From assembly GCF_026242055.1 (NCBI RefSeq), contig NZ_JAPJDL010000025.1:1-64000 (forward strand): DNA of 64,000 nt, written 5' to 3'. This DNA is from Lentzea sp. NEAU-D7 (GTDB taxonomy: Bacteria > Actinomycetota > Actinomycetes > Mycobacteriales > Pseudonocardiaceae). How positions within the stretch are numbered: position 1 is the stretch's first letter; each line of letters opens with the position of its first letter. This document shows positions 1-64,000 of the stretch, piece by piece. The notes below the pieces were generated by a model. That model saw only the letters and a program-made list of their open reading frames with translations, had not been told where the DNA came from and searched no databases. Position numbers and translations under genes: made by a program.

Positions 1-146
1 ACGGCGGTGAGCGGGTCGAACGCCGAAGACAGCGCGCGGGCCGGCGGCCGACGAGTCAGGACGGGCCCTCGCAGAGGGGACCGGGCCAGATCAGTTCGGA
101 GAACGATCCGGCCGCATCTCGTCGTCTCGACCGGGCCCGCCGGCGC

Positions 147-416
147 TCAGTCTTCCTCGTCGCCGGGCCATTCCCCGGTCAGCTTCTGGAAGCCCTTGGC
201 GCCACCGCGGTCGATGGCGGCCTTGACCAGGCCGAAGATCGCGCCCTGGATGGCCGCGGCCATCAGCACCTCGGTCCAGGCGCGATTGCGCATCGTGGCG
301 CTGGGCGCTTCCTTGTCGCCCGCCACGAGCTTCCACACCTGTCCGAAGATCGCGGTGGCGAGGAAACCGCCGAGCGCACCGAACAGCATTCCAAGAGGGC
401 GGTACAGCAGTTTCAT
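147..416 (-). CDS. DUF4235 family small membrane protein
   Basis: An 89-residue protein of the DUF4235 type. Two hydrophobic stretches (about residues 5-25 and 48-65) suggest it sits in the cytoplasmic membrane; the C-terminus is acidic (GDEED). The start ATG overlaps the stop of the upstream DUF3618 gene by four bases, so the two are probably translationally coupled. The order holin-like, DUF3618, DUF4235 is a common actinobacterial trio. No biochemical function is established for the family; a role in envelope or stress physiology is only inferred from this company. Confidence 0.85.
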   Translation of the reverse strand: MKLLYRPLGMLFGALGGFLATAIFGQVWKLVAGDKEAPSATMRNRAWTEVLMAAAIQGAIFGLVKAAIDRGGAKGFQKLTGEWPGDEED

Positions 417-799
417 CGGTTCCTCCGGGAAATCGCCCAGATCGCGACGATCAGCGCGATCAGCGCCGCCGCGATGGCCCCAGGGTGGCGGCGCGCCTTC
501 TCGACCTGCTCGGCCACGGGCTCGGGCAGCGAGCCGATCGCGTCGTCGGTCGCGGCGGTCAGGCGCTGGCGCGTCTCCTGCGCCTGCTCCTTCACGCGCC
601 CGGCCGTCTCCTGGGCCTGTTCCTTGACCCGCTCGGCCGTCACCTGCGCCTGCTCCTTGACCCGGCCGGCCGTCTCGTGCGCCTGCTCCTTCACGCGGGC
701 GGGCACGTCGACCTTGTGCGCCAACGCTTCCACCGTCTCGCCCAGCTCACGCCGGGTGCGTTCGACGTCGCGCTGGAGCTGGTCCTTGGGTTCGGTCAT
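413..799 (-). CDS. DUF3618 family protein with 11-residue amphipathic repeats
   Basis: A 128-residue protein starting MTEPKDQ. The N-terminal part (about 5-33) matches the DUF3618 pattern (RDVERTRRELGETVEALAHKV). Residues about 36-80 hold four consecutive 11-residue repeats of the form RVKEQAQETAG, which predicts a long amphipathic helix like LEA or apolipoprotein repeats. One transmembrane helix (about 108-123) with a positive tail (SRRNR) follows, so the repeats probably lie along the membrane surface. The start overlaps the holin-like gene by four bases. The longer upstream reading frame was rejected because it runs through the holin-like gene. Confidence 0.85.
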   Translation of the reverse strand: MTEPKDQLQRDVERTRRELGETVEALAHKVDVPARVKEQAHETAGRVKEQAQVTAERVKEQAQETAGRVKEQAQETRQRLTAATDDAIGSLPEPVAEQVEKARRHPGAIAAALIALIVAIWAISRRNR

Positions 800-1185
800 C
801 GGTGCGCACTCTCCTTGATCGTCGCGATGTCCTGCTGGACGTTGTCCATCGCCTGCCTGGGAACCGGCGGGGCGGCCTGCTTGACCTGGCCCTTGCCCAC
901 GAGCGCGAAGATGCCCGCGAACAGCAGAAGGGCGGCCGCGACGATCAAAGCGGCCGCCCACGGCGGTACTACGAGTGCCAGCAGCAGGATGAGGCCCGCG
1001 ACAACGCTGAGCCCGCCCCACCACGCGAACACGCCGGCCGCGCCGAACATCCCGGCGCCGACACCGGCGTGCTTGCCCTTGTCCTTCAACTCCGCGACGG
1101 CGAGACGGATCTCATCGCGCGCGAGCCTGCTCACCTGCTCGGACAGCTGGTGAACCAGCTGTGCGGTCGACGTGTCGGTGTTCAT
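796..1185 (-). CDS. phage holin family (DUF1469-type) membrane protein
   Basis: A 129-residue protein. An N-terminal amphipathic part (LVHQLSEQVSRLARDEIRLA) is followed by two strong transmembrane helices (about 50-75 and 78-100), the typical layout of actinobacterial Phage_holin_3_6/DUF1469 proteins. These are chromosomal membrane proteins of unknown role and not evidence of a prophage. The start MNTDTS was preferred over an upstream in-frame codon because the upstream segment runs into a 14-bp palindrome that looks regulatory. It is the first gene of the three-gene set with DUF3618 and DUF4235. Confidence 0.8.
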   Translation of the reverse strand: MNTDTSTAQLVHQLSEQVSRLARDEIRLAVAELKDKGKHAGVGAGMFGAAGVFAWWGGLSVVAGLILLLALVVPPWAAALIVAAALLLFAGIFALVGKGQVKQAAPPVPRQAMDNVQQDIATIKESAHR

Positions 1186-1197
1186 GCACGTCAGGTA

Positions 1198-1211
1198 CCC
1201 ACACGTGTGGG
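1198..1211. promoter_or_regulatory. 14-bp perfect palindrome CCCACACGTGTGGG upstream of holin-like operon
   Basis: A perfect 14-bp palindrome lies 13 bases upstream of the holin-like start and just after the thioredoxin stop. Its position over the expected promoter suggests an operator. It is too short and lacks a T-run, so it does not look like a terminator. The regulator is unknown. Confidence 0.45.
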
Positions 1212-1218
1212 GGACCAA

Positions 1219-1599
1219 TCAGCCCTGCTGGGCCTGGGCCTCCGCGACCTTCGCGTGGACCTCTTCCATGTTCACCTCGCGGGCCTGCTGGATCAGGCCG
1301 TCCAGGGCGGGGGCGGGCAGCGCGCCCGGCTGCGAGAACAGCACGACGCCGTCGCGCACGATCATCAGCGTCGGGATCGACCGGATGCCGAACGTGGCCG
1401 CGAGCTCCTGCTGCGCCTCGGTGTCGACCTTGCCGAACACGATGTCCTCGTTCTTGTCCGACGCGGCCTCGTAAGTGGGCCCGAACGCGCGGCACGGGCC
1501 GCACCACTCGGCCCAGAAGTCGACCAGGACGATGCCGGAGCCGTCGGAGCCACCGACCACCTCGTCGAAGTTCTCCTTGGTCAGCTCGACCGTCGCCAT
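1219..1599 (-). CDS. thioredoxin
   Basis: A 126-residue single-domain thioredoxin. It has the redox motif WCGPC at about residues 32-36 in the context FWAEWCGPCRAF, and the conserved cis-proline in SIPTL at about 74-78. It would be a cytoplasmic dithiol-disulfide oxidoreductase; there is no signal peptide. A short C-terminal extension rich in Glu and Gln follows the fold. The upstream strand carries AGGAGG about 7 bases before the ATG, a strong ribosome binding site. It is one of several thioredoxins expected in such genomes, so the specific trx number cannot be assigned. Confidence 0.93.
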   Translation of the reverse strand: MATVELTKENFDEVVGGSDGSGIVLVDFWAEWCGPCRAFGPTYEAASDKNEDIVFGKVDTEAQQELAATFGIRSIPTLMIVRDGVVLFSQPGALPAPALDGLIQQAREVNMEEVHAKVAEAQAQQG

Positions 1600-1720
1600 G
1601 TTGGTCCTCCTCGTTCGCTGGGGGCACCCCGTCCAACGGAGCAGGCCCCGACGGAATTCCCCGCGTGCGCCCGGTCACGCCTGGTTTCAACTTTTTGTGG
1701 ACGTCTTCAACTCGACGTTG

Positions 1721-1733
1721 TACGGTCCCCGCC
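1721..1733 (+). promoter_or_regulatory. candidate -10 element of a leaderless promoter
   Basis: TACGGT (TANNNT type) ends 7 bases before the ATG of the ABC substrate-binding protein gene and no Shine-Dalgarno sequence is present, the pattern of leaderless actinobacterial transcripts. No clear -35 was found. Confidence 0.4.
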
Positions 1734-2636
1734 ATGAAGCCGCGCCTGCTCGTGACCTCGCTGCTCGTACTGGGGCTCGCCGCCTGCGGGTCCACGCCTG
1801 AGTCCACTCAGACGTCCACTCCGCCGTCGTCCGACCTGTCCACGGTCAAGAAGGACGACGCGCTCGCCGCGCTGCTGCCGCCCGAGATCGCCTCGGCCGG
1901 CACGTTGAAGGTCGGGTCGAACATCCAGAACCCGCCGAACAACTTCTACGACCAGGACGGCAAGACCCCGATGGGGTCCGAGGTCGACCTGATCAAGGCG
2001 ATCGCCGCCAAGCTCGGGCTCAAGGCCGAGCACAGCGACATGGCGTTCAGCTCGCTGATCACGAGCCTCGAGACCGGGCGCGTCGACGTGACGATGGCCG
2101 CGATGAACGACACCGCCGAGCGCCAGCAGAAGATCGACTTCGTCGACTACTTCACCTCCGGCATCACGATCATGGTGCAGAAGGGCAACCCGCAGGGCGT
2201 CAAGACGGTCGACGACCTGTGCGGCAAGGGCATCGCGGTGAACCTGGGCAGCTCGCAGGAGCAGTTCGGCAAGGAGCAGAGCCAGAAGTGCGTGGCCGCG
2301 GGCAAGCCGGAGGTCACGCTCAGCGTCACCGACAGCGACACCGGCAACCAGAACCAGCTGCGCACCGGCCGCGTCGCCGCGATCCTCAACGACCTGCCGA
2401 CCGCCGTCTACGTCGCGAAGACCGCGGGGGACGGCCAGTACTTCGAGGTCGTGCCGCTCGCGCCGATCAACGGCGGCCCGTACGGCATCGGCGTCGCGAA
2501 GAAGAACGCCAAGCTGTCGGAGGCGATCAAGGGCGCGCTGCAGTCCCTGATCGACGACGGCACCTACGACAAGATCGTCACCACCTGGGACATCAAGCAG
2601 GGCGCGATCACGAAGGCCACCATCAATGGCAAGTGA
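1734..2636 (+). CDS. amino acid ABC transporter substrate-binding lipoprotein
   Basis: A 300-residue family 3 (SBP_bac_3) solute-binding protein. A lipoprotein signal peptide ends in the lipobox LAAC with Cys18 as the lipidation site. The mature part has the family pattern GTLKVGSN, then PMGSEVDLIKAIAAKLGLK, and VTMAAMNDTAERQQKIDFVDYF. It would bind a polar amino acid or opine outside the membrane. It overlaps the permease gene by 11 bases, so the importer genes are one operon with the aminotransferase-regulator fusion. The ligand cannot be predicted from the sequence alone. The start is at the ATG that begins the signal peptide; upstream in-frame sequence is antisense to thioredoxin. Confidence 0.92.
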   Translation: MKPRLLVTSLLVLGLAACGSTPESTQTSTPPSSDLSTVKKDDALAALLPPEIASAGTLKVGSNIQNPPNNFYDQDGKTPMGSEVDLIKAIAAKLGLKAEHSDMAFSSLITSLETGRVDVTMAAMNDTAERQQKIDFVDYFTSGITIMVQKGNPQGVKTVDDLCGKGIAVNLGSSQEQFGKEQSQKCVAAGKPEVTLSVTDSDTGNQNQLRTGRVAAILNDLPTAVYVAKTAGDGQYFEVVPLAPINGGPYGIGVAKKNAKLSEAIKGALQSLIDDGTYDKIVTTWDIKQGAITKATINGK

Positions 2637-3471
2637 CACCCGCCTGAACGACGCCGGAGAAGAACTGACGGGGAAAGACCTGGTCGTCGTGCCGCTGCGC
2701 CACCCCTGGCGGTGGTTCAGCGGCGCGGTGATCGTGCTGGTGATCGCGGGTCTGGGCTGGGCGATGTCCGAGGCCCAGATCCAGTGGGAGGACGTGCCGG
2801 GGTTCTTCACGCACCCCGTGATGCTCGAAGGCCTGCTCAACACCATCGTGCTCGCGCTCGCCGCGCAGGGCGGCGCGATCGTCCTCGGCGTGGTCGTCGC
2901 GCTGATGCGGCTGTCGGCCAACCCCGTCGCGCGGTGGTTCGCGGTCGGCTACATCTGGCTGTTCCGCGGCCTGCCGGTGCTGCTGCAGATCCTGATCTGG
3001 TTCAACCTCGCGCTGGTGTTCCAGAACATCAGCATCCCCGGTGTGTTCTCCGTGCCCACCAACGTGGTCATGACCGCGTTCGTCGCGGCGCTGCTGGGAC
3101 TCGGCCTGAACGAGAGCGCCTACATGGCCGAGATCGTCCGCGCCGGCCTGAGCAGCGTCGACGAGGGGCAGACCGAGGCGGCCAAGTCGATCGGGATGAC
3201 ACCGATGACGACACTGCGCCGGGTCGTGCTGCCCCAGGCGATGCGCGTGATCATCCCGCCGACCGGCAACAACTTCATCAACATGATCAAGGGCACCTCG
3301 ATGGCGTCGGTGATCGCCTTCCTGGAGCTCATCCACGCCGCGAACAACATCTCGTCGCGCAACCTGGAGATCATGGAAACCCTGTTCGCCGCCGCGGCCT
3401 GGTACCTCGTGATGGTGTCCCTCGCGTCGGTCGGGCAGCACTACCTGGAGCGTGCTTATGGCCCTCGTTGA
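2626..3471 (+). CDS. amino acid ABC transporter permease
   Basis: A 281-residue HisM/GlnP-type inner membrane permease with about five to six transmembrane helices. The EAA loop that docks the ATPase is seen as [20 protein letters not shown] at about 184-203. The N-terminal cytoplasmic extension of about 40 residues before the first helix is longer than in simple HisQ/M proteins but usual in actinobacterial copies. Only one permease gene is present, so it probably acts as a homodimer. It overlaps the genes on both sides. Confidence 0.93.
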
Positions 3472-4216
3472 GGCGATTGGGGTCCGCAAGTCGTTCGGCC
3501 ACACCGAGGTCCTCAAGGGCATCGACATGGAGGTCGAGCGCGGCGAGGTCGTCTGCCTGCTCGGCCCCTCGGGCGCCGGCAAGTCGACGTTCCTGCGCTG
3601 CGTGAACCACCTGGAGACCATCGACGCCGGCCGCATCTGGGTCGACGGCGTGCCCGTCGGGTTCCGTGCCGCGGGCGGCAAGCTCTACGAGCTGCGCGAA
3701 CGCGACGCCGCCCACCAGCGGCGGGACGTCGGGATGGTGTTCCAGCGGTTCAACCTCTTCCCGCACCGCACGGCGCTGGAGAACGTCATGGAGGGCCCGG
3801 TGCAGGTCCTCGGGCGCGGTCGCGCGGAGGTGCGCGCGGAGGCGCTGGCGTTGCTGGAGAGGGTGGGACTGGCCGAGAAGGCCGGTGCCTATCCGGCCCA
3901 GCTGTCGGGCGGTCAGCAGCAACGTGTTGCGATCGCGCGCGCTCTGGCGATGAAGCCCAAGCTGATGCTGTTCGACGAGCCCACGTCCGCGTTGGACCCG
4001 GAGCTGGTCGGCGAGGTGCTCGACGTGATGACCTCGCTGGCCCGCGACGGCATGACGATGATCGTGGTCACCCACGAGATCGGCTTCGCCCGCTCGGTCG
4101 CCGACCGCGTGGTGTTCCTCGTCGACGGCGCGGTGGTGGAGTCCGGCACACCGACGGACGTGCTGGACAATCCGCAGCAGCCGCGCACGCAACAGTTCCT
4201 CGCAAAGGTGCTCTGA
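3458..4216 (+). CDS. amino acid ABC transporter ATP-binding protein
   Basis: A 252-residue GlnQ/HisP-type ATPase. Walker A is GPSGAGKST, the signature is [15 protein letters not shown], Walker B is [14 protein letters not shown] and the switch His lies in VVTHE. A roughly 20-residue insertion rich in charged residues sits between the second strand and the Q-loop (GMVFQR), as in some actinobacterial relatives. An in-frame GTG two codons upstream is an alternative start. The gene overlaps the permease by 14 bases and ends one base before the TTG of the fusion gene. Confidence 0.93.
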
Positions 4217-4217
4217 C

Positions 4218-5882
4218 TTGATCGACGCCTCGTACCTCGCCCAGTTCCGCGAACCGGAGGGGTATCTCGACTTCGCCCGCTTCGGCCCGCCGTCGCTGCC
4301 GGTGGTCACGGCCACCGCCCGCCTGATGGAACAGGCCTCGCTCGCCGGACCGTCCACAGTGGACACGCTGATGCGCGAGGAACAGCGGGTGAAGGCCGCC
4401 GTCGCGCGGCTCTGCCGCTCGGACACCGACCACGTCGCGTTGGTGCCGAACACGTCGATCGGCCTGTTCCAGGCGGCCTTCGGGCTGTCCGGGACGGTCA
4501 TGTACTCGGCGGCGGAGTTCCCGTCCAACACCTACCCGTGGGTGCGGGCGGGCCTCCCGTCGGTCGTTCTCGACGGCCCGGTGCACCCCGCGGCCGTCGC
4601 GACCCACCTCACGCCCGAGGTCACCGCCCTGTCGGTGTCCGCTGTGGACTTCCGCACCGGCTACCGCGCGGACCTGGCGGCGTTGCGCGAGGCCGTCGGC
4701 GACCGGCTGCTGGTCGTGGACGGCATCCAGGGCTTCGGCGTGGTCGACGAACCGTGGGAGGCCGCCGACGTGCTGGTGGTCGGCGGCCAGAAGTGGCTGC
4801 GGGCGGGGTGGAGCACCGGTTTCGTCGTGCTGTCCGACCGCGCCCTGGAACGCCTGTCGCCGGTGCTGTCGGGCTGGACGGGCGCCGTGGACGCCGGCCT
4901 GTTCGACGACTCGGTCCACGACGCCGCCCCGGACGCCGCCTCCTGGAACATCACCAACCTCTCGCCGGTCGTGTCGGGCGCCTTCGCGGAAGCGCTGGAA
5001 CTCGTCGAACTGGCCGGGGTCTCCTCGCTTGACTCGGCGGTGGCCGAGATCGTCGCGGAGGTCGAGGAGATCGTCCTGGCGAGCGGCGGCAAGATCGTCT
5101 CCGCGCGCGAACGCCGCGCCGGAATCCTGGCTTTCACCATGCCCGAGGCCGCCTCGGTGGTCGGCGAGGCGTTGAACGCCTTCGGCATCACCGCCACGGT
5201 CCGCCCGGAGCACGTCCGCCTGTCACCACACGCCACCACCTCGCGCGGAACGCTGGAGCGGCTGCGCGCAGCCCTGAAGTCGCTGTCCGGCACGGCCTCC
5301 TCGCCGATCCCGGCGGCGCTGTCGGCGTTGGTGCCGACCATCGACAGCCTCGCCTCGGCCCTGGGCCCGGACACCGAGGTCGTCGTGCACGACCTGACCA
5401 GGCTGCCGAACTCGATCATCGCGATCGCCGGTTCGCTCACCGGCCGCAAGGTGGGCGGCCCGATGACCGACCTGCTGCTGGGCCTGGTCCGGCGCGGCAC
5501 GACCACGGACATGCCCGGCTACGAGACCTACGCGCCGGACGGGCGCGCGATCTGGTCGTCGACGACGTTCGTGCGCGATGCGGCGGGCGTCGCCGTGGGG
5601 TGCCTGTGCGTCAACAAACTCGCCGCGCATGAAGCTTCCGGTCCGGTGGAGTCGTTTCCGCAGGACGTGGACACGCTTCAGCGGGTGCTCGTGGAAAAGG
5701 CGATCGCCGACGTGGGCGTGCCGGTCGAGCTGATGAAGAAGGTGCACAAGTCCCAGGTCGTCCGGGTGCTGGACGAGGCCGGGTTCTTCCTCATCCGCGA
5801 CTCGGTCGACCACCTGGCGGGTGTCCTGGAGGTCACCCGGTACACGATCTACAACTACCTCAACGAGAACCGAGGGACCTGA
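4218..5882 (+). CDS. class V aminotransferase fused to a DauR/YheO-like PAS-HTH regulator
   Basis: A 554-residue two-part protein starting at a TTG. Residues about 1-350 are a fold-type I PLP enzyme of the aminotransferase class V/cysteine desulfurase group: the PLP-contacting Asp is in VVDGIQGFG and the Schiff-base Lys in VGGQKWLRAG. Residues about 375-475 match the YheO-like PAS domain of D-arginine regulator DauR (EVVVHDLTRLPNSIIAIAG, then SSTTFVRD and GCLCVN). Residues about 490-550 match the HTH_22 domain (AGFFLIRDSVDHLAGVL, then TRYTIYNYL). It is the last gene of the importer operon. By analogy to MocR regulators (GntR HTH plus aminotransferase), it may sense or transform the imported amino acid. 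Whether it is catalytic, regulatory or both is unknown. The reading frame is continuous through the linker, with no sign of a frameshift. Confidence 0.85.
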   Translation: MIDASYLAQFREPEGYLDFARFGPPSLPVVTATARLMEQASLAGPSTVDTLMREEQRVKAAVARLCRSDTDHVALVPNTSIGLFQAAFGLSGTVMYSAAEFPSNTYPWVRAGLPSVVLDGPVHPAAVATHLTPEVTALSVSAVDFRTGYRADLAALREAVGDRLLVVDGIQGFGVVDEPWEAADVLVVGGQKWLRAGWSTGFVVLSDRALERLSPVLSGWTGAVDAGLFDDSVHDAAPDAASWNITNLSPVVSGAFAEALELVELAGVSSLDSAVAEIVAEVEEIVLASGGKIVSARERRAGILAFTMPEAASVVGEALNAFGITATVRPEHVRLSPHATTSRGTLERLRAALKSLSGTASSPIPAALSALVPTIDSLASALGPDTEVVVHDLTRLPNSIIAIAGSLTGRKVGGPMTDLLLGLVRRGTTTDMPGYETYAPDGRAIWSSTTFVRDAAGVAVGCLCVNKLAAHEASGPVESFPQDVDTLQRVLVEKAIADVGVPVELMKKVHKSQVVRVLDEAGFFLIRDSVDHLAGVLEVTRYTIYNYLNENRGT

Positions 5883-6042
5883 GCAGGTCCTGCCAGGCGG
5901 GGGAGGAGAACGCGAGCACGCCGCCGCTCGCGTTCTTCGAGTCCCTGACCAGTGCGTCGTGGGCCAGCGAGACCTCGACGCACTCGCCGTCCTCGGTGCC
6001 GTCGCTGTAGCTGCTCTTACGCCAGGTGCGGTCCTGAGTCAT
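5860..6042 (-). CDS. DUF397 domain protein
   Basis: A 60-residue protein with the full DUF397 pattern: WRKSSYSDG, then ECVEVS, then VRDSKN and LAFSSPAWQDLL. In streptomycete-type genomes these small proteins act with a neighbouring XRE regulator of the DUF5753 class, often as an anti-regulator or toxin-antitoxin-like partner. It overlaps the XRE gene by 26 bases and its 3' end overlaps the convergent fusion gene by 23 bases. The ATG chosen gives the usual family length. Confidence 0.92.
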   Translation of the reverse strand: MTQDRTWRKSSYSDGTEDGECVEVSLAHDALVRDSKNASGGVLAFSSPAWQDLLRSLGSR

Positions 6043-6856
6043 CGTGTCCCTCTCGCGGTCGGCTGACGTACTCCGCCAGCTTGCTCCGCGATTGTTCCGC
6101 ACTCAAGGCGACCTGATCCAAGCGATCGAAGAGGAGCCTGGTCCGCGCGATGGCGCCGGGGTCCTGGACGAAGACCTTCGCGAGGTTGGTCTCGCTGAAG
6201 ACGATCGGCCGCGATTTCTCATACTCCCACAGCACGCAGCCCGTGGCTGCGATCGGCGCGTTCGCGGGCACGATCCGGACAGTGTGCGTGTCGAACAGCA
6301 GCCGGGCGTACTGATCCTCCATGATCTCGCTGCTCCCCACTTGCAGCTGCAGGGCATGCTCATGGATGTAGAACAAGCAAGTCGGCCGATCGTGTCGGCG
6401 AAGGATCGCTTGGCGGTCGGTCCGGAACTGGACGAGAGTGGGGATGCGCTCTTCGGTCACGACTCCGGTCATCCGGTAGAGGCCATCGGCGTACTCCGGA
6501 ATCTGAACCAAGCCGGGTATCGACTGCGGCGAGTAGCTCGTGATCGTGATGGCGGTGGACTCCGCCATGGTGACCGTGCGGAGATTCCCCGACACCTGAA
6601 CGAAGTACTCGTCGAAGGCCCGCTCGTAACGGCGCTTGAAGTCGTTCAGGAAGTCGATGTCCTTGCCGCACATGGACAAGTACTGGATGAGGTCGACCTC
6701 GCTGGCGCGGGCCTTGCCGTGCTCGATGGTCGAGACCTTGCTCGGGTCCCAGCCCAGCTTCACGGCGAGCTTGTTGCCGCTGAGGCCGGTGCAGGTCTCG
6801 CGCAGGCTCCGGAGCTCGTCACCCAGGTCCCTGCTGTACGCGGTGGAGGGAGTCAT
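6017..6856 (-). CDS. XRE-family HTH regulator with DUF5753 domain
   Basis: A 279-residue protein. An N-terminal Cro/CI-type HTH (about 10-60, with LSGNKLAVKLGWDPSKVSTI) is followed by the DUF5753 region (about 100-270, including SIPGLVQIPEYADGLYR and the LFDRLDQVALS end). Such proteins pair with DUF397 proteins and control morphology or secondary metabolism. A TAGCGT hexamer lies exactly 6 bases before the ATG and no ribosome binding site is present, suggesting a leaderless transcript. It is divergent from the beta-helix gene. Confidence 0.92.
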   Translation of the reverse strand: MTPSTAYSRDLGDELRSLRETCTGLSGNKLAVKLGWDPSKVSTIEHGKARASEVDLIQYLSMCGKDIDFLNDFKRRYERAFDEYFVQVSGNLRTVTMAESTAITITSYSPQSIPGLVQIPEYADGLYRMTGVVTEERIPTLVQFRTDRQAILRRHDRPTCLFYIHEHALQLQVGSSEIMEDQYARLLFDTHTVRIVPANAPIAATGCVLWEYEKSRPIVFSETNLAKVFVQDPGAIARTRLLFDRLDQVALSAEQSRSKLAEYVSRPREGHDDSGPHLA

Positions 6857-6993
6857 AGGCCGACGCTATGGGTTGTATTCAATCCAAGCAGCTGCTCGTT
6901 CGGGTGAAAACAACCGCGGTGCTCCGTTCGTGTCCCGCTGGAGCCGTGCACCTTTCCTGAAACTTTCCCCTTCCCTCCTCGTCACATCGGCTT

Positions 6994-7021
6994 TACCGTT
7001 CCAGGTGTGAGAGCGCTCTCA
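6994..7021 (+). promoter_or_regulatory. leaderless promoter and LacI-type operator TGAGAGCGCTCTCA
   Basis: Positions 7008-7021 are a perfect 14-bp palindrome TGAGAGCGCTCTCA. It differs from the streptomycete CebR box TGGGAGCGCTCCCA only at one symmetric pair. A TACCGT hexamer (6994-6999) precedes it by 8 bases, so the palindrome sits at the predicted transcription start, where a LacI-family repressor would block initiation. The link to the downstream polysaccharide-active gene fits sugar-responsive control. The regulator itself is not in the window. Confidence 0.6.
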
Positions 7022-9556
7022 AAGGTGAGATGGCGGCGCGGACTGGCCGCCGTAGCGATTGCCCTGTCGTCATTGGCGACGGTCGAGGCCGCGGACGCGG
7101 CCGACGACTACACGCAGAACGTGACCGCGATCGACGCGACTCAAGCCCGGATCAACTTCACGCCGACGACCCCTGCCCTCTACGTCGACGTGCACTACCT
7201 GATCTCCGGCCAATCGCAGCAGAACTTCCGGATGACCAACAACGCCGGGACCTGGCAGAAGACCGTCGGGTCGCTGTCGGCCGGCACGGTGATCGACTAC
7301 TGGTTCACCTACGAGAAGTCCGGGCCGCAGTACGACACCCCGCACTTCAGCTACACGCACAACAGCGCGCCGCAACCGGTCGCGACGCCGACTTTCAGCC
7401 CGCCTGGCGGCACGTACGCGACGGCCCAGACGGTGACGATCTCCACCGCCACCTCGGGTGCGACGATCCGCTACACGGTCGACGGCTCGACGCCGACCAG
7501 CAGTTCTCCCGTCTACAGCGGGCCGATCTCGGTGCCCAGCAACAGGACCGTCAACGCGATCGGGATCAAGTCGGGGCAGCCGAACTCGTCGGTGGGCTCC
7601 GCCTCGTACGTGATCGGCACGCCGGTGGCGACGCCGACGTTCAGCCCGCCGGGTGGCGCCTACGCGTCCGCGCAGACCGTGACGATCTCGACGGCGACCT
7701 CCGGCGCGACGATCCGGTACACAGTGGACGGCTCGACGCCGACGGCGTCGTCGCCGGTCTACAGCGGGCCGATCTCCGTGTCCAGCAACAGGACCGTCAG
7801 CGCGATCGGGATCAAGTCCGGCCTCGCCAACTCGGCTGTGGCCAGCGCGACCTACACGATCGGCACGCAGCAGGGGTGTGTGCAGTCGGACAACCCGAAC
7901 TTCGGGCCGAACACGCGCATCTTCGACCCGAGCATGTCCGCCACGAGCATCCAGACGCAGCTCGACATCGACTTCAACAACCAGAAGGACACGCTGACCG
8001 CGCAGATGGCGCCGCGGCGGGTCGCGCACCTGTTCAAGCCGGGCACCTACAACGGCATCCACGACGACGTCGGCTACTACACGTCCGTCGCGGGCCTCGG
8101 CAAGAACCCCGGTGACGTGCTGATCAACGGCGACATCACCGTGGACGCGTTCAACGAGTCCGACAAGGGCGTGGCACTGCAGAACTTCTGGCGCTCCGCC
8201 GAGAACATGGCCGTCAACCCGGCCAGCGGCACGAACCGCTGGGCTGTGGCCCAGGCGGCGCCGTTCCGCCGCATGGACGTCCGCGGCAACCTGGCGCTCT
8301 ACCCGGCGAGCTACGGGTTCGCGTCCGGTGGTTACACGGCCGACACCCGCGTGTCCGGCCAGACGGCGTCGGTCTCGCAGCAGCAGTGGTACACGCGCGA
8401 CACCAACTACGGCAGCTGGAACGGCGGCGTGTGGAACATGGTGTTCTCCGGAACGCCGGGCGCACCCGCGACCACGTTCCCGAACCCGCCGTCGACGAAC
8501 CTCGCGACGACGCCGATCTCGCGCGACGTGCCCTACCTCTACCTCGACGGCAACCAGTACAGGGTGTTCCTGCCCTCCCTGCGCACCAACGCCTCCGGTG
8601 CGTCGTGGATCAACGGCGGCACGCCCGGCACCTCGTTGCCGATGAGCCAGTTCTACGTCGTGAAGTCCGGCGACACCGCCGCGACCATCAACGCGGCGCT
8701 GGGCCAGGGCTGCAACCTGTTCTTCACGCCCGGCATCTACAACGTCAACCAGACGATCAACATCACGCGGCCCAACACCGTCGTGCTGGGCATCGGCTAC
8801 GCGACGATCGTGCCGCAGAACGGCGTCACCGCCATGCAGGTCGCGGACGTCGACGGCGTGCGGATCAAGGGCATCCTGTTCGACGCGGGCACGACCCTGT
8901 CGAACTCGCTGCTGACCGTCGGCCCGGCGGGTTCGTCGGCGTCGCACGCGTCCAACCCGACCACCCTGCAGGACGTGTTCTTCCGCGTCGGCGGGGCGAT
9001 CGCGGGCAAGGCGACGAACAGCCTCGTCGTCAACAGCCACAACACGATCATCGACCACAGCTGGATCTGGCGGGCCGACCACGGCAACGCCGGCACCTGG
9101 GGCTGGGACGAGGCCATCGGTGACACCGGCCTGGTCGTGAACGGCAACGACGTGCTGGCCACCGGCCTGTTCGTCGAGCACTACCAGAAGTACCAGACCA
9201 TCTGGAACGGCGAGCGCGGGCGGACCATCTTCTACCAGAACGAGATGCCGTACGACGTGCCGAACCAGGCGATCTGGAACAGGCCGAACGGGCAGGCCGG
9301 GTACGCGGCCTACAAGGTCGGCGACAACGTCACCACGCACGAGGCGTGGGGGCTCGGCAGCTACTGCTTCTTCAACGTCAACCCGTCCGTGCGGGCCGAG
9401 AACGCGTTCGAGGTGCCCAACCGCCCCGGCGTGAGGATGCACAACCTGCTGACCGTGTCGCTCAACTACCAGGGCACGATCACCCACGTGATCAACAACG
9501 TGGGTGGGGTGACACCACCGGGCACGGTGCCGGTGAACGTCGTCAGCTACCCGTAG
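7007..9556 (+). CDS. secreted beta-helix polysaccharide-active protein with CBM56-like and two CHB_HEX_C domains
   Basis: An 849-residue exported protein. A signal peptide (about 1-32, ending VEAADA) is followed by a CBM56-like beta-1,3-glucan-binding module (about 33-120, with VDVHYLISG, QNFRMTNNAG and DYWFTYEKSG). Two near-identical repeats of the chitobiase C-terminal type come next (about 125-287; TVTISTATSGATIRYTVDGS occurs in both). The rest (about 295-849) looks like a right-handed beta-helix of the pectate-lyase superfamily, seen in polysaccharide lyases and GH55/GH87-type glucanases. Related proteins have been mislabelled adenylyl cyclase; nothing here supports that. The start is GTG at 7007, or GTG at 7025, which would place the operator wholly upstream. 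A beta-glucan substrate is inferred from the CBM only. Confidence 0.75.
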   Translation: MRALSKVRWRRGLAAVAIALSSLATVEAADAADDYTQNVTAIDATQARINFTPTTPALYVDVHYLISGQSQQNFRMTNNAGTWQKTVGSLSAGTVIDYWFTYEKSGPQYDTPHFSYTHNSAPQPVATPTFSPPGGTYATAQTVTISTATSGATIRYTVDGSTPTSSSPVYSGPISVPSNRTVNAIGIKSGQPNSSVGSASYVIGTPVATPTFSPPGGAYASAQTVTISTATSGATIRYTVDGSTPTASSPVYSGPISVSSNRTVSAIGIKSGLANSAVASATYTIGTQQGCVQSDNPNFGPNTRIFDPSMSATSIQTQLDIDFNNQKDTLTAQMAPRRVAHLFKPGTYNGIHDDVGYYTSVAGLGKNPGDVLINGDITVDAFNESDKGVALQNFWRSAENMAVNPASGTNRWAVAQAAPFRRMDVRGNLALYPASYGFASGGYTADTRVSGQTASVSQQQWYTRDTNYGSWNGGVWNMVFSGTPGAPATTFPNPPSTNLATTPISRDVPYLYLDGNQYRVFLPSLRTNASGASWINGGTPGTSLPMSQFYVVKSGDTAATINAALGQGCNLFFTPGIYNVNQTINITRPNTVVLGIGYATIVPQNGVTAMQVADVDGVRIKGILFDAGTTLSNSLLTVGPAGSSASHASNPTTLQDVFFRVGGAIAGKATNSLVVNSHNTIIDHSWIWRADHGNAGTWGWDEAIGDTGLVVNGNDVLATGLFVEHYQKYQTIWNGERGRTIFYQNEMPYDVPNQAIWNRPNGQAGYAAYKVGDNVTTHEAWGLGSYCFFNVNPSVRAENAFEVPNRPGVRMHNLLTVSLNYQGTITHVINNVGGVTPPGTVPVNVVSYP

Positions 9557-9570
9557 TCACACCTCGACAT

Positions 9571-9600
9571 GCGGCCCGTCACCTCAGGTGGCGGGCCGTA
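9571..9600 (+). terminator. intrinsic-type hairpin after the beta-helix gene
   Basis: A 12-bp stem with one G-T pair (9572-9583 and 9587-9598) and a 3-base loop begins 15 bases after the stop codon. There is no T-run, as usual for GC-rich actinobacterial terminators. Confidence 0.75.
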
Positions 9601-9674
9601 TTCGTGATCGAGCGGCATCGGCCGCCATCCAGCCGATTTCGTGTCGGGCACGCGTCATTGCGATGATGCGTGCC

Positions 9675-10055
9675 ATGTCGATCGACCGGGGTGCCGAGTT
9701 CGCCGAGTTCTGGACCGAACGGCACCTGTGCACGTTGTCCACCGTCCGTCCCGACGGGACTCCGCACGTGGTGCCCGTCGGCGTCACGCTCGACGCCGAG
9801 AACGGCATCGCGCGGGTCATCACCTCCGGCGCGTCGTGGAAGGTCAAGCACGTCCGCAAGGCCGGGTACGCCGCTGTGTGCCAGGTGGACGGTCGGCGCT
9901 GGTCCACGCTGGAGGGTCCGGCCGTCGTGCGCGACGACGTGGAATCCGTGCGGGAGGCCGAGCGGCGGTACGCGGTGCGCTACCGGCAGCCGCGGGTCAA
10001 CCCGGCGCGGGTCGTGATCGAGATCCAGGTGAAGCGTGTCACCGGCACCGTCTGA
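9675..10055 (+). CDS. PPOX-class F420-dependent/FMN-binding family protein (Rv1155-like)
   Basis: A 126-residue split-barrel flavin or F420-binding protein. Family features are the start FWTERHLCTLSTVRPDGTPH, the VPVG strand, the SWKVKHVRKAG segment and RVVIEIQVKRVTG at the C-terminus. The substrate is unknown; relatives include F420-dependent reductases of biliverdin and other compounds. It overlaps cobL by 20 bases and heads the forward cobalamin operon, which suggests co-expression with corrin synthesis, but no cobalamin role is established. ATG codons 9 and 12 bases upstream are alternative starts. GATGAT lies 7 bases upstream of the chosen ATG. Confidence 0.82.
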   Translation: MSIDRGAEFAEFWTERHLCTLSTVRPDGTPHVVPVGVTLDAENGIARVITSGASWKVKHVRKAGYAAVCQVDGRRWSTLEGPAVVRDDVESVREAERRYAVRYRQPRVNPARVVIEIQVKRVTGTV

Positions 10056-11181
10056 CGTCGTGGTCGTCGGCATCGGGGCCGACGGGTGGGACGGGCTTTC
10101 CCCCGCCGCCCAGCAGGCGGTGTCCCGCTCGCGCGTGCTGATGGGCTCGCGCCGTCAGCTCGACCTGGTGCCGGGGGAGTTCGAGCGGGTCGCGTGGCCG
10201 TCGCCGCTGGTACCGGCGTTGCCCGAGCTGTTCGAGAAGTACCGCGACGTGTGCGTGCTCGCCTCCGGCGACCCCATGTTCCACGGCATCGGCACGACCC
10301 TGGTGCGGCTGCTGGGCGACCGCGTGACGGTGATCCCGCACCCGTCCTCCGTGTCGCTCGCCTGCGCCCGCCTCGGCTGGGCGTTGAACGAGGTCGAGGT
10401 CGTGTCGCTGGTGGCCCGATCCGCCGACCTGCTACGCCCCGTGTTGACGCCGGGACAGCGCGTGCTCGTGCTCGGTGGCGACCCGGCAACCGTTGCGGCA
10501 CTGGCCGGGGACATCACTGTGCTCGAACAGCTAGGTGGGCCCGCCGAGCGGGTTTACCCTTGGTCCGGGCAGGACTCGGACCCGCTGTGCGTGATCGCGG
10601 TCGAGTACCGCGGGAGCGCTCTCTCACGGGTCCCCGGACTGCCCGACGACGTGTACGAATCCGATGGCCAGCTGACGAAGCGAGAGGTGCGGGCTATTTC
10701 GCTGTCGAGATTGGCGCCGCTGCCCGGGCAGCTGCTGTGGGACGTCGGGGCGGGGTCGGGTTCCATCGCGATCGAGTGGGCGCGAACGCATCCGACGTGC
10801 CGGGCGATCGCCGTCGAGCAGTCGGTCGAACGCGCAGAGCGAATCGCCGGTAACGCTGCGTCTCTGGGTGTGCCCGGTGTGGAGGTCCACATCGGACGGG
10901 CACCGGAGGCGTTGGAAGGGCTGGAGAAGCCCGACGCGATCTTCATCGGCGGCGGCGTGACGGTGCCCGGTCTGCTTCAGGCCTGCTGGGACGCTTTGGC
11001 GGCGGGCGGTCGTCTGGTCGTCAACGCGGTGACGCTGGAGTCCGAGGCCGTGGTCGCCCAGTGGTACGCGAGGCTTGGCGGTGACCTGGTGCGGATCTCG
11101 GTGAACCGCGGCTCCGCGGTCGGCAAGTTCACCGGGTGGCGGCCGCACATGCCCGTGACGACGTGGAGCGTGACGAAGTGA
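10036..11181 (+). CDS. cobL: precorrin-6Y C5,15-methyltransferase (decarboxylating)
   Basis: A 381-residue CbiE-CbiT fusion. The N-terminal half (about 8-195) is an SAM-dependent tetrapyrrole methylase (VVGIGADGWDGLS, and LASGDPMFHGIG). The C-terminal half (about 205-381) is a Rossmann methyltransferase with the SAM motif LLWDVGAGSGSIAIEW; this CbiT part also carries the C12 acetate decarboxylation. It methylates C5 and C15 of precorrin-6B in the aerobic cobalamin pathway. The GTG start overlaps the upstream gene, and the stop overlaps the GTG of cobM. Confidence 0.95.
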   Translation: MSPAPSDVVVVGIGADGWDGLSPAAQQAVSRSRVLMGSRRQLDLVPGEFERVAWPSPLVPALPELFEKYRDVCVLASGDPMFHGIGTTLVRLLGDRVTVIPHPSSVSLACARLGWALNEVEVVSLVARSADLLRPVLTPGQRVLVLGGDPATVAALAGDITVLEQLGGPAERVYPWSGQDSDPLCVIAVEYRGSALSRVPGLPDDVYESDGQLTKREVRAISLSRLAPLPGQLLWDVGAGSGSIAIEWARTHPTCRAIAVEQSVERAERIAGNAASLGVPGVEVHIGRAPEALEGLEKPDAIFIGGGVTVPGLLQACWDALAAGGRLVVNAVTLESEAVVAQWYARLGGDLVRISVNRGSAVGKFTGWRPHMPVTTWSVTK

Positions 11182-11918
11182 CCGTGCACTTCATCGGGGC
11201 CGGGCCCGGAGCGGCCGACCTGATCACGGTGCGGGGGCGGTCGCTGATCGAGTCGTCGCCGGTGTGCCTGTACGCGGGAGCGCTGGTGCCGGTCGAGCTG
11301 CTGGACTTCTGCCCCGCGGGCGCGCGCAAGGTCGACACCGCGTCGCTGACGCTGGACGAGATCGTCGCCGAGCTGGTCGCCGCCTCGGAGCAGGGGCTGG
11401 ACGTGGCGCGGCTGCACTCCGGGGACCCTTCGGTGTTCAGCGCGATGGCCGAGCAGATGCGCCGGCTGGACGCGCTGGGCATCGCCTACGACGTGACTCC
11501 CGGCGTCCCGGCCTTCGCGGCCGCGGCGGCGTCGTTGCAGCGCGAGCTGACCGTGCCCGGGGTCGGGCAGACGGTCATCCTGACGCGCACCTCGCAGCGC
11601 GCCACGCCGATGCCCGAGGGCGAGGACCTGGACACGCTGGGCCGCAGTCACGCGACTCTCGTGCTGCACCTCGCCGTGCAGCGGATCTCGGACCTGGTCG
11701 CGGAACTGGTGCCGAACTACGGGCTCGACTGCCCGGTCGCGGTGGTCGCCTACGCGTCACGGGAGGACGAGGTCGTGCTGCGGGGAACGCTGGACGACAT
11801 CGCCGCGCAGGTCGAGGCCGCCGGGATCAAGCGGACCGCGGTGATCATCGTCGGGCGGACGCTCGGCGCCACGCAGTTCCCGGACAGCCACCTGTACTCG
11901 GCCACGCGGGTTCGATGA
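11178..11918 (+). CDS. cobM: precorrin-4 C11-methyltransferase
   Basis: A 246-residue CobM/CbiF-type SAM-dependent uroporphyrinogen-III-methylase family enzyme. Motifs are VHFIGAGPGAADLITVRG at the start, LHSGDPSVFSAMAEQM at about 79-94, and the loop TPGVPAFAAAAASL. It adds the C11 methyl in corrin synthesis. The start is the GTG that overlaps the cobL stop; longer upstream frames lie inside cobL. The stop overlaps the ATG of cobK by four bases, so translation is coupled. Confidence 0.95.
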   Translation: MTVHFIGAGPGAADLITVRGRSLIESSPVCLYAGALVPVELLDFCPAGARKVDTASLTLDEIVAELVAASEQGLDVARLHSGDPSVFSAMAEQMRRLDALGIAYDVTPGVPAFAAAAASLQRELTVPGVGQTVILTRTSQRATPMPEGEDLDTLGRSHATLVLHLAVQRISDLVAELVPNYGLDCPVAVVAYASREDEVVLRGTLDDIAAQVEAAGIKRTAVIIVGRTLGATQFPDSHLYSATRVR

Positions 11919-12616
11919 TCCTGATCCTCGGCGGCACGGGGGAAGCACGCGCGCTCGCCTCCCGCGTGCCCGCCGTGTCCTCGCTGGCGGGCCGGGTGAG
12001 CAATCCCGCCCTCCCCGCCGGCGAGGTCCGGATCGGCGGGTTCGGCGGGGTCGACGGACTCGAGCGGTGGTTGCGGGACAACGACGTCCACGCCGTGGTC
12101 GACGCGACCCACCCCTTCGCGCGGCAGATCACCGCGAACGCCTTCGAGGCCTGCTCACGGGTGGGTGTGCCGTTCCTGATCCTGCGGCGGCCGGGCTTCA
12201 CCCCGCAGCCCGGATGGCGGTGGGTGGACAGCGTTGCCGACGCCGCGCGGGACCTGCCGGGGGAGAGGGTGTTCCTGACGACCGGGCGGCAGGACCTCGC
12301 GGAGTTCGCCGGGTGCCCGCAGTGGTTCCTGGCCCGGATGGTCGAGCCTCCGGAGCCGCCGATGCCACACCGCATCGAGGTGCTGCTCTCGCGCGGTCCG
12401 TTCACCGTGGACGGTGAGCTGGAGCTGATGCGCTCGCACGAGATCGACGTGCTCGTCACCAAGGACAGCGGCGGCTCGATGACGTCGGCCAAGCTCGAAG
12501 CCGCTCGTCGGCTCGGCGTGCCGGTCGTGATCGTGCGCCGGCCACCGCTCCCACCCGCGGAGACGGTGGCCGACGTCGACGCCGCCGTCAGCTGGTTGGG
12601 TACCGCCGGGGCGTGA
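11915..12616 (+). CDS. cobK: precorrin-6A reductase
   Basis: A 233-residue CobK/CbiJ protein. It has the N-terminal nucleotide-binding motif ILILGGTGEARALA, the VDATHPFARQITANA segment and the conserved TKDSGG region near residue 185 (VLVTKDSGGSMTSAKLEAA). It reduces precorrin-6A to 6B using NADPH. It is the last forward gene of this cluster, and its 3' end overlaps the convergent cobIJ gene by 29 bases. Confidence 0.95.
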   Translation: MILILGGTGEARALASRVPAVSSLAGRVSNPALPAGEVRIGGFGGVDGLERWLRDNDVHAVVDATHPFARQITANAFEACSRVGVPFLILRRPGFTPQPGWRWVDSVADAARDLPGERVFLTTGRQDLAEFAGCPQWFLARMVEPPEPPMPHRIEVLLSRGPFTVDGELELMRSHEIDVLVTKDSGGSMTSAKLEAARRLGVPVVIVRRPPLPPAETVADVDAAVSWLGTAGA

Positions 12617-14039
12617 AGACGACGCCCTGGGGCGTCACGACCGTCTGCGACGAGCCGATGATCAGCAGGCAGCGCATGTCGATCGTCGCCGGGTCGAGGG
12701 CGCCCAGCGTGAGGACGCGGATCTCCTCCTCCGGCCCGCCGACGTCACGTCCGACGACGATCGGGGTGTCCTGGCCGCGGTGCTTGAGCAGCAGGTCGCG
12801 CATGTCCGCCACCTGGTGCGTGCGGGCCTTGGACGCCGGGTTGTAGATCGCGATGACCAGGTCGGCCTTGGCCGTGGCCTCAAGGCGTTCGGCGATCACA
12901 TCCCACGGCTTGAGCCTGTCGCTCAACGAGATCACCGCGTAGTCGTGGCCGAGCGGTGCGCCCGCCTTGGCCGCGACGGCGTTCGCCGCCGTGACGCCCG
13001 GGAGGACGCGGACCGGCACGTCCGCGGACTCCGCGGCGACCTCCAGCACGGCGGTGGCCATCGCGAACACGCCCGGATCGCCCGACGACACGACGGCGAC
13101 CCGTGAGCCCTTCCTCGCCAGGTCCAGGGCGAACGCCGCGCGCTCGGACTCGACCTGGTTGTGCGAGGAGTGCCGCTTCTGGCCGGGACGCTCGGGAACC
13201 CGGTCGAGGTAGGTGCTGTAGCCGACCAGTTCGTCGGCGGCTTCGAGCTCCTGGCGTGCTTCGGGCGTGAGCCACGTGCGAGCTCCCGGCCCGAGGCCGA
13301 TGACGACGACCTCGCCCTTCGGCTTCGCCGGCCGGGACTGGCTCGGCAGCACGGCGATGGAGAAGTACGGCACGGTCGCCGGGTCGACGTCGGCCAGCGG
13401 CGCCATCTTCTGACGGCTGCTGGTGGCGCGCTCGACGTACCAGGCGCCGTCGAGCCGGCCTGCCTTCTCCAGCGCCTCGCGGACGTTGCCGAAAGTGCGG
13501 CCGAGCTTGAGGATCGCGGCGCAGTCGGTGTCGGCGAGGCGGGCCGCGAGCTCGTCGGGCGGCAGCGTGCCGGGCAGGATCGTGAGCACCTCGTCGCGTT
13601 CCACCAGCGGGGTGCCGAGGACCGCGGACGCGCCGCTCACCGACGTCACGCCCGGGACGACCTCCCACTCGTAGCGGTCGGCGAGCCGCTTGTGCATGTG
13701 CATGTAGGAGCCGTAGAAGAACGGGTCTCCCGCCGCCAGCACGACGACGTTCCGCCCGGCGTCGAGGTGCGCGGCCAGCTTGCCCGCGGCCTCCTCGTAG
13801 AAGGCGTCGATCTCGCCCTGGTAGTCGTCGGTGTCCTCGGTCGTGACCGGGTAGACGAGCTGTTCCAGGACCTGGCCGTCACGGAAGTAGGGCGCCGCGA
13901 TGGTCTTCGCGACCGACTTGCCGTGCCGGGCGCTGTGGAACGCCACCACGTCGGCCTCGCTGATCAGTCGCGCGGCCTTGACCGTCACGAGTTCCGGGTC
14001 GCCCGGACCCAGGCCGACGCCGTAGAGCTTGCCCGTCAT
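12588..14039 (-). CDS. cobIJ: bifunctional precorrin-2 C20-methyltransferase / precorrin-3B C17-methyltransferase
   Basis: A 483-residue fusion. Residues about 1-235 are CobI ([19 protein letters not shown], then [16 protein letters not shown]) and residues about 242-483 are CobJ ([18 protein letters not shown], then [12 protein letters not shown]). It performs the C20 and C17 (ring-contracting) methylations. The CobI-CobJ fusion is common in actinobacteria. The start ATG was placed after cobH, whose stop it overlaps by four bases. A much longer upstream reading frame is a shadow of cobH. Confidence 0.95.
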
Positions 14040-14656
14040 TCCTCTTCGCTCGCAATCGCGTTGATAGCCGCCGCCGTCATGGCACTGCCGCCGCGCCGGC
14101 CGCGCACCACGAGGTGCTCCAGATCCGTTGCGGCCAAAGCTTCCTTGGACTCCGCCGCCCCGATGAACCCGACCGGGATGCCCAGGACCGCGGCGGGGCG
14201 CGGTGCTCCGGCGGCGATCAGGTCGAGGAGGTGGAACAACGCGGTGGGGGCGTTGCCGATCGCGATCACCGCGCCGTCGAACCGGTCCGCGAGCAGCTCC
14301 AGGGCGGCGGCGCTGCGGGTGTTGCCGATCTCCTGGGCCCGCGCGGGAGTGCGCGGGTCCTGGAGGTAGCAGAGGACCTCGTTGTCCTTCGGCAGGCGGC
14401 GGCGGGTCACGCCGGACGCGACCATGTTGGCGTCGCACAGGATCGGGGCACCGTTGTGCAGTGCCTCGCGCGCGTCCCGCACGACGTTCGGCGAGAACGC
14501 GACGTCGTCCGGCAGGTCGGTCATGCCGCACGCGTGGATCATGCGGACGACGACTTTCGCGACGTCACCGGGGAACCTGGTGAGGTCCGACTCCGCGCGG
14601 ATGGTGGCGAAGGACTGGCGGTAGATCTCCGCCCCGTCCTTGATGTACTGCGTCAC
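14036..14656 (-). CDS. cobH: precorrin-8X methylmutase
   Basis: A 206-residue CobH/CbiC protein that moves the C11 methyl to C12 to give hydrogenobyrinate. The conserved catalytic His is in VRMIHACGM at about residue 41, and other family segments are [26 protein letters not shown] and [16 protein letters not shown]. The GTG start has a good GAGGAG ribosome binding site 6 bases upstream and overlaps the cobG stop by four bases. It is coupled to cobG and cobIJ in one reverse operon. Confidence 0.96.
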
Positions 14657-15711
14657 CTGATCTCCTCGTAGCCGTCGCCGGTCGCGACGAACTCGATCAC
14701 ATCGCCGGCGGGACGACCGCACCGGCGGGCACAGCCGGACCAGTGCACCGCGCCGGGCTTGTCGGACCTGGTCCCTAGAATTGAAATTGGGGGTACCCGG
14801 CCCGGCACGTGTGTGTGGTGCGAGGCATCGGTCTGTGCGGGCGCATCGACCCAAGCGTGCACATCGGCCCGTACGTCGGAGAGCGACTTCGCGCAGCCGG
14901 GGCGGCCGGTGCAGGCGCTGACGCCGTGCCAGGGGGAGGCGGGGTCGGTGATCAGACCGGTCACGTCGGTACCGGCGGGCACGACCAGGCTGCGCCACGG
15001 GGTCAGCCGGAACGCGGCGCCGGGGAGCTGTGAGGCGTCCAGCCGGCCCAGCGGAACGCCCGGGGTCAACGGTGAAGGTGCGACAGGAGTCACAGCCGGG
15101 GTGAGGCGAGGGGCGTCGGTGGTGCCGAAGTGAGCGGTGATCTTTCGCACACCGTCGTCCACTTCGGACAGGCGCCAGGCGGGCCCGCGCAGCGACTGGA
15201 ACAGACGGGCGGCGGTCACGACGGCGTCGACGGGGTCGGACACGCGGACACCTGTATCGGTACCGGCGAGCAGGAGCACGTCGCCGACCAGGCCGATGTC
15301 ACCGCCCAGCCCGCTCACCGAAGCGCCGACCGTGACGAGGAAACGCCCTGGTAGCGAGGCCAGCACCGGGTCCGCGCACAGGGCCGCGTCCAGCGCGTCG
15401 ACCAGGGCCTGGTTGTCGTCCAGGGGCGCCGCGACGATGTTGCGGATGCGCTCGTGCGACCAGGAGGGCAGCAGGCCCGCCGCACGCATCCGCTCACCCA
15501 GCTCGACGCCGTCCGCGAGCCCCCTGATCTGGAGGTTCGCCCGCGAGGTCAGCTCGATGGAACCGTTGCCCAGTTCGGCGGCGGCAAGGCGGACGGCATC
15601 CCACTGAGCAGCGGAAAGAGTGCCTCCCGGTACCCGGATGCGCGCCAGCCCGCCGTCGGCCGCGGCGTGCAGCTCGACGGCGCCGGGGCAGGCGTCCGGG
15701 TGACTACGCAT
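14653..15711 (-). CDS. cobG: precorrin-3B synthase
   Basis: A 352-residue member of the sulfite/nitrite reductase fold, the oxygen-dependent enzyme that makes precorrin-3B and so marks the aerobic pathway. Two ferredoxin-like repeats (about 10-70 and 205-250) flank the iron-sulfur region. The Cys ligands are in CTGRPGC and GCARRCG near residues 275-335. The protein is somewhat shorter than Pseudomonas CobG. ATG 15711 was chosen; an extension to 15798 would read antisense through the cobalamin riboswitch. Confidence 0.93.
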
Positions 15712-15727
15712 AGGTCGGACTGTAACC

Positions 15728-15880
15728 CGCCGGTTAGGGTGAGCCCGAACGACGAAGCGCAGGAGGAAGCCGGTGCGAATCCGGCGCGGTCCCGCCACTG
15801 TGACCAGCGAACACCGCTGGGAGTCAGGAACTCCGCTTCGCCGTCACCCGCACTTTGGGGCGAGGACCCCACGAGGGATG
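15728..15880 (+). promoter_or_regulatory. cobalamin (AdoCbl) riboswitch upstream of cobN
   Basis: The conserved core GAAGCCGGTGCGAATCCGGC begins near 15765 and is followed by the box GGTCCCGCCACTGTGA (near 15788-15803), with AGTCAGGAA of the J6/3 or L6 region at 15822-15830. These are hallmark elements of the class I cobalamin riboswitch. A GGGG/CCCC helix (near 15857-15870) and a GAGGGATGGAG ribosome binding site follow, so control of translation start of cobN is likely. Exact 5' and 3' limits are approximate. Confidence 0.93.
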
Positions 15881-15888
15881 GAGCCTGC

Positions 15889-18800
15889 GTGATCCTGCTG
15901 CTGTCGACCTCCGACACCGACCTGCTGTCGGCGCGTGCGAGCGGAGCCGAGTACCGGCTCGGCAACCCCGCCCGGCTCACCGTCGACGACCTGCCCGCGC
16001 TGGTGGACGGCGTCGACCTCGTCCTCGTGCGCATCCTCGGCGGCCGCCGGATGTGGGAGGAGGGCCTCGACTGGCTGCTGGCCGGCGGGCTGCCCGTCGT
16101 GGTGCTCGGCGGTGAGCAGCAGCCCGACGCGGCGCTGATGGAGCTGTCGACGGTGCCCGGTGGTGTGTGCGCCGAGGCGCACCTGTACCTCGCCCACGGC
16201 GGTCCGGCGAACCTCACCGAGCTGCACAAGTTCCTGTCCGACACCGTGCTGCTGACCGGCCACGGCTTCGAGGCCCCCGCCGCCACGCCCTCGTGGGGCG
16301 TGCTGGAACGGGAGACCCGGCCGGAGGAGGGCCCGACGGTCGCGGTGCTCTACTACCGCGCGCACCACGTCGCCGGGAACACGGCGTTCGTGCACGCCCT
16401 GTGCGACGCGATCGAGGCCAAGGGCGGCAGGCCGCTGCCGGTCTACTGCTCCTCGCTGCGCACCGCCGAACCCGAGCTGCTCGACACGCTGCGCCAGGCC
16501 GACGCGCTGGTCGTGACGGTGCTCGCGGCCGGCGGCACGAACCCCGCCAAGGCGTCCGCCGGTGGCGACGACGACGCGTGGGACGTCGGTGCGCTGGCCG
16601 AGCTCGACGTGCCGATCCTGCAGGGCCTGTGCCTCACGTCGAGCCGCGAGTCGTGGGACTCCAACGACGACGGACTGTCTCCTTTGGACACCGCGACCCA
16701 GGTCGCGATCCCCGAGTTCGACGGCCGGATCATCACGGTTCCGTTCTCCTTCAAGGAGATCGACTCCGACGGCCTCACGGTCTACGTCGCCGACCCGGAA
16801 CGCGCGCTGCGCGTCGCGGGCATCGCGGTCCGGCACGGCCGCCTGCGCCACATCCCGGTCGCCGACCGCAAGGTCGTCGTGATGCTGTCGGCGTACCCGA
16901 CGAAGCACTCCCGCATCGGCAACGCGGTCGGGCTCGACACGCCCGCGTCGACCGTCCGGCTGCTCAAGGCCATGCAGGAGCACGGTTACGACATCGGTGA
17001 CGAGCTGCCGGGCGTGCAGGAGCTCGACGGCGACAAGCTGATCCACGCGCTGATCGCCGCCGGCGGCCAGGACGCGGACTGGCTGACGCAGGAGCAGTTC
17101 GAGAGCAACCCGATCCGCATCGCCGCGGCCGACTACCGCGAGTTCCACGAGACGCTGCCCGAGGAGTTCCGCGAGTCGATGCGCGAGCACTGGGGCGAGG
17201 CGCCGGGCTCGTTGTTCGTCGACTTCTCGAAGTCGAAGGACGGCGAGATCGTGCTGGCCGCGCTGCGGTCCGGCAACGTCGCGGTGATCGTCCAGCCGCC
17301 GCGCGGGTTCGGCGAGAACCCGATCGCGATCTACCACGACCCGGACCTGCCGCCGTCGCACCACTACCTCGCGGCGTACCGGTGGATCGAGTCGAACTTC
17401 GGCGCCGACGCCGTCGTGCACGTCGGCAAGCACGGCAACCTGGAGTGGTTGCCGGGCAAGACGGTCGGCATGTCGGCGTCCTGCGGCACGGACGCGGCGC
17501 TCGGCGACCTGCCGCTGATCTACCCGTTCCTCGTCAACGACCCCGGCGAGGGCACGCAGGCCAAGCGGCGCGCGCACGCCACGCTGGTCGACCACCTCGT
17601 GCCGCCGATGGCCCGAGCCGACAGCTACGGCGACATCGCGCGCCTGGAGCAGTTGCTGGACGAGTACGGGAACATCTCCGCGATGGACCCGGCCAAGGTG
17701 CCGGCGATCCGCGCGCAGATCTGGACGCTGATCAAGGCCGCGAAGCTCGACCACGACCTGGGGCTCGAAGACCGGCCCCACGACGCGGAGTTCGACGAGT
17801 TCATCCTGCACGTCGACGGCTGGCTGTGCGAGGTCAAGGACGTCCAGATCCGCGACGGCCTGCACGTCCTCGGCGAGGCGCCGACCGGCAGCGTCCGCGT
17901 GAACCTCGTGCTGGCGATGCTGCAGGCACGGCAGATGTGGGGCGGTCAGGTCGCCGCGCTGCCCGGTCTGCGCGAGGCCCTCGGGCTCACGACCACGGGC
18001 CGCGAGGACGTCGACGCCGTGGAGGAACAGGCGCGCGCACTAGTCCAGGCGATGGAGGACGCGCGCTGGGACCGTTCCGCCGCGGCGGGTCTGCACGAGT
18101 CCGAGGACGTGCGGAGGATCCTGGAGTTCGCGGCCGACGAGGTCGTGCCCCGGCTCGCGCGCACCACGGACGAGATGACGAACGTCCTGCACGCGCTGGA
18201 CGGCGGCTACGTCCCGGCCGGCCCGTCCGGCTCCCCGTTGCGCGGCCTGGTGAACGTGCTGCCGACCGGCCGCAACTTCTACTCGGTCGACCCGAAGGCC
18301 ATCCCGTCGCGCCTGGCGTGGGAGACCGGCCAGGCGATGGCCGACTCGCTGCTGGAGCGCTACCGCTCCGAGAACGACGGCGAGTGGCCGCCGTCGGTCG
18401 GCCTGTCGGTCTGGGGCACGTCCGCGATGCGCACCGCCGGTGACGACATCGCCGAGGTGTACTCGCTGCTCGGCGTCCGGCCGGTGTGGGACGACCAGTC
18501 CCGCCGCGTCACCGGCCTCGAAGTGGTCCCGCTGGAGGAGCTGGGGCGGCCGCGCGTCGACGTGACGGTCCGGATCTCCGGCTTCTTCCGCGATGCCTTC
18601 CCGCACGTCGTGTCCATGCTGGACGACGCCGTGCAGCTGGTGGCCGCGCTGGACGAGCCCGCGGAGCACAACTTCGTGCGGGCGCACATGCTCAAGGACC
18701 TGGAGGAGCACGGCGACCAGCGCCGCGCCACGCTGCGCGTCTTCGGTTCCAAGCCGGGCGCGTACGGCGCGGGCGTGCTGCCGCTGATCGACAGCCGCAA

Positions 18801-19455
18801 CTGGCGCGACTCGTCCGACATCGCCGAGGTCTACGCGGTGTGGGGCGGCTACGCGTACGGCCGCGGCGTCGACGGTGTGGCGGCACGGGCGGACATGGAG
18901 TCGGCGTACCGGCGGATCGTGGTGGCGGCCAAGAACATCGACACCCGCGAGCACGACATCGCCGACTCGGACGACTACTTCCAGTACCACGGCGGCATGG
19001 TCACGATGGTGAAGGCGTTGACGGGCAAGGCACCCGCCGCGTACGTCGGTGACAGCACGCGTCCCGAGGCCGTCCGCACGCGCACGCTGACCGAGGAGAC
19101 CTCGCGGATCTTCCGCGCCCGCGTGGTGAACCCGCGCTGGATCGGCGCGATGCGCAACCACGGGTACAAGGGTGCGTTCGAGCTGCAGGCGACGGTCGAG
19201 TACCTGTTCGGCTACGACGCCACGACCGGCGTCGTCGCGGACTGGATGTACGAGAAGCTGACCGAGAGCTACGTGCTCGACCCGGAGACCCGGAAGTTCC
19301 TGCAGACGTCGAACCCGTGGGCGTTGCACGGTATCGCCGAGCGTCTGCTGGAGGCGGCCGAGCGCAAGATGTGGGAGCACCCGGAGGAGTCCACTTTGGA
19401 CGCGCTGCGGGCGGCCTACCTGGAGACCGAGGGCGACCTCGAGGACGGCGCCTGA
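15889..19455 (+). CDS. cobN: cobaltochelatase subunit CobN
   Basis: A 1188-residue large subunit of the aerobic cobaltochelatase, which inserts cobalt into hydrogenobyrinate a,c-diamide together with CobS/CobT or ChlI/ChlD-type ATPase subunits (not in this window). Family segments include VLYYRAHHVAGNTAF, YPTKHSRIGNAVGLDTP, VHVGKHGNLEWLPGK, SVDPKAIPS and GDDIAEVYSLLGVRPVW. The GTG start lies 6 bases after a GAGGGATGGAG ribosome binding site directly downstream of the riboswitch. The apparent open frame upstream of 15889 crosses the riboswitch and is not coding. The 3' end overlaps a convergent gene by 40 bases. Confidence 0.96.
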   Translation: MILLLSTSDTDLLSARASGAEYRLGNPARLTVDDLPALVDGVDLVLVRILGGRRMWEEGLDWLLAGGLPVVVLGGEQQPDAALMELSTVPGGVCAEAHLYLAHGGPANLTELHKFLSDTVLLTGHGFEAPAATPSWGVLERETRPEEGPTVAVLYYRAHHVAGNTAFVHALCDAIEAKGGRPLPVYCSSLRTAEPELLDTLRQADALVVTVLAAGGTNPAKASAGGDDDAWDVGALAELDVPILQGLCLTSSRESWDSNDDGLSPLDTATQVAIPEFDGRIITVPFSFKEIDSDGLTVYVADPERALRVAGIAVRHGRLRHIPVADRKVVVMLSAYPTKHSRIGNAVGLDTPASTVRLLKAMQEHGYDIGDELPGVQELDGDKLIHALIAAGGQDADWLTQEQFESNPIRIAAADYREFHETLPEEFRESMREHWGEAPGSLFVDFSKSKDGEIVLAALRSGNVAVIVQPPRGFGENPIAIYHDPDLPPSHHYLAAYRWIESNFGADAVVHVGKHGNLEWLPGKTVGMSASCGTDAALGDLPLIYPFLVNDPGEGTQAKRRAHATLVDHLVPPMARADSYGDIARLEQLLDEYGNISAMDPAKVPAIRAQIWTLIKAAKLDHDLGLEDRPHDAEFDEFILHVDGWLCEVKDVQIRDGLHVLGEAPTGSVRVNLVLAMLQARQMWGGQVAALPGLREALGLTTTGREDVDAVEEQARALVQAMEDARWDRSAAAGLHESEDVRRILEFAADEVVPRLARTTDEMTNVLHALDGGYVPAGPSGSPLRGLVNVLPTGRNFYSVDPKAIPSRLAWETGQAMADSLLERYRSENDGEWPPSVGLSVWGTSAMRTAGDDIAEVYSLLGVRPVWDDQSRRVTGLEVVPLEELGRPRVDVTVRISGFFRDAFPHVVSMLDDAVQLVAALDEPAEHNFVRAHMLKDLEEHGDQRRATLRVFGSKPGAYGAGVLPLIDSRNWRDSSDIAEVYAVWGGYAYGRGVDGVAARADMESAYRRIVVAAKNIDTREHDIADSDDYFQYHGGMVTMVKALTGKAPAAYVGDSTRPEAVRTRTLTEETSRIFRARVVNPRWIGAMRNHGYKGAFELQATVEYLFGYDATTGVVADWMYEKLTESYVLDPETRKFLQTSNPWALHGIAERLLEAAERKMWEHPEESTLDALRAAYLETEGDLEDGA

Positions 19456-20093
19456 TCGATCCGGACGCAGCAGTGACCCGGTGACGGGTCGAGGCGGGCG
19501 GACGCACCGCTCGCCTCGATCCCGTCCAGCAGCCCGCTGACCAGGCAGAGGTTCATGCCGCACACCAGCTGCGTGTGCCGGTGCGCCAGGCTGTGGAACG
19601 GGCAGTTGCCCAGCAGGATCGTCCCGTCGGCCTCTCGCGGTTCGAAACCGAAGTCCGCCAACGTCTCGGTCACGCCGCCCGAGGCCTGCGCCGCCAGGTC
19701 CGCTCCCCACTCGTAGGCGCGGCGGTGGAGGATCTCGCGGGCCGGTTCGCCCGTGCTCTCGGCCTCCACCAGCGCGTCCGTGAGCAGATGGCTCGCGGCC
19801 TCGTAGCGGCGGTCGGGCAGCGACACCTCGATCTGCTCCTTCGAACGCCGGTAGAGCTTCGCCGGGCGACCGGCCCCGGGCCCGCTGCGGCCGGTCCGCC
19901 GCTGGTGCACCACTGTGAGAAGGCCCATGTCGACCAGCTTGTCGAGGTGGAACGCAGCCGTCGTCCGAGGCAGCTCGACCGCCTGCGCCGCCTCGTCCTT
20001 GCTGATGGGAGCGGTTTGGCGCACCACGAAGTCGTAGAGCCTGCGGCGGTTCGGTTCGTCGAGGGCCGCTACGGCGGCGACGGGGTCGGCCAT
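19416..20093 (-). CDS. ArsR-like HTH regulator with cysteine-rich C-terminal domain
   Basis: A 225-residue regulator. Residues about 8-75 form a winged HTH (LDEPNRRRLYDFVV, then RTTAAFHLDKLVDMGLL). The C-terminal part holds NCPFHSLAHRHTQLVCGMNLC and PGHCCVRI, a set of Cys and His like that of SufR-type iron-sulfur or metal-sensing regulators. It could sense a metal, a cluster or a cofactor. It lies between cobN (convergent) and folE (divergent, 54 bases apart). TAGTTT lies 6 bases before its ATG, suggesting a leaderless transcript. Its ligand is unknown. Confidence 0.82.
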   Translation of the reverse strand: MADPVAAVAALDEPNRRRLYDFVVRQTAPISKDEAAQAVELPRTTAAFHLDKLVDMGLLTVVHQRRTGRSGPGAGRPAKLYRRSKEQIEVSLPDRRYEAASHLLTDALVEAESTGEPAREILHRRAYEWGADLAAQASGGVTETLADFGFEPREADGTILLGNCPFHSLAHRHTQLVCGMNLCLVSGLLDGIEASGASARLDPSPGHCCVRIDQAPSSRSPSVSR

Positions 20094-20147
20094 CTCTAAA
20101 AACTACTCCTGTTGACTAAATTCGGCCAGCGACTCTACCGTGGCGGC
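20094..20147. promoter_or_regulatory. divergent leaderless promoters for the HTH regulator and folE
   Basis: Forward: TTGACT (20112-20117), 18-bp spacer, TACCGT (20136-20141), then 6 bases to the folE ATG. Reverse: TAGTTT ends 6 bases before the regulator ATG. Both transcripts would be leaderless and the two promoters share 54 bp, so the regulator can plausibly control both. Confidence 0.6.
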
Positions 20148-20696
20148 ATGGACGTCGAAGCGGCACAGCAGGCGGTCGCGGACCTGCTCAAGGCGCTGGG
20201 CAAGGACCCGTACTCGGTGCATCTCGCCGACACCCCGCGCCGCGTCGCCGAGGCCTACGCGGAGATGCTGACGCCGCGCGCCTTCACCATGACGACGTTC
20301 CCCAACGACGAGGGCTACGACGAGCTCGTGCTGGCGCGCAGCATCCCCGTGCAGTCGTTGTGCGAGCACCACATGCTGCCGTTCCACGGTGTCGCGCACG
20401 TCGGATACCTGCCGGGGGAACGGATCCTGGGCCTGTCGAAGCTCGCGCGCGTCGTGGAGATGTTCGCGCGCGACCTCCAGGTGCAGGAACGGCTCACCAA
20501 GCAGGTCGCCGACTGGCTGCAGGACCAGTTGCGGCCCTTGGGCGTCGGTGTCGTGATCGAGGCCGAACACCAGTGCATGGCGCTCAGGGGCGTGCGGGTC
20601 AGCGGGTCCCGCACGGTCACGTCGGCGTTGAAGGGCGTGCTGCGGGAGGATCCCGCGTCACGTCAGGAGTTCTTCACCCTCGTTCACGCGGCCTGA
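20148..20696 (+). CDS. folE: GTP cyclohydrolase I
   Basis: A 182-residue FolE enzyme converting GTP to 7,8-dihydroneopterin triphosphate, the first step of folate or pterin synthesis. Zinc ligands are seen in LCEHHMLPFHG and EHQCM; further family motifs are GLSKLARVVEMFARD, RLTKQVADWL and RGVRVSGSRTVTSA. Its length is typical. It may be a second FolE copy, since the main one usually sits near ftsH/folP, but that cannot be checked here. The ATG start is placed by the promoter pattern. Confidence 0.95.
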   Translation: MDVEAAQQAVADLLKALGKDPYSVHLADTPRRVAEAYAEMLTPRAFTMTTFPNDEGYDELVLARSIPVQSLCEHHMLPFHGVAHVGYLPGERILGLSKLARVVEMFARDLQVQERLTKQVADWLQDQLRPLGVGVVIEAEHQCMALRGVRVSGSRTVTSALKGVLREDPASRQEFFTLVHAA

Positions 20697-21199
20697 ACGG
20701 GCCCGAACACGTAGGAGCCCGCGGCGGCGGCGTTGTCGCCCGCCCAGAACTCGGCCCACAGCGCGGCGAACTCGGCCCGCGACAACCTGCCGTCACCGTC
20801 GGAGTCCAGCAGGGCGAAGTCTGTCGCGGCCTCGCGCCCGAGCCAGGCCTCGACCATCACCCGGTACTCGGCCTCGGACACGTAGTCGTCGCCGTCCGCG
20901 TCCACGGCACCGAACATCGCGTTCGCCGTCCCGAGAACCGGCTCGATGTTGTCCGGCAGCACGTCGACGACGTTCAGCACGTCGTCCAGCGTGACCCTGT
21001 CCGCGCCGCCCGCGGCGGCCTGCAGGGTCGTCCACCAGCTCAGCATCACCTGCGACAGCAACCTGTCGTCGCTGCCGCGCAGGCCGGCCCAGCGCGCGGC
21101 GAGGAGCCGGAAGTCCTCCTCCGTCAGGTATCCGTCACCGGTGACGTCCAGGGCCCCGAAGACCAGAACCACCTTGCTGCGCTGAAAGTCGCTCGCCAT
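20684..21199 (-). CDS. EF-hand calcium-binding protein
   Basis: A 171-residue cytoplasmic protein with three canonical EF-hand loops: DVTGDGYLTEED (about 18-29), DADGDDYVSEAE (about 99-110) and DSDGDGRLSRAE (about 133-144). A fourth, degenerate site near 63-75 (GGADRVTLDD) lacks the first Asp pattern. The four-hand layout resembles calerythrin-type bacterial sarcoplasmic calcium-binding proteins, probable calcium buffers or sensors. TATCGT lies 7 bases before the ATG. It overlaps folE by 13 bases at the 3' end. Confidence 0.92.
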   Translation of the reverse strand: MASDFQRSKVVLVFGALDVTGDGYLTEEDFRLLAARWAGLRGSDDRLLSQVMLSWWTTLQAAAGGADRVTLDDVLNVVDVLPDNIEPVLGTANAMFGAVDADGDDYVSEAEYRVMVEAWLGREAATDFALLDSDGDGRLSRAEFAALWAEFWAGDNAAAAGSYVFGPVQAA

Positions 21200-21254
21200 G
21201 CGCAGGACGATAGGCCGAATGCCGCAACCGCAACCATAGGCCGAACGGGTCCGA

Positions 21255-21422
21255 ACCAGTGCCGTGGTGTGAAATCTCGGCGTGCCATTTCACGCTCAGC
21301 AGGACACCTCGCGGCACCGCCCCCACGCCCCCATACATCCAGTACGAGGACGTGGGGGCGGCACCACGATGCGCCCGTCTGACCGCGAAATGGCCGGCGA
21401 GATCTCACACCACGGCACTAGT
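21255..21422. repeat. 168-bp imperfect palindrome (MITE-like or attenuator element)
   Basis: Two arms of about 78 bases are inverted copies. The outer part AGTGCCGTGGTGTGA (from 21258) recurs inverted at the far end (21405-21419), and the inner GCCCCCACG near 21319-21327 recurs inverted near 21351-21359. The centre is near 21338. The element lies between two reverse-strand genes and supplies the stop codon of the downstream-most LAL gene. It could be a miniature inverted-repeat element or a very long transcript hairpin. No clear target duplication was seen. Confidence 0.75.
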
Positions 21423-23973
21423 CCACGAACAGGGCATCGGCGAGCTGCAAACGGCCGGACACCCCCAACTTGCGGTAGATCCCCGAGAGCGCGCCCTCGA
21501 CCGCGGAAGGGGCCATGAGCAGCGTCGATGCGATCTCGTCGTCCGAACGGCCCCGTGCCGCCAGCTCGGCGACCTGGTGCTCCGTCGGGGTGAGCGCGGT
21601 CGGCCCGGTCTGCCGCATCCGCCGAGGTCCGGCGCTCGTCGCCACCAGTTCGGAGTACGCCCGTGCGGCCATCGCGGCCGAGCCGCACTTCTGCGCCAGG
21701 TCGACGGCGTCGCGCAGGCACGTCCGCGCGAACGCCGTGTCGCCCTGGCGCCGCACCACGACGCCGAGGTCCACCAGCGCGCGTGCCAGTTCCAGGCGGC
21801 CGGGGGAGGCGCGCAGCACCCGCACGGCCTCCTCCAGCAACGTCCGCCCGGCGGCCCCCGCGGTCACCCTGCCCTCCGCGCGCAACGCCATGCCCAGCGC
21901 TCTCGGGGCGCCCCAGACGCGCGCCAGCGCCACCTCTTCCTGGGCCAGTTCGCGCGCCCGTTCGCCGTCGCCCATCGCCGCGCAGGCCAGGGCCGCTCCC
22001 GAACGCCACGACAGCGCCGCCGGGTTGCGGTACGGCCACGCGGCGCAGTGCCGTCCGGCGGCCAGGAACGCTTCCAGGGCATCGCGATCGTCGCCTCGCG
22101 CGGTCAGCACGCGGCCGCGCACGGTCAGCACGCCGCCGAACGACCACGTGCGCCGCGCCTCGTCCGTCGAGGCCTCGGCGATCACCGCGGCGGCCTCGTC
22201 GAGACGGCCCTCCTCGAGAAGGATGTCGGCGAGCAGCGCGGCGTGCCAGGTGGAGACGGCGTGCCAGCGCCGGTCCTGCCTCAGGTGGTCGGCCGCCACC
22301 TCCAGGTCCGCGCGGGCGGAGGTGAGATCTCCCTTGCGGCGCTGGACGTTCGCGCGCATCACGTTCGTCAGCGCGCGCAGCGCCGGTGCCTGCGCCCGGT
22401 CCACCTCGTCGAGCACGGCCAGCGCCTCGTCCAGCGAGTCGGCCAGGTTCAGCGTCATCGCGGACGCGAGCGAGGCGAGGACCCCGTCGGGTGAGACGAG
22501 CCCGACCGCCTCGGTGGCGCTGATGTCCCCGACCATCACGCGGTGCAGCACCCCGGCGGGGGTGTCGAGCGAGACGGCCGGCGGCACGGCCTCCTGCCAC
22601 ACCAGCCCGTGCACCACCAGATGTGCCTGTGCGACAGCGGACTCGCGCGACAGGATCGCCGGGATCTCGGCCGGGTTCCCCTCGGCGTGCAGGGCGTAGG
22701 ACAGCGCGATCGCGGACTCGGCGTCGTCCACATCGGACTGCAGCGCCTCGCGCAACCGGGCCGTCGCCCCGGGCAGGTTGCCGACCAGTTCGGCGATCCC
22801 CAGCAGCCGCAACGCCCGTGCCGGGTTCGCCACCGGCTCGCGCAACGCCCGCCACAGCAACCGCGCCGCACCGGCCGTGTCGCCGTGGTTCACCGCCTCC
22901 TGCGCGGCGCGGTCGAGCACCTCGCCCGCCCACGGTTCCAGGCCCGGCGAGGTCTCCAGCAGCTGATCGGCCACCGCGCGGTCGGAGGCGCCGTGCGACC
23001 GCAACGACCGTGCGGCCCGCAGGTGCAGTTCGGCCCGTGCCGCGGCGGGCACGTCGCCGAGCACCGCGGGCCCGGCCACGCCGAGCAGCTCGACGGCGCG
23101 GACGGCCTCGGCCAGCTCCACGGGGCTCAACCGCGTCAGTTCGGCCAGCACACCGGGGTGCGGGGACGGCCCGAGCACGGCCAGGCAGTGCGCCGCGGTC
23201 ACCACGGACGCGGAACGGCGGCGCAGCCGGGCCGCCATGATCTCGCCGGACACCTCGGCGCCGTGCCGGGCCACCCGCCAGGCGGCCTCGGCCGTCGGCG
23301 GCACCTCGTCCTCCACCAGGGCCCTGACGAGCCGGGTCACCGCCAGCGGGTTGCCGCCGGTCGCGTCGAAGCAGGCGGCCGTGAACTCGGGCGCGGCCTC
23401 GCCCAGTGCCGCCGAGACGAGCCGGCCGGTCTCGGCGGAGGTGAGGTTGTCCAGCGTCACCCGCTGGCACGAAGCCATGATCTCGCCGAACGAGGGGTCG
23501 TCGCACCGCTCGCCCAGGCCGACGGCCAGCACCACGGCGATGCGCAGCCGCCGCACCCTCAACGCCAGGTAGGCGAGCCAGCGCAGGGAAGCGGCGTCGG
23601 CCCACTGGGCGTCGTCCACGACGACGAGCAGGTCGCCGCGCGCGGCCAGCGCCGCGGCCAGCCGGTAGACGCCGTGCAGCACGGGGAAGTCGGCCGTCAT
23701 CGCGGTGAGCTGCAGCGCGCCGCTCGCCTCCGCGGGCACGAGGCCGGGGTCGACCTGGTCGAACAGCTGGGCCACGATCCCGAAGGGAAGATCGCTCTCC
23801 AACGCGCTTCCGCGCGCTCGCACGACCTGCTTGCCGGACGCCTCCCAGCGCGCGGCGAGGTCGTCCAGGGCCGCCGTCTTCCCCGTGCCGGGTGCGCCTT
23901 CCACCACCGTGGTCGTGCCCGGCGCCGCCTGATCGCTGATTCCGGCGCACCACACTTTCAGCCGGTTTTCCAA
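21418..23973 (-). CDS. LAL-type LuxR-family ATPase transcriptional regulator
   Basis: An 851-residue protein starting at a TTG with GGAGAGA 3-5 bases before it. An N-terminal AAA/STAND ATPase has Walker A EGAPGTGKTA (about 24-33) and a Walker B-like LLVVVDDAQWADAASL (about 113-128). A long alpha-helical, TPR-like middle follows, and the C-terminus is a LuxR HTH (about 785-845: LTPTEHQVAELAARGRSDDEIAS, which begins the motif). Such large regulators integrate ATP binding and a ligand signal, often activating catabolic or secondary-metabolite operons. It is divergent from a second LAL gene. The target is unknown. Confidence 0.9.
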   Translation of the reverse strand: MENRLKVWCAGISDQAAPGTTTVVEGAPGTGKTAALDDLAARWEASGKQVVRARGSALESDLPFGIVAQLFDQVDPGLVPAEASGALQLTAMTADFPVLHGVYRLAAALAARGDLLVVVDDAQWADAASLRWLAYLALRVRRLRIAVVLAVGLGERCDDPSFGEIMASCQRVTLDNLTSAETGRLVSAALGEAAPEFTAACFDATGGNPLAVTRLVRALVEDEVPPTAEAAWRVARHGAEVSGEIMAARLRRRSASVVTAAHCLAVLGPSPHPGVLAELTRLSPVELAEAVRAVELLGVAGPAVLGDVPAAARAELHLRAARSLRSHGASDRAVADQLLETSPGLEPWAGEVLDRAAQEAVNHGDTAGAARLLWRALREPVANPARALRLLGIAELVGNLPGATARLREALQSDVDDAESAIALSYALHAEGNPAEIPAILSRESAVAQAHLVVHGLVWQEAVPPAVSLDTPAGVLHRVMVGDISATEAVGLVSPDGVLASLASAMTLNLADSLDEALAVLDEVDRAQAPALRALTNVMRANVQRRKGDLTSARADLEVAADHLRQDRRWHAVSTWHAALLADILLEEGRLDEAAAVIAEASTDEARRTWSFGGVLTVRGRVLTARGDDRDALEAFLAAGRHCAAWPYRNPAALSWRSGAALACAAMGDGERARELAQEEVALARVWGAPRALGMALRAEGRVTAGAAGRTLLEEAVRVLRASPGRLELARALVDLGVVVRRQGDTAFARTCLRDAVDLAQKCGSAAMAARAYSELVATSAGPRRMRQTGPTALTPTEHQVAELAARGRSDDEIASTLLMAPSAVEGALSGIYRKLGVSGRLQLADALFVD

Positions 23974-23990
23974 GATCTCTCCACAATCCG

Positions 23991-24008
23991 CCGCTGAAAG
24001 CTCAGCGG
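23991..24008. promoter_or_regulatory. inverted repeat CCGCTGA-N4-TCAGCGG between the LAL genes
   Basis: A perfect 7-bp inverted repeat with a 4-base spacer lies 18 bases upstream of the reverse LAL start, in the 280-bp divergent region. It may be an operator, or a hairpin in the reverse 5' leader. The rest of 23974-24253 shows no other clear site. Confidence 0.4.
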
Positions 24009-24253
24009 AATTGATGCTAGGAGAAAGCGCTCCACTTGCCCAGGTAAAGCTTCCTGAGCTATGGGCGTCTCAACACGATGGCGGCCCGTATGATCCCGCG
24101 GGCTACTACTCGAATGGGTAGCGTGAAGACCGGCGACTGCGCTTCGAGGTCGTCCCGACGGCGTAGGGGGGCCGCTCGGGGCTGGTCGCGATGCTGGTCG
24201 TTGTGGTATTGCAGCGCTTGTTCTCCGCCGCCGCGGAGCGAAAGGAAGAATGG

Positions 24254-26878
24254 GTGTCGGGGAATCGGGACGGGATGTTCCGCGGCCGTGAGGGAGAACG
24301 GGAGCTCCTGAACGGCGTGCTGGACGCGGGCACCGGCGTGGTGCTGATCGACGGCGCGGCGGGCACCGGCAAGACGCGGTTGCTGGCCGAGGTCGCCGCC
24401 GTCGCCGCCGGCCGCGGCTTCGAGGTCGCCACCGCGCAGGACGAGCTCGACCAGCCGTTCCTGTTGGCCCGCCTCGCCGAACGCCAGCTCGGCGGTCCCG
24501 CCGTGGTCGTGCTGGACGATCTCCACCTGGCCGAGCCCGGCACCCTGGCCGCACTGCGCGCTCTGCTACCCGCCTCCACCCACGAGAAGGTGGTGTGGCT
24601 GCTCGCTCGCCGCCGCGGCGAGGGCGCCGACCGCCTGTTCGGTGCCGCAGCCCAGCGCGGTGCCACCAGGATCGAGCTGCGGCCGCTGGCGGACGACGTG
24701 GTCGCGGACCTCGTCGCCGACCTCGCGGGCGGTGACCCGGACCACGACCTGAAAGCGCTTGCTTCCACCGCCCAGGGCAATCCCGCCGCGCTGATCACCC
24801 TTTTCGAGGCCCTGCACGAGGACGACCTGCTACTGGTCGGCGCCGGGCGCGCCTCGCTCAGGGCCGACCGGCCGCCGCACCGCACCGAGACGTGGCTGCG
24901 CGACCGCATGGGTGCGTTGGGCGGCAAGGCGAGGCACCTCCTGCAGATCGCCGCCGTGCTCGGGCCGCGCTTCGAACCCGGTGACGTCGCGGAGATGCTG
25001 GCGTCGAGCACCGCGATCCTGCTGCCCGCCCTGGACGAGGTCATCAGCGCGGGCGTCGTGACGGCCCTGGACGACAGGCTCGCGTTCCGGCACGACCTGC
25101 TCTGGCGCCTGGCCGCCGACTCCGTGCCGCCGCCCGTGCGGCGCGCGCTGCACCGCGAGGCCGGCGAGATGCTGCTGGGGCGCGGGGACTCCGCCGTCCT
25201 CGCCGCGAAGCACCTGCTGCACGGTGCCCAGCGCGGTGACGCCCGGTCGATCGACGGGCTGGTCGCGGCCGCGAAAGCCGTGCTGTGGAACGCTCCCGAG
25301 GCCGCGGCCGAACTCGCGGTGCGCGCGCTCGAACTGACCGACCAAGCGTCTGCTTCGCTGGTCCACCGCACGGTCATGGCGGTGAGAGCGCTCACCGCGG
25401 CCGGCCGGCTCACCGCCGCGCAGGCGCTCGCGGAGGAGGCCCTGTCCCGTCAGGTCACCCCGGAGGCCGCCGCCAAGCTCCGGCACTGCGTGGCCACGAC
25501 GATGCTGCTGAGGGCCCGGCACGCGGAGTCGCTGGCGATCTCCGAGGCGGTGCTGCGCGAACCCGACCTGGCGCCGGACCTCGCGCCCTGGGTGGAGATC
25601 ACCCGGCTGATGGCGTTGCTCGGCCACGACCGGCAGCGCGCGCGGGAGCTGGCCGAGGCCGTCGTGCGGAGCCGTCAGAGCGGGCCGGACGACGTGCTGG
25701 CGACGGCCTTGGCCGTGCTGGCGGCGATCGCGCGCGACACCGGCCGCCCCGGTGCCGCGCTGGAACTGGCCCGCGAGGCCGCGTGGTCGAGCACCTCGCA
25801 CGACCTCGGCGCCTACCCGCAGCTGCTGCTCGCGACCCTGCTCGCGGGGCTGCGGGAGCTCGCCGACGCCGACACCGTGGTGCGGCGGGTCCGCGTCGGG
25901 CCGTCCGCGGTGGTCACCAGGGAGGTCATGACCGCGGCCGTGCAGGCGCGGATCCTGTTGCAGGCGGGACGGATCGAGGAGGCCGCCGCCGAGGCGCGCG
26001 CCGCGCTGGCGGTGGCGGAGGAGACCGGGCACGAGACGGTGGTCGCGCCGGCGCTGGCGGTGCTGGCGATGGTCGCGATCCACACCGGCGACCTGCCCGC
26101 GGCCGTCGAGCACGTCGAGCGCTGCCGCGACCAGGTCCCGGCCGACGGCGTCCTTTTTTCGCACGCCTACTACCAGTGGACCGACGTGCTCGTCACCTAC
26201 GTCGGCTCGGGGCTCGAGAAGGCGCTCGCACTGCTCGCCGAGGAGTACCCGGACCTGGTGTCGTCGGGGCTCCTCGCGGAGGAACCCCGTGCCGCCGGGT
26301 GGTTCCTGCGCCGGGCGTTGGAGGCGGGGGACGAGCGGCTGGCGCGGGCCGTCGTGGACCACGCGGAACGGCTCGCCCAGGAACATCCGGAGTTCCCGGC
26401 GATCAGGGCGGCCGCGGTGCACGCCCGCGGCCTGCTCGACGGCGACGCGAAGTCGCTGGAGCTCGCCGCGCGCGACCACCGGGACCTGTGGGCGCGGGCG
26501 AACGCGGCCGAGGACCTCGGCGTGCTGCTCGCGGACTCGCCGGACCGGGCGGAGTCGGTGAAGGCGCTGGAGAGCGCGCTGGAGCTCTACCGGGAGATCG
26601 GCGCGTCACGGGACGGCGCGCGGGTCCTCGGCCGGTTGCGCAAGCTCGGCCGGCGTCGCAGGGCCGCTCCGGCGCGCCCGGAGTCCGGGTGGTCGAGCCT
26701 GGACGACACCGAACGGGCCATCGCCAACCTGGTCGCGAAGGGTCAGACGAACCGGCAGATCTCCACGCAGCTGTTCATGTCGCCGCACACGGTGAACTTC
26801 CACCTGCGCAAGATCTTCCGCAAGCTCGGGATCAGCTCTCGCGTCGAGCTGGTGATGAGGTCGAGGGACGACCAGTAG
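24254..26878 (+). CDS. LAL-type LuxR-family ATPase transcriptional regulator
   Basis: An 874-residue protein. Walker A is DGAAGTGKTR (about 32-41), Walker B is VVVLDDLHLAE (about 78-88), the middle is helical and TPR-like, and the C-terminus is a LuxR HTH (about 810-870, with LVAKGQTNRQISTQLFMSPH and VNFHLRKIFRKLGISSR). The GTG at 24254 follows a GGAAGAA ribosome binding site at good spacing; ATG 24275 is an alternative, and an upstream ATG at 24191 lacks support. It diverges from the similar-sized LAL gene at 21418-23973, and the two may cross-regulate. Its 3' end overlaps a convergent gene by 47 bases. Confidence 0.9.
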   Translation: MSGNRDGMFRGREGERELLNGVLDAGTGVVLIDGAAGTGKTRLLAEVAAVAAGRGFEVATAQDELDQPFLLARLAERQLGGPAVVVLDDLHLAEPGTLAALRALLPASTHEKVVWLLARRRGEGADRLFGAAAQRGATRIELRPLADDVVADLVADLAGGDPDHDLKALASTAQGNPAALITLFEALHEDDLLLVGAGRASLRADRPPHRTETWLRDRMGALGGKARHLLQIAAVLGPRFEPGDVAEMLASSTAILLPALDEVISAGVVTALDDRLAFRHDLLWRLAADSVPPPVRRALHREAGEMLLGRGDSAVLAAKHLLHGAQRGDARSIDGLVAAAKAVLWNAPEAAAELAVRALELTDQASASLVHRTVMAVRALTAAGRLTAAQALAEEALSRQVTPEAAAKLRHCVATTMLLRARHAESLAISEAVLREPDLAPDLAPWVEITRLMALLGHDRQRARELAEAVVRSRQSGPDDVLATALAVLAAIARDTGRPGAALELAREAAWSSTSHDLGAYPQLLLATLLAGLRELADADTVVRRVRVGPSAVVTREVMTAAVQARILLQAGRIEEAAAEARAALAVAEETGHETVVAPALAVLAMVAIHTGDLPAAVEHVERCRDQVPADGVLFSHAYYQWTDVLVTYVGSGLEKALALLAEEYPDLVSSGLLAEEPRAAGWFLRRALEAGDERLARAVVDHAERLAQEHPEFPAIRAAAVHARGLLDGDAKSLELAARDHRDLWARANAAEDLGVLLADSPDRAESVKALESALELYREIGASRDGARVLGRLRKLGRRRRAAPARPESGWSSLDDTERAIANLVAKGQTNRQISTQLFMSPHTVNFHLRKIFRKLGISSRVELVMRSRDDQ

Positions 26879-27233
26879 GCGCCGGCACGGCCCGCTTGGC
26901 CTGACGCCGCAGCTGCAGGATCCGGGCGGCGCCGACGACGGCGACCAGCAGCGCGCCGCCGATCGCGCCGAACAGCAGCGCCACGCCCAGGGGCAGGCTG
27001 AACTGGCCCCACAGGAAGTGGATGGTGGCGTTGCCGCCGTTCTGCAGGATGAAGATCAGCAGGAAGATCAGCACGACGATCGCCACCAGTACGGCGATCC
27101 AGGTGCCGCTGATCCGGGTGGGCCGCAGCTTCTTCGGTGCGGCCACCTGCGCGGGCGGTGCGGCGGTCGGGGGAGCGGCCGGGATGGGTTCCGTGACCGG
27201 TGTCTTCGGGGTCTCGTCGCTGGAGGTCGCCAC
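26832..27233 (-). CDS. LapA-domain (DUF1049) membrane protein
   Basis: A 133-residue protein. A Pro/Ala-rich cytoplasmic N-terminus (about 1-42) is followed by a first transmembrane helix (about 44-64), the LapA-like segment FILQNGGNATIHFLWGQFSLPLG, and a second helix (about 80-103) before a basic tail. The family has unclear function, linked to lipopolysaccharide assembly in proteobacteria, which cannot be its role here. It stands alone and overlaps the convergent LAL gene. Confidence 0.85.
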   Translation of the reverse strand: MATSSDETPKTPVTEPIPAAPPTAAPPAQVAAPKKLRPTRISGTWIAVLVAIVVLIFLLIFILQNGGNATIHFLWGQFSLPLGVALLFGAIGGALLVAVVGAARILQLRRQAKRAVPAPTGRPSTSSPARRES

Positions 27234-27282
27234 GAGGAGAATTATCGGCGACCAGGCGTGATCCCGCGCGCTGGCGAACGGG

Positions 27283-27810
27283 TCACAACTTGCGCAACCC
27301 GGACAGCACGCGTTCGAGCAGCGCGATGTTCGGCTGGGCGCTCGGCTCGTGCACGGCGACCAGGTTCAGCGTGATCAGGTCGCTCAGCAGCACCCGCGTG
27401 ACGCCGAGCGGGATCTTCATGAGCGCCGAGATCTCGGCGACCGACCGCGGCTGCAGGCACAGCCGCATCATCGCCGCCTGGTCGTTGGTCGCGCGGTAGA
27501 GCCGGTCCTCGTCGGTGGAGAGCAGCGTTTCCAGGCGCAGGTCGTGGCGAGCCGTCGTGCGGCCGCCGGTGCGGGCGTAGGGACGGATGAGCGAGCTGTC
27601 CCTCGCGGGGCTGTCGTTCTGCTCTTCTGGCACAGGCCACTCCGGTGGCGGTTCCGGTGGGCGTTGGCGCAACGGTTGCTGACGGGGCAGTTGTTGCGTC
27701 TCCGCGCCGGTGAAGTCTTCACTTCCGTCGGCGCGCAGCCGTCTACGGGTCGCCGGGGAGCCGAAACGGGCCCCCGTGTAACCGATTTCCGTCGCTTCCT
27801 CGTCGTGCAC
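27283..27810 (-). CDS. DUF742 protein (conservon CvnC-like)
   Basis: A 175-residue protein from a GTG start. The C-terminal 110 residues match DUF742: SLIRPYARTGGRT, then ATNDQAAMMRLCLQPRSVAE and MKIPLGVTRVLLSDLI, a winged-helix-like fold. The N-terminal 65 residues are Pro/Gln/Arg-rich and disordered. In actinomycetes DUF742 proteins normally lie in conservons with a sensor kinase, a roadblock protein and a small GTPase; none of those partners is adjacent, so this is an orphan copy. Confidence 0.88.
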   Translation of the reverse strand: MHDEEATEIGYTGARFGSPATRRRLRADGSEDFTGAETQQLPRQQPLRQRPPEPPPEWPVPEEQNDSPARDSSLIRPYARTGGRTTARHDLRLETLLSTDEDRLYRATNDQAAMMRLCLQPRSVAEISALMKIPLGVTRVLLSDLITLNLVAVHEPSAQPNIALLERVLSGLRKL

Positions 27811-27849
27811 GTGCTCAAGCTATAACGAAGTCGCCCAAATGTATGTGGA

Positions 27850-28773
27850 TCACGTTGTCTTTTTGTCGGTCAGATCGAATCTGACTTGGATTGCAGTGCC
27901 CGACGACGTCGTTTGGGTGCGCACGAGATCCGCCAAACGGTTGACGAGCAACAGACCGCGACCGCCCGGTTCGTTTGCGTGAACAGGCGTCCGGCCAGCG
28001 AGAACATCCGTGATGTGGCCGTTGTCGTTGACTTGGCAAACAATACTTCTGCTTTCCGCCCAGACGCGGACGGTGCTCTCGCCGCCGCCGTGCCGCACGC
28101 TGTTCGTGGCGAGCTCGGTCACCGCGAGCGTGAAGTCGTCGACCCGATCATGAGCCAGACCCAGCTTGACGGCCTGCTCCCGCGCGAACGCCCGCACCGC
28201 CGCCATCGCGCCGGCGCCGACGGACGTGCTCGCCGCGTCGGACGGGATGGTCAACGGCAGTGAGTGGGCGGCGACGACCACCCGCGCGGGGTGGAAGTGG
28301 TCGCTCGGGCGGTGGCCGCTCGCGTCGATCACGACGGGGTGGGTCTTCTCGGCGTCGGCCAGGATGTCGTGGGTGAGGGTGGTGGTGCTGTAGGGGCACA
28401 GGATGCTCAGGTCGCGTCCGCTGAACGCGTAGTTGACCAGGGCCTCGTGCAGCGTGCACGCCGGGTACTCGACGTCGGTGCGCAGGTCCCACACCGGCTC
28501 GCTGATGATGCGGACGGCCCCGCGGTGCCGGTCGGCGAACGCGCGGAGCTCCGGGATGATCCGGCCTGGGTTGCGGCCGGTGTCCGTCATGTCGAGGAAC
28601 GTCACGAGGTGGGCGAAACCGCTGAGCGCTTCCTGGAGGAGCTGGAGGTTCCTGCCCGGTACCGCCACCGCGACGGGTTCGGCGCTCGCGAGGCCCTCGA
28701 CCACGAACGGGACTGTCCCGTCGATGTAGGACTCCTCGTCGGAGTAGAACAGCGCCGGATGTGCGAACGTCAT
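27850..28773 (-). CDS. MEDS-domain anti-sigma-factor-like ATPase
   Basis: A 307-residue protein. The N-terminal half (about 5-165) matches the MEDS sensory domain (HPALFYSDEESYIDGTVPFV, then HEALVNYAFSGRDLSILCPY). The C-terminal half (about 185-300) is an RsbW/SpoIIAB-type GHKL ATPase, with the N-box in FTLAVTELATNSVRHGG and the G-box in GGRGLLLVNRLADLV. It likely controls a sigma factor or partner by binding or phosphorylation. The ribosome binding site AGGTGG precedes the ATG. It lies 39 bases upstream of the DUF742 gene, and the two may be co-transcribed. Confidence 0.87.
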   Translation of the reverse strand: MTFAHPALFYSDEESYIDGTVPFVVEGLASAEPVAVAVPGRNLQLLQEALSGFAHLVTFLDMTDTGRNPGRIIPELRAFADRHRGAVRIISEPVWDLRTDVEYPACTLHEALVNYAFSGRDLSILCPYSTTTLTHDILADAEKTHPVVIDASGHRPSDHFHPARVVVAAHSLPLTIPSDAASTSVGAGAMAAVRAFAREQAVKLGLAHDRVDDFTLAVTELATNSVRHGGGESTVRVWAESRSIVCQVNDNGHITDVLAGRTPVHANEPGGRGLLLVNRLADLVRTQTTSSGTAIQVRFDLTDKKTT

Positions 28774-28834
28774 GTGCCACCTCTCGTCAACATCCCAGGA
28801 TGCGCACCCGGCACGTTGCTCAAACCATCATTTC

Positions 28835-28865
28835 TTGACCCTCACACCGTGTCAGCCCTTACACA
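28835..28865 (+). promoter_or_regulatory. MerR-type promoter with 19-bp spacer
   Basis: TTGACC (28835-28840) and TACACA (28860-28865) are separated by 19 bases, the long spacing typical of promoters activated by MerR-family proteins. The spacer region holds a TGAC...GTCA dyad (28836-28854). This suggests autoregulation of the MerR gene, whose ATG lies 9 bases further down with an AGGAG ribosome binding site. Confidence 0.5.
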
Positions 28866-28874
28866 GGAGCAGTC

Positions 28875-29696
28875 ATGTTCACCATCGGAGACTTCGCCCA
28901 TCTGGGGAGGGTGTCGGTGCGGATGCTGCGCCATTACGACGCGGTCGGGCTGCTCCCGCCCGCACGCGTCGACCCGGCCAGCGGCTACCGCTTCTACACC
29001 GCCGCCCAGCTGCAACGGCTGAACCGCCTGGTCGCGTTGAAGGACCTCGGTCTGACGCTCGACCAGGTGCGTGTGGTGCTCGACGAAAAGCTTTCCGTCG
29101 AGCAGTTGCACGGCATGCTTTCGTTGCGACGGGCCGAGCTGCGGCAGCAGATCCTCGCGGACGAGTCGCGGCTGCGCCGGGTCGAGGCACGTCTCCGCGC
29201 CATGGAAAGAGAAGGCGCCATGCCCACCGACGAGATCGTCGTGAAGCCCGTCCCCGCCGTCCGGGTCGCCCGCCTGACCGCCACCGCCGCGTCCTACGAG
29301 CCCGAGGACATCGGCCCGGTCATCCAGCCGCTGTACCCGCAGCTCTTCGAACGCCTGGGCCGCGCGGGGGTCACGCCGTCCGGCCACGGGATCGCGACCT
29401 ACGAGTCCGCCGACGGAGACCAGGTGGTCGTGCGGGCCGGCGTGACCGTGGCCGTGGAACCGTCCGCCGCCTACGACTTCGAGGTCGTCGACCTGCCGGC
29501 GCTGGCCGAGGCGGCGACCATCGTGCACCGCGGCGCGATGGACGACGTCGACACCTCGTACCAGGCTGTGGCGGCGTGGATCGAGGCGCACGGGTACAAG
29601 CAGAACGGGTTCGCCCGCGAGGTGTACCTGAACTACGGCGAGGGTGACCCGGCGGACTGGATGACCGAGCTGCAGCTGGAGATCACCAGGCCGTAG
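28875..29696 (+). CDS. MerR-family regulator with GyrI-like effector domain
   Basis: A 273-residue protein. The MerR HTH and wing occupy about 1-70 (FTIGDFAHLGRVSVRMLRHY, then LLPPARVDPASGYRFYT), a coiled-coil helix about 75-115, and a GyrI/SOUL-like ligand-binding domain about 118-273. This resembles BmrR/TipA-type multidrug-sensing activators. No target gene lies next to it, as the 3' end overlaps the convergent RelA/SpoT gene by 14 bases. Confidence 0.9.
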   Translation: MFTIGDFAHLGRVSVRMLRHYDAVGLLPPARVDPASGYRFYTAAQLQRLNRLVALKDLGLTLDQVRVVLDEKLSVEQLHGMLSLRRAELRQQILADESRLRRVEARLRAMEREGAMPTDEIVVKPVPAVRVARLTATAASYEPEDIGPVIQPLYPQLFERLGRAGVTPSGHGIATYESADGDQVVVRAGVTVAVEPSAAYDFEVVDLPALAEAATIVHRGAMDDVDTSYQAVAAWIEAHGYKQNGFAREVYLNYGEGDPADWMTELQLEITRP

Positions 29697-30330
29697 CGGG
29701 CGGCTCGTCCTGGTGGATGCGGCGGTGGAGGGACTCCATGCGCTCGTCCAGCTGGGCCGCGATCATCGCTGTCGACATCAGCTCGCCCACGAAGTCCGCG
29801 GGCGGGCTGTCGTCGTACTTGTAGAACAGCTTGTGCTCCAGCGTGGCCCAGAAGTCCATCGCGATCGTCCGCAGCTGCACCTCGACCTTCACGTGCTCGA
29901 CGCGGTCCGACAGGAACACCGGGATGCGCACGATGAGGTGCAGGCTGCGGTAGCCGTTCGGCTTCGGTGAGGCGATGTAGTCCTTGGTGAGCAGGATCTC
30001 CACGTCGTGCTGGCGCGCGAGCATCGCCTTGACCCGGTAGACGTCCGAGACGAACGGGCAGATCACCCGCACGCCCGCGATGTCGTCGAGCCAGTCGCCG
30101 ATGGAGTCGAGGTCGAGCGGAAAACCCTTGCGCCGCAGCTTCTCCAGGATGCCTTCCGGTTTTTTCACCCGATTGGTGATGTGCTCGATCGGGTCGTGCT
30201 GGTGGACCGAGTCGAACTCCTCGCTCAGGATCCGGAGCTTCGTCATGAGCTCCTCGATCGCGAACTTGTAGACGAGCAGCCGCCGTTCGAGGTCGCGCAG
30301 CAGGCCCAGGTCGTCGGCGAGGTCGGTCAC
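29683..30330 (-). CDS. RelA/SpoT-domain GTP pyrophosphokinase family protein (small alarmone synthetase)
   Basis: A 215-residue stand-alone synthetase domain with no hydrolase or TGS domain. Conserved segments are IGDWLDDIAGVRVICPF (about 80-96), SPKPNGYRSLHL (about 124-135) and EVQLRTIAMDFWATLEHKL (about 152-170), which form the (p)ppGpp synthetase site; the C-terminus matches the YjbM/YwaC type. It would pyrophosphorylate GDP or GTP using ATP. TACTCT sits 6 bases before the GTG at 30330, suggesting a leaderless transcript; GTG 30333 is an alternative start. Confidence 0.88.
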   Translation of the reverse strand: MTDLADDLGLLRDLERRLLVYKFAIEELMTKLRILSEEFDSVHQHDPIEHITNRVKKPEGILEKLRRKGFPLDLDSIGDWLDDIAGVRVICPFVSDVYRVKAMLARQHDVEILLTKDYIASPKPNGYRSLHLIVRIPVFLSDRVEHVKVEVQLRTIAMDFWATLEHKLFYKYDDSPPADFVGELMSTAMIAAQLDERMESLHRRIHQDEPPATAW

Positions 30331-30355
30331 CACACCAGAGTACTGATCACGCTCG

Positions 30356-31327
30356 TCAGAACTGCGCGACGGCCTCGGGGGCGTAGCCGTAGAAGCCGGG
30401 AAGACCACCTGTGTGGAGGAACACGACCGGCACGTCGCTGCGCGGCGCGATCTCGCGGAACTTCACCGCGGCCTTGCCGGTGTAGACGGGGTCGAGGACC
30501 ACGCCCTCGGTCTCCGCGAACAGCTTCAGCGCGTTCCACATCTCCGGCGTGGGCACGCCGTAGCCCGGTCCGATCGTGTCGTCGGTGACGGTGACGTGGC
30601 CGAGCCGCGGGGCCGGTTCGCCGAGGAGGGCGGCGGCGTCGGTGGCGAGGGCGCGGAGCTCCTGCTCGGCGTCCGCGGCGGTGTGCGAGACGCTCGCGGC
30701 GTGGACGGTGCCGCGCCAGCCCAGCAGCTCGGTGCCGAGCGCCACTCCCGCCGCCGTGGCGCCGCTGCCGTCCGGCACGACGATGGTGGCGTTGTCGATG
30801 CCGCGCTCGTTCAGCTGCCCGACGAGCTCGGCGGCCGCCGCGACGTACCCCAGCGTCCCGAGCCCGTTCGAGCCGCCCACGGGCAGCGTGACGGCCTTGT
30901 CGTGGTTGATCTTCTCGTACGTCCGGACCGTCTCGTCGGCGTCCGCGCAGACGTGCACGTTCGCCCCGAACATGTGGTCCAGCACGATGTTGCCGGACCG
31001 CTCGTACGCGGCGCCCGCCATCGGCACCTTGGCCGTCAGCACGAGCTCGCAGCGCAGCCCGAGCTTCGCGCACGCCGCCGCGGTCTGGCGGCCGTGGTTG
31101 GTCTGCAGCGCGCCGAACGTGATGATCGTGTCCGCGCCCTGCTCGATCGCCTGGCCGAGCAGGAACTCGAGCTTGCGCAGCTTGTTGCCGCCCGCGCCGA
31201 GTCCGTTGACGTCGTCGCGCTTGATCAGGACGGGCGGGGCGCCGAGCGTGTCCGCGAGCCTGGGGGCGTCCTCCAGCGGGGTCGGCCAGGTGCCCAGGGA
31301 GACTCGGGGGAACGCGCTCAGATCCAT
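30356..31327 (-). CDS. D-cysteine desulfhydrase / ACC deaminase family PLP enzyme
   Basis: A 323-residue tryptophan-synthase-beta-type PLP enzyme. The N-terminal region PTPLEDAPRLAD and the PLP Lys in GAGGNKLRKLEF (about 46-57) define the family, with FGALQTNHGRQTAA and VVPDGSGATAAGVALG as phosphate-binding parts. Family members act on D-cysteine (pyruvate, H2S, ammonia) or 1-aminocyclopropane-1-carboxylate; the two cannot be told apart safely here. A long inverted repeat lies just upstream of the ATG. The alarmone synthetase gene follows 25 bases downstream on the same strand. Confidence 0.88.
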   Translation of the reverse strand: MDLSAFPRVSLGTWPTPLEDAPRLADTLGAPPVLIKRDDVNGLGAGGNKLRKLEFLLGQAIEQGADTIITFGALQTNHGRQTAAACAKLGLRCELVLTAKVPMAGAAYERSGNIVLDHMFGANVHVCADADETVRTYEKINHDKAVTLPVGGSNGLGTLGYVAAAAELVGQLNERGIDNATIVVPDGSGATAAGVALGTELLGWRGTVHAASVSHTAADAEQELRALATDAAALLGEPAPRLGHVTVTDDTIGPGYGVPTPEMWNALKLFAETEGVVLDPVYTGKAAVKFREIAPRSDVPVVFLHTGGLPGFYGYAPEAVAQF

Positions 31328-31338
31328 GGGGCGAGTTT

Positions 31339-31452
31339 AGGGTCTGCGTCGAAGTCCGGTCCGCGACAGCCGGGCCCGAGGCGGCCCCTGCCGCACCACC
31401 AGAAACCACCTCAAGCGCGACTCTCGTCGAACCCGACTTCGACACAGACCCT
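31339..31452 (-). repeat. 18-nt inverted repeat bracketing the btuF-like/deaminase junction
   Basis: Arms at 31339-31356 and 31435-31452 match at 17 of 18 positions when inverted (AGGGTCTG, C or T, GTCGAAGTC). The far arm lies inside the last codons of the cobalamin-binding gene; the near arm ends 11 bases before the deaminase ATG. In a read-through transcript they would form a long stem with a 78-base loop, which also holds a smaller GC hairpin. It may act as a terminator or control deaminase translation. Confidence 0.55.
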
Positions 31453-32292
31453 GAGTGCCTCGCGTTCGGAGGGTTCTTCGCCGACACCGTGCAGGACGTG
31501 GGCGAGGATCTCGACACCGCGGACCACGCGGGGACCCGGCCGGTTGAAGTAGGCCGGTCCGTCCAGCACCCAGGTCTCGGGCAGCGGCTGATCGGGGAGT
31601 TCCCGCAGCGTCCGCTCGGGCGGGAAGCCGCAGGGCATGAGCAGGACCACGTCCGGCTCCGCGTCGTGGACCGCCTGCCAGGTGATCGGCCCGGTGTGCT
31701 CGCCCTTCCCGGCGAGGAGCGGGACACCGCCGGCGGCCGCGATCTGCTCCGGGACCCAGTGCCCGGCGGGCCAGCACGGGTCGAGCCACTCGATCGCGGC
31801 CACGCGCGGCCGGGCGAGGCCCCTGGTCCGCCGCTCGACGTCGCCGACGCGCTGCCGCAGCGCGGCGATCCTGTCCGCGCTGTCGACGCCGAGCACGTCG
31901 CCCACGGTCTTCAGGCAGCCGAGCACCTCGTCCAGCGTGGAAGGCTCGAGGCTCAGCACCGTCGGGCCGGCGTCCATCACCCGGACGGTGCCGGTGACCC
32001 TGCGGTAGGAGATCGCGCAGACGTCGCAGAGGTCCTGCGTGAGGATCACGTCCGGCTGGAGGTCGTGCAGCAGGTCCGCGTCCAACCCGTAGAGCGACGA
32101 CCCGCGGTGGACGGTGGAGTTGATCTCCCTGCTGCTCAGGGCGTCCTGGTCGACGCCGGTGCTCGTGACGACGGGGACGCCGGCCACCTCGGCCGGCCAG
32201 TCGCACTCGTGGGTGCGTCCCACCAGGTGTCCGGCCAAGCCCAGCTCGGCGACGATGTCGGTGGCCGCCGGCAGCAGCGAGACGATCCGCAT
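31411..32292 (-). CDS. cobalamin-binding protein (BtuF-like periplasmic-binding fold)
   Basis: A 293-residue class III solute-binding fold protein. It starts [18 protein letters not shown] and has the typical [16 protein letters not shown] segment (about 80-95) and [14 protein letters not shown] near 218-231. It lacks any signal peptide, so unlike true BtuF it appears cytoplasmic, as do many actinobacterial members. It may bind corrinoids inside the cell, or be a repurposed fold. It starts on the stop codon of the NUDIX gene (one-base overlap), so the two are coupled. No BtuC/D genes are nearby. Confidence 0.8.
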
Positions 32293-32822
32293 CAGACCTC
32301 CCTGCCGAACTCGGCGTACCGCGTGGAACCGCTCTCAAGGGCTTCCAGAGCGAGCGTGAGGCGGCGGTGCAGTGACGGGTAGATGCGCGGCCTCGCCTCG
32401 TCCAGCGTCAGGTACAGCACGCCTTCCAGCTCGGGATCGCACGCCGCGGCACCGTCCACGACGCCACCGTCGAACACGAACTGGTGGCAGTCGCGCCAGA
32501 CCCCGTTGCGCGGCGTCCAGTCGACCACCAGCAGCGGCCCCAGGGCCAGGGACAGGCCGAGCTCCTCCTGGACCTCCCGCAGCGCCGCGGCCTTCGGGGA
32601 CTCGTCGTCCTCGGTCATGCCGCCGGGGATGTCCAGCACCGCCTTGTACGCCGGCACGACGAACAGCACGCGCCCGGCGGAGTCGCGGATCAGCGCGCCT
32701 CCCGCGCACGTCTTGGTGGGCCGGCGGGACGCCACCCCCGGCACGTGCTCGAGTTCGGGCGGACCCTCGTCGAGAACATCGGCGGCGAATGAGGCGGGGT
32801 CCCCCGCGTGCAGTGCGGACAT
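32292..32822 (-). CDS. NUDIX hydrolase
   Basis: A 176-residue NUDIX protein. The full Nudix box is present at about 77-99: [19 protein letters not shown] followed by EELGL (GX5EX7REUXEEXGU). It would hydrolyse a nucleoside diphosphate linked to another moiety; the substrate is unknown. GATCAT lies 6 bases before the ATG, a leaderless pattern. It is coupled to the cobalamin-binding gene downstream. Confidence 0.9.
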
Positions 32823-32999
32823 CAGCCGATGATCACACCACGGAGTGAATGGCGCACGTCCCGCACGCCGTCTACGCGCTGGTGAGCGGACCTGCGGAAG
32901 ATGACGGTCTGCAACCAAACGATCGGGGAGTACGCTTAGGCCTGTAACTCCGTGCGATCAATCGCCGATGTCCAGGCAACATCGGTGGAGGTGACGCCA

Positions 33000-33350
33000 A
33001 TGGGGGCAACCGGTGCCGCCAAGCGCAGACGTGACGGTGGAGAGGCCCCGTGGTCGGTGGTCGGTCTGACCGTCGTGTTCGTCGTGGTGGCCCAGGTCCA
33101 GTTCGCCATCGCGATCGCGGAATCGGTCTGGTGGCCGGCCGTGGTCGGGGTGCTGCTGCTGGCAGTGGCGGTCGCGTTCGTGAAGACGGCGCGCAGGCTG
33201 CGTTGGGAAGACAGCGACTCGTACGAGGCACCGTCCGAGGTGGCCCAGCCACTTCCGGCAGCGCACCACGAGAGCCACGTCGACGCCGACGGAAGCCTGG
33301 CACGCGCGGTCGGCGAAGTCGTCCACGCGTCACGGCGCTGGCGGGCCTGA
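33000..33350 (+). CDS. hypothetical two-helix membrane protein
   Basis: A 116-residue protein of no recognised family. A basic N-terminus (KRRRDGGE) is followed by two hydrophobic segments (about 20-40 and 43-61), then a 55-residue soluble tail. ATG 33000 is preferred because GGTGGAGGTG lies at ideal distance before it; an in-frame GTG at 32952 is an alternative. It is divergent from the NUDIX gene. Confidence 0.7.
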   Translation: MGATGAAKRRRDGGEAPWSVVGLTVVFVVVAQVQFAIAIAESVWWPAVVGVLLLAVAVAFVKTARRLRWEDSDSYEAPSEVAQPLPAAHHESHVDADGSLARAVGEVVHASRRWRA

Positions 33351-33431
33351 GGGCCTCATGAGCGGAGGCCGGGCCACGGGGTGGTCCGGTCATCTCGTCG
33401 TGGCCGGGGCCCGCACCCGCAGAATGGGGCC

Positions 33432-34445
33432 ATGCCGACGTCTGCCGAGTGGCTCGAAGTGCGCGCCCACCTGCTCGAACACCGCCACGCGCTGGCGGTC
33501 GCGGCCGTCGCCGAGTATCCGGACGTGCCCAGGGTCGCCGGCACGCCGCTGCTCACGTCGCCGGACTGGATGCCGGCCGGGCCGATCCCGCTGGCCGGCC
33601 TCTCGCTGGAGCTGAAGGCGTCCACCGCGCTGCCCAGGCCGCCGGCCTCGGCGCTTCCCAGCGGGTTCGGCAGCTACTCGGAGGCGATGGCCGCGCTCGC
33701 CGCGCCCACCGTGTTCCAGAACCGCGAGACCTATCGGCTGCTCGGCTTCACCGGGCGGCACCTGACGTTCGGGCTCGGCAGCTACTTCGACGGCATCGAC
33801 GTGGGCGAGGCCTGTGCGCACGAGTACGCGGCGCGCGACCTCGGGAGGATCGGCTCGCTGCCGGCGCGATCGGCCGTCGGTGATCCGTGCGATCCCCGGC
33901 GGAGGCCGGTCAACGTCGCCGTCAGCACGCTCACCCTGCGGCACGACGAGGCCTCCGGGGAGGCGACGTTCTTCCTGCACTGGCGGGACCCGAAGCGCGT
34001 CGGGCACGCGGGCGGCATGTTCCAGGTGCTGCCGGTCGGGGTGTTCCAGGGGTCGTCCGAGGCGGACTTCTCGTTGTGGCACTGCATGATCCGCGAGTTC
34101 GCCGAGGAGATGCTCGGCGTGGAGGAGATCCACGACGCCGACTACGCGGCCTGGCCCTTCGCGCGGCGGCTCACGGAGGCGGCCCGCGTGTTCTACCTCG
34201 GCATGGGCGTGGACCCGCTGACGTTCGCCACCGACATGCTGACCGTGGCGGTGATCGAGGCGTCGCGGTTCGACGAGCTGTTCGGTGATCTGGTGTCGCA
34301 CAACGAAGAGGGCCAGGTGCTGCGCGGACTTCCGTTCACCGCCGGGAACGTCGAGCGCTTCGTCCGGCACGAACCGACTCAGGCCGCCGGTGCCGCGCTG
34401 CTGTCGCTGGCCTGGCGGCACCGGGAGGAACTGCTCAAGACCTGA
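33432..34445 (+). CDS. hypothetical protein with NUDIX-like C-terminal region
   Basis: A 337-residue cytoplasmic protein. The C-terminal half contains MFQVLPVGVFQGSSEADF then LWHCMIREFAEEMLGV (about 192-227), which looks like a variant Nudix box with one extra residue. Similar segments occur in actinobacterial XRE regulators, but no HTH is evident in this N-terminus. The function is unknown. CAGAAT lies 6 bases before the ATG. Its 3' end overlaps the convergent siderophore synthetase by 11 bases. Confidence 0.75.
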   Translation: MPTSAEWLEVRAHLLEHRHALAVAAVAEYPDVPRVAGTPLLTSPDWMPAGPIPLAGLSLELKASTALPRPPASALPSGFGSYSEAMAALAAPTVFQNRETYRLLGFTGRHLTFGLGSYFDGIDVGEACAHEYAARDLGRIGSLPARSAVGDPCDPRRRPVNVAVSTLTLRHDEASGEATFFLHWRDPKRVGHAGGMFQVLPVGVFQGSSEADFSLWHCMIREFAEEMLGVEEIHDADYAAWPFARRLTEAARVFYLGMGVDPLTFATDMLTVAVIEASRFDELFGDLVSHNEEGQVLRGLPFTAGNVERFVRHEPTQAAGAALLSLAWRHREELLKT

Positions 34446-35796
34446 ACGGGTTCGGCAGGCGCGCCCACCTCGTCGTGCCCGGGTCGAGCCGCATCAGCGT
34501 GAGCGGCTTGGCGGGCAACGGGTCGTGCAGCAGGGCGTGGCGGTCCGGGGTGTCCGGGACCGTCGCGGCCACGACCTGCCAGAGTGCGGCGTCCGGGGCG
34601 TCGAGTGCTCCGACCAGCCCGGTCAGCGCGGTCGCGAAGAACGTCGCGAACGTCTTGGCGCGCAACGCTTCAGGGCTCGCGTGCAGGCGTTCGGGCAGGT
34701 CGGCGCGCGGGCTGACCCGGATGTCCGCCAGGTCGCGGTAGATCAACCGGCGCGGCCGGCCGTGCACCAGGCCCACCAGGAGGTTCTGCTCGTGGGCCTC
34801 CAGCGCCACTCCGCGCGCGAGCAGCGTCATCAACGGTGGGACGGCCAGTTCGCAGAACTCCGCGAGCCACTCGAACGGGTTACCCAGCGCGCGGACGGGC
34901 GGAGGGTCGCCGGCGGTCAGCGCGGCCAGGGGCAGCAGCGTCTCACCCTCGCGCGGCACAGGTCTGTCGCGCAGGACCACGCCGAGCCTCCGGTCCGGTT
35001 CGCCGTCGGTGAGCACGGCGGCGGACGCCCGGTTGTGCTGCAGTTCGATGCCCTCGACGGTCGCGTCCAGGAAGTCGGAGACCGTCGTCGCGGTGGCGAT
35101 CGAGCCGGCCGAGATGTCCCGCACGGCCGAGGTGATCTGGGCGCTCAGCGTCGTCTTGACGTGCCAGGCACCGGCCGAGAGCGTGCGCAGCGCCATCAGT
35201 GGCTGGGCGTCGAGGGTGCCGGAGGTGGGGACGGTCAGCCGGTCCGCCTGCCAGGGGTGCACCGGGAGCAGGATCCGCCCGCCGTCGCGCAGCTCGTCCG
35301 GCCAGTCGCCGAACACCACGTGCCGTGCCGCGGGGTGCAGCCGCAACGGCACGACCGGGCGGTGCTCGGGGCCGTACGCGAGGTGGTCGGCGGCGGTGAA
35401 CCCGGTGCGGTTGCGGCAGCACGGGTGCAGCGGATGGCCGTCGACGACGCTCTGCTCGTGCTCCTCCAGCGACCTCTGCGCGAACGGGGTCGTGAGCGGG
35501 CTCGTCGTGCGGGACAGGGCCAGTCCGGCCACGCTGTGGGCGACCTCGGCGATCAGGTTCTCCGAGTGCGGCCAGCGCAGCGCGGTGAGGAGGCCGACCG
35601 GGTGCGAGTACTCGGCCGGGTCGACGCCGACCGGCGGCAACGGCTCGACCGCGAAGGCCCGGCGCAGGCGCGCGAGGATCGCCGCACGGGCTCCGGGCAG
35701 CGCCGCGATGAACCTTTCGGCACGTGTTTCGTCCAGCGCGGCGGCGAACTCGGACTCGACCGGTGTCTGCGTCAGAATGATCTGATCCTGACACAT
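34435..35796 (-). CDS. IucA/IucC-family NIS siderophore synthetase
   Basis: A 453-residue NIS synthetase, shorter than the usual 550-620. The ATP and carboxylate site region is seen as GHPLHPCCRNRTGF (about 118-131), LPVHPWQADRL (about 173-183), then KTTLSAQITSAVRDISAG (about 209-226). The C-terminal part (about 285-450) carries the FhuF-like portion, with ARGVALEAHEQNLLVGL. It would join an amine or alcohol to a citrate-type carboxylate with ATP. Its ATG is only 22 bp from the divergent second synthetase. A longer N-terminal frame is antisense to that gene and was rejected. Confidence 0.88.
   Translation of the reverse strand: MCQDQIILTQTPVESEFAAALDETRAERFIAALPGARAAILARLRRAFAVEPLPPVGVDPAEYSHPVGLLTALRWPHSENLIAEVAHSVAGLALSRTTSPLTTPFAQRSLEEHEQSVVDGHPLHPCCRNRTGFTAADHLAYGPEHRPVVPLRLHPAARHVVFGDWPDELRDGGRILLPVHPWQADRLTVPTSGTLDAQPLMALRTLSAGAWHVKTTLSAQITSAVRDISAGSIATATTVSDFLDATVEGIELQHNRASAAVLTDGEPDRRLGVVLRDRPVPREGETLLPLAALTAGDPPPVRALGNPFEWLAEFCELAVPPLMTLLARGVALEAHEQNLLVGLVHGRPRRLIYRDLADIRVSPRADLPERLHASPEALRAKTFATFFATALTGLVGALDAPDAALWQVVAATVPDTPDRHALLHDPLPAKPLTLMRLDPGTTRWARLPNPFRS
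35771..35792. promoter_or_regulatory. imperfect dyad in the divergent siderophore promoter
   Basis: A 22-bp segment starts GTCAG and ends CTGAC, with 16 of 22 positions symmetric. It overlaps the first codons of the reverse synthetase and lies upstream of the forward one. An iron-dependent repressor (DtxR/IdeR type) is plausible for such genes, but the site is not a good match to the usual iron box. Confidence 0.35.
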
Positions 35797-35818
35797 CGCC
35801 GGAGGGAAGCGGACACCG

Positions 35819-37261
35819 GTGGAACCGAGCACTGACCCCGACGGCATCACCTCGACGGCGCTGCTGAACTGCCTGCGCCGCGAGGTGGGGGAATGGGCGG
35901 ACGGCACGCTCCGGCTGCCCCGCACCGGCACCCTGCTGCGCGTGCGGGAGGGGCGCTGGCTGTCGGACCCCGAGGTGTTCACCGGTTCGTGGCAGCCGTT
36001 GTCGTGGCACGAGCTCGCCGTGCTCGTCACGAAGGAGCTCGGTGACCCGCCGGTCGGCTTCCTGGACGAGATCGCGGGGTCGCGGTCGGCCATCGCCGCC
36101 GTGCTCGACGCCCGCACAGCCCCGCCCGAGGACCTCTACCGGCGCTCCGAGCAGGCCCTGGTCGCCGGGCACCGCTACCACCCCGCGCCGAAGGGCCGCG
36201 GCGGCCTGCCCGCGTCGCAGTGGCTGCCGTACGCGCCCGAGGTGCACGCGAGCTTCTCGCTGGCACAGCTGGAGGGCTCGTTCGTCGACGACGGCGAGGT
36301 GCCGCTGCCCGCCGGCGTCCTCCCGGCGCATCCGTGGCAGCTTTCGTTGCTGGGGCTCGAAGCTCCGGTGTCCGGGCCCGAGGTGTGGCCGACGTCCTCG
36401 GTGCGCACGGTCTACGACCCGGCCGCCGACCTGTTCTACAAGTTCAGCCTCGACGTGCGGATCACCAACGACGTGCGCCGGTTGTGGGCGCACGACCTGC
36501 GCTGGATCCCGCCGCTCGCGCGCCTGCTCGGACCGGTGTTCGCGGACATCGGCTCGGTCTTCCCCGGCGCGGCCTTTCTGACCGACCGCGGCTACCGCAC
36601 TTCACCGGACTCCTTCGAGGGCCTGGCGGTCGTGGTGCGCGACGGCATCCGGCAGCACGCGCTCCCCGGCGTGACCCCGTTGCTGGCGGCCGGGATCAGC
36701 GAGGGCTTCGAGGGCAGTCCCCTGGACGGCCTGGACTCCGACGGCGCGCTGCGGTGGTTCCGCCAGTACGTCTCGGTGGTCGTTCCTCCTGTGCTGCACG
36801 CGTTCTTCGCACACGGTGTCGTGATGGAGTGCCACCTGCAGAACGTCGTGGTGGGCGTCGACGCCGAGGGCATGCCGGTCCAGGCGATCTACCGCGACCC
36901 CGAGGGCATGCGGCTGCTGCCTCGGCACGCCGAGCTGCTGTCCACAACGGACGGTGCGGGCGGAGCGCGGGGAGTGTCCGAGGAGAAGGGCTGGGAGCGG
37001 CTGCGGTACTGCCTCGTCGTCAACCACCTGATCGAGATCGCGGGTGCGGTGCTGGACCGGCACCCCGGCCTCGACGTGTGGGAGGAGGCGCGGTTCGTCT
37101 TCGTCGCGTACGCGAGGGAGCACGGGCAAGCACAGGTGATGTCGTTGCTGGACGACCGGTTCGTGCCCGCCAAGGCGAACCTCCTGCTGCGCTGGACGCG
37201 CGCGGAGGGTGCGGCGAGCCGGTACGTCGACTGCCCGAACCCGTTGTACCGGGCTCCGTGA
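35819..37261 (+). CDS. IucA/IucC-family NIS siderophore synthetase
   Basis: A 480-residue NIS synthetase paralogue starting at GTG after a GGAGGGAAG ribosome binding site. Key regions are GHRYHPAPKGRGGLP (about 119-133), LPAHPWQLSLLGLE (about 161-174), KFSLDVRITNDVRRLW (about 205-220) and the C-terminal HGVVMECHLQNVVVGV (about 335-350) of the FhuF-like part. Two synthetases of different type would allow two condensations on a diacid core. No siderophore precursor genes (monooxygenase, decarboxylase), exporter or uptake genes are adjacent, so the pair looks orphaned. Confidence 0.88.
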   Translation: MEPSTDPDGITSTALLNCLRREVGEWADGTLRLPRTGTLLRVREGRWLSDPEVFTGSWQPLSWHELAVLVTKELGDPPVGFLDEIAGSRSAIAAVLDARTAPPEDLYRRSEQALVAGHRYHPAPKGRGGLPASQWLPYAPEVHASFSLAQLEGSFVDDGEVPLPAGVLPAHPWQLSLLGLEAPVSGPEVWPTSSVRTVYDPAADLFYKFSLDVRITNDVRRLWAHDLRWIPPLARLLGPVFADIGSVFPGAAFLTDRGYRTSPDSFEGLAVVVRDGIRQHALPGVTPLLAAGISEGFEGSPLDGLDSDGALRWFRQYVSVVVPPVLHAFFAHGVVMECHLQNVVVGVDAEGMPVQAIYRDPEGMRLLPRHAELLSTTDGAGGARGVSEEKGWERLRYCLVVNHLIEIAGAVLDRHPGLDVWEEARFVFVAYAREHGQAQVMSLLDDRFVPAKANLLLRWTRAEGAASRYVDCPNPLYRAP

Positions 37262-37478
37262 CGGTCACCGGCGGCACGACGGCCTGGACGCCCGCTGCCG
37301 CGTGAAGGTTCCGCGGTTGACGGGGGCGTGCCGCTCAATCGGGTCTGGGGTGCCGACGCGGCGCCGCGGGCGCACGAGCCTGCACAGCTTCGTGTCGCGC
37401 CTGCGCCAGGAGGCGACCATGCACGCGTGCCTCGGTTTCGTCGCGCACGAAAGCGGCTGCTGCGCCTCGCGCGCGAAC

Positions 37479-38258
37479 TCAGGCCCGCGCCGGTGCCGCG
37501 TGCACCACGGCGTCGTCGAAGACCAGCGGCCGCCACGCACCGGCGCCCGCGCGGCCGTGGCCGGGATCAACGCCGACGAACACGCGCCCGCCGACGCGCA
37601 CCCGCACGTGCCGCGCCTGCCAGTCGACGGTGGCGCGCTGCCTGGTCCGGCCGTCACACGTCCACCTCTGGTCGGCGAAGTGCACGATCGAGGAGTGGCC
37701 GTGGATCTGTCCGAACGGGACGATGCCTCCGTACCGCATCCACGGCTCGTGCAACGCGGCTCCTGACTCCGCCCACAACGGCCCCGTTTCCGGATCACGG
37801 CCGTGCGCACCCATGCGCCAGATCAGGTCGGGCCGTTCGTTGAGCAGGTCCGCCGCCTCTGCGGCGGTGGCGGGTTCGCCCAGCCGTTGCCACGCGGCGA
37901 GCGTCAGCCCCGCGTGGGTGAGCAGGAACTCGTCCCCGCCCGCCGTGATGGCCGCGGCGACCTGCATCCGCCCGTCGGCCCACCACGCGCACACCGTCTC
38001 GACGCCCCGCGGTGGCAGGGGATCGGGCCAGAAGACCTCGCGACCGGGCAGGTACTGGGCCTCGTGGTTGCCCACCAGCTGCACCCAGCCCGGGCCGAGC
38101 CGCTCGCCGACCGCGTCGAGCACCCCGAGGCTGTCCGGCCCGCGGTCCACCAGGTCGCCGACCTGGACCACGACCAGGCCGGGTCCGAGGTCCCGCAACG
38201 CCTGCCGCAACTGGTCGGCGTGTCCGCCGACGTCGCCTATGACGGCAATCCTGGCCAT
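37479..38258 (-). CDS. metallophosphoesterase (calcineurin-like)
   Basis: A 259-residue phosphoesterase. Metal-binding motifs are IGDVGGHAD (about 7-15), VQVGDLVDRGPDS (about 33-45), LVGNHEAQY (about 62-70) and GHSS near residue 206, which form the GDxG, GDxxDRG, GNHE pattern of serine/threonine-phosphatase or Ap4A-hydrolase relatives. The substrate is unknown. Its first 15 codons and upstream region are repeated in tandem behind it, with later copies truncated. Confidence 0.9.
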   Translation of the reverse strand: MARIAVIGDVGGHADQLRQALRDLGPGLVVVQVGDLVDRGPDSLGVLDAVGERLGPGWVQLVGNHEAQYLPGREVFWPDPLPPRGVETVCAWWADGRMQVAAAITAGGDEFLLTHAGLTLAAWQRLGEPATAAEAADLLNERPDLIWRMGAHGRDPETGPLWAESGAALHEPWMRYGGIVPFGQIHGHSSIVHFADQRWTCDGRTRQRATVDWQARHVRVRVGGRVFVGVDPGHGRAGAGAWRPLVFDDAVVHAAPARA

Positions 38259-38944
38259 GCCCACCCCCACATCACCCGCGGTCCACGCTACCTCCGCGGG
38301 TGCCGGTGAGGTGGGGACGATCCGCCAGAGGCGGGCGCGGCGCTCCCGGCCCGCCTGGGCACAAGGCCGGTGCTGCGGAACGGTTGCGCGACCACGACGT
38401 GCCGCCGCCGGTTTGTCGGCGACAGGAAGCAGGGCGGGCACGGCATCGCGCGGTCCCGCAACGGGTCCGCGTGCCCGCCGACGTCGCCCATGACGGCAAT
38501 CCTGGCCATGCCCACCCCACATCACCCGCGATCCACGCTACCTCTGCGGATGTCGGTGAGGCGGGGACGACCTGCCTGGGGCGGACGCGGCGCTCCTGGC
38601 CGCCTAGGCAAATGACCCGGTGCTGCGGAACGGTTGCGCCACCGCGACGTGCCGCCGCCGGTTCGTCGGCGATGGGAAGCAGGGCGGGCACGGCATCGCG
38701 CGGTCCCGCAACGGGTCCGCGTGCCCGCCGACGTCGCCCATGACGGCAATCCTGGCATGCCCACCCCACATCACCCGCAATCCACGTTACCTCTGCGGAT
38801 GTCGGTGAGGTGGGGACGACCTGCCTGAGGCGGGCGCGGCGCTCGCGGCCCGCCTGGGCACAAGGCCGGTGCTGCGGAACGGTTGCGCGACCACGATGTG
38901 CCGCCGCCGGTTTGTCGGCGACAGGAAGCAGGGCGGGCACGGCA
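38200..38944 (-). repeat. three tandem copies of a ~250-bp unit holding the metallophosphoesterase promoter and first codons
   Basis: The marker GACGGCAATCCTGG occurs at 38241, 38492 and 38742 (spacing 251 and 250). Copies share about 85-95% identity over their length. Each unit, read on the reverse strand, contains an upstream region and the start codon with about 12-15 first codons of the phosphoesterase. Copy 2 keeps the frame briefly (MARIAVMGDVGGHAD) before diverging; copy 3 has lost a base just after its start. Only copy 1 leads into the full gene. The stretch holds no other gene that can be supported. Confidence 0.9.
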
Positions 38945-38994
38945 ATGCACGGTTTTCGTTCACCTGCGCCCACCCGGCGCGCTCCTGCGGCTGC

Positions 38995-40428
38995 TCAGAG
39001 AAGGCGCTTGATCTCTCCCCTCGCCCGGTAGAAGCCGCCGCTCGCCGACGTGTGGATCTCGGTCACCAGGTACCGCGCGCCGGGCACCCGGATGTCCTTC
39101 GGGAACTGCACGGCGCGAGAGCGGTCGTAGCCGTCGGAGATCACGTGCACGCGCATGCGGCCGCCTTCCTGCACGCACTCCACGACCACGCCACCGGCCG
39201 GAACCGCGCTGGCCACAACGGTTTCCACCTCGGCCGTCGCCTCGACGCGCTGCCAGTGGTCGGCCTTGATGTCGCTGCGCTGCGGCAGTTCGCCCTGCTC
39301 CGCCGCGTGGATCGCCGCCGGGCTGGCGTCGATGCACGCCAGCGAGCCGTCCGTCGTGACGATGTAGAGGCGCTCGTCGCGGTACTGCATGGAGAACGCG
39401 GAACCGCAGCCCGTGGCGAGCTTCCACAGGCGCGTGCCGTCGGCCGCGAAGCAGTACACCGACGAGTGGTTGTCGCCGGCGAACACGTAGTCGCCACCCG
39501 GCGAGGTGGCGCAGGAGAACACCGCCGCGTCACAACGGTAACGCGCGGTCTCGGCCCCGGTGGCGCGCGACAGCCGGTGCACCCACCCGCGGCTCGTGCC
39601 CGCGAACACCTCGGCCGGCTCCTGCCAGCCGAACAGCACCGCACCCGTCGTCTCGGCGTGCCACACGGGATCGCCGGTGCGCGCCGCGTAGTGCGTGACG
39701 CCTCGGGAATGCCCGTGGAACGCGCCTTCCGGAGCGCAACGCACCATCCACGCGCTGTCGCCCGCGCTGCGGCGCGACCACTGGAACTCGTCCTCGTGGT
39801 CGACGATCGTGATGCCGCCCTGCCGGTCCGACACACCGAGCACGCCGTCGTCGATGTCGAGCCAGTAGATGTCGACGTCCTGGGCGATCTCGTACGCGAC
39901 GCGCGGAACCTTGCCGCCCAGGTCGTACACGCGCCCGTCGTCGCAGCCCGCGTAGATCCAGAAGTCGTCGGCGACGATGCACTTCACGCCGTCCGGTAAG
40001 CCGTAGCGCCCCGTGACCCGGCCGTCGTGCGCGAGCGTGAAGACGTCGCCGCGCTCGTTGCCGACCCAGGCCTCGTCCTCGCCGATGAAGATGCCGAACG
40101 CGGGCGCACCGGAGTGGAACCGCCACAGCACAGGCGCTTGCCGCGCGCTGGACTGCACACTGGTGATCTCGCGCCGGGTGATCGCCCGCCGCTGCCGCTG
40201 GCCCTTGACCGCCGGCGCGTAGCCCTTGCGGACCTTCTCGCCGATCTTCTTCTCGGCCGCGCTCACCGCCTTGGCCTCGTCGGCGAACGTGGACTCGCGC
40301 GTCGAGCCCCGTTCACCGATGCGGCCGAACGTGATGCTCACCTTCGTGCCGTCGACGACGACCTCGTAGAACTTGTGCGCGCTTCCGCTCGCCTCGGACA
40401 GCTCCAGGTACGTGGTGGCAACGGCCAC
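38995..40428 (-). CDS. WGR-domain and beta-propeller protein
   Basis: A 477-residue protein. The N-terminus (about 8-80) is a WGR domain (KFYEVVVDGTKVSITFGRIG), named for the Trp-Gly-Arg motif, here F-G-R. Residues about 95-400 form a PQQ/WD40-like beta-propeller with repeated blades such as GIFIGEDEAWVGNERGDVFTL and similar. A C-terminal beta-rich part follows. The GTG start has a GAGGGGGAAG ribosome binding site. It could be a binding scaffold. It lies 64 bases downstream of the YezG-like immunity genes on the same strand and may belong with that locus, but that is inference. Confidence 0.8.
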   Translation of the reverse strand: MAVATTYLELSEASGSAHKFYEVVVDGTKVSITFGRIGERGSTRESTFADEAKAVSAAEKKIGEKVRKGYAPAVKGQRQRRAITRREITSVQSSARQAPVLWRFHSGAPAFGIFIGEDEAWVGNERGDVFTLAHDGRVTGRYGLPDGVKCIVADDFWIYAGCDDGRVYDLGGKVPRVAYEIAQDVDIYWLDIDDGVLGVSDRQGGITIVDHEDEFQWSRRSAGDSAWMVRCAPEGAFHGHSRGVTHYAARTGDPVWHAETTGAVLFGWQEPAEVFAGTSRGWVHRLSRATGAETARYRCDAAVFSCATSPGGDYVFAGDNHSSVYCFAADGTRLWKLATGCGSAFSMQYRDERLYIVTTDGSLACIDASPAAIHAAEQGELPQRSDIKADHWQRVEATAEVETVVASAVPAGGVVVECVQEGGRMRVHVISDGYDRSRAVQFPKDIRVPGARYLVTEIHTSASGGFYRARGEIKRLL

Positions 40429-40492
40429 GGTCTTCCCCCTCGCGTTGATCAGCTGGAACGACCGTAGCAAGGGGGTCTGACAATTCCTGACG

Positions 40493-40930
40493 TCAAGCGT
40501 TGGCGAGCCCGTCGCGGAACCAGTCCGGCATCTGCTCGTCGTTGCGCGGGAACCACTTCTGCTCGGTGGCGAAGTTCTCCGGGGACGGCGCCGCGTCGAA
40601 CTTCGGCGCCTCGTCGCGGTTGTAGCGGATGGAGAAAGTGCCCGGAGGGTCCAAGACGTACTCGAACTCGACCCAGGAACCGAGACCCTCGGAGTACATG
40701 CCCTTGCGCAGCTGCTGGAACTTCCGCCACACCTCAGGCGGGAACGACCAGCCGCGCACGGTCCCGTCCGCCATCTTCACACCCGTGTCGGCCTCGCTGT
40801 GCGGGCCGATCATCTTGGCACGCAGCACCAGGCGCGACCACCCCTGCGGCAGGGTCGGCAGGATCTCCTGGGTGATCTCCGCGAGCTTCTCCTGCTGCTC
40901 GATCGGACTGAGCGCCGGCCAGTTCGCCAT
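40493..40930 (-). CDS. YezG/DUF600-like immunity protein
   Basis: A 145-residue protein resembling the YezG immunity family. It has the N-terminal EKLAEITQEILPTLPQGWSR segment, the middle VWRKFQQLRKGMYSEGLGSW and C-terminal IRYNRDEAP plus FPRNDEQMPDWF. Known YezG proteins neutralise secreted YeeF-type DNase toxins in Bacillus. It is the second such gene after the giant toxin, and its sequence has diverged from the first, so it may protect against a different toxin variant. Confidence 0.8.
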   Translation of the reverse strand: MANWPALSPIEQQEKLAEITQEILPTLPQGWSRLVLRAKMIGPHSEADTGVKMADGTVRGWSFPPEVWRKFQQLRKGMYSEGLGSWVEFEYVLDPPGTFSIRYNRDEAPKFDAAPSPENFATEQKWFPRNDEQMPDWFRDGLANA

Positions 40931-40972
40931 GGTTGTTCGCTTCCTCCTAGATCGCGGTCGGGCCCGGCCAGC

Positions 40973-41431
40973 CTACTGATCGGCCAGGCTCGCCTCGTGT
41001 GCGCGCTGCAGTTCCAGCCCGCGCTCGACGGTCTCGCGCAGCCAGCCCCGCAGGTGCTCGTCGGAGCGCGGGAACGCCTCCAGGTCGCGCACGAACATCA
41101 TCGGGTGAAGCTCGGGCGACCACCGCGGGTCCTCGTCGTAGTTGAACGTCACTTCGGGCTCGGCACCGCGGCGCAGCACGAACCGCGCCGACAGCCACGT
41201 GCCGCGGTCCTCCTCGTACATCTGCTCGCGGAGCTCCTGCAGCTGGTCGGTGATCTCCGCCAGCCGCACCTCGCCCGCGAACCTGCCCTGGGCGTCCTGC
41301 GCGGACGTGGCGAGCTCGTACGCCATGACGTTCGCCCAGACGTCCAGGGTGACGCGGTTCCACCCGACCGGGGCACCCGCCTCCAGCAGCGCGCAGATCT
41401 CAGCGACCCTTGTACCGGTCCTGGGGTCCAT
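40973..41431 (-). CDS. YezG/DUF600-like immunity protein
   Basis: A 152-residue paralogue of the next gene, sharing the pattern EITDQLQELREQMYEEDRGTW, then FNYDEDPRW and FPRSDEHLRGWL. It overlaps the toxin 3' end by 32 bases, the usual tight placement of the cognate immunity gene, so it is the likely direct partner of the nuclease domain. It would act in the cytoplasm by binding the toxin tip. Confidence 0.82.
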   Translation of the reverse strand: MDPRTGTRVAEICALLEAGAPVGWNRVTLDVWANVMAYELATSAQDAQGRFAGEVRLAEITDQLQELREQMYEEDRGTWLSARFVLRRGAEPEVTFNYDEDPRWSPELHPMMFVRDLEAFPRSDEHLRGWLRETVERGLELQRAHEASLADQ

Positions 41432-44400
41432 AGTTCACCTCCGGCCGGTTCGGGAAGACGCGCTCCTTGGTCACCACGTTCTCCACGACCGGCTTGTTGT
41501 CCGGGCCGAGCTGGACGGTACCGTCCGCGTTGCGCGCGTACGTGACCTCCTGCCAGCGCATCGTCACCTCGGACGGCACGCCGTCGGCCTCGCGCGTCGC
41601 CCGCACCTGGTAGTTCTGGACGTCCTGGTGCGGCTGCTTCGAGAACTCGACGAGCTCCGTCTCCTTGTTGCGCCACGACGGCTCGTGGAACCAGCCGTCC
41701 TTCGCGTTGCCGGAGTTGGACCCCGCCATCTGCCCGTGCATGTTGAGGTACTCGCCGAAGCCGCCGAGCTCGTTGGCCAGCAGGTGGCCGCCCGCCCACT
41801 TGACGCGCGAGTTCTCCACTTCCTCCGGCGTGAGCGTGCGGTCCGGAGGGTTGCTCGGGTACGCGGCCTCGCCCTCCTGGTAGGCGCGCTGCTGGGCGCC
41901 CTTGCCGCCGTCGTCGTCGCGGTAGTTCTTGTTCTGGCCGCCCGCCTCGACGTCGCCGGTCATCGAGTCGGTCTGACCGTGCTGGTCCGTGTGGAACGCC
42001 AGCATCTTCTCGCTGTTGTGGTAGTTCGGCACCTGGTACTTGGCGTCCGGCAGCAACGGGTGGCTGAGGTCGGGGTTGAACCCGGACCACTTGCCCTTGC
42101 CGTCGATGGCCATGTCCTGCCGGCCGGGCGTGGCCTCGACCCACTTGACGTTGCCGTCGCCGTCGGTGATGAACGTCGTGCGCGTGCCGTTCTGGTTGAC
42201 CACCGGGTACTCGGTCCAAGGCTGCAACGGCTGGTGGTCGCGCAGCGGAACCGGCACCGGGTCGGGGTTCTCGATCGGCTGGAGCCGGTCGGGCTGGGTG
42301 TTGCCGTCCGGCACGGTCTCGCGGTCGCGGTGCGGCGCCTGGATCTCCTCGTGCCGGTTGAGCGGCTGCCGCGGAGCGTCCGGGTTGGCCGGGTCGACCG
42401 GCTGGTGCGTGGGCCTGTCGAAGTCGACGAACCGCTCGTTGAACGCCGGGTCGTCCGCCGGGATGATCCGGTCCTTCGGCGGAGGCGTGTACTCGGGATC
42501 GGCGTCCGGGTCGTTGCCCTGCGCGCCGTCCCCGCGGTCCACGGCGTCGGCGCCGTCGGTGTCGCGGTCGCTGCCGGGCGCGTACCCGTCGTCGCTCGCC
42601 CGCGTCCTCGACCCGTCCGGGTGGTGCGTCTCCCACTCGCCGTTCGGCGGGATCCTGGGGGAACGCGTGCCGTCGGGCGAGATCTCGGGGTCGCTGGTGA
42701 AGACCCGGCCGCTGCTGTCGGTCCAGGCGGGCTTGGTGGGCGCCACGACCGGCGCGTCGAGGTGCCGCGACAACTGCTGCGCGAAGTCGTTGCTGCCCGC
42801 GTCGCACCCGATCAGCCGGACGGGCCTGCTGCCGTCGTACCCGCTGCGCCGCAACATGTCCGCGTACTCGGCGGGCGTGTAGTCGTGCCCGCCGATGCGA
42901 GCCCGGCCGTCCGGCGTGACGTGCACGTCGGCGGTGAAGAACCGCGGGTCCTCCGGCACCCGGTGGGGGAGGTCGCCCATGTCGGGGTCGCCGCCGTGGT
43001 GCGAGACACCGGCGGGGGTCTGCTCGGCGTGCCGCTCGTGCGCCTGCTCCGGGGAGGGCCGCTCTTCCGCGTGCGACTGCGGCGCGTCGCTGTCGGGCCG
43101 GTTGTCGGTGTCGTGGTGGCCGGGGCCGTCGGTGTCGCGGTGCGGGCTGCCGGGCCCGTCGCCGGGACCGTCGGGCCGCGCGGCGTCGGGATGCGCGGCG
43201 TCGGGCCTGCCGCCGTCGGGCCTGCCGCCGTCGGGCCTGCCGCCGTCGGGACGGTTGTCGTTGGGACGGTTGTCGTTGGGACGGTTGCTGTCGGGACGGT
43301 TGCCATCCGGTCGGGTGTTGTCGGGCCGAGTGCTGTCCGGCCGGTTGCCGTCGGGACGGTTGCTGTCAGGGCGGTTGCTGTCAGGACGCGAGCTGTCGGG
43401 CCGGTTGCCGTCGGGCCGAGTGCTGTCCGGCCTGTTGGTGTCGGGCCTGTTGGCGTCCGGACGTGACGTGTCGGGCCTGGTGCTGTCGGGCCGGGTGCCG
43501 TCCGGACGTGACGCGTCGGGCCGGGTGCCGTCGGGACGGTGGTGCGGCTGGCCGGGTGCGTCGGGACGCTGACCGGGATGCGTGACGGGACCGTCGGCAC
43601 CACGCGGGCGAGCGCCGTCGGGCCGGGTGGCATCGGGCCTGGCGGCGTCGGGTCGGGTGGCGTCGGGTCGATGGGCGTCCGGACGCTGGTGCGGTGCGGG
43701 CGAGTCCGGCCTGCTCGGCCCGCCGGGGCCGTGACCGCCAGGCGTGTGCGGGCCGGGACCACCGGCGTGCGGTGCCCCGGGACCACCCGGAGCCGGCCCG
43801 AAGCCGGGCTGCTGCGGCGTGTGCGGGCTTGCGGGGCCACTCGGCCCGGCGTGCGGGGTGTCCGCGTAGGTCGGCGAAGTGGTCGACTGCGGACGAGTCG
43901 GCGTGTCCGTCCGCGCCGACGGCGACGTGGTCCCAGGACCGCCGTGGCCGTCAGGCGAGTGCGGCGCGCCAGGGCCGCCGGGACCAGACGGCGTGTTGGG
44001 GCCGCCGTGCGGTGCGTTGGGACTGTGCGGCGCACCGGGGGTGCCGTAGGGCGAGCTGGGTCCGGTGTGGCCGTTGGGACTGTGCGGCGCACCAGGACCC
44101 GAAGGGGCGTTGGGGCCGCCGTGCGGTGCTGACGGTGCGTTGGGGCTGTGTGGTGCGCCAGCGCCGCCGTAGGGCGCGCTGGGGCCTGAGGGGCTGTGGG
44201 GCGTGCCAGGACCACTCGGTCCCGATGGTGTGTTGGGACCGCCGTGCGGTGCATTGGGGCTGTGTGGCGCACCAGGGGCGCCATAGGGCGAGTTCGGGCC
44301 CGAGGGGCCGTTGGGGCTGTGAGGCATACCGGGACCGCTCGGTCCCGATGGCGCGCTAAGGCCGCCGTGCGGTGCGTGTGGCGCACCAGGGCTGCCGTAG

Positions 44401-46073
44401 GAGGAGTTCGGTCCCGAGGGGCCGTTGGGGCTGTGGGGCGCGCTGGGGGCGTTCGGTGCGCCTGTGTGCGGTGCGGACGGGCCGAAGCCCGGCTGTGCGG
44501 GAGCCGACGGCCGGGCCGACGACGGGGACATGTCCGGGGTGCGCTGCGAGGGCATTCCCGAGCCCAGGTCGCCGCGGGCGCCCGGCGTGCCGGTCCAGCC
44601 TCCGGCGGAACCCGGACGTGGGCCGCCTCCTGCCGGGGAGCCTCCCGCGGGTCCTCCGGCCGGGCCTCCCGCGGGGCCGCCCATCGGGCCCTGCTGCGGA
44701 GTGGTCGTGGAGCCCGCCGGTGGTGCGCTGTCGCGTGGTGCGGACGGGGCGTGCTGCGACGGTGCTTCCGGTGCCGCGACGCCTGCCTGGGTGGTCTGGC
44801 CCGCGTTGCGCGGCGGGGGTGCCGGTGCGTCGGGAGGTGACGACGGTCCGTTCGTGCTCGGGCCCGACGGGCCACCGGACGGAGACGGCCCGCCGCTCGA
44901 CGGCGAACCCGGCGAACCCGGTGACGGGGCGTTCGACGTGCTGGGGCCGTCCGGTCCAGGCGAGGACGAGGGGCCGTTCGGAGTGGAAGAAGGCGCGCCC
45001 GGCGAAGGCGCGGAAGCCGACGGCGAACCCGGTGACGGCGACGCCGGACTCGGACCGTCCGGAGAGGACGGTGAAGACGGAGAAGAGGGAGAAGAGGGAG
45101 AAGACGGGGAGGACGGCGGCGCCGAAGGCGACGAAGGCGACGAAGTCGTTGGCGCGTCAGGGGAAGACGAGGTGGGCGAGCCGCTGGTGTGCGTGCCGCC
45201 GGCGTTCGGGAGGTCCGGCGTGCTCGTCGATTGGAACAGGCCACCGGGCTTGATGGACTTCGTCGAGATGACGTCCAGGCCGGTGACCTTGCCGACCAGC
45301 TTGCCGACGACCTTCATGATCTTCGTGAAGATCTCGACGATCCTGCCGAGCAGGGGAGAGACCTTCTTGATGGTCTTGATGAGCTTCTGGATGAGCTCAC
45401 CGATGCGCGTGGCCCACTTCGAGATCGCGGTCACGGCCTGCGCCACGATCACCGGCGTGCCGAACCCGAGCGTGAACACGGCTTCGAGCACCCACGTGAT
45501 CAGCTTCCCGACCAGGTCGGCGATCAGGTCGCGCACCATCTCGCGCACGAACGCGACGACCATGCCCATCACGCCGACGACGGTGCCGACGGAACCGGCG
45601 GCGGACGCGGCGCCGGTGAGCGCGTCACCCTGGGCGCCCGCGGCGGCCCGGTACGCGTCCGCGGCGGTGCCCTGCCACTCGGTGGTGCCCTGCACCGACT
45701 GCTGGTAGTCCTGCGCGATCTTGCCGAGCTCCTCGGAGACCTTGTTCCAGGTGGCCGAGTACGACTCGATCACCGGCGGGTCACCGGCCAGCCAGTCCAG
45801 GGCCTCCTTCAACGGCTGCATGTGTTCCATGAGGAACGAGGCCGCGGAGGACAGCAGCGTGCCGAACGGGTCGATCGCCATCGACGCGGCGTCCGCGACG
45901 AGGCCCACCATGCCCAGGCCGCCCTCGACCCAGTTGCCGTCCTTGATGCCGTTGAACGTGTCCATCGCGGACTCGGCGATGGAGATGCCCGTCGCCCAGC
46001 CGTTGTCGCCCGTCCCCGCGTTCATGAAACCCGACGGTTCGGCGTCTGGCTTGACCACCAGGGGGTTCGACAT
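41400..46073 (-). CDS. giant WXG-type polymorphic toxin with C-terminal nuclease domain
   Basis: A 1557-residue protein. Residues about 1-270 are a WXG100-like, helical secretion region (WQG at about 140) with long hydrophobic helices, pointing to type VII secretion. Residues about 295-960 are a Ser/Pro/Gly-rich linker with three repeat styles. Residues about 1040-1120 hold a pre-toxin domain with RPVRLIGCDAGSNDFAQQL and DAPVVAPTKPAWTD. The C-terminus (about 1290-1557) matches the DNA/RNA non-specific endonuclease (Endonuclea_NS_2/YeeF) type, with the catalytic His in WAGGHLLANELGGFGEYLN. The start MSNPLVV was chosen over an upstream frame that lacks family support. YezG-like immunity genes follow directly, which agrees with a DNase toxin. 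Confidence 0.87.
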   Translation of the reverse strand: MSNPLVVKPDAEPSGFMNAGTGDNGWATGISIAESAMDTFNGIKDGNWVEGGLGMVGLVADAASMAIDPFGTLLSSAASFLMEHMQPLKEALDWLAGDPPVIESYSATWNKVSEELGKIAQDYQQSVQGTTEWQGTAADAYRAAAGAQGDALTGAASAAGSVGTVVGVMGMVVAFVREMVRDLIADLVGKLITWVLEAVFTLGFGTPVIVAQAVTAISKWATRIGELIQKLIKTIKKVSPLLGRIVEIFTKIMKVVGKLVGKVTGLDVISTKSIKPGGLFQSTSTPDLPNAGGTHTSGSPTSSSPDAPTTSSPSSPSAPPSSPSSPSSPSSPSSPSSPDGPSPASPSPGSPSASAPSPGAPSSTPNGPSSSPGPDGPSTSNAPSPGSPGSPSSGGPSPSGGPSGPSTNGPSSPPDAPAPPPRNAGQTTQAGVAAPEAPSQHAPSAPRDSAPPAGSTTTPQQGPMGGPAGGPAGGPAGGSPAGGGPRPGSAGGWTGTPGARGDLGSGMPSQRTPDMSPSSARPSAPAQPGFGPSAPHTGAPNAPSAPHSPNGPSGPNSSYGSPGAPHAPHGGLSAPSGPSGPGMPHSPNGPSGPNSPYGAPGAPHSPNAPHGGPNTPSGPSGPGTPHSPSGPSAPYGGAGAPHSPNAPSAPHGGPNAPSGPGAPHSPNGHTGPSSPYGTPGAPHSPNAPHGGPNTPSGPGGPGAPHSPDGHGGPGTTSPSARTDTPTRPQSTTSPTYADTPHAGPSGPASPHTPQQPGFGPAPGGPGAPHAGGPGPHTPGGHGPGGPSRPDSPAPHQRPDAHRPDATRPDAARPDATRPDGARPRGADGPVTHPGQRPDAPGQPHHRPDGTRPDASRPDGTRPDSTRPDTSRPDANRPDTNRPDSTRPDGNRPDSSRPDSNRPDSNRPDGNRPDSTRPDNTRPDGNRPDSNRPNDNRPNDNRPDGGRPDGGRPDGGRPDAAHPDAARPDGPGDGPGSPHRDTDGPGHHDTDNRPDSDAPQSHAEERPSPEQAHERHAEQTPAGVSHHGGDPDMGDLPHRVPEDPRFFTADVHVTPDGRARIGGHDYTPAEYADMLRRSGYDGSRPVRLIGCDAGSNDFAQQLSRHLDAPVVAPTKPAWTDSSGRVFTSDPEISPDGTRSPRIPPNGEWETHHPDGSRTRASDDGYAPGSDRDTDGADAVDRGDGAQGNDPDADPEYTPPPKDRIIPADDPAFNERFVDFDRPTHQPVDPANPDAPRQPLNRHEEIQAPHRDRETVPDGNTQPDRLQPIENPDPVPVPLRDHQPLQPWTEYPVVNQNGTRTTFITDGDGNVKWVEATPGRQDMAIDGKGKWSGFNPDLSHPLLPDAKYQVPNYHNSEKMLAFHTDQHGQTDSMTGDVEAGGQNKNYRDDDGGKGAQQRAYQEGEAAYPSNPPDRTLTPEEVENSRVKWAGGHLLANELGGFGEYLNMHGQMAGSNSGNAKDGWFHEPSWRNKETELVEFSKQPHQDVQNYQVRATREADGVPSEVTMRWQEVTYARNADGTVQLGPDNKPVVENVVTKERVFPNRPEVNYGPQDRYKGR
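43195..45190 (-). repeat. low-complexity repeat tracts inside the toxin gene
   Basis: Three in-frame tracts are visible: Arg-Pro-Asp-x-x pentapeptides (about 43195-43690, for example NRPDSNRPD), Pro/His/Gly repeats such as GAPHSPNAPHGGPNTPSG (about 43690-44480), and Ser-Ser-Pro/Pro-Ser runs (about 44820-45190). They would form an extended stalk between the secretion part and the tip. The DNA is repetitive enough to recombine or to collapse in assembly. Confidence 0.85.
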
Positions 46074-46253
46074 CACATGTCTCCGATGGTCTTGGTGATG
46101 TCCTCCGGCACGTGCCGTCCTTCCCCCGAAACGCAGCGGACCGTGGTGGTTCCCCAGGATGACGCAGCGCCGGTCGCGCCGGTTCCACCAGGTGTCCAAA
46201 TAGGCCGTGCGGCGCAGCCGCGTTGCTCCGGTGGGATCAGGCCGCGACAAAAG

Positions 46254-46292
46254 CCCGTGCCCGTCCCCGCGAGGTGCGGGGACGGGCACGGG
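46254..46292 (-). terminator. intrinsic terminator of the MHS transporter gene
   Basis: A perfect 17-bp stem (46254-46270 with 46276-46292) and 5-base loop begin 12 bases after the transporter stop. On the reverse strand the stem is followed by CTTTTG, giving a short U-tract. Confidence 0.92.
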
Positions 46293-46303
46293 GGAAGAAC
46301 GCG

Positions 46304-47605
46304 TCAGGCCTTGGCGGTCTCGACCGCGGGCTCCTGCGGCAGGCGCCCGAGCTCCGCCGTCGGACGCCGGAAGGTCTCGCGTCCCGTCGCGATCGCGGTG
46401 GCGCTGACCGCGCACACCGCGGCCGTGAAGATCGCGACGCCGATCCAGTCGTCACGGCCGGAGCCGATCGCCGCCACCACGCTGGGGGCGAACCCGGCGA
46501 CGGCGAACCCGATCTGCGTGCCGATCGCCATGCCGGACAGCCTGACCTCGGTGCTGAACATCTCGCCGTACAGCGACGGCCAGATGCCGTTGATCGCGGA
46601 GTAGGCCACGCCGAACAGCAGGATGCCGAGCGCGAACACCAGTCCGTACGCGCCGATGGAGATCGACCACAGGTAGGGGAAGATCAGCACGGCGCACGCG
46701 CCGCAGCCGGCGAGGAACACCGGTTTGCGGCCGACCCGGTCGGAAAGCCCCGCCAGCAACGGGATCGCGGCCAGGGCGACGACGTTGGCGAGGACGCCGA
46801 CCCAGAGCATCGGCGTGCGCGCCAGGCCGATCGTGTTCACCGCGTAGCTCAGGGCGTAGACGGTGAAGATCGTGCTGACCGAGGCGATGGTGGCCGCGAC
46901 GACGACGCGCAGGACGTCGGCCCAGTGCGTCCGGAACAGCGTCGCGACGGGCAGCTTGGCCGGCTTGGTGCGCTTGAACTCCGCGGTCTCGTCGATCTTG
47001 CGCCGGATCACGAGGCCGACCACCACGACGACGGCGCTGCACCAGAACGGCACCCGCCAGCCCCACGACAGCAGGTCCTCCTGGGGGAGCGCGGCCACGG
47101 GCAGGAAGATCGCCGTGGCGAGGATCTGCCCCGCCTGCGTGCCGCTCAGGGTGAAGCTGGTGAAGTACGCCCGGCGGTTCTCCGGTGCGTGTTCCAGCGA
47201 CATCGAGTTCGCGCCCGCCTGCTCGCCCGAGGCCGAGAGTCCCTGCAGCAGGCGGAGGACGACGAGCATGATCGGCGCGATGACGCCGGCGGTGTCGTAG
47301 GTGGGCAGGCAGCCGACGGCGAAGGTCGCCACGCCCATCAGCAGCAGCGTGAAGACGAGGACCTTCTTGCGGCCGAAGCGATCGCCGACGTGCCCGAGCA
47401 CGAACGCGCCGAGCGGCCGGGCGGCGTAGCCGACGCCGAACGTGGCGAGGGCGAGCAGGGTGCCGGTCGCCGGATCGGCGGCGGGGAAGAAGACCTTGTT
47501 GAACACCAGCGCGGCGGCGGTGCCGTAGATGAAGAAGTCGTAGTACTCGAGGGCGCTGCCGATCCAGGCTGCCAGCGCAGTCTTGCGGGCCATCGATGTG
47601 GTCAC
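46304..47605 (-). CDS. MHS-family MFS transporter (shikimate/quinate-type)
   Basis: A 433-residue 12-helix metabolite:H+ symporter. MHS marks are the N-terminus AAWIGSALEYYDFFIYG, the loop motif LGHVGDRFGRKKVL (about 74-87) and GLSDRVGRKPVF (about 280-291), and RLLQGLSASGEQAGAN. The substrate is inferred as quinate or shikimate from the genes it travels with. The GTG start has an AGGAG ribosome binding site, and a TetR-type operator lies directly upstream of that. A strong terminator follows. Confidence 0.88.
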   Translation of the reverse strand: MTTSMARKTALAAWIGSALEYYDFFIYGTAAALVFNKVFFPAADPATGTLLALATFGVGYAARPLGAFVLGHVGDRFGRKKVLVFTLLLMGVATFAVGCLPTYDTAGVIAPIMLVVLRLLQGLSASGEQAGANSMSLEHAPENRRAYFTSFTLSGTQAGQILATAIFLPVAALPQEDLLSWGWRVPFWCSAVVVVVGLVIRRKIDETAEFKRTKPAKLPVATLFRTHWADVLRVVVAATIASVSTIFTVYALSYAVNTIGLARTPMLWVGVLANVVALAAIPLLAGLSDRVGRKPVFLAGCGACAVLIFPYLWSISIGAYGLVFALGILLFGVAYSAINGIWPSLYGEMFSTEVRLSGMAIGTQIGFAVAGFAPSVVAAIGSGRDDWIGVAIFTAAVCAVSATAIATGRETFRRPTAELGRLPQEPAVETAKA

Positions 47606-47616
47606 GGCGTACTCCT

Positions 47617-47637
47617 ATGTACGGCCTAGTTAGTTAA
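47617..47637. promoter_or_regulatory. operator-like site O1 upstream of the transporter
   Basis: The 21-bp site reads ATGTACG, two free bases, CTAGT, one free base, AGTT, one free base, A. The same pattern occurs inverted at 48401-48421 (17 of 21 identical). It sits immediately upstream of the transporter ribosome binding site. The TetR protein encoded between the sites is the natural candidate ligand. Confidence 0.65.
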
Positions 47638-47680
47638 TACAAGGTCGGATACGCCACCCCCGCGTGTCAAGGGTCAGATT

Positions 47681-48325
47681 TCAGCTGGTCAAGTAATTGA
47701 TCAGCATGTCACCGAGCATGCGTCGGTGGTGCTCGCGGCGGCCGGGGTCGAGCATGTCCCGTCCGAAGATCGCGGCGAACGTGTGCCGGTTCGCGAGCCG
47801 GAAGACGCAGAACGAGCTGATCACCATGTGCACGTCGAGCGGGTCGGCGTCGGCGCGGAACCGCCCCGCGGCGCGGCCCCGTTCGAGGAGCTTCGTCAGG
47901 CCTTCGAGCGCCGGGTTCGCGAGGCCCGCCAGCACTTCCGACCGGGCGATGTGCTCGGCGCGGTGGATGTTCTCGATGCTGACGAGCCTGATGAAGTCGG
48001 GATGCGCCTCGTGGTGGTCGAAGGTCAGCTCCGCGAGCCGGCGGATGCCCTCCTCCGGCTCCAGGTGCTCGACGTCGACCTCGGCCTCCAGTGCCCGGAT
48101 CGCCAGGTAGGCCTGCTCCAGCACGGCGATGTAGAGCTGTTCCTTGCCGCCGAAGTAGTAGTAGATCATCCGCTTGGTCGTGCTGGTGCGCTCGGCGATC
48201 TCGTCGACCCGTGCCCCTGTGTAGCCCTTGTCGGCGAACTCGCGCGTGGCCACTTCCAGGATGTCGGCGCGCGTGCGGTCCTTGTCCCGCTGGCGCTCGG
48301 CGTCGGATGACGGCGGTACGGCCAC
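47681..48325 (-). CDS. TetR-family transcriptional regulator
   Basis: A 214-residue regulator. The N-terminal HTH (about 18-64) reads RADILEVATREFADKGYTGA then TSTTKRMIYYYFGGKEQL; the C-terminal ligand domain follows. The GTG at 48325 has a GAAGGGGG ribosome binding site; a TTG further upstream (48358) is weaker. It lies between the transporter and the divergent dehydrogenase and probably represses both until quinate, shikimate or protocatechuate is present. Confidence 0.9.
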   Translation of the reverse strand: MAVPPSSDAERQRDKDRTRADILEVATREFADKGYTGARVDEIAERTSTTKRMIYYYFGGKEQLYIAVLEQAYLAIRALEAEVDVEHLEPEEGIRRLAELTFDHHEAHPDFIRLVSIENIHRAEHIARSEVLAGLANPALEGLTKLLERGRAAGRFRADADPLDVHMVISSFCVFRLANRHTFAAIFGRDMLDPGRREHHRRMLGDMLINYLTS

Positions 48326-48400
48326 CGAGCCCCCTTCGATCTGCTGATGACCAGCCAACTCTAGTCCAGCACTTCCTGACGGCGACTCGGTGCGCTAACG

Positions 48401-48421
48401 TGAACTCACTAGTTCGTACAT
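48401..48421. promoter_or_regulatory. operator-like site O2 upstream of the dehydrogenase
   Basis: This is the inverted counterpart of the site at 47617-47637 and contains the perfect dyad GAACT-CACT-AGTTC (48402-48415). It sits just before the GGGGAGG ribosome binding site of the shikimate/quinate dehydrogenase gene and 76 bases upstream of the TetR start, so one repressor could control all three transcripts. Confidence 0.65.
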
Positions 48422-48437
48422 TAATCGGGGAGGCCGG

Positions 48438-49286
48438 GTGGCCAACTACCTGATCGGGCTCATCGGTTCCGGCATCGGCCCGTCCCTGAGCCCGGCGCTG
48501 CACGAGCGCGAGGCCGCCGAGCTCGGACTGGGGTACGAGTACCGGCTCCTCGACCTCGACGTCATCGGACAACCCGTGGGCGACGTGCTGGCCGCGGCCA
48601 GGGCCGAGGGGTTCGACGGGCTCAACATCACCCATCCGGCGAAGCAGGCCGTCCTGCCGCACCTGGACGAGATCGTCCCCGAGGCGGCCGCCCTCGGCGC
48701 CGTCAACACCGTGGTCTTCGACCAGGGCAGGGCGATCGGCCACAACACCGACGCGACGGGGTTCGCCCGCAGCCTGAGGCTGGGCCTGCCGGGCGCCGCG
48801 ATGGCGAACGTCGTCCTGGTCGGAGCGGGCGGGGCGGGTGCCGCCGTGGCCCACGCGCTGTTGTCGCTCGGCACCGGGCACCTCGGCGTCCACGACGTCG
48901 ACGAGAACCGGAGCGCGCGGCTGGTGGCGGCGCTGGAAAGCAGGTTCGGCGCCGGCCGTGCCGCCGTCTGCGGTCCCGAGGCGGTGCGCACCGCGGACGG
49001 CCTCGTCCACGCGACCCCCACCGGCATGGCCGCCCATCCGGGCCTGCCGATCGATGAGTCGTTGCTGCGCGGCGAACTCTGGGTCGCCGACATCGTCTAC
49101 CGGCCGCTGGAGACCGGGCTCCTCGCCGCAGCACGGGCACGGGGCTGCCGGGTGCTGCACGGGGGCGGCATGGTCGTGCTCCAGGCCGCGGAGTCGTTGC
49201 GGCTGTTCACCGGCGCCGAGCCGGACGCCGGCCGGATGCTCGCCCACTTCGCGGAACTGGAAGGAGAACCGGCGCATGCGTCCTGA
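48438..49286 (+). CDS. quinate/shikimate dehydrogenase (AroE/QuiB family)
   Basis: A 282-residue member of the shikimate dehydrogenase family. The substrate end has GSGIGPSLSPALHE (about 10-23) and the catalytic Lys in LNITHPAKQAVLP (about 61-73); the nucleotide site is VVLVGAGGAGAAVAHAL (about 126-142). The GPSLSPALHE form is that of catabolic QsuD-like enzymes that oxidise quinate or shikimate with NAD. It is the first gene of the catabolic operon and overlaps the dehydratase gene by 11 bases. The GTG start has GGGGAGG at 5 bases. Confidence 0.9.
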   Translation: MANYLIGLIGSGIGPSLSPALHEREAAELGLGYEYRLLDLDVIGQPVGDVLAAARAEGFDGLNITHPAKQAVLPHLDEIVPEAAALGAVNTVVFDQGRAIGHNTDATGFARSLRLGLPGAAMANVVLVGAGGAGAAVAHALLSLGTGHLGVHDVDENRSARLVAALESRFGAGRAAVCGPEAVRTADGLVHATPTGMAAHPGLPIDESLLRGELWVADIVYRPLETGLLAAARARGCRVLHGGGMVVLQAAESLRLFTGAEPDAGRMLAHFAELEGEPAHAS

Positions 49287-51045
49287 CCCGCGCACCGCCA
49301 TCGCCACCGTGTGCCTGTCCGGCACGCTGGAGGACAAGCTGACCGCGGCCGCCGAGGCGGGCTTCGACGGCATCGAGCTCTTCGAGAACGACCTGCTCGC
49401 GGACCGCCGCACGCCCGCGCAGATCCGCGAACGCTGCGCCGATCTCGGCCTGGGCATCGACCTGTACCAGCCCTTCCGCGACTTCGAGGCCGTGCCGCCG
49501 GACGTGCTCGCGGCCAACCTGCGCCGCGCCGGGCACAAGTTCGACGTCATGGCCGAGCTGGGCGTGGACACCGTGCTGGTGTGCTCGTCGGTCTCGCCCG
49601 ACGCCATCGACGACGACGACCTCGCGGCCGAGCACCTGCACCTGCTCGCGACCCGTGCGGCCGAACGCGGTCTGCGCATCGCCTACGAGGCGCTCGCCTG
49701 GGGCAGGTACGTCAACGGCTACGAGCACGCGTGGCGGATCGTCCGCCGCGCCGCCCACCCGTCGCTCGGCGTCTGCCTCGACAGCTTCCACATCCTGTCC
49801 AAAGGGGACGATCCCAGGGCGATCCGCGCGATCCCCGGCGAGAAGATCTTCTTCCTGCAGCTCGCCGACGCGCCGACGCTGCCGATGGACGTGCTCCAGT
49901 GGAGCCGCCACCACCGCCTCTTCCCGGGACAGGGCGACTTCGACCTGACGACCTTCACCCGCAACGTCCTCGACGCCGGGTACCGCGGACCGCTCTCGCT
50001 GGAGGTGTTCAACGACGTCTTCCGCCAGTCCGACCCGCACCGCGCCGCGGTCGACGCCAGGCGGTCGCTGCTGAGCCTCCAGGACTCCCTGCGGCAGCTG
50101 GACGTTCCCGCCGCCCCCGTCCCCGCCGGTTACGCCTTCGCCGAGGTCGTGGGGGAGTCGGACCTCGCGCTGCTGGGCTTCGCCCGCGAAGGTGTGCACC
50201 GCTCGAAGCCGGTGGAGCTGTGGACGCAGGGCGACGCGCGCGTGCTCGTCAACGCGGAGGGCGAGCCCGGCGCGATCGGGGCACTCGGCCTCTCCGTGAC
50301 GGACCCGGCGGCCGCGGCGCGACGTGCGGAGGTCATGCTCGCGCCGCCGCTGTCACGGCAGACCGGCCCCGGCGAGGCGCCGCTGACCGCGATCGCCGCG
50401 CCCGACGGGACGCAGATCTTCCTGTGCGCCGACGACGACTGGCTCGGCGACTTCGTGCCCACCGGGGAGTCGGCCCCGCGGGCGGGCATCACCGGCATCG
50501 ACCACGTGGCGCTGACCCAGCCCTTCGACAACTTCGACGAGGCGGGCCTCTTCTACCGCTCGGTGCTGGGCCTGGAACCGGGTGCGACGGCGGAGTTCGC
50601 GGCGCCGTTCGGCCTGGTGCGCGGCCGCGGCGTGAGCGGCGGAGGTGTCCGCCTCACCCTGGACGCCGCGCTGGTGCGGCGAGGAGGCTGGGCGCCCGCC
50701 GTCGAGGAACCCCAGCACATCGCCTTCACCTGCGTCGACGCCGTCGAGTGCGCCAAGGCCCTGCGGCAGCTGGGCGCGCGGCTGCTGGACATCCCCGGCA
50801 ACTACTACGACGACCTGCTGGCGCGCACCGGTCTGCCGGCCGGGCGCGTCAGCGCGCTGCGCGAGCAGTCGGTGCTCTACGACAGCGACGAGCGCGGCGA
50901 GTACCTGCACTTCTACACCGAGCTGGCCGGGGCGAGGGTGTTCTTCGAGGTGGTGCAGCGCATCGGTGACTACCGCGGGTTCGGTGTGGTGAACGCACCG
51001 GTCCGCATGGCCGCCCACCACGCCGTCCGCAACGGGGTGCGCTGA
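49276..51045 (+). CDS. quiC: 3-dehydroshikimate dehydratase fused to an HPPD-like domain
   Basis: A 589-residue fusion. Residues about 1-275 are an AP-endonuclease/xylose-isomerase type TIM barrel (AGFDGIELFENDLLADR, GVCLDSFHILSKG, FFLQLADAP, HHRLFPGQGDFD), which converts 3-dehydroshikimate to protocatechuate. Residues about 285-589 are a vicinal-oxygen-chelate part like 4-hydroxyphenylpyruvate dioxygenase, with possible metal ligands in GIDHVALTQ, QHIAFTC and YLHFYTELAGARVFFEVVQR. This is the QuiC1/QsuB architecture. Its ATG has an AAGGAG ribosome binding site. The 3-dehydroquinate dehydratase needed between the two steps is not in the window. Confidence 0.92.
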   Translation: MRPDPRTAIATVCLSGTLEDKLTAAAEAGFDGIELFENDLLADRRTPAQIRERCADLGLGIDLYQPFRDFEAVPPDVLAANLRRAGHKFDVMAELGVDTVLVCSSVSPDAIDDDDLAAEHLHLLATRAAERGLRIAYEALAWGRYVNGYEHAWRIVRRAAHPSLGVCLDSFHILSKGDDPRAIRAIPGEKIFFLQLADAPTLPMDVLQWSRHHRLFPGQGDFDLTTFTRNVLDAGYRGPLSLEVFNDVFRQSDPHRAAVDARRSLLSLQDSLRQLDVPAAPVPAGYAFAEVVGESDLALLGFAREGVHRSKPVELWTQGDARVLVNAEGEPGAIGALGLSVTDPAAAARRAEVMLAPPLSRQTGPGEAPLTAIAAPDGTQIFLCADDDWLGDFVPTGESAPRAGITGIDHVALTQPFDNFDEAGLFYRSVLGLEPGATAEFAAPFGLVRGRGVSGGGVRLTLDAALVRRGGWAPAVEEPQHIAFTCVDAVECAKALRQLGARLLDIPGNYYDDLLARTGLPAGRVSALREQSVLYDSDERGEYLHFYTELAGARVFFEVVQRIGDYRGFGVVNAPVRMAAHHAVRNGVR

Positions 51046-51055
51046 CGGCTGAGGT

Positions 51056-51084
51056 GGCGGGACCGGGTTCGCCCCGGCCCCGCC
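51056..51084. terminator. bidirectional hairpin between quiC and the multicopper oxidase
   Basis: A 12-bp stem with one A-C mismatch (51056-51067 with 51073-51084) and a 5-base loop lies between the two convergent stop codons. Confidence 0.7.
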
Positions 51085-51094
51085 TGTCCGCGCT

Positions 51095-52525
51095 TTAGGG
51101 CAGCACCTGCATGTTGGCCATCATCGCCATCGACGAGTGGTCGAAGAAGTGGCAGTGGAACGGGTACACGCCGGTGAACTCCGAGTCGAACTTGACCAGG
51201 ATCTTCACGGTCTGCCCGGCGGGCACCCTGGCGGTGTCCTTCGGGTACGCCTCCCACTCGCCGACCGGCTGCCCCGCCCGCTCCAGCACGCGGAACTGCA
51301 CCAGGTGCAGGTGGATCGAGTGCGGGAAGTTGTACTGGCCGTCGTCGTTGACGACCTCCCAGAGCTCCGTCGTGCCGCGCTTGACGGTCAGGTCGATCCG
51401 CTTGGGGTCGTAGGCCTTGCCGTCGATCGCGTAGAACGTGTTCGTGGGGTCCCTGGCGAGCACGATCCGCCGCGTCACGGTGGGCGTACCAAGGTCCTCG
51501 AGGTCGCGCAGCTTCGCCGGGACCAGGCTGTCGTCCGCCACCGCCGAGCCGGTGACCTCGAACCGGAGCAGCTGCCGTCCCGGCGTCTCCGGGCCGTTGA
51601 ACGTGTTCTCCAGGATCACGTTCGTGCCCGAGGGGAACTTGCTGAAGTCGATGACGATCTCGGCGCGCTCGGCGGGCCACAGCTCCACCTCGGGCCGGGT
51701 GACCGGGCGTCCCAGCAGACCGCCGTCCGAGGCGATCTGGATGACGTCCGAGGCCGGGTTCAGCGCCAGGCGCAACGGCCGCGAGTTGGCCGCGTTGATC
51801 AACCGCAGCCGGTACCTGCGCCGCTTGACCTTGTGCGTCGGCTGGATCGCGCCGTTGACGAGCACCGTCTTGCGGTTGGCGAAGTCGTCCAGCTTCCAGA
51901 CCAGCTGGCCGTCGCCGTCGAACTGGGCGTCCCTGATCACCAGCGGGATGTCGAACTCCCCGCTGGGCAGCCGCAGCGCGTCGGTCTCCGCGTCGCTGAT
52001 GATGTACGCGCCCGTCAGTCCTCTGTAGACCTGCTCGGCCTCCACGTGGTGGGCGTGGTCGTGGTACCAGAGCGTGGCCGCGGGCTGGGAGTTCGGGTAG
52101 TGGTACAGGCGCGACGCGCCGGGGTCGATCGTGTCGAGCGGGTGGCCGTCGCTCTCGGGGGCCACGTTCGCGCCGTGCAGGTGCACCGCGGCGGGCGTGG
52201 ACATCTTGTTGGTGACCTTGACGACGGCCGCGCGGCCGCGGCGGGACCGGATGGTCGGGCCGGGGAAGCTGCCGTTGAAGGTGAGCACCCGCGTGTCGAG
52301 GCCGGGGAAGATCCGGGCCGTCGCCGGGGTGACCACCATTTCGTAGTGGTCGGCGCTGCGTGAGGACGTCACGGGCCTGAGCACGGGCGGAATCGGCAAC
52401 GGCACCGAGAACGGTGTGACCACGGGCGGGTCGTCCGACAGCGCCGACGCGAGCTGCTGCGCCGGCAGAACCATGCCGACCCCCGCGACCGCACTGAGTT
52501 TCAGGGCGTCTCTTCGGCTGAACAT
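51095..52525 (-). CDS. Tat-exported multicopper oxidase (CotA/bilirubin oxidase/phenoxazinone synthase-like)
   Basis: A 476-residue laccase-like enzyme. The Tat signal is SRRDALK at residues 3-9 followed by a hydrophobic stretch to AQQLASA. Copper ligands are visible in all four motifs: HLHGAN (H115, H117), WYHDHAHH (H155, H157), HSIHLHL near residue 405, and FHCHFFDHSSMAMM near 455-468, where the last Met is the likely type 1 axial ligand. It would oxidise phenols or aminophenols outside the membrane with O2. It lies in one operon with an upstream membrane protein gene, opposite soxR and beside an aminophenol biosynthetic operon. Confidence 0.9.
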   Translation of the reverse strand: MFSRRDALKLSAVAGVGMVLPAQQLASALSDDPPVVTPFSVPLPIPPVLRPVTSSRSADHYEMVVTPATARIFPGLDTRVLTFNGSFPGPTIRSRRGRAAVVKVTNKMSTPAAVHLHGANVAPESDGHPLDTIDPGASRLYHYPNSQPAATLWYHDHAHHVEAEQVYRGLTGAYIISDAETDALRLPSGEFDIPLVIRDAQFDGDGQLVWKLDDFANRKTVLVNGAIQPTHKVKRRRYRLRLINAANSRPLRLALNPASDVIQIASDGGLLGRPVTRPEVELWPAERAEIVIDFSKFPSGTNVILENTFNGPETPGRQLLRFEVTGSAVADDSLVPAKLRDLEDLGTPTVTRRIVLARDPTNTFYAIDGKAYDPKRIDLTVKRGTTELWEVVNDDGQYNFPHSIHLHLVQFRVLERAGQPVGEWEAYPKDTARVPAGQTVKILVKFDSEFTGVYPFHCHFFDHSSMAMMANMQVLP

Positions 52526-52563
52526 TCTTTCGGGAACCTTTCCGGAAAACTCGGGAAACCCTC

Positions 52564-53085
52564 TTACGGAACACCGAAAAACAGAACGCCGACGATCGCG
52601 AAGACGAAGGTGTACTGGAGTACGACCACGGCGGCGGCGAGCGTGTTGGCGAAGGAGATCGCCGGACCGAGTGCCAGCGTCGCCACCAGCAGGGTCACCG
52701 GCGCGGTGGCGACCGCCACCAGGAACGAGAACCCCAGCCGCGCCGCCGTTCCGTCGGGCTGCCAGCGGAACCGCCGCACGGCGTACGCCACCAGGGCGAC
52801 CGCCACGAGCATCAGGTGCATGCCCAGCACGGCCAGGCCCGGGTAGTTCGCGATCGCGTCGCCGGTGATGGGCGCGACCTGCCGGGACGCGCTGCTGTGC
52901 GAGTGCCCGCTGAGCCCGAGCTGGGTGGCGGTCGGAATGGAGTCCGTCGGCAGGAACAAAGCCTTCCCGCGCAGCACCCACGCCATGAGCGCGGCACTGC
53001 CCAGCGCGAACACGAGCACCAGTGGCACGCGCAACCGGATCGCCGGGCGCGTGGCAGCACCAGGCGTCAGGACCTCGGTCGACAT
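52564..53085 (-). CDS. integral membrane protein, unknown family
   Basis: A 173-residue protein with about four hydrophobic helices (about 20-38, 80-103, 115-137 and 145-170). A loop with the His/Ser-rich stretch SGHSHSSASRQ follows the first helix and could bind metal, but that is speculative. The ATG has a GGGGGGAAAG ribosome binding site. It lies 38 bases upstream of the multicopper oxidase in the same direction and may help copper supply or electron transfer. It is not recognised as a known family. Confidence 0.72.
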   Translation of the reverse strand: MSTEVLTPGAATRPAIRLRVPLVLVFALGSAALMAWVLRGKALFLPTDSIPTATQLGLSGHSHSSASRQVAPITGDAIANYPGLAVLGMHLMLVAVALVAYAVRRFRWQPDGTAARLGFSFLVAVATAPVTLLVATLALGPAISFANTLAAAVVVLQYTFVFAIVGVLFFGVP

Positions 53086-53134
53086 CTTTCCCCCCAAGAC
53101 GAAGTGTCCCTGCGGACGAACATATGCACCGGAT

Positions 53135-53149
53135 CTAGAGGATCTCTAG
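53135..53149. promoter_or_regulatory. palindrome CTAGAG-GAT-CTCTAG in the soxR/oxidase divergent region
   Basis: A perfect 6-bp inverted repeat with a 3-base spacer lies 50 bases upstream of the membrane protein start, between it and soxR. It is a candidate operator for SoxR or another regulator, but it does not match the usual SoxR box (CCTCAAG/CTTGAGG). Confidence 0.45.
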
Positions 53150-53197
53150 CGGTGACATCGGGGGGACGGCGGTGGTGCCGGTGTCATTGGGATTTGC

Positions 53198-53203
53198 GAT
53201 AAT
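53198..53203 (+). promoter_or_regulatory. -10 element GATAAT of a leaderless soxR promoter
   Basis: GATAAT is followed by exactly 6 bases and then the soxR ATG, with no Shine-Dalgarno sequence. Confidence 0.5.
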
Positions 53204-53209
53204 CGCGGT

Positions 53210-53650
53210 ATGGAACGGCCCGCGGCGGAGCTCACGGTCGGGCAGCTGTCCGATCGCAGTGGTGTACCCATTTCCGCATTGCGCTTCTACGAGCGGCAGC
53301 ACCTGATCTCCAGCCGCCGGACCGCCGGCAACCAGCGCCGCTACTCCCGCGACACGCTCCGCCGGGTCGCGCTGATCCGCATCGCCCAGCGCGTCGGGAT
53401 CTCGCTCGCCGACGTCCGGGAGATGCTGTCGACGCTGCCCGACGACCGGGTGCCGTCCCGGGTGGACTGGCAGCGGATGTCGGAGCAGTGGCGGTCGGAG
53501 CTGGAGGAGCGGATCCACCGGTTGCAGCAGTTGCTCGACGAGTTCACCGAATGCGTCGGCTGCGGGTGCCTGTCGATCGACCGGTGCCTGCTCGCCAACC
53601 CGGACGACGTGCTGGGCGAGCAGGGCCCCGGCCCCAGAAGACTCGGCTAG
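53210..53650 (+). CDS. soxR: redox-sensitive transcriptional activator SoxR
   Basis: A 146-residue MerR-family protein. The HTH is at about 8-45 ([20 protein letters not shown]). The [2Fe-2S] cluster motif [12 protein letters not shown] gives Cys115, Cys118, Cys120 and Cys126, the exact SoxR spacing. In actinomycetes SoxR responds to redox-cycling metabolites such as phenazines and quinones rather than to superoxide, and activates oxidoreductase and transporter genes. It is divergent from the multicopper oxidase operon and ends 4 bases inside the convergent aminotransferase gene. Confidence 0.95.
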
Positions 53651-54756
53651 AGGGTGGCCAGCACCTCGCGGATCGCGCTGATCACCTTGTCCTGCACGTC
53701 CTCCGACAGCGACGCGTACATCGGCAGCGAGAAGATCTCGTCGGCCAGCCGTTCGGTCACCGGCAGCGACCCGGTCTCGTAACCGAGGTGCGCGAAGCCG
53801 CTCATGGTGTGCACCGGCCAGCGGTAGCTGACGTTCAGCATGATGTCGTACGACTGCAGCCGCTCGATGATCTCGTCCCGCTTCGGGTGGCGGACCACGT
53901 AGAGGTAGTACACGTGGTCGTTGCCGGGCGTGATCGACGGCAGCACCAGCGACGTGTCCGCCAGGCCTTCCGCGTAGCGGTCCGCCACCCGGCGGCGGGC
54001 CGCGAGGTACGAGTCGAACCTGGTGAGCTTGCGCCGCAGGATCTCCGCGTGCACCTCGTCCAGCCGCGAGTTGTGACCCGGTGTCGACGTGACGTAGTAC
54101 TGCTTCTCCATGCCGTAGTAGCGCAGCCGGCGCAGGTTCGCGTCGACCTTGTCGTCGTTGGTGATCGTCGCGCCGCCGTCGCCGTACGCGCCCAGCACCT
54201 TCGTCGGGTAGAACGAGAACGCCGCCGCGTCGCCCATCGTGCCGGCCAGCCGGCCGTGGTGGCGGGCGCCGTGTGACTGAGCGCAGTCCTCCAGCAGGGC
54301 GAGATCGTGCTTGGCCGCCAACGCTTCCAGCGGTGCCATGTCCACGCACTGGCCGTAGAGGTGCACGGGCAGCAGGCACTTCGTGTGCGGGGTGATGGCG
54401 GCCTCGACCTGGCTGGTGTCCATCAGGTAGTCGTCCGGCCTGATGTCCACGAACACCGGCGTGGCCCCGACCTGGTCGATCGCGATCACGGTCGGCGCCG
54501 CCGTGTTCGACACGGTGATCACCTCGTCGCCGGGGCCGACGCCCAGTGCGCGCAGGGCGAGCACGATGGCGTTGGTGCCGTTGTCGCAACTGACGCAGTG
54601 CCGCACACCGTGGTAGTCGGCGTACTCGCGCTCGAACCCGCGCACGCTCTCACCGAGCACGAGCAGGCCGGACCGGAACACCGTGTCGACGGCGTCCAGG
54701 ACGTCGTCGCGCTCCTGCTCGTATTCGGCCAGGTAGTCCCATACGCGCGTAGTCAT
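53647..54756 (-). CDS. DegT/DnrJ/EryC1/StrS sugar aminotransferase
   Basis: A 369-residue PLP enzyme of the NDP-sugar C3-aminotransferase type (TylB/DesV/QdtB-like). PLP contacts are [18 protein letters not shown] (about 55-72), [10 protein letters not shown] (about 159-168) and the Schiff-base Lys in [16 protein letters not shown] (about 184-199). It would place an amino group on C3 of a dTDP-4-keto-type hexose using glutamate. Its ATG overlaps the stop of the FAD monooxygenase by four bases, so it ends the biosynthetic operon. The sugar specificity is inferred from motifs and neighbours. Confidence 0.9.
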
Positions 54757-55967
54757 TGCAGTGCCGCACCTTTCCCAGTCAGCTGATCGATGTCGGTGAA
54801 GTCCCTGGCGCCGTGCAGCCAGGACACCTCGTCGTGCAGGTCGGTTGCCGACAACGACGACAACATGTCGTTGCGCGCCTTGGCTTCCACGCCCGACGGG
54901 TGGAACAGCCGCGAACCCATCTCGCGGGACACGTGCTGCGCGCGGGCGGTCCGGTCCCGGCGCACCGCGTTGTACTTCAACGCGCACGCGGCGAACTCGT
55001 CCGCGCCGTGGTCGAGCAGGTCGCCGAGCACGACCGCGTCCTCCAGTGCCTGGCACGCGCCCTGCGCCGCGTACTGGAGCATCGGGTGGGCCGCGTCGCC
55101 GAGCAGCACGACCCGGCCGTCGGTCCAGTCGGCCACGGGGTCCCGGTCGCACAGAACCCAGGTGCGCCAGCCCTTTCCGAGTTCGAGCAGGCGCCGTGCG
55201 GGCTCGCTCAGCACCGGGAACCGGGCGTGCACGTGCGGGGTCTCGACGGGTTCACCGACGACGACCTCGGTGGCGGCGTCGTCGCGGGTGATCGCCATGT
55301 TGAAGAACCGGCCGTTGCCGATCGGGTAGTGCACCATGTGCCACTTCGGTCCCGCCCACAGCGTGACCGAGTTCGACCGCAGCTGCGGGGGCACCTCGGA
55401 CATCGGGATGACGCACCGGTAGATGGTGTGGCCGGAGACGCGGGGCGCGCCGTCGCCGACCAGCTGCCGCCGGACCGCGGACCGGATGCCGTCCGCGCCG
55501 ACCAGCAGATCCGCGCTGAGCCGCGAGCCGGAGGCGAGGACGGCCGTGACGCCGCCGGAGTCCTGTTCGTAGGCGGTGACCTGGCTGTCGGTGCGCAGTT
55601 CGATGTTGTCGTGGTCCCGGCACGCCGACAGCAGCGGCTGGTACAGGTCACCGCGTTGCACGACCGCGTACGGGTTGCCGAACCGCTGCCGGTACTCACC
55701 GGTCAGCGGCATGCTCGTGATGCGCTCGCCGGTGGTGCCGTCCATGAGGCGCAGCTCGTCGATGTACACGGCCGTGGCCCGCACGTCCGCGCCCACCCCG
55801 AGCAGGTCCAGCGCGTGGAACGCGTTGGGAGCCAGCTGGATGCCCGCGCCCAGCTCCCTGAAGTCCCGGTTGCGTTCGGCGACGAGCACGTGGTGGCCGT
55901 GCCGCGCGATGCTCAACGCGGCGGCCAGTCCGCCGATGCCGCCCCCGGCGACGAGGATGTTCGCCAT
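54753..55967 (-). CDS. FAD-dependent aromatic monooxygenase
   Basis: A 404-residue class A flavoprotein hydroxylase, like salicylate 1-hydroxylase or 3-hydroxybenzoate 6-hydroxylase. The Rossmann motif is [21 protein letters not shown] (first 20 residues after Ala2), the DG motif is [13 protein letters not shown] (about 172-184) and the GD motif is [13 protein letters not shown] (about 286-298). It likely hydroxylates, or oxidatively decarboxylates, the 3-hydroxyanthranilate unit or a later intermediate. It is 11 bases downstream of phzE. Confidence 0.88.
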
Positions 55968-55978
55968 CTGCTCTCCTC

Positions 55979-57820
55979 TCAGCGGCCGACGAGCTCGACC
56001 AGAAGTTCACGGATGATGGACAGGCCGTCCTTGCTCAGCACGGACTCGGCGTGGAACTGCAGCGACCGGAAACCGTTGCCGCGCAGCGCGTGCACCTCGC
56101 CGGTGTGCTCGTCCCTGCTGACCTCGACGACGCGCCCGTCGCAGTCCACCTTGTCCTGGTCGCAGAGCGCGGCGAAGCTGTTGTAGAACCCGACCCGCAC
56201 GCGCCGGCCGAACAGGTCGATCTCCCGTCCGGCGCCCTGGTTGGGCACGGGCCTGCGGTGCAGCGGGAACCCGAGCAGCCGGCTGAGCACCTGGTGGCTC
56301 AGGCACACCGAGAGGAACGGCCGGTCCTCGTCGAGCAGGTGCCGGATGGTCGCGGTCAGCGCCTGGATGCGCGGGTCATCGTCGTCGTACGGGTCACCCG
56401 GACCTGGACCCATCACCACCAGGTCGTGCTCCGCCACCGCGTACGGCTCGTCGAACCGCGCGATGGTGACCGTCAGCCCGAGCGATCGCAGCAGATGGCC
56501 GAGCATCGACGTGAACGTGTCCTCGGCGTCGACGACCAGCACCGTGCGTCCTGCCAGTTCCGGCACGTCGTGGGCCTGCGGCCGCAGCCAGTGGCCGGCG
56601 ACCCTTTCGTTGCGCTGCCCCAGCGCCCGCAGCACCGACGGGTCGCGGCCGAACGTCCCCGCGCCCGGCGAGCTGAACGCGGCGAGCAGCCCGGCGGCCT
56701 TCGCCCTGCTCTCGGCCGCCTCCGACTCCGGCCGGGAGTGCCGGACCAGGGTCGAGCCGACACCGATCCGCATCCGGCCGGCCGGGTCGATGTCGGCGGT
56801 CCTGATCAGGATCGCCGAGTCCATCGTCCGCTCACCGGCGGCGTCGCGGCCGATCAGCGCGGCCACCCCGCTGTAGTAGCCGCGGCCGTCGGGTTCGTAG
56901 CGGCTGATGATCCGGCACGCGTTCTCCAGCGGGCTGCCGGTGACCGTCGGCGCGAACATGGTCTCGCGCAGGACGTCGCGCACGTCGAGCGAGGTGCGGC
57001 CCTCGATGAGGTACTCGGTGTGCGCGAGCCGGGTCATCTCCTTGAGGTACGGCCCGTGGACCCGTCCGCCGGTCGCGCACACCCGGCCCATCATCTTGAG
57101 CTCCTCGTCGACGACCATGAACAGCTCGTCGGTCTCCTTGGCGTCGCCCAGGAAGTCGAGCACGTCCGGCAGGGTTGGCCCGGTCGGCGGGTACCGGTAC
57201 GTCCCGCTGATCGGGTTCATCACCGCCGTGCCGCCGGTCAGGCTGACGTGCCGCTCCGGGCTGGCGCCGACCAGCGTGCGCTGTCCGGTGTGGACGACGA
57301 ACGTCCAGTAGGTGCCCGACTCCAGCCGGGCCAGCCGGCGGAACAGGGTGAGCGCGCTGTGCGTCGAGTAGCCGGTGATGTCCGCGACGAACGAGCGCTT
57401 GATGACGAAGTTCGAGCCCTCGCCGTGGCCGATCTCCTGCCCGACGACCTGCCGGGCGATCTCGGCGTACCCGTCGTCGTCGACGTCGAACTCCCCGCCG
57501 GTCATCGCGATCGGCACGTCCGGCAGCCGGGGCAGCGCCTCGGCCAGCGGCAGCACCTCCTGCCCGGTGACCTCCAGCACCAGCAACGGGGTGCCGTCGT
57601 CCACACAGCTGTAGCCGCGTTCCGCGATCTGCCGGTACGGCATGAGCACCAGCACCTCGTGCCCCGGCCCGGTGGCGGTCAGCGGCACGTCCGCCAGGGT
57701 GTCCACCGAGGACACTTTCCCGACGATGACGTCGAGGCTGTCCGGGTCGGTGCCGCGGCGGTGCAGCAGGGCGAACGGCGGCGGGTCGGCGGCGGCGACC
57801 AGGTCGAGCAACCCGGTCAT
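55979..57820 (-). CDS. phzE: 2-amino-2-deoxyisochorismate synthase (PhzE type)
   Basis: A 613-residue fusion of a chorismate-binding domain (about 1-395) and a glutamine amidotransferase class I domain (about 430-613). Synthase motifs are [25 protein letters not shown], and [16 protein letters not shown]. The amidotransferase nucleophile is in [16 protein letters not shown], with LQFHAES providing the His/Glu pair. It converts chorismate to 2-amino-2-deoxyisochorismate (ADIC), the entry step to phenazines and to 3-hydroxyanthranilate. Its ATG overlaps the phzD stop by four bases. Confidence 0.94.
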
Positions 57821-58470
57821 GCCACCGCCTCCACGGCGTCCAGCGTGCTGAGCACGCCCGAGGTCGTGGTCACCACGGCGCTGCGCTCGGCGGCGTACGA
57901 CAGCGCCATCCGGTGGTGCTCCTCGGAGAAGTCCGCGATCGCGTCGGCCACCAGGAACGCCTGCACGTCCTCGGACATCGCGTCCACGGTGGTCATCAGC
58001 AGGCCGACGTGCGCGTACACCCCGCAGCAGATGAGCTGGTCACGGCCAGCCTCCCGCATCCGCGCCAGCAGGTCCGTGCGGCAGAACGCGCTGTAGCGCC
58101 ACTTGGTGAGGACCCAGTCCTGCGGCCGCGGCGCGACCTCGGCCACCACGTCCCGGTGTGCCGGGTCCCCGGACATCCCGGAGCCCCAGAAGTCCCGCAG
58201 CAGACCGCGTTGTTCCGCGGTCATGTCGCCGGGCTGGGCGGTGTACGCCACCGGGACGCCGAGGGCGGCGCAGCTCTCCCGGATCCGAGCGGTGTTGGCG
58301 ACCAGGTCGGTCAGCGGTGTCTCGCCCTGGGGGAAGAACCGCAGGAAGTAGCGCTGCATGTCGTGGACCAGCAGCACCGCCCTGGCCGGGTCGATCCGCC
58401 AGTCCGCGGTGTTGGCCGGGAGCGAGTCGGCGGCGGGCATCGGGTAGGGGACGATGGCGGGAATGGGCAT
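57817..58470 (-). CDS. phzD: isochorismatase family ADIC hydrolase (PhzD type)
   Basis: A 217-residue isochorismatase fold. The start [20 protein letters not shown] and [18 protein letters not shown] (catalytic Asp in VHDMQ, about 38) match PhzD closely, with the Lys in [10 protein letters not shown] (about 123) and the CCGVYAHVG stretch where other family members have the reactive Cys (here V-Y-A). It removes the enolpyruvyl side chain of ADIC to give trans-2,3-dihydro-3-hydroxyanthranilate (DHHA). It lies between the SDR and phzE genes. Confidence 0.94.
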
Positions 58471-58490
58471 GGGGAAGAACCTCGCAGGGG

Positions 58491-59270
58491 TCAGACGCCG
58501 AGCGTGGCGCCGCCGTCGACGGTGAGATCGTGCATGGTCACGTGCGCGGCCTGGTCCGACAGAAGGAACAGGACGGCGTTGGCCACGTCGGCCGGCCGCG
58601 CGAGCTTGCGCAGCGGGATCCCGACGCGGTAGGCGTCGAGCTTGCCCTCGATGGACGTCGCGGTCGCGTCGCCGCCGTTCCACAGGGCGCGCAGCATCGG
58701 GGTGTCGGTGGAGCCGGGAGCCACCAGGTTGCAGCGGATGCCGTACCGGGCGACCTCCAGGCCGAGGCACTTGGTGAACATCGTCGACGCCGCCTTGGAC
58801 GCGGCGTACGCGCCCATCCCGACCCGCGCGGTCGACGCCGAGTTCGACGCGACCGTCACGATCGCGCCCGTGCGGCGCGGCACCATCCGCCTGGCCACCG
58901 CGCGGGAGGTGAGGAAGACGCCGTTGGTGTTGACCTGGAACGTGCGCGTCCAGTCCTCTTCGGACAGTTCGGTCACCTGGCCGACGCGCAGCACACCGGC
59001 CGCGTTGACCAGGTAGTCGATCGGCCCGAGCTCCTGCTCGATCCGGTCGACGACGGCCTCCACCTCGGCGCCGGAGGTCACGTCGGCGGTGAAGCCGTGC
59101 ACCCGCAGGTCCTCGCCGCGGAGCTTCTCGACGGAGTCGCGCAGCTGGTCGGCGTCGTTGTCGACGGCCGCGACCGCGAGGCCACGCAGGGCGAGTGCGC
59201 GCGCGATCTCCACTCCGATACCGCCCGCGGCTCCGGTGACCACGGCCGTCCGTCCACCCAGTTCGGTCAT
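58491..59270 (-). CDS. SDR dehydrogenase, probable DHHA dehydrogenase
   Basis: A 259-residue short-chain dehydrogenase like EntA (2,3-dihydro-2,3-dihydroxybenzoate dehydrogenase). The NAD motif is [17 protein letters not shown] (about 10-26), the NAG motif is LVNAAGVL (about 87-94), and the catalytic Ser-Tyr-Lys is in [20 protein letters not shown] (about 141-160). It would oxidise DHHA, the PhzD product, to 3-hydroxyanthranilate. It sits exactly between phzC and phzD and takes the place that phzF has in phenazine clusters. Confidence 0.85.
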
Positions 59271-59279
59271 GTTCCGCTC

Positions 59280-60431
59280 CTATTCGGGCCAGGCGGACAC
59301 GACTTCGACCGCCTGGGCCACGTTCAGACGTGGATCGCACAAACTCGTGTAAGGACCGGTGATCACCTCGTGCACGTGGTCCGGGCCCGCGACGCACTCG
59401 GTCACGTGGTCGGGGGTGGCCTCCAGGTGCAGGCCGCCCGCGGTGGTGCCCTCCCGCGCCATGACCGCGGTGAACCGTTCCACCTCGGCGATGACCGTGG
59501 AGACGTACCGGGTCTTGAGGCCGCCGGCGAGCTGGACCGTGTTGCCGTGCATCGGATCGCACATCCAGATCACCGGGTGCCCGGCCGCGCGGACCGCGCC
59601 GGCGAGACCGGGAAGCCGGGAGGCGACCGACTCCGAACCCATCCGGGCGATGAGCGTGAGCCTGCCGGGTTCCCGGTTCGGGTCCAGCCGTGCGCAGAGG
59701 CCGAGCAGGTCGTCGGTGGTCATGCCGGGGCCGACCTTGCACGCCACCGGGTTGACCACCGTGGACAGCACGGTCACGTGGGCGCCGTCGAGCTGCCGGG
59801 TCCGTTCGCCGATCCACGGCCAGTGCGTCGACGACAACAGCACGCCGCCGGCGTCCTCGCGCAGCATCGGCACCTCGTAGTCGAGCAGGAGTGCCTCGTG
59901 GCTGGTCCAGACCGCCGGTTCGCCGCCGTCGCGGGCCCGGATCGCGTCCATCGCCGTGCTCGCCGCCCAGTACCCGGACAGCAGTCGCTTCGGGTCGGGC
60001 CGGCGCAGTTCCGGGTCGGGGTCGGGGCTGTTGACCATGTGCCCGCGGTAGACCGGGAGCTGCCGGCCGCCGACGACCTCGACCGGCTGCGAGCGGGGTT
60101 TGCCGAACTGGCCCGCGATCCGGCCGACCCGCAGCACCGGCCGGCCGGACTTGAGCATCAGCACGTCGGCGAGGATGTCGAGCAGCGCGGTCTTGCGTTC
60201 GACGTGTCTCGGCGTGCACTCGGTGGGGTCCTCCGCGCAGTCGCCCGCCTGGAGCACCTGGTACTCGCCCGCGGCGACGCCGGCGAGCAGGGTGCGCAGC
60301 CTGCGCACCTCGGCACTCGTGACGAGGCCCGGCAGATCGGCGAGCTCCTCCCTCACCTGGGCGAGGAGCGCGGTGTCCTCCCAGGCGGGCTGCTGGTGGG
60401 CGGTCGGCAGGGTGGCCGTCAGACGTTCCAC
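59280..60431 (-). CDS. phzC: class II DAHP synthase (PhzC type)
   Basis: A 383-residue plant-type 3-deoxy-D-arabino-heptulosonate 7-phosphate synthase. The motifs are [14 protein letters not shown] (about 72-85), [33 protein letters not shown] and [10 protein letters not shown] near residue 295. It condenses PEP and erythrose 4-phosphate, boosting chorismate supply for the cluster, probably free of feedback inhibition. The GTG start follows AAGGTG, 4 bases after the rmlB stop. Confidence 0.93.
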
Positions 60432-60435
60432 TTGA

Positions 60436-61410
60436 TCACCTTGTTGTCCGCAGGAGCGGCTGCCACCAGCCCGGGTTCTCCCGGTACCACCGGACGACAC
60501 CGCTCAGTCCGTCGTCGAATGACCATCGGGGGGCGTATCCCAGCTCCGACCGGATCTTCGAGTCGTCGATGGCGTAGCGCAGGTCGTGGCCCAGGCGGTC
60601 CTCGACGTGCCGCACCATCCGCCAGTCCGCGCCGCACAGGTCGAGCAGCCGCGCGGTCATCTCCTTGTTCGACAACTCGGTGCCACCGCCCACGTTGTAG
60701 ACCTCGCCCGCGCGTCCGTTCGTGAGCACCAGGTGGACGGCCCGGCAGTGGTCGTCGACGTGCAGCCACTCGCGGACGTTCACGCCCTCGCCGTACAGCG
60801 GCACGGGCTCACCGGAGAGCAGGTTGGTGACGAACCGGGGGATGAGCTTCTCGACGTGCTGGTACGGCCCGTAGTTGTTGGAGCAGCGGGTGATCCGCAC
60901 GTCGAGCCCGTGGGTCCGCCAGTACGCCAGCGCCACCAGGTCGGAGGCCGCCTTCGAGGCGGCGTACGGCGAGTTGGGGGCCACCGGCTCTGCCTCGGTC
61001 CAGCGGCCGGTGCCGATCGAGCCGTACACCTCGTCCGTGGACACGTGCACGACCGTCCGCACGCCGGCTTCCTTCGCCGCCGTCAGCACGCTTTGCGTGC
61101 CTTCCACGTTGGTCCGCATGAACGCCAGCGGCCCGTCGATCGAACGGTCCACATGCGACTCGGCCGCGAAGTGGACGACGGCTTCGTGGCCCGCCATCAC
61201 GCGGGCGAGCACCGGGCCGTCGCAGATGTCCCCGACGACGAACGTGAGCCGCGGGTGGTCCATCGGCAGGTTGGTGGTGGAGCCGGCGTAGGTCAGCTTG
61301 TCCACGACGGTGACCTCGGCGCCCTCGCAGCCGGGGTAGCCGTCGTCGAGCAGGGTGCGCACGTAGTGCGAGCCGATGAAGCCGGCGGCACCCGTGACCA
61401 GGATCCGCAT
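60436..61410 (-). CDS. rmlB: dTDP-glucose 4,6-dehydratase
   Basis: A 324-residue extended SDR. The NAD motif is ILVTGAAGFIGSHYVRTLL (about 3-21), the catalytic Thr is in VHVSTDEVYGS, and Tyr-Lys is in [11 protein letters not shown] (about 152-162). RYAIDDSKI and EWLHVDDHCRA complete the family pattern. It makes dTDP-4-keto-6-deoxyglucose, the branch point to deoxysugars. Its ATG overlaps the rmlA stop by one base (TGATG), so the two are coupled. Confidence 0.94.
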   Translation of the reverse strand: MRILVTGAAGFIGSHYVRTLLDDGYPGCEGAEVTVVDKLTYAGSTTNLPMDHPRLTFVVGDICDGPVLARVMAGHEAVVHFAAESHVDRSIDGPLAFMRTNVEGTQSVLTAAKEAGVRTVVHVSTDEVYGSIGTGRWTEAEPVAPNSPYAASKAASDLVALAYWRTHGLDVRITRCSNNYGPYQHVEKLIPRFVTNLLSGEPVPLYGEGVNVREWLHVDDHCRAVHLVLTNGRAGEVYNVGGGTELSNKEMTARLLDLCGADWRMVRHVEDRLGHDLRYAIDDSKIRSELGYAPRWSFDDGLSGVVRWYRENPGWWQPLLRTTR

Positions 61411-62468
61411 CAGGCCGCCACCTCGGCGGAGGCGTGGTCCCCGATGACGAGGCTGTGCTGCTCGCCGGTGGCCGACACCTTCGCCCACCTGCCGATGATC
61501 GAGCCGCGGAGCTCCCGCACGCCGTTGACGTCCGAACCCTCCAGCAGGATCGAGTCCTCGACGTGCGAGTCGGTCACCACGCACCCGGTGCCCACGGAGG
61601 TCGACGGGCCGAGGTAGCTGCCGGTGACGACGCTGCCCGCGCCCACCACCAGCGGACCGACCAGCCGCGACCGGGTCACCACGGCGCCGGCCTCGACCAC
61701 CACGGTGCCGAACGTCGTGGACTCGGCGTCGACGTCGCCGTGCACGGCGGGCGTGATCCGCTCCAGCAGCGCGCGGTTGCACTCCAGCAGCTCGTCGACG
61801 CTGCCGGTGTCCTTCCAGTAGCCGGCGTACTCCTCTGCGGTCACCAGCTTTCCGCCGTCCACCATGACCTGGACGGCGTCGGTGATCTCCAGCTCGCCAC
61901 GCGCGCTCGGGGGCAGGTCGCGCACGGCGTCGTGGATGGCGGAGGTGAAGAAGTACACGCCGACGATCGCCAGGTCGCTGCGGGGCACGGCCGGTTTCTC
62001 GGCCAGCGCGCGGACCACGTGGTCGCGGTCGATCACGGCGACGCCGTACTGGCGCGGGTCCGGAACCTTCACCACGAGCAGCTGCGCGTCGGGCCGGCGC
62101 TGCTCGAACGCGGCCGCCGCGGCGGTGATCCCGTCGGCGAGCACGTTGTCGCCCAGGTACATCACGAAGTCGTCGTCCCCGAGGAAGTCCTGGGCGACCT
62201 GGACGCAGTGCGCGAGGCCGAGCGGTTGTTCCTGGTGGATGTACGTCACGCGCAGACCCAGTTCGGAGCCGTCGCCGATGGCGGCACGGATGTCGGCGGC
62301 CCGGTCGCCGACGACCACGCCGACCTCCTCGACGCCGATCTGCCGGATGTTCTCTAGACAGTGCTGGAGAACCGGTTTGTTGGCGACCGGGACCAGCTGC
62401 TTGGCCATGGAGTGGGTGAACGGTCGCAGTCGCGTGCCCAACCCTCCGGACAGCACCAGCGCTTTCAT
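61410..62468 (-). CDS. rmlA: glucose-1-phosphate thymidylyltransferase (long form)
   Basis: A 352-residue nucleotidyltransferase starting MKALVLSGGLGTRLRPFTHS. The magnesium Asp is in VMYLGDNVLADG (about 103-114). The C-terminal 110 residues form hexapeptide-like left-handed helix repeats, which identifies the longer StrD-type found in antibiotic clusters. It makes dTDP-glucose. It is the first gene of the eight-gene operon; AAAGGG lies 8 bases before the ATG. An earlier in-frame ATG (62510) lacks family support. Confidence 0.93.
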   Translation of the reverse strand: MKALVLSGGLGTRLRPFTHSMAKQLVPVANKPVLQHCLENIRQIGVEEVGVVVGDRAADIRAAIGDGSELGLRVTYIHQEQPLGLAHCVQVAQDFLGDDDFVMYLGDNVLADGITAAAAAFEQRRPDAQLLVVKVPDPRQYGVAVIDRDHVVRALAEKPAVPRSDLAIVGVYFFTSAIHDAVRDLPPSARGELEITDAVQVMVDGGKLVTAEEYAGYWKDTGSVDELLECNRALLERITPAVHGDVDAESTTFGTVVVEAGAVVTRSRLVGPLVVGAGSVVTGSYLGPSTSVGTGCVVTDSHVEDSILLEGSDVNGVRELRGSIIGRWAKVSATGEQHSLVIGDHASAEVAA

Positions 62469-62538
62469 CGGTGACCCTTTCGCTCTTCGCATGTGGTTAC
62501 CGCGACTCACGATGCACGAGGCGCAACGCGGGCAGTTC

Positions 62539-62653
62539 GAGGCGACTTAAAGGCTCGCCAGGAAAACGGCCGGGGAATCGGAACCCACGACCACGTGCCC
62601 GTCCCGCCACGAACACAGCGGCGGTTTTCCGGGCCACGCCACTAGGTCGCCTC
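62539..62653. repeat. nested inverted repeat in the divergent biosynthetic promoter region
   Basis: Outer arms 62539-62549 and 62643-62653 match at 10 of 11 positions (GAGGCGAC, C or T, TA); inner arms 62561-62572 and 62619-62630 match at 10 of 12 (GGAAAAC, C or G, GCCG). The arms are evenly spaced, so the whole could fold as one imperfect cruciform or transcript hairpin of about 115 bases. It occupies the middle of the 292-bp region (62469-62760) between rmlA and the 2,3-dehydratase. No other clear site was seen there. Confidence 0.6.
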
Positions 62654-62760
62654 TAGCAACTCGTTCTCGTCCCACTAACTGTGTGGCCGATGCTGGGAGA
62701 CACGTGGTCGCGGCCGCCCCGGCGTGCCGTCGAGTAGCCGATCTGACGGAGGAAAACCTT

Positions 62761-64000
62761 GTGTTCCAGCGAATAGCGGATTTCCACGAATGGTTCGCCG
62801 AGCGCAGGGCGGCGAGCGCCTGTTCGGTGACCCGCGCCCGTCTGGACCAGCTCGACGGCTGGCAGATCCAGCAGGGGACGGGCACGATCCAGCACCACAG
62901 CGGGAAGTTCTTCGCGGTGGACGGACTGGAGATCAGCACCGACCACGCGCCCGTCAGCTCGTGGACCCAGCCCATCATCATCCAGCCGGAGTCCGGAATC
63001 CTCGGCATCCTGGTGAAGCGGTTCCACGGCGTCCCGCACTTCCTGATGCAGGCGAAGGTCGAACCGGGGAACATCGGGCTGCTGCAGCTCTCCCCGACCG
63101 TGCAGGCCACCCGCAGCAACTACACGCGGGTGCACAAGGGCAAAGCGGTTCCGTACCTGGAGTACTTCCAGGCGCCCCGGCGCGGCCGGATCCTGTCCGA
63201 CGTGCTGCAGTCCGAACAGGGTTCGTGGTTCCTGCACAAGCGCAACCGCAACATGATCATCGAGGTCACCGAAGACGTCGAGGTCCTGGAGGACTTCTGC
63301 TGGCTCACGGCGGCGCAGCTCGGTGAGCTGTTGCGCTGGGACCACGTCGTCAACATGGACTCGCGCACCGTCCTCGCCGGATGGCCGCTCGCCGAGACCC
63401 ACTGGGGCCGCGACGCCGCCGTCGACCGCGACCAGCTGTCGGAGCTGCTGAGCTGGTTCACCGAGGCCAAGTCGCGCTACCAGCTCACCCGCCAGCGCAT
63501 CCCGCTGACGAACGTGAAGAACTGGATCATCTCGCCGGAGCGGATCGTCCACGAGAACGACGCCTACTTCGCCATCGTCGGCGTGGACGTGGAGGGCGCC
63601 GGCCGGGAGGTCGCCGGCTGGTCCCAGCCGATGATCGAACCGCGCCACCCCGGCGTGGTCGCGTTCGTGACGCGGCACGACGGCGACGAGCCCCGCGTCC
63701 TCGTGCACGCCCACACCCAGGCCGGCACGCACGACGTGGTCGAGATGGCGCCGACCGTGCAGTGCGCGCCGGGCAACTACGAGGACACCCCGCCGGACCG
63801 GCGACCGTCCTTTCTGGACCACGTGCTGTCCGCCGGTCGCGAGCGGGTCCTGTTCGACGCGCTGCACTCCGAGGAGGGCGGCCGGTTCTACCAGGCGGAG
63901 AACCGCTACCTCCTCGTCGAGGCGGGTCCGGACTTCCCCGCGGAGACCGGCCCCGACTTCGCCTGGATGACCCTGTCGCAGCTCGCCGAGCTGGCCCGGT
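62761..64000 (+). CDS. NDP-hexose 2,3-dehydratase (partial, runs off the window)
   Basis: An open frame of 413 codons with no stop before the window end. It begins at GTG after a GGAGGAAAA ribosome binding site. The family is clear from FHEWFAERRAAS at the start and two internal repeats, each with a VEPGNIGLLQLSPTVQATRS-like or MAPTVQCAPGNYED segment, plus YLEYFQAP. These enzymes (TylX3/OleV/EvaA type) start C2 deoxygenation of dTDP-4-keto-6-deoxyglucose. Full proteins are about 460-480 residues, so about 50-70 residues are missing. With rmlA, rmlB and the C3 aminotransferase it predicts a 2,3,6-trideoxy-3-aminohexose. Confidence 0.93.
   Translation, partial: MFQRIADFHEWFAERRAASACSVTRARLDQLDGWQIQQGTGTIQHHSGKFFAVDGLEISTDHAPVSSWTQPIIIQPESGILGILVKRFHGVPHFLMQAKVEPGNIGLLQLSPTVQATRSNYTRVHKGKAVPYLEYFQAPRRGRILSDVLQSEQGSWFLHKRNRNMIIEVTEDVEVLEDFCWLTAAQLGELLRWDHVVNMDSRTVLAGWPLAETHWGRDAAVDRDQLSELLSWFTEAKSRYQLTRQRIPLTNVKNWIISPERIVHENDAYFAIVGVDVEGAGREVAGWSQPMIEPRHPGVVAFVTRHDGDEPRVLVHAHTQAGTHDVVEMAPTVQCAPGNYEDTPPDRRPSFLDHVLSAGRERVLFDALHSEEGGRFYQAENRYLLVEAGPDFPAETGPDFAWMTLSQLAELAR

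Follow-up and report, generated by a model that had tools for sequence, protein, structure and literature searches.

In a group of soil actinobacteria, a PLP-dependent enzyme domain, a sensor domain, and a DNA-binding domain are encoded as one protein directly behind the genes of an amino-acid importer. In the 64-kb stretch of Lentzea DNA that we analysed (the window), a single frame at 4218-5882 on the plus strand, with a TTG start and zero internal stops, encodes a protein of 554 aa. Three domains, all exceeding the Pfam gathering scores, were found in it: Aminotran_5 (residues 82-324, E 4e-9, 36.3 bits against a cut-off of 21.5), a YheO-like PAS domain, PAS_6 (residues 369-466, E 2e-25, 89.3 bits against 27), and HTH_22 (residues 491-549, E 3e-19, 69.2 bits against 29.6). 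The PLP enzyme domain as a whole covers 4218-5282 (residues 1-355, with D168, Q171, K192, and R334 invariant), the PAS domain 5322-5615, and the HTH_22 domain 5688-5864, which includes the segment VTRYTIYNYLNE. Hereafter, AT denotes the enzyme part and REG the PAS_6/HTH_22 part. The Aminotran_5 match, together with the PLP lysine and aspartate, marks AT as a class V PLP enzyme, and PAS_6 followed by HTH_22, both over their cut-offs, is the build of a YheO-type regulator. Thus, the one continuous frame with a PLP domain, a YheO-like PAS domain, and HTH_22, which had been noted in a first-pass annotation, was confirmed. We could not find a class V enzyme fused to PAS_6/HTH_22 described in the open-licence PMC literature, among the matches listed.

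Three genes precede the fusion on the same strand, encoding a family 3 substrate-binding lipoprotein (SBP_bac_3, 1734-2636; Pfam), an amino-acid ABC permease (BPD_transp_1, 2626-3471), and an amino-acid ABC ATPase (ABC_tran, 3458-4216), the last two identified using both Pfam and NCBIfam. The stop codon of the ATPase gene lies at 4214-4216, and the fusion starts one base beyond, at 4218. Since all four genes overlap or nearly touch, we read them as one operon. The combination of SBP_bac_3, a permease of amino-acid type (HEQRo_perm_3TM), and an ATPase is that of a polar amino-acid ABC importer. R130 and D220 of the substrate-binding protein (SBP) are invariant in 78 rows and align with R75 and D157 of GlnBP, the Arg and Asp that hold its alpha-amino acid ligand. 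In addition, Q65, N69, N70, and N219 are invariant, and positions 66 and 170 vary. These residues fit an alpha-amino acid ligand, and say little more. The NCBIfam equivalog ranks of the importer, all below cut-off, are ambiguous: the permease is nearest to cystine, the ATPase to glutamine, and the SBP to StpK7, followed by Lys/Arg/Orn and cystine. We therefore dropped the ranks as a guide to the substrate.

The first-pass annotation had proposed a unit that senses, imports, and transforms an unusual or D-amino acid. The unit stands, as the four genes stay together while most of their outer neighbours change between genera. The D-amino acid is not supported: among the four operon proteins scanned with HMMs and the neighbours compared among themselves, we recognised no D-amino-acid gene adjoining the operon, and no gene or paper supporting a D-amino acid or D-arginine substrate was found (open-licence PMC literature, among the matches listed). 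That function was dropped. Rhizobium etli encodes an enzyme 31% identical to AT in the neighbourhood of RidA and of an importer (44% for the permease, 62% for the ATPase), and RidA may hint at an enamine or imine product. Rid deaminases are treated in parts of PMC5619798 that have no direct bearing on the fusion system.

The species distribution showed that the full-length fusion is present in 24 of 24 Lentzea genomes. In a sample of the family, 49 of 150 genomes matched at E up to 1e-60, comprising 33 full-length fusions and 16 enzyme-part-only matches, one of which (G395) keeps the HTH. Each of the 49 has exactly one copy, fused or enzyme-only. Five of the 246 genomes in a phylum sample matched at E up to 1e-40, namely, the window genome and four with enzyme-only homologues. 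Furthermore, we compared the best 80 of 238 relatives from the named collection, which span Lentzea, Saccharothrix, Umezawaea, Kibdelosporangium, Amycolatopsis, Herbihabitans, and Pseudonocardia, and also include records named Nocardia, Mycobacterium, and Mycolicibacterium. The gene order SBP-permease-ATPase-fusion is kept in 77 of these 80, and AT and REG share one open frame in all 77 complete loci, in several genera. The three exceptions are L105, a fusion without the importer; L107, whose importer is gone and REG broken; and L109, which has lost importer and REG. Across the importer-less loci, the PAS domain is damaged or lost in three of four (L107, L109, and L142, with L105 as the counterexample). 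In L142 (5578-7248), PAS is swapped for a low-complexity stretch rich in Ser, Ala, Gly, and Val; HTH_22 and the candidate operator described below (5523-5559) stay, and the importer is gone. In the 28 loci compared, the outer neighbours mostly differ between genera and some are common; for instance, a thioredoxin-like gene adjoins the operon in four of them. A neighbouring radical-SAM-like protein with an apparent intein-like insertion was seen by eye in L058 (1845-3437) and L109 (4461-5987). Across the order, there were 29 PAS_6 matches in 19 genomes; eight are AT fusions, and the others lie in frames of 207-426 aa, except one of 577 (G424:C160). The recurrence of one frame in all 24 Lentzea genomes and all 77 complete loci is far beyond chance, and the fusion is real and old.

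The two halves could be independent activities, translated together and co-expressed with no crosstalk. Conservation is low in the AT-REG linker (mean 0.50 in the alignment of fused rows), which argues against a tight coupling of enzyme and sensor, and both REG with an importer but no enzyme and enzyme-only forms exist. However, a mere translational fusion sits less easily with the single frame retained in all 77 complete loci across several genera. This retention argument is itself weakened, because partners of the enzyme vary: in two genomes of one genus (L022 5837-8128 and L143 5487-7760), the enzyme domain and a zinc alcohol dehydrogenase share one frame. L022 was the one of the two that was scanned, and its dehydrogenase part exceeds the cut-off of HpnZ TIGR03366. 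Taken together, we regard the reading without crosstalk as doubtful.

The DNA in front of the operon bears on what REG might do. Upstream of the SBP gene, we found two tandem dyads that form a candidate operator, TTCAAC-N5-GTGGAC at 1686-1702 (TTCAAC-N5-GTTGAC in other genera) and TTCAAC-N5-GTTGTA at 1706-1722, both given on the plus strand. The consensus is TTCAAC-N5-GT[TG]GAC-N3-TTCAAC-N5-GTTGTA, and the window site 1686-1722 agrees at 24 of 25 template positions. Leaving aside the same site on the opposite strand, the next-best score in the 64 kb is 16. This genome-unique candidate lies inside the promoter region 1600-1733 named in the earlier reading, and it supports the self-contained unit of importer, enzyme, and regulator. 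All 80 kept loci have the element: 75 with 20-bp spacing (21-25 of 25) and five Mycobacteriaceae loci with 22-bp spacing (21-23 of 23). It ends 12-124 bp upstream of the approximate start of the SBP gene in all 77 importer loci and adjoins the enzyme start in the importer-less L105, L107, and L109, the L109 copy (21 of 25) being apparently decayed.

The pattern was built from fused loci, and presence there is thus expected by construction; the test lies in uniqueness and in absence elsewhere. Scores did not exceed 16 of 25 in the 25 REG-less loci (285 kb). In genome-wide searches with up to 3 mismatches, exactly one site was found in each of 24 Lentzea genomes, and a reversed-pattern control gave 0 sites in the same 24. 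In the family sample, the element occurs in 36 of 150 genomes, that is, in 33 of 33 fusion carriers and 3 of 117 others. Two of these three (G395 and G399) hold relics of the four-gene unit. The third (G415) has a site with 3 mismatches and, within 10 kb, no match to the operon proteins or to the neighbour proteins of L058; we take it as chance. In the 33 carriers, the element lies 2332-2752 bp before the fusion start, which is the length of the three importer genes.

In addition, the element appears to contain a promoter. The 31 aligned sites, all of the 20-bp form, depart from dyad symmetry at position 17 (C in 29) and position 36 (T in 31). At position 14, 15 of them have T and 14 have G, and the T at 41 is invariant though it lies outside the dyads. 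These positions together point to a promoter of the form TTGAC or TGGAC, 17 bp, TANNNT within the operator. On this reading of the 31 sites, the predicted -35 of the window is TGGACG (1698-1703, plus strand; TTGACN or TGGACN elsewhere), inside dyad 1, and the predicted -10 is TACGGT (1721-1726, plus strand), 17 bp past it, with TANNNT in 31 of 31 sites. The candidate operator would thus double as the core promoter. The Mycobacteriaceae sites, with their 2-bp longer spacing, are without a clear TTGAC-17-TANNNT promoter. In the window (1721-1736), the predicted -10 is so near to the SBP ATG (1734) that the Lentzea transcript may be leaderless; in contrast, L065, for example, has a longer leader with GGAGG.

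The same layout suggests the sign of the regulation. An activator bound at the dyads might recruit or realign RNA polymerase once its ligand is present, and it would suit such an activator that the -35 departs from the consensus in Lentzea (TGGACG) and is not clear in Mycobacteriaceae. Nevertheless, dyad 1 spans the predicted -35 and dyad 2 extends into the predicted -10, so that a protein bound there would occupy the core promoter. Moreover, EnuR is a repressor, and its two predicted operators lie over the core of a sigma-70 type promoter (PMC8739950). Activation is therefore unlikely in our view.

Stand-alone homologues of PAS_6/HTH_22 were compared in 20 loci; L185 gave no row. For homologues with a [YF]T[IV]YNYLN helix, a tandem score of 18-21 of 23 was reached within 3 kb upstream in seven of eight; L165 has a TIYNYLN-like helix, yet scores 14 with no tandem element upstream. 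In L166 and L176, only one dyad of each pair is strong. Homologues with other helices, including the second YheO-type protein of Lentzea (L163), reach at most 15, and 0 of 12 reach 18. The association of helix and tandem dyads gave a Fisher p of 1e-4, with the cut of 18 picked after the scores were known. Four of the seven positives come from one genus, which brings the number of independent cases closer to four. Thus, in a clade of PAS_6/HTH_22 regulators, a TIYNYLN-type helix appears to go with a TTCAAC-N5-GTTGAA-like candidate site, an association drawn from few lineages.

The surroundings of these regulators vary. In L176 (2508-6678), the genes of a stand-alone REG with a TIYNYLN-type helix and of an amino-acid ABC importer are divergent, and dyads lie in the gap that separates them; this importer is 38% (permease), 60% (ATPase), and 28% (SBP) identical to that of the window. 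The L166 REG adjoins genes annotated as M20 peptidase, class V enzyme, and RidA, and the L169 homologue lies beside a cluster that looks by eye like a peptide importer. In L027, L175, L177, and L178, tandem dyads lie about 1.1 kb upstream of the related regulator, and a dehydratase-like PLP gene (by eye) precedes it in L027, L175, and L178, the three loci whose ORFs were read. Importer and REG-type regulator with dyads can therefore exist apart from the enzyme, as can the enzyme apart from them, and the fusion brings the two together. A PDB profile search at E up to 0.01 gave no solved structure for the regulator profile. A Streptomyces PAS regulator is compared with MmyB-like PAS domains in a part of PMC10717218.

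The active site of the enzyme half appears intact. K192 (GGQKWLRAGW) and D168 (VVDGIQ), which correspond to the PLP Lys and Asp of the family, are invariant in 79 fused rows, window included. K192, D168, Q171, F101, R329, R334, and H338 are also invariant in 31 fused, stand-alone, and distant members. For three Lentzea pairs, dN/dS is 0.11-0.15 in the enzyme part and 0.03-0.07 in REG; for the fourth, most distant pair, it is 0.25 and 0.19, respectively. The alignments thus indicate a PLP site that is intact and under selection.

The AlphaFold model of the fusion is moderate (pLDDT 78, pTM 0.60). A fold search with residues 1-369 of this model retrieved class V enzymes, with C-DES (Z 33.7), PvdN (33.5), and a carbon-sulfoxide lyase (33.2) tied in the top rows, and the identity of the fold matches is 14-20% (50 rows). 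Cysteine desulfurases, kynureninases, PvdN, cystine lyase, and hercynylcysteine-sulfoxide lyase were among the matches listed in a PDB profile search (60 rows of 113). The enzyme half reaches no named NCBIfam family cut-off, in either the window protein or the relatives scanned. For SufS, the window protein matches no desulfurase family at E up to 0.1, and the relatives scanned score 20-76 bits against a cut-off of 475.1; for EgtE, the window protein has no match at E up to 0.1, and five of 10 relatives score 27-54 bits against 400. Desulfurases carry a persulfide Cys in the region matching window residues 318-340, and in the aligned columns a Cys is absent from the window protein and 28 of 31 rows. 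Judged by profiles and modelled fold, AT is placed in the lyase/desulfurase/kynureninase branch of class V, nearer there than any named transaminase family. From this family placement alone, beta-elimination or C-S/C-N lysis would be more likely than transamination. Calling AT a class V aminotransferase, as was done at first, is therefore right about the class V PLP domain and unsafe about the activity, since its nearest listed solved relatives are desulfurases, lyases, PvdN, and kynureninase.

The history of the enzyme bears on whether it still works. In a quick tree with several open forks, enzyme-only homologues of other classes branch outside the fused group and others fall among the rows of the family, and the state 'fused or fusion relic' takes as few as 3 changes. 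Given one copy in each of the 49 family genomes that matched, the fused copy seems to occupy the slot of the enzyme. The stand-alone enzyme genes are without an importer and share no telling common neighbours, so the role of the enzyme need not be tied to import. Could catalysis nevertheless have been lost, leaving the PLP domain as dimeriser and amino-acid sensor, as in a MocR-like receptor, with PAS as a second input? EnuR dimerises via its aminotransferase domain and binds its inducer at PLP (PMC8739950). Against such a receptor stand the regulator-free homologues in other classes and families, branching outside the fused group, and the one copy, fused or enzyme-only, in each of the 49 family genomes (E up to 1e-60). 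Furthermore, the L109 enzyme frame survives the loss of importer and regulator with a dN/dS of about 0.11 against its relatives, although that loss may be recent. We consider the receptor reading improbable.

The last alternative, an assembly or annotation artefact joining two genes, for which we found no supporting point, has negligible probability and is refuted, since all 24 Lentzea genomes and all 77 complete loci share the frame. The first-pass annotation had named such a join, and also a catalytic Lys that is not conserved, as findings that would overturn it; the second fails too, with K192 unchanged in the 79 fused rows and the 31 diverse relatives.

The reading that we favour, and hold to be fairly probable, is a PLP enzyme tethered to the predicted repressor of its own operon, the whole controlling the import and breakdown of one alpha-amino acid. 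Without substrate, dimers would bind via HTH_22 at the tandem dyads 1686-1722, over the predicted -35 and -10, and keep the importer operon low; by family likeness, dimerisation would take place through the fold-type I enzyme domain. An alpha-amino acid would be bound by the SBP, imported by the permease and ATPase, and processed by the enzyme domain. PAS would then read the substrate or its keto-acid or enamine product, the DNA would be released, and importer and enzyme would rise together. A more tentative extension, possible and at present a conjecture, is a catabolic enzyme that senses itself: the PLP domain would make or clear the molecule read by the tethered PAS, so that its own substrate flux would set transcription of importer and fusion through the one operator in each genome.

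Fusions of a PLP-enzyme domain with a regulator are familiar from MocR, and the present one looks like a second, independently built example with unrelated DNA-binding and sensor parts. It combines an apparently intact enzyme with a candidate operator predicted to the base pair and present once per Lentzea genome. Whether an enzyme can report its own flux to its own promoter becomes a question that a single protein, a single 37-bp DNA, and a single importer would suffice to test. In addition, a DNA-site prediction is offered for a clade of PAS_6/HTH_22 regulators.

Trigger enzymes such as PutA, BirA, and NadR also unite enzyme and DNA-binding regulator in one protein; their folds and pathways are unrelated to those of the fusion. 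The SufS/C-DES/EgtE/PvdN/kynureninase branch supplies the best profile and fold matches among the matches listed, but the identity of 14-20%, scores far under the NCBIfam cut-offs, and the lack of a Cys at 318-340 set AT apart from it. With YheO/DauR-type regulators, the fusion shares PAS_6 and HTH_22 in the same order. However, its REG sits behind a PLP enzyme, with a TIYNYLN-type helix and a TTCAAC-N5-GTTGAA-like candidate site. DauR is linked to D-arginine genes of the dauBA type; among the matches listed in the open-licence PMC literature, we found neither its DNA site nor its inducer. The early label of a DauR-like regulator keeps its Pfam pair, but the implied function is not supported, as nothing in this analysis points to D-arginine or any other D-amino acid, and the fusion is not shown to be a DauR.

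The closest parallel is with MocR, GabR, and EnuR, in which a single chain likewise combines a fold-type I PLP domain with a DNA-binding domain. In these proteins, an N-terminal GntR-type winged HTH precedes a C-terminal class I/II (aspartate aminotransferase-like) domain, whereas the fusion has an N-terminal class V domain (Aminotran_5), a C-terminal HTH_22, and PAS between. The first-pass annotation had seen this order as the reverse of MocR; the arrangement is genuine, with HTH_22 at residues 491-549 and no Pfam match to GntR at E up to 1, and the fusion is not a MocR member. A further difference is that enzyme-only homologues of AT suggest real catalysis. According to PMC8739950, EnuR is a MocR repressor of an importer and catabolic cluster. 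By analogy, the best reading is that the fusion resembles MocR repressors such as EnuR in its working and differs from them in its parts.
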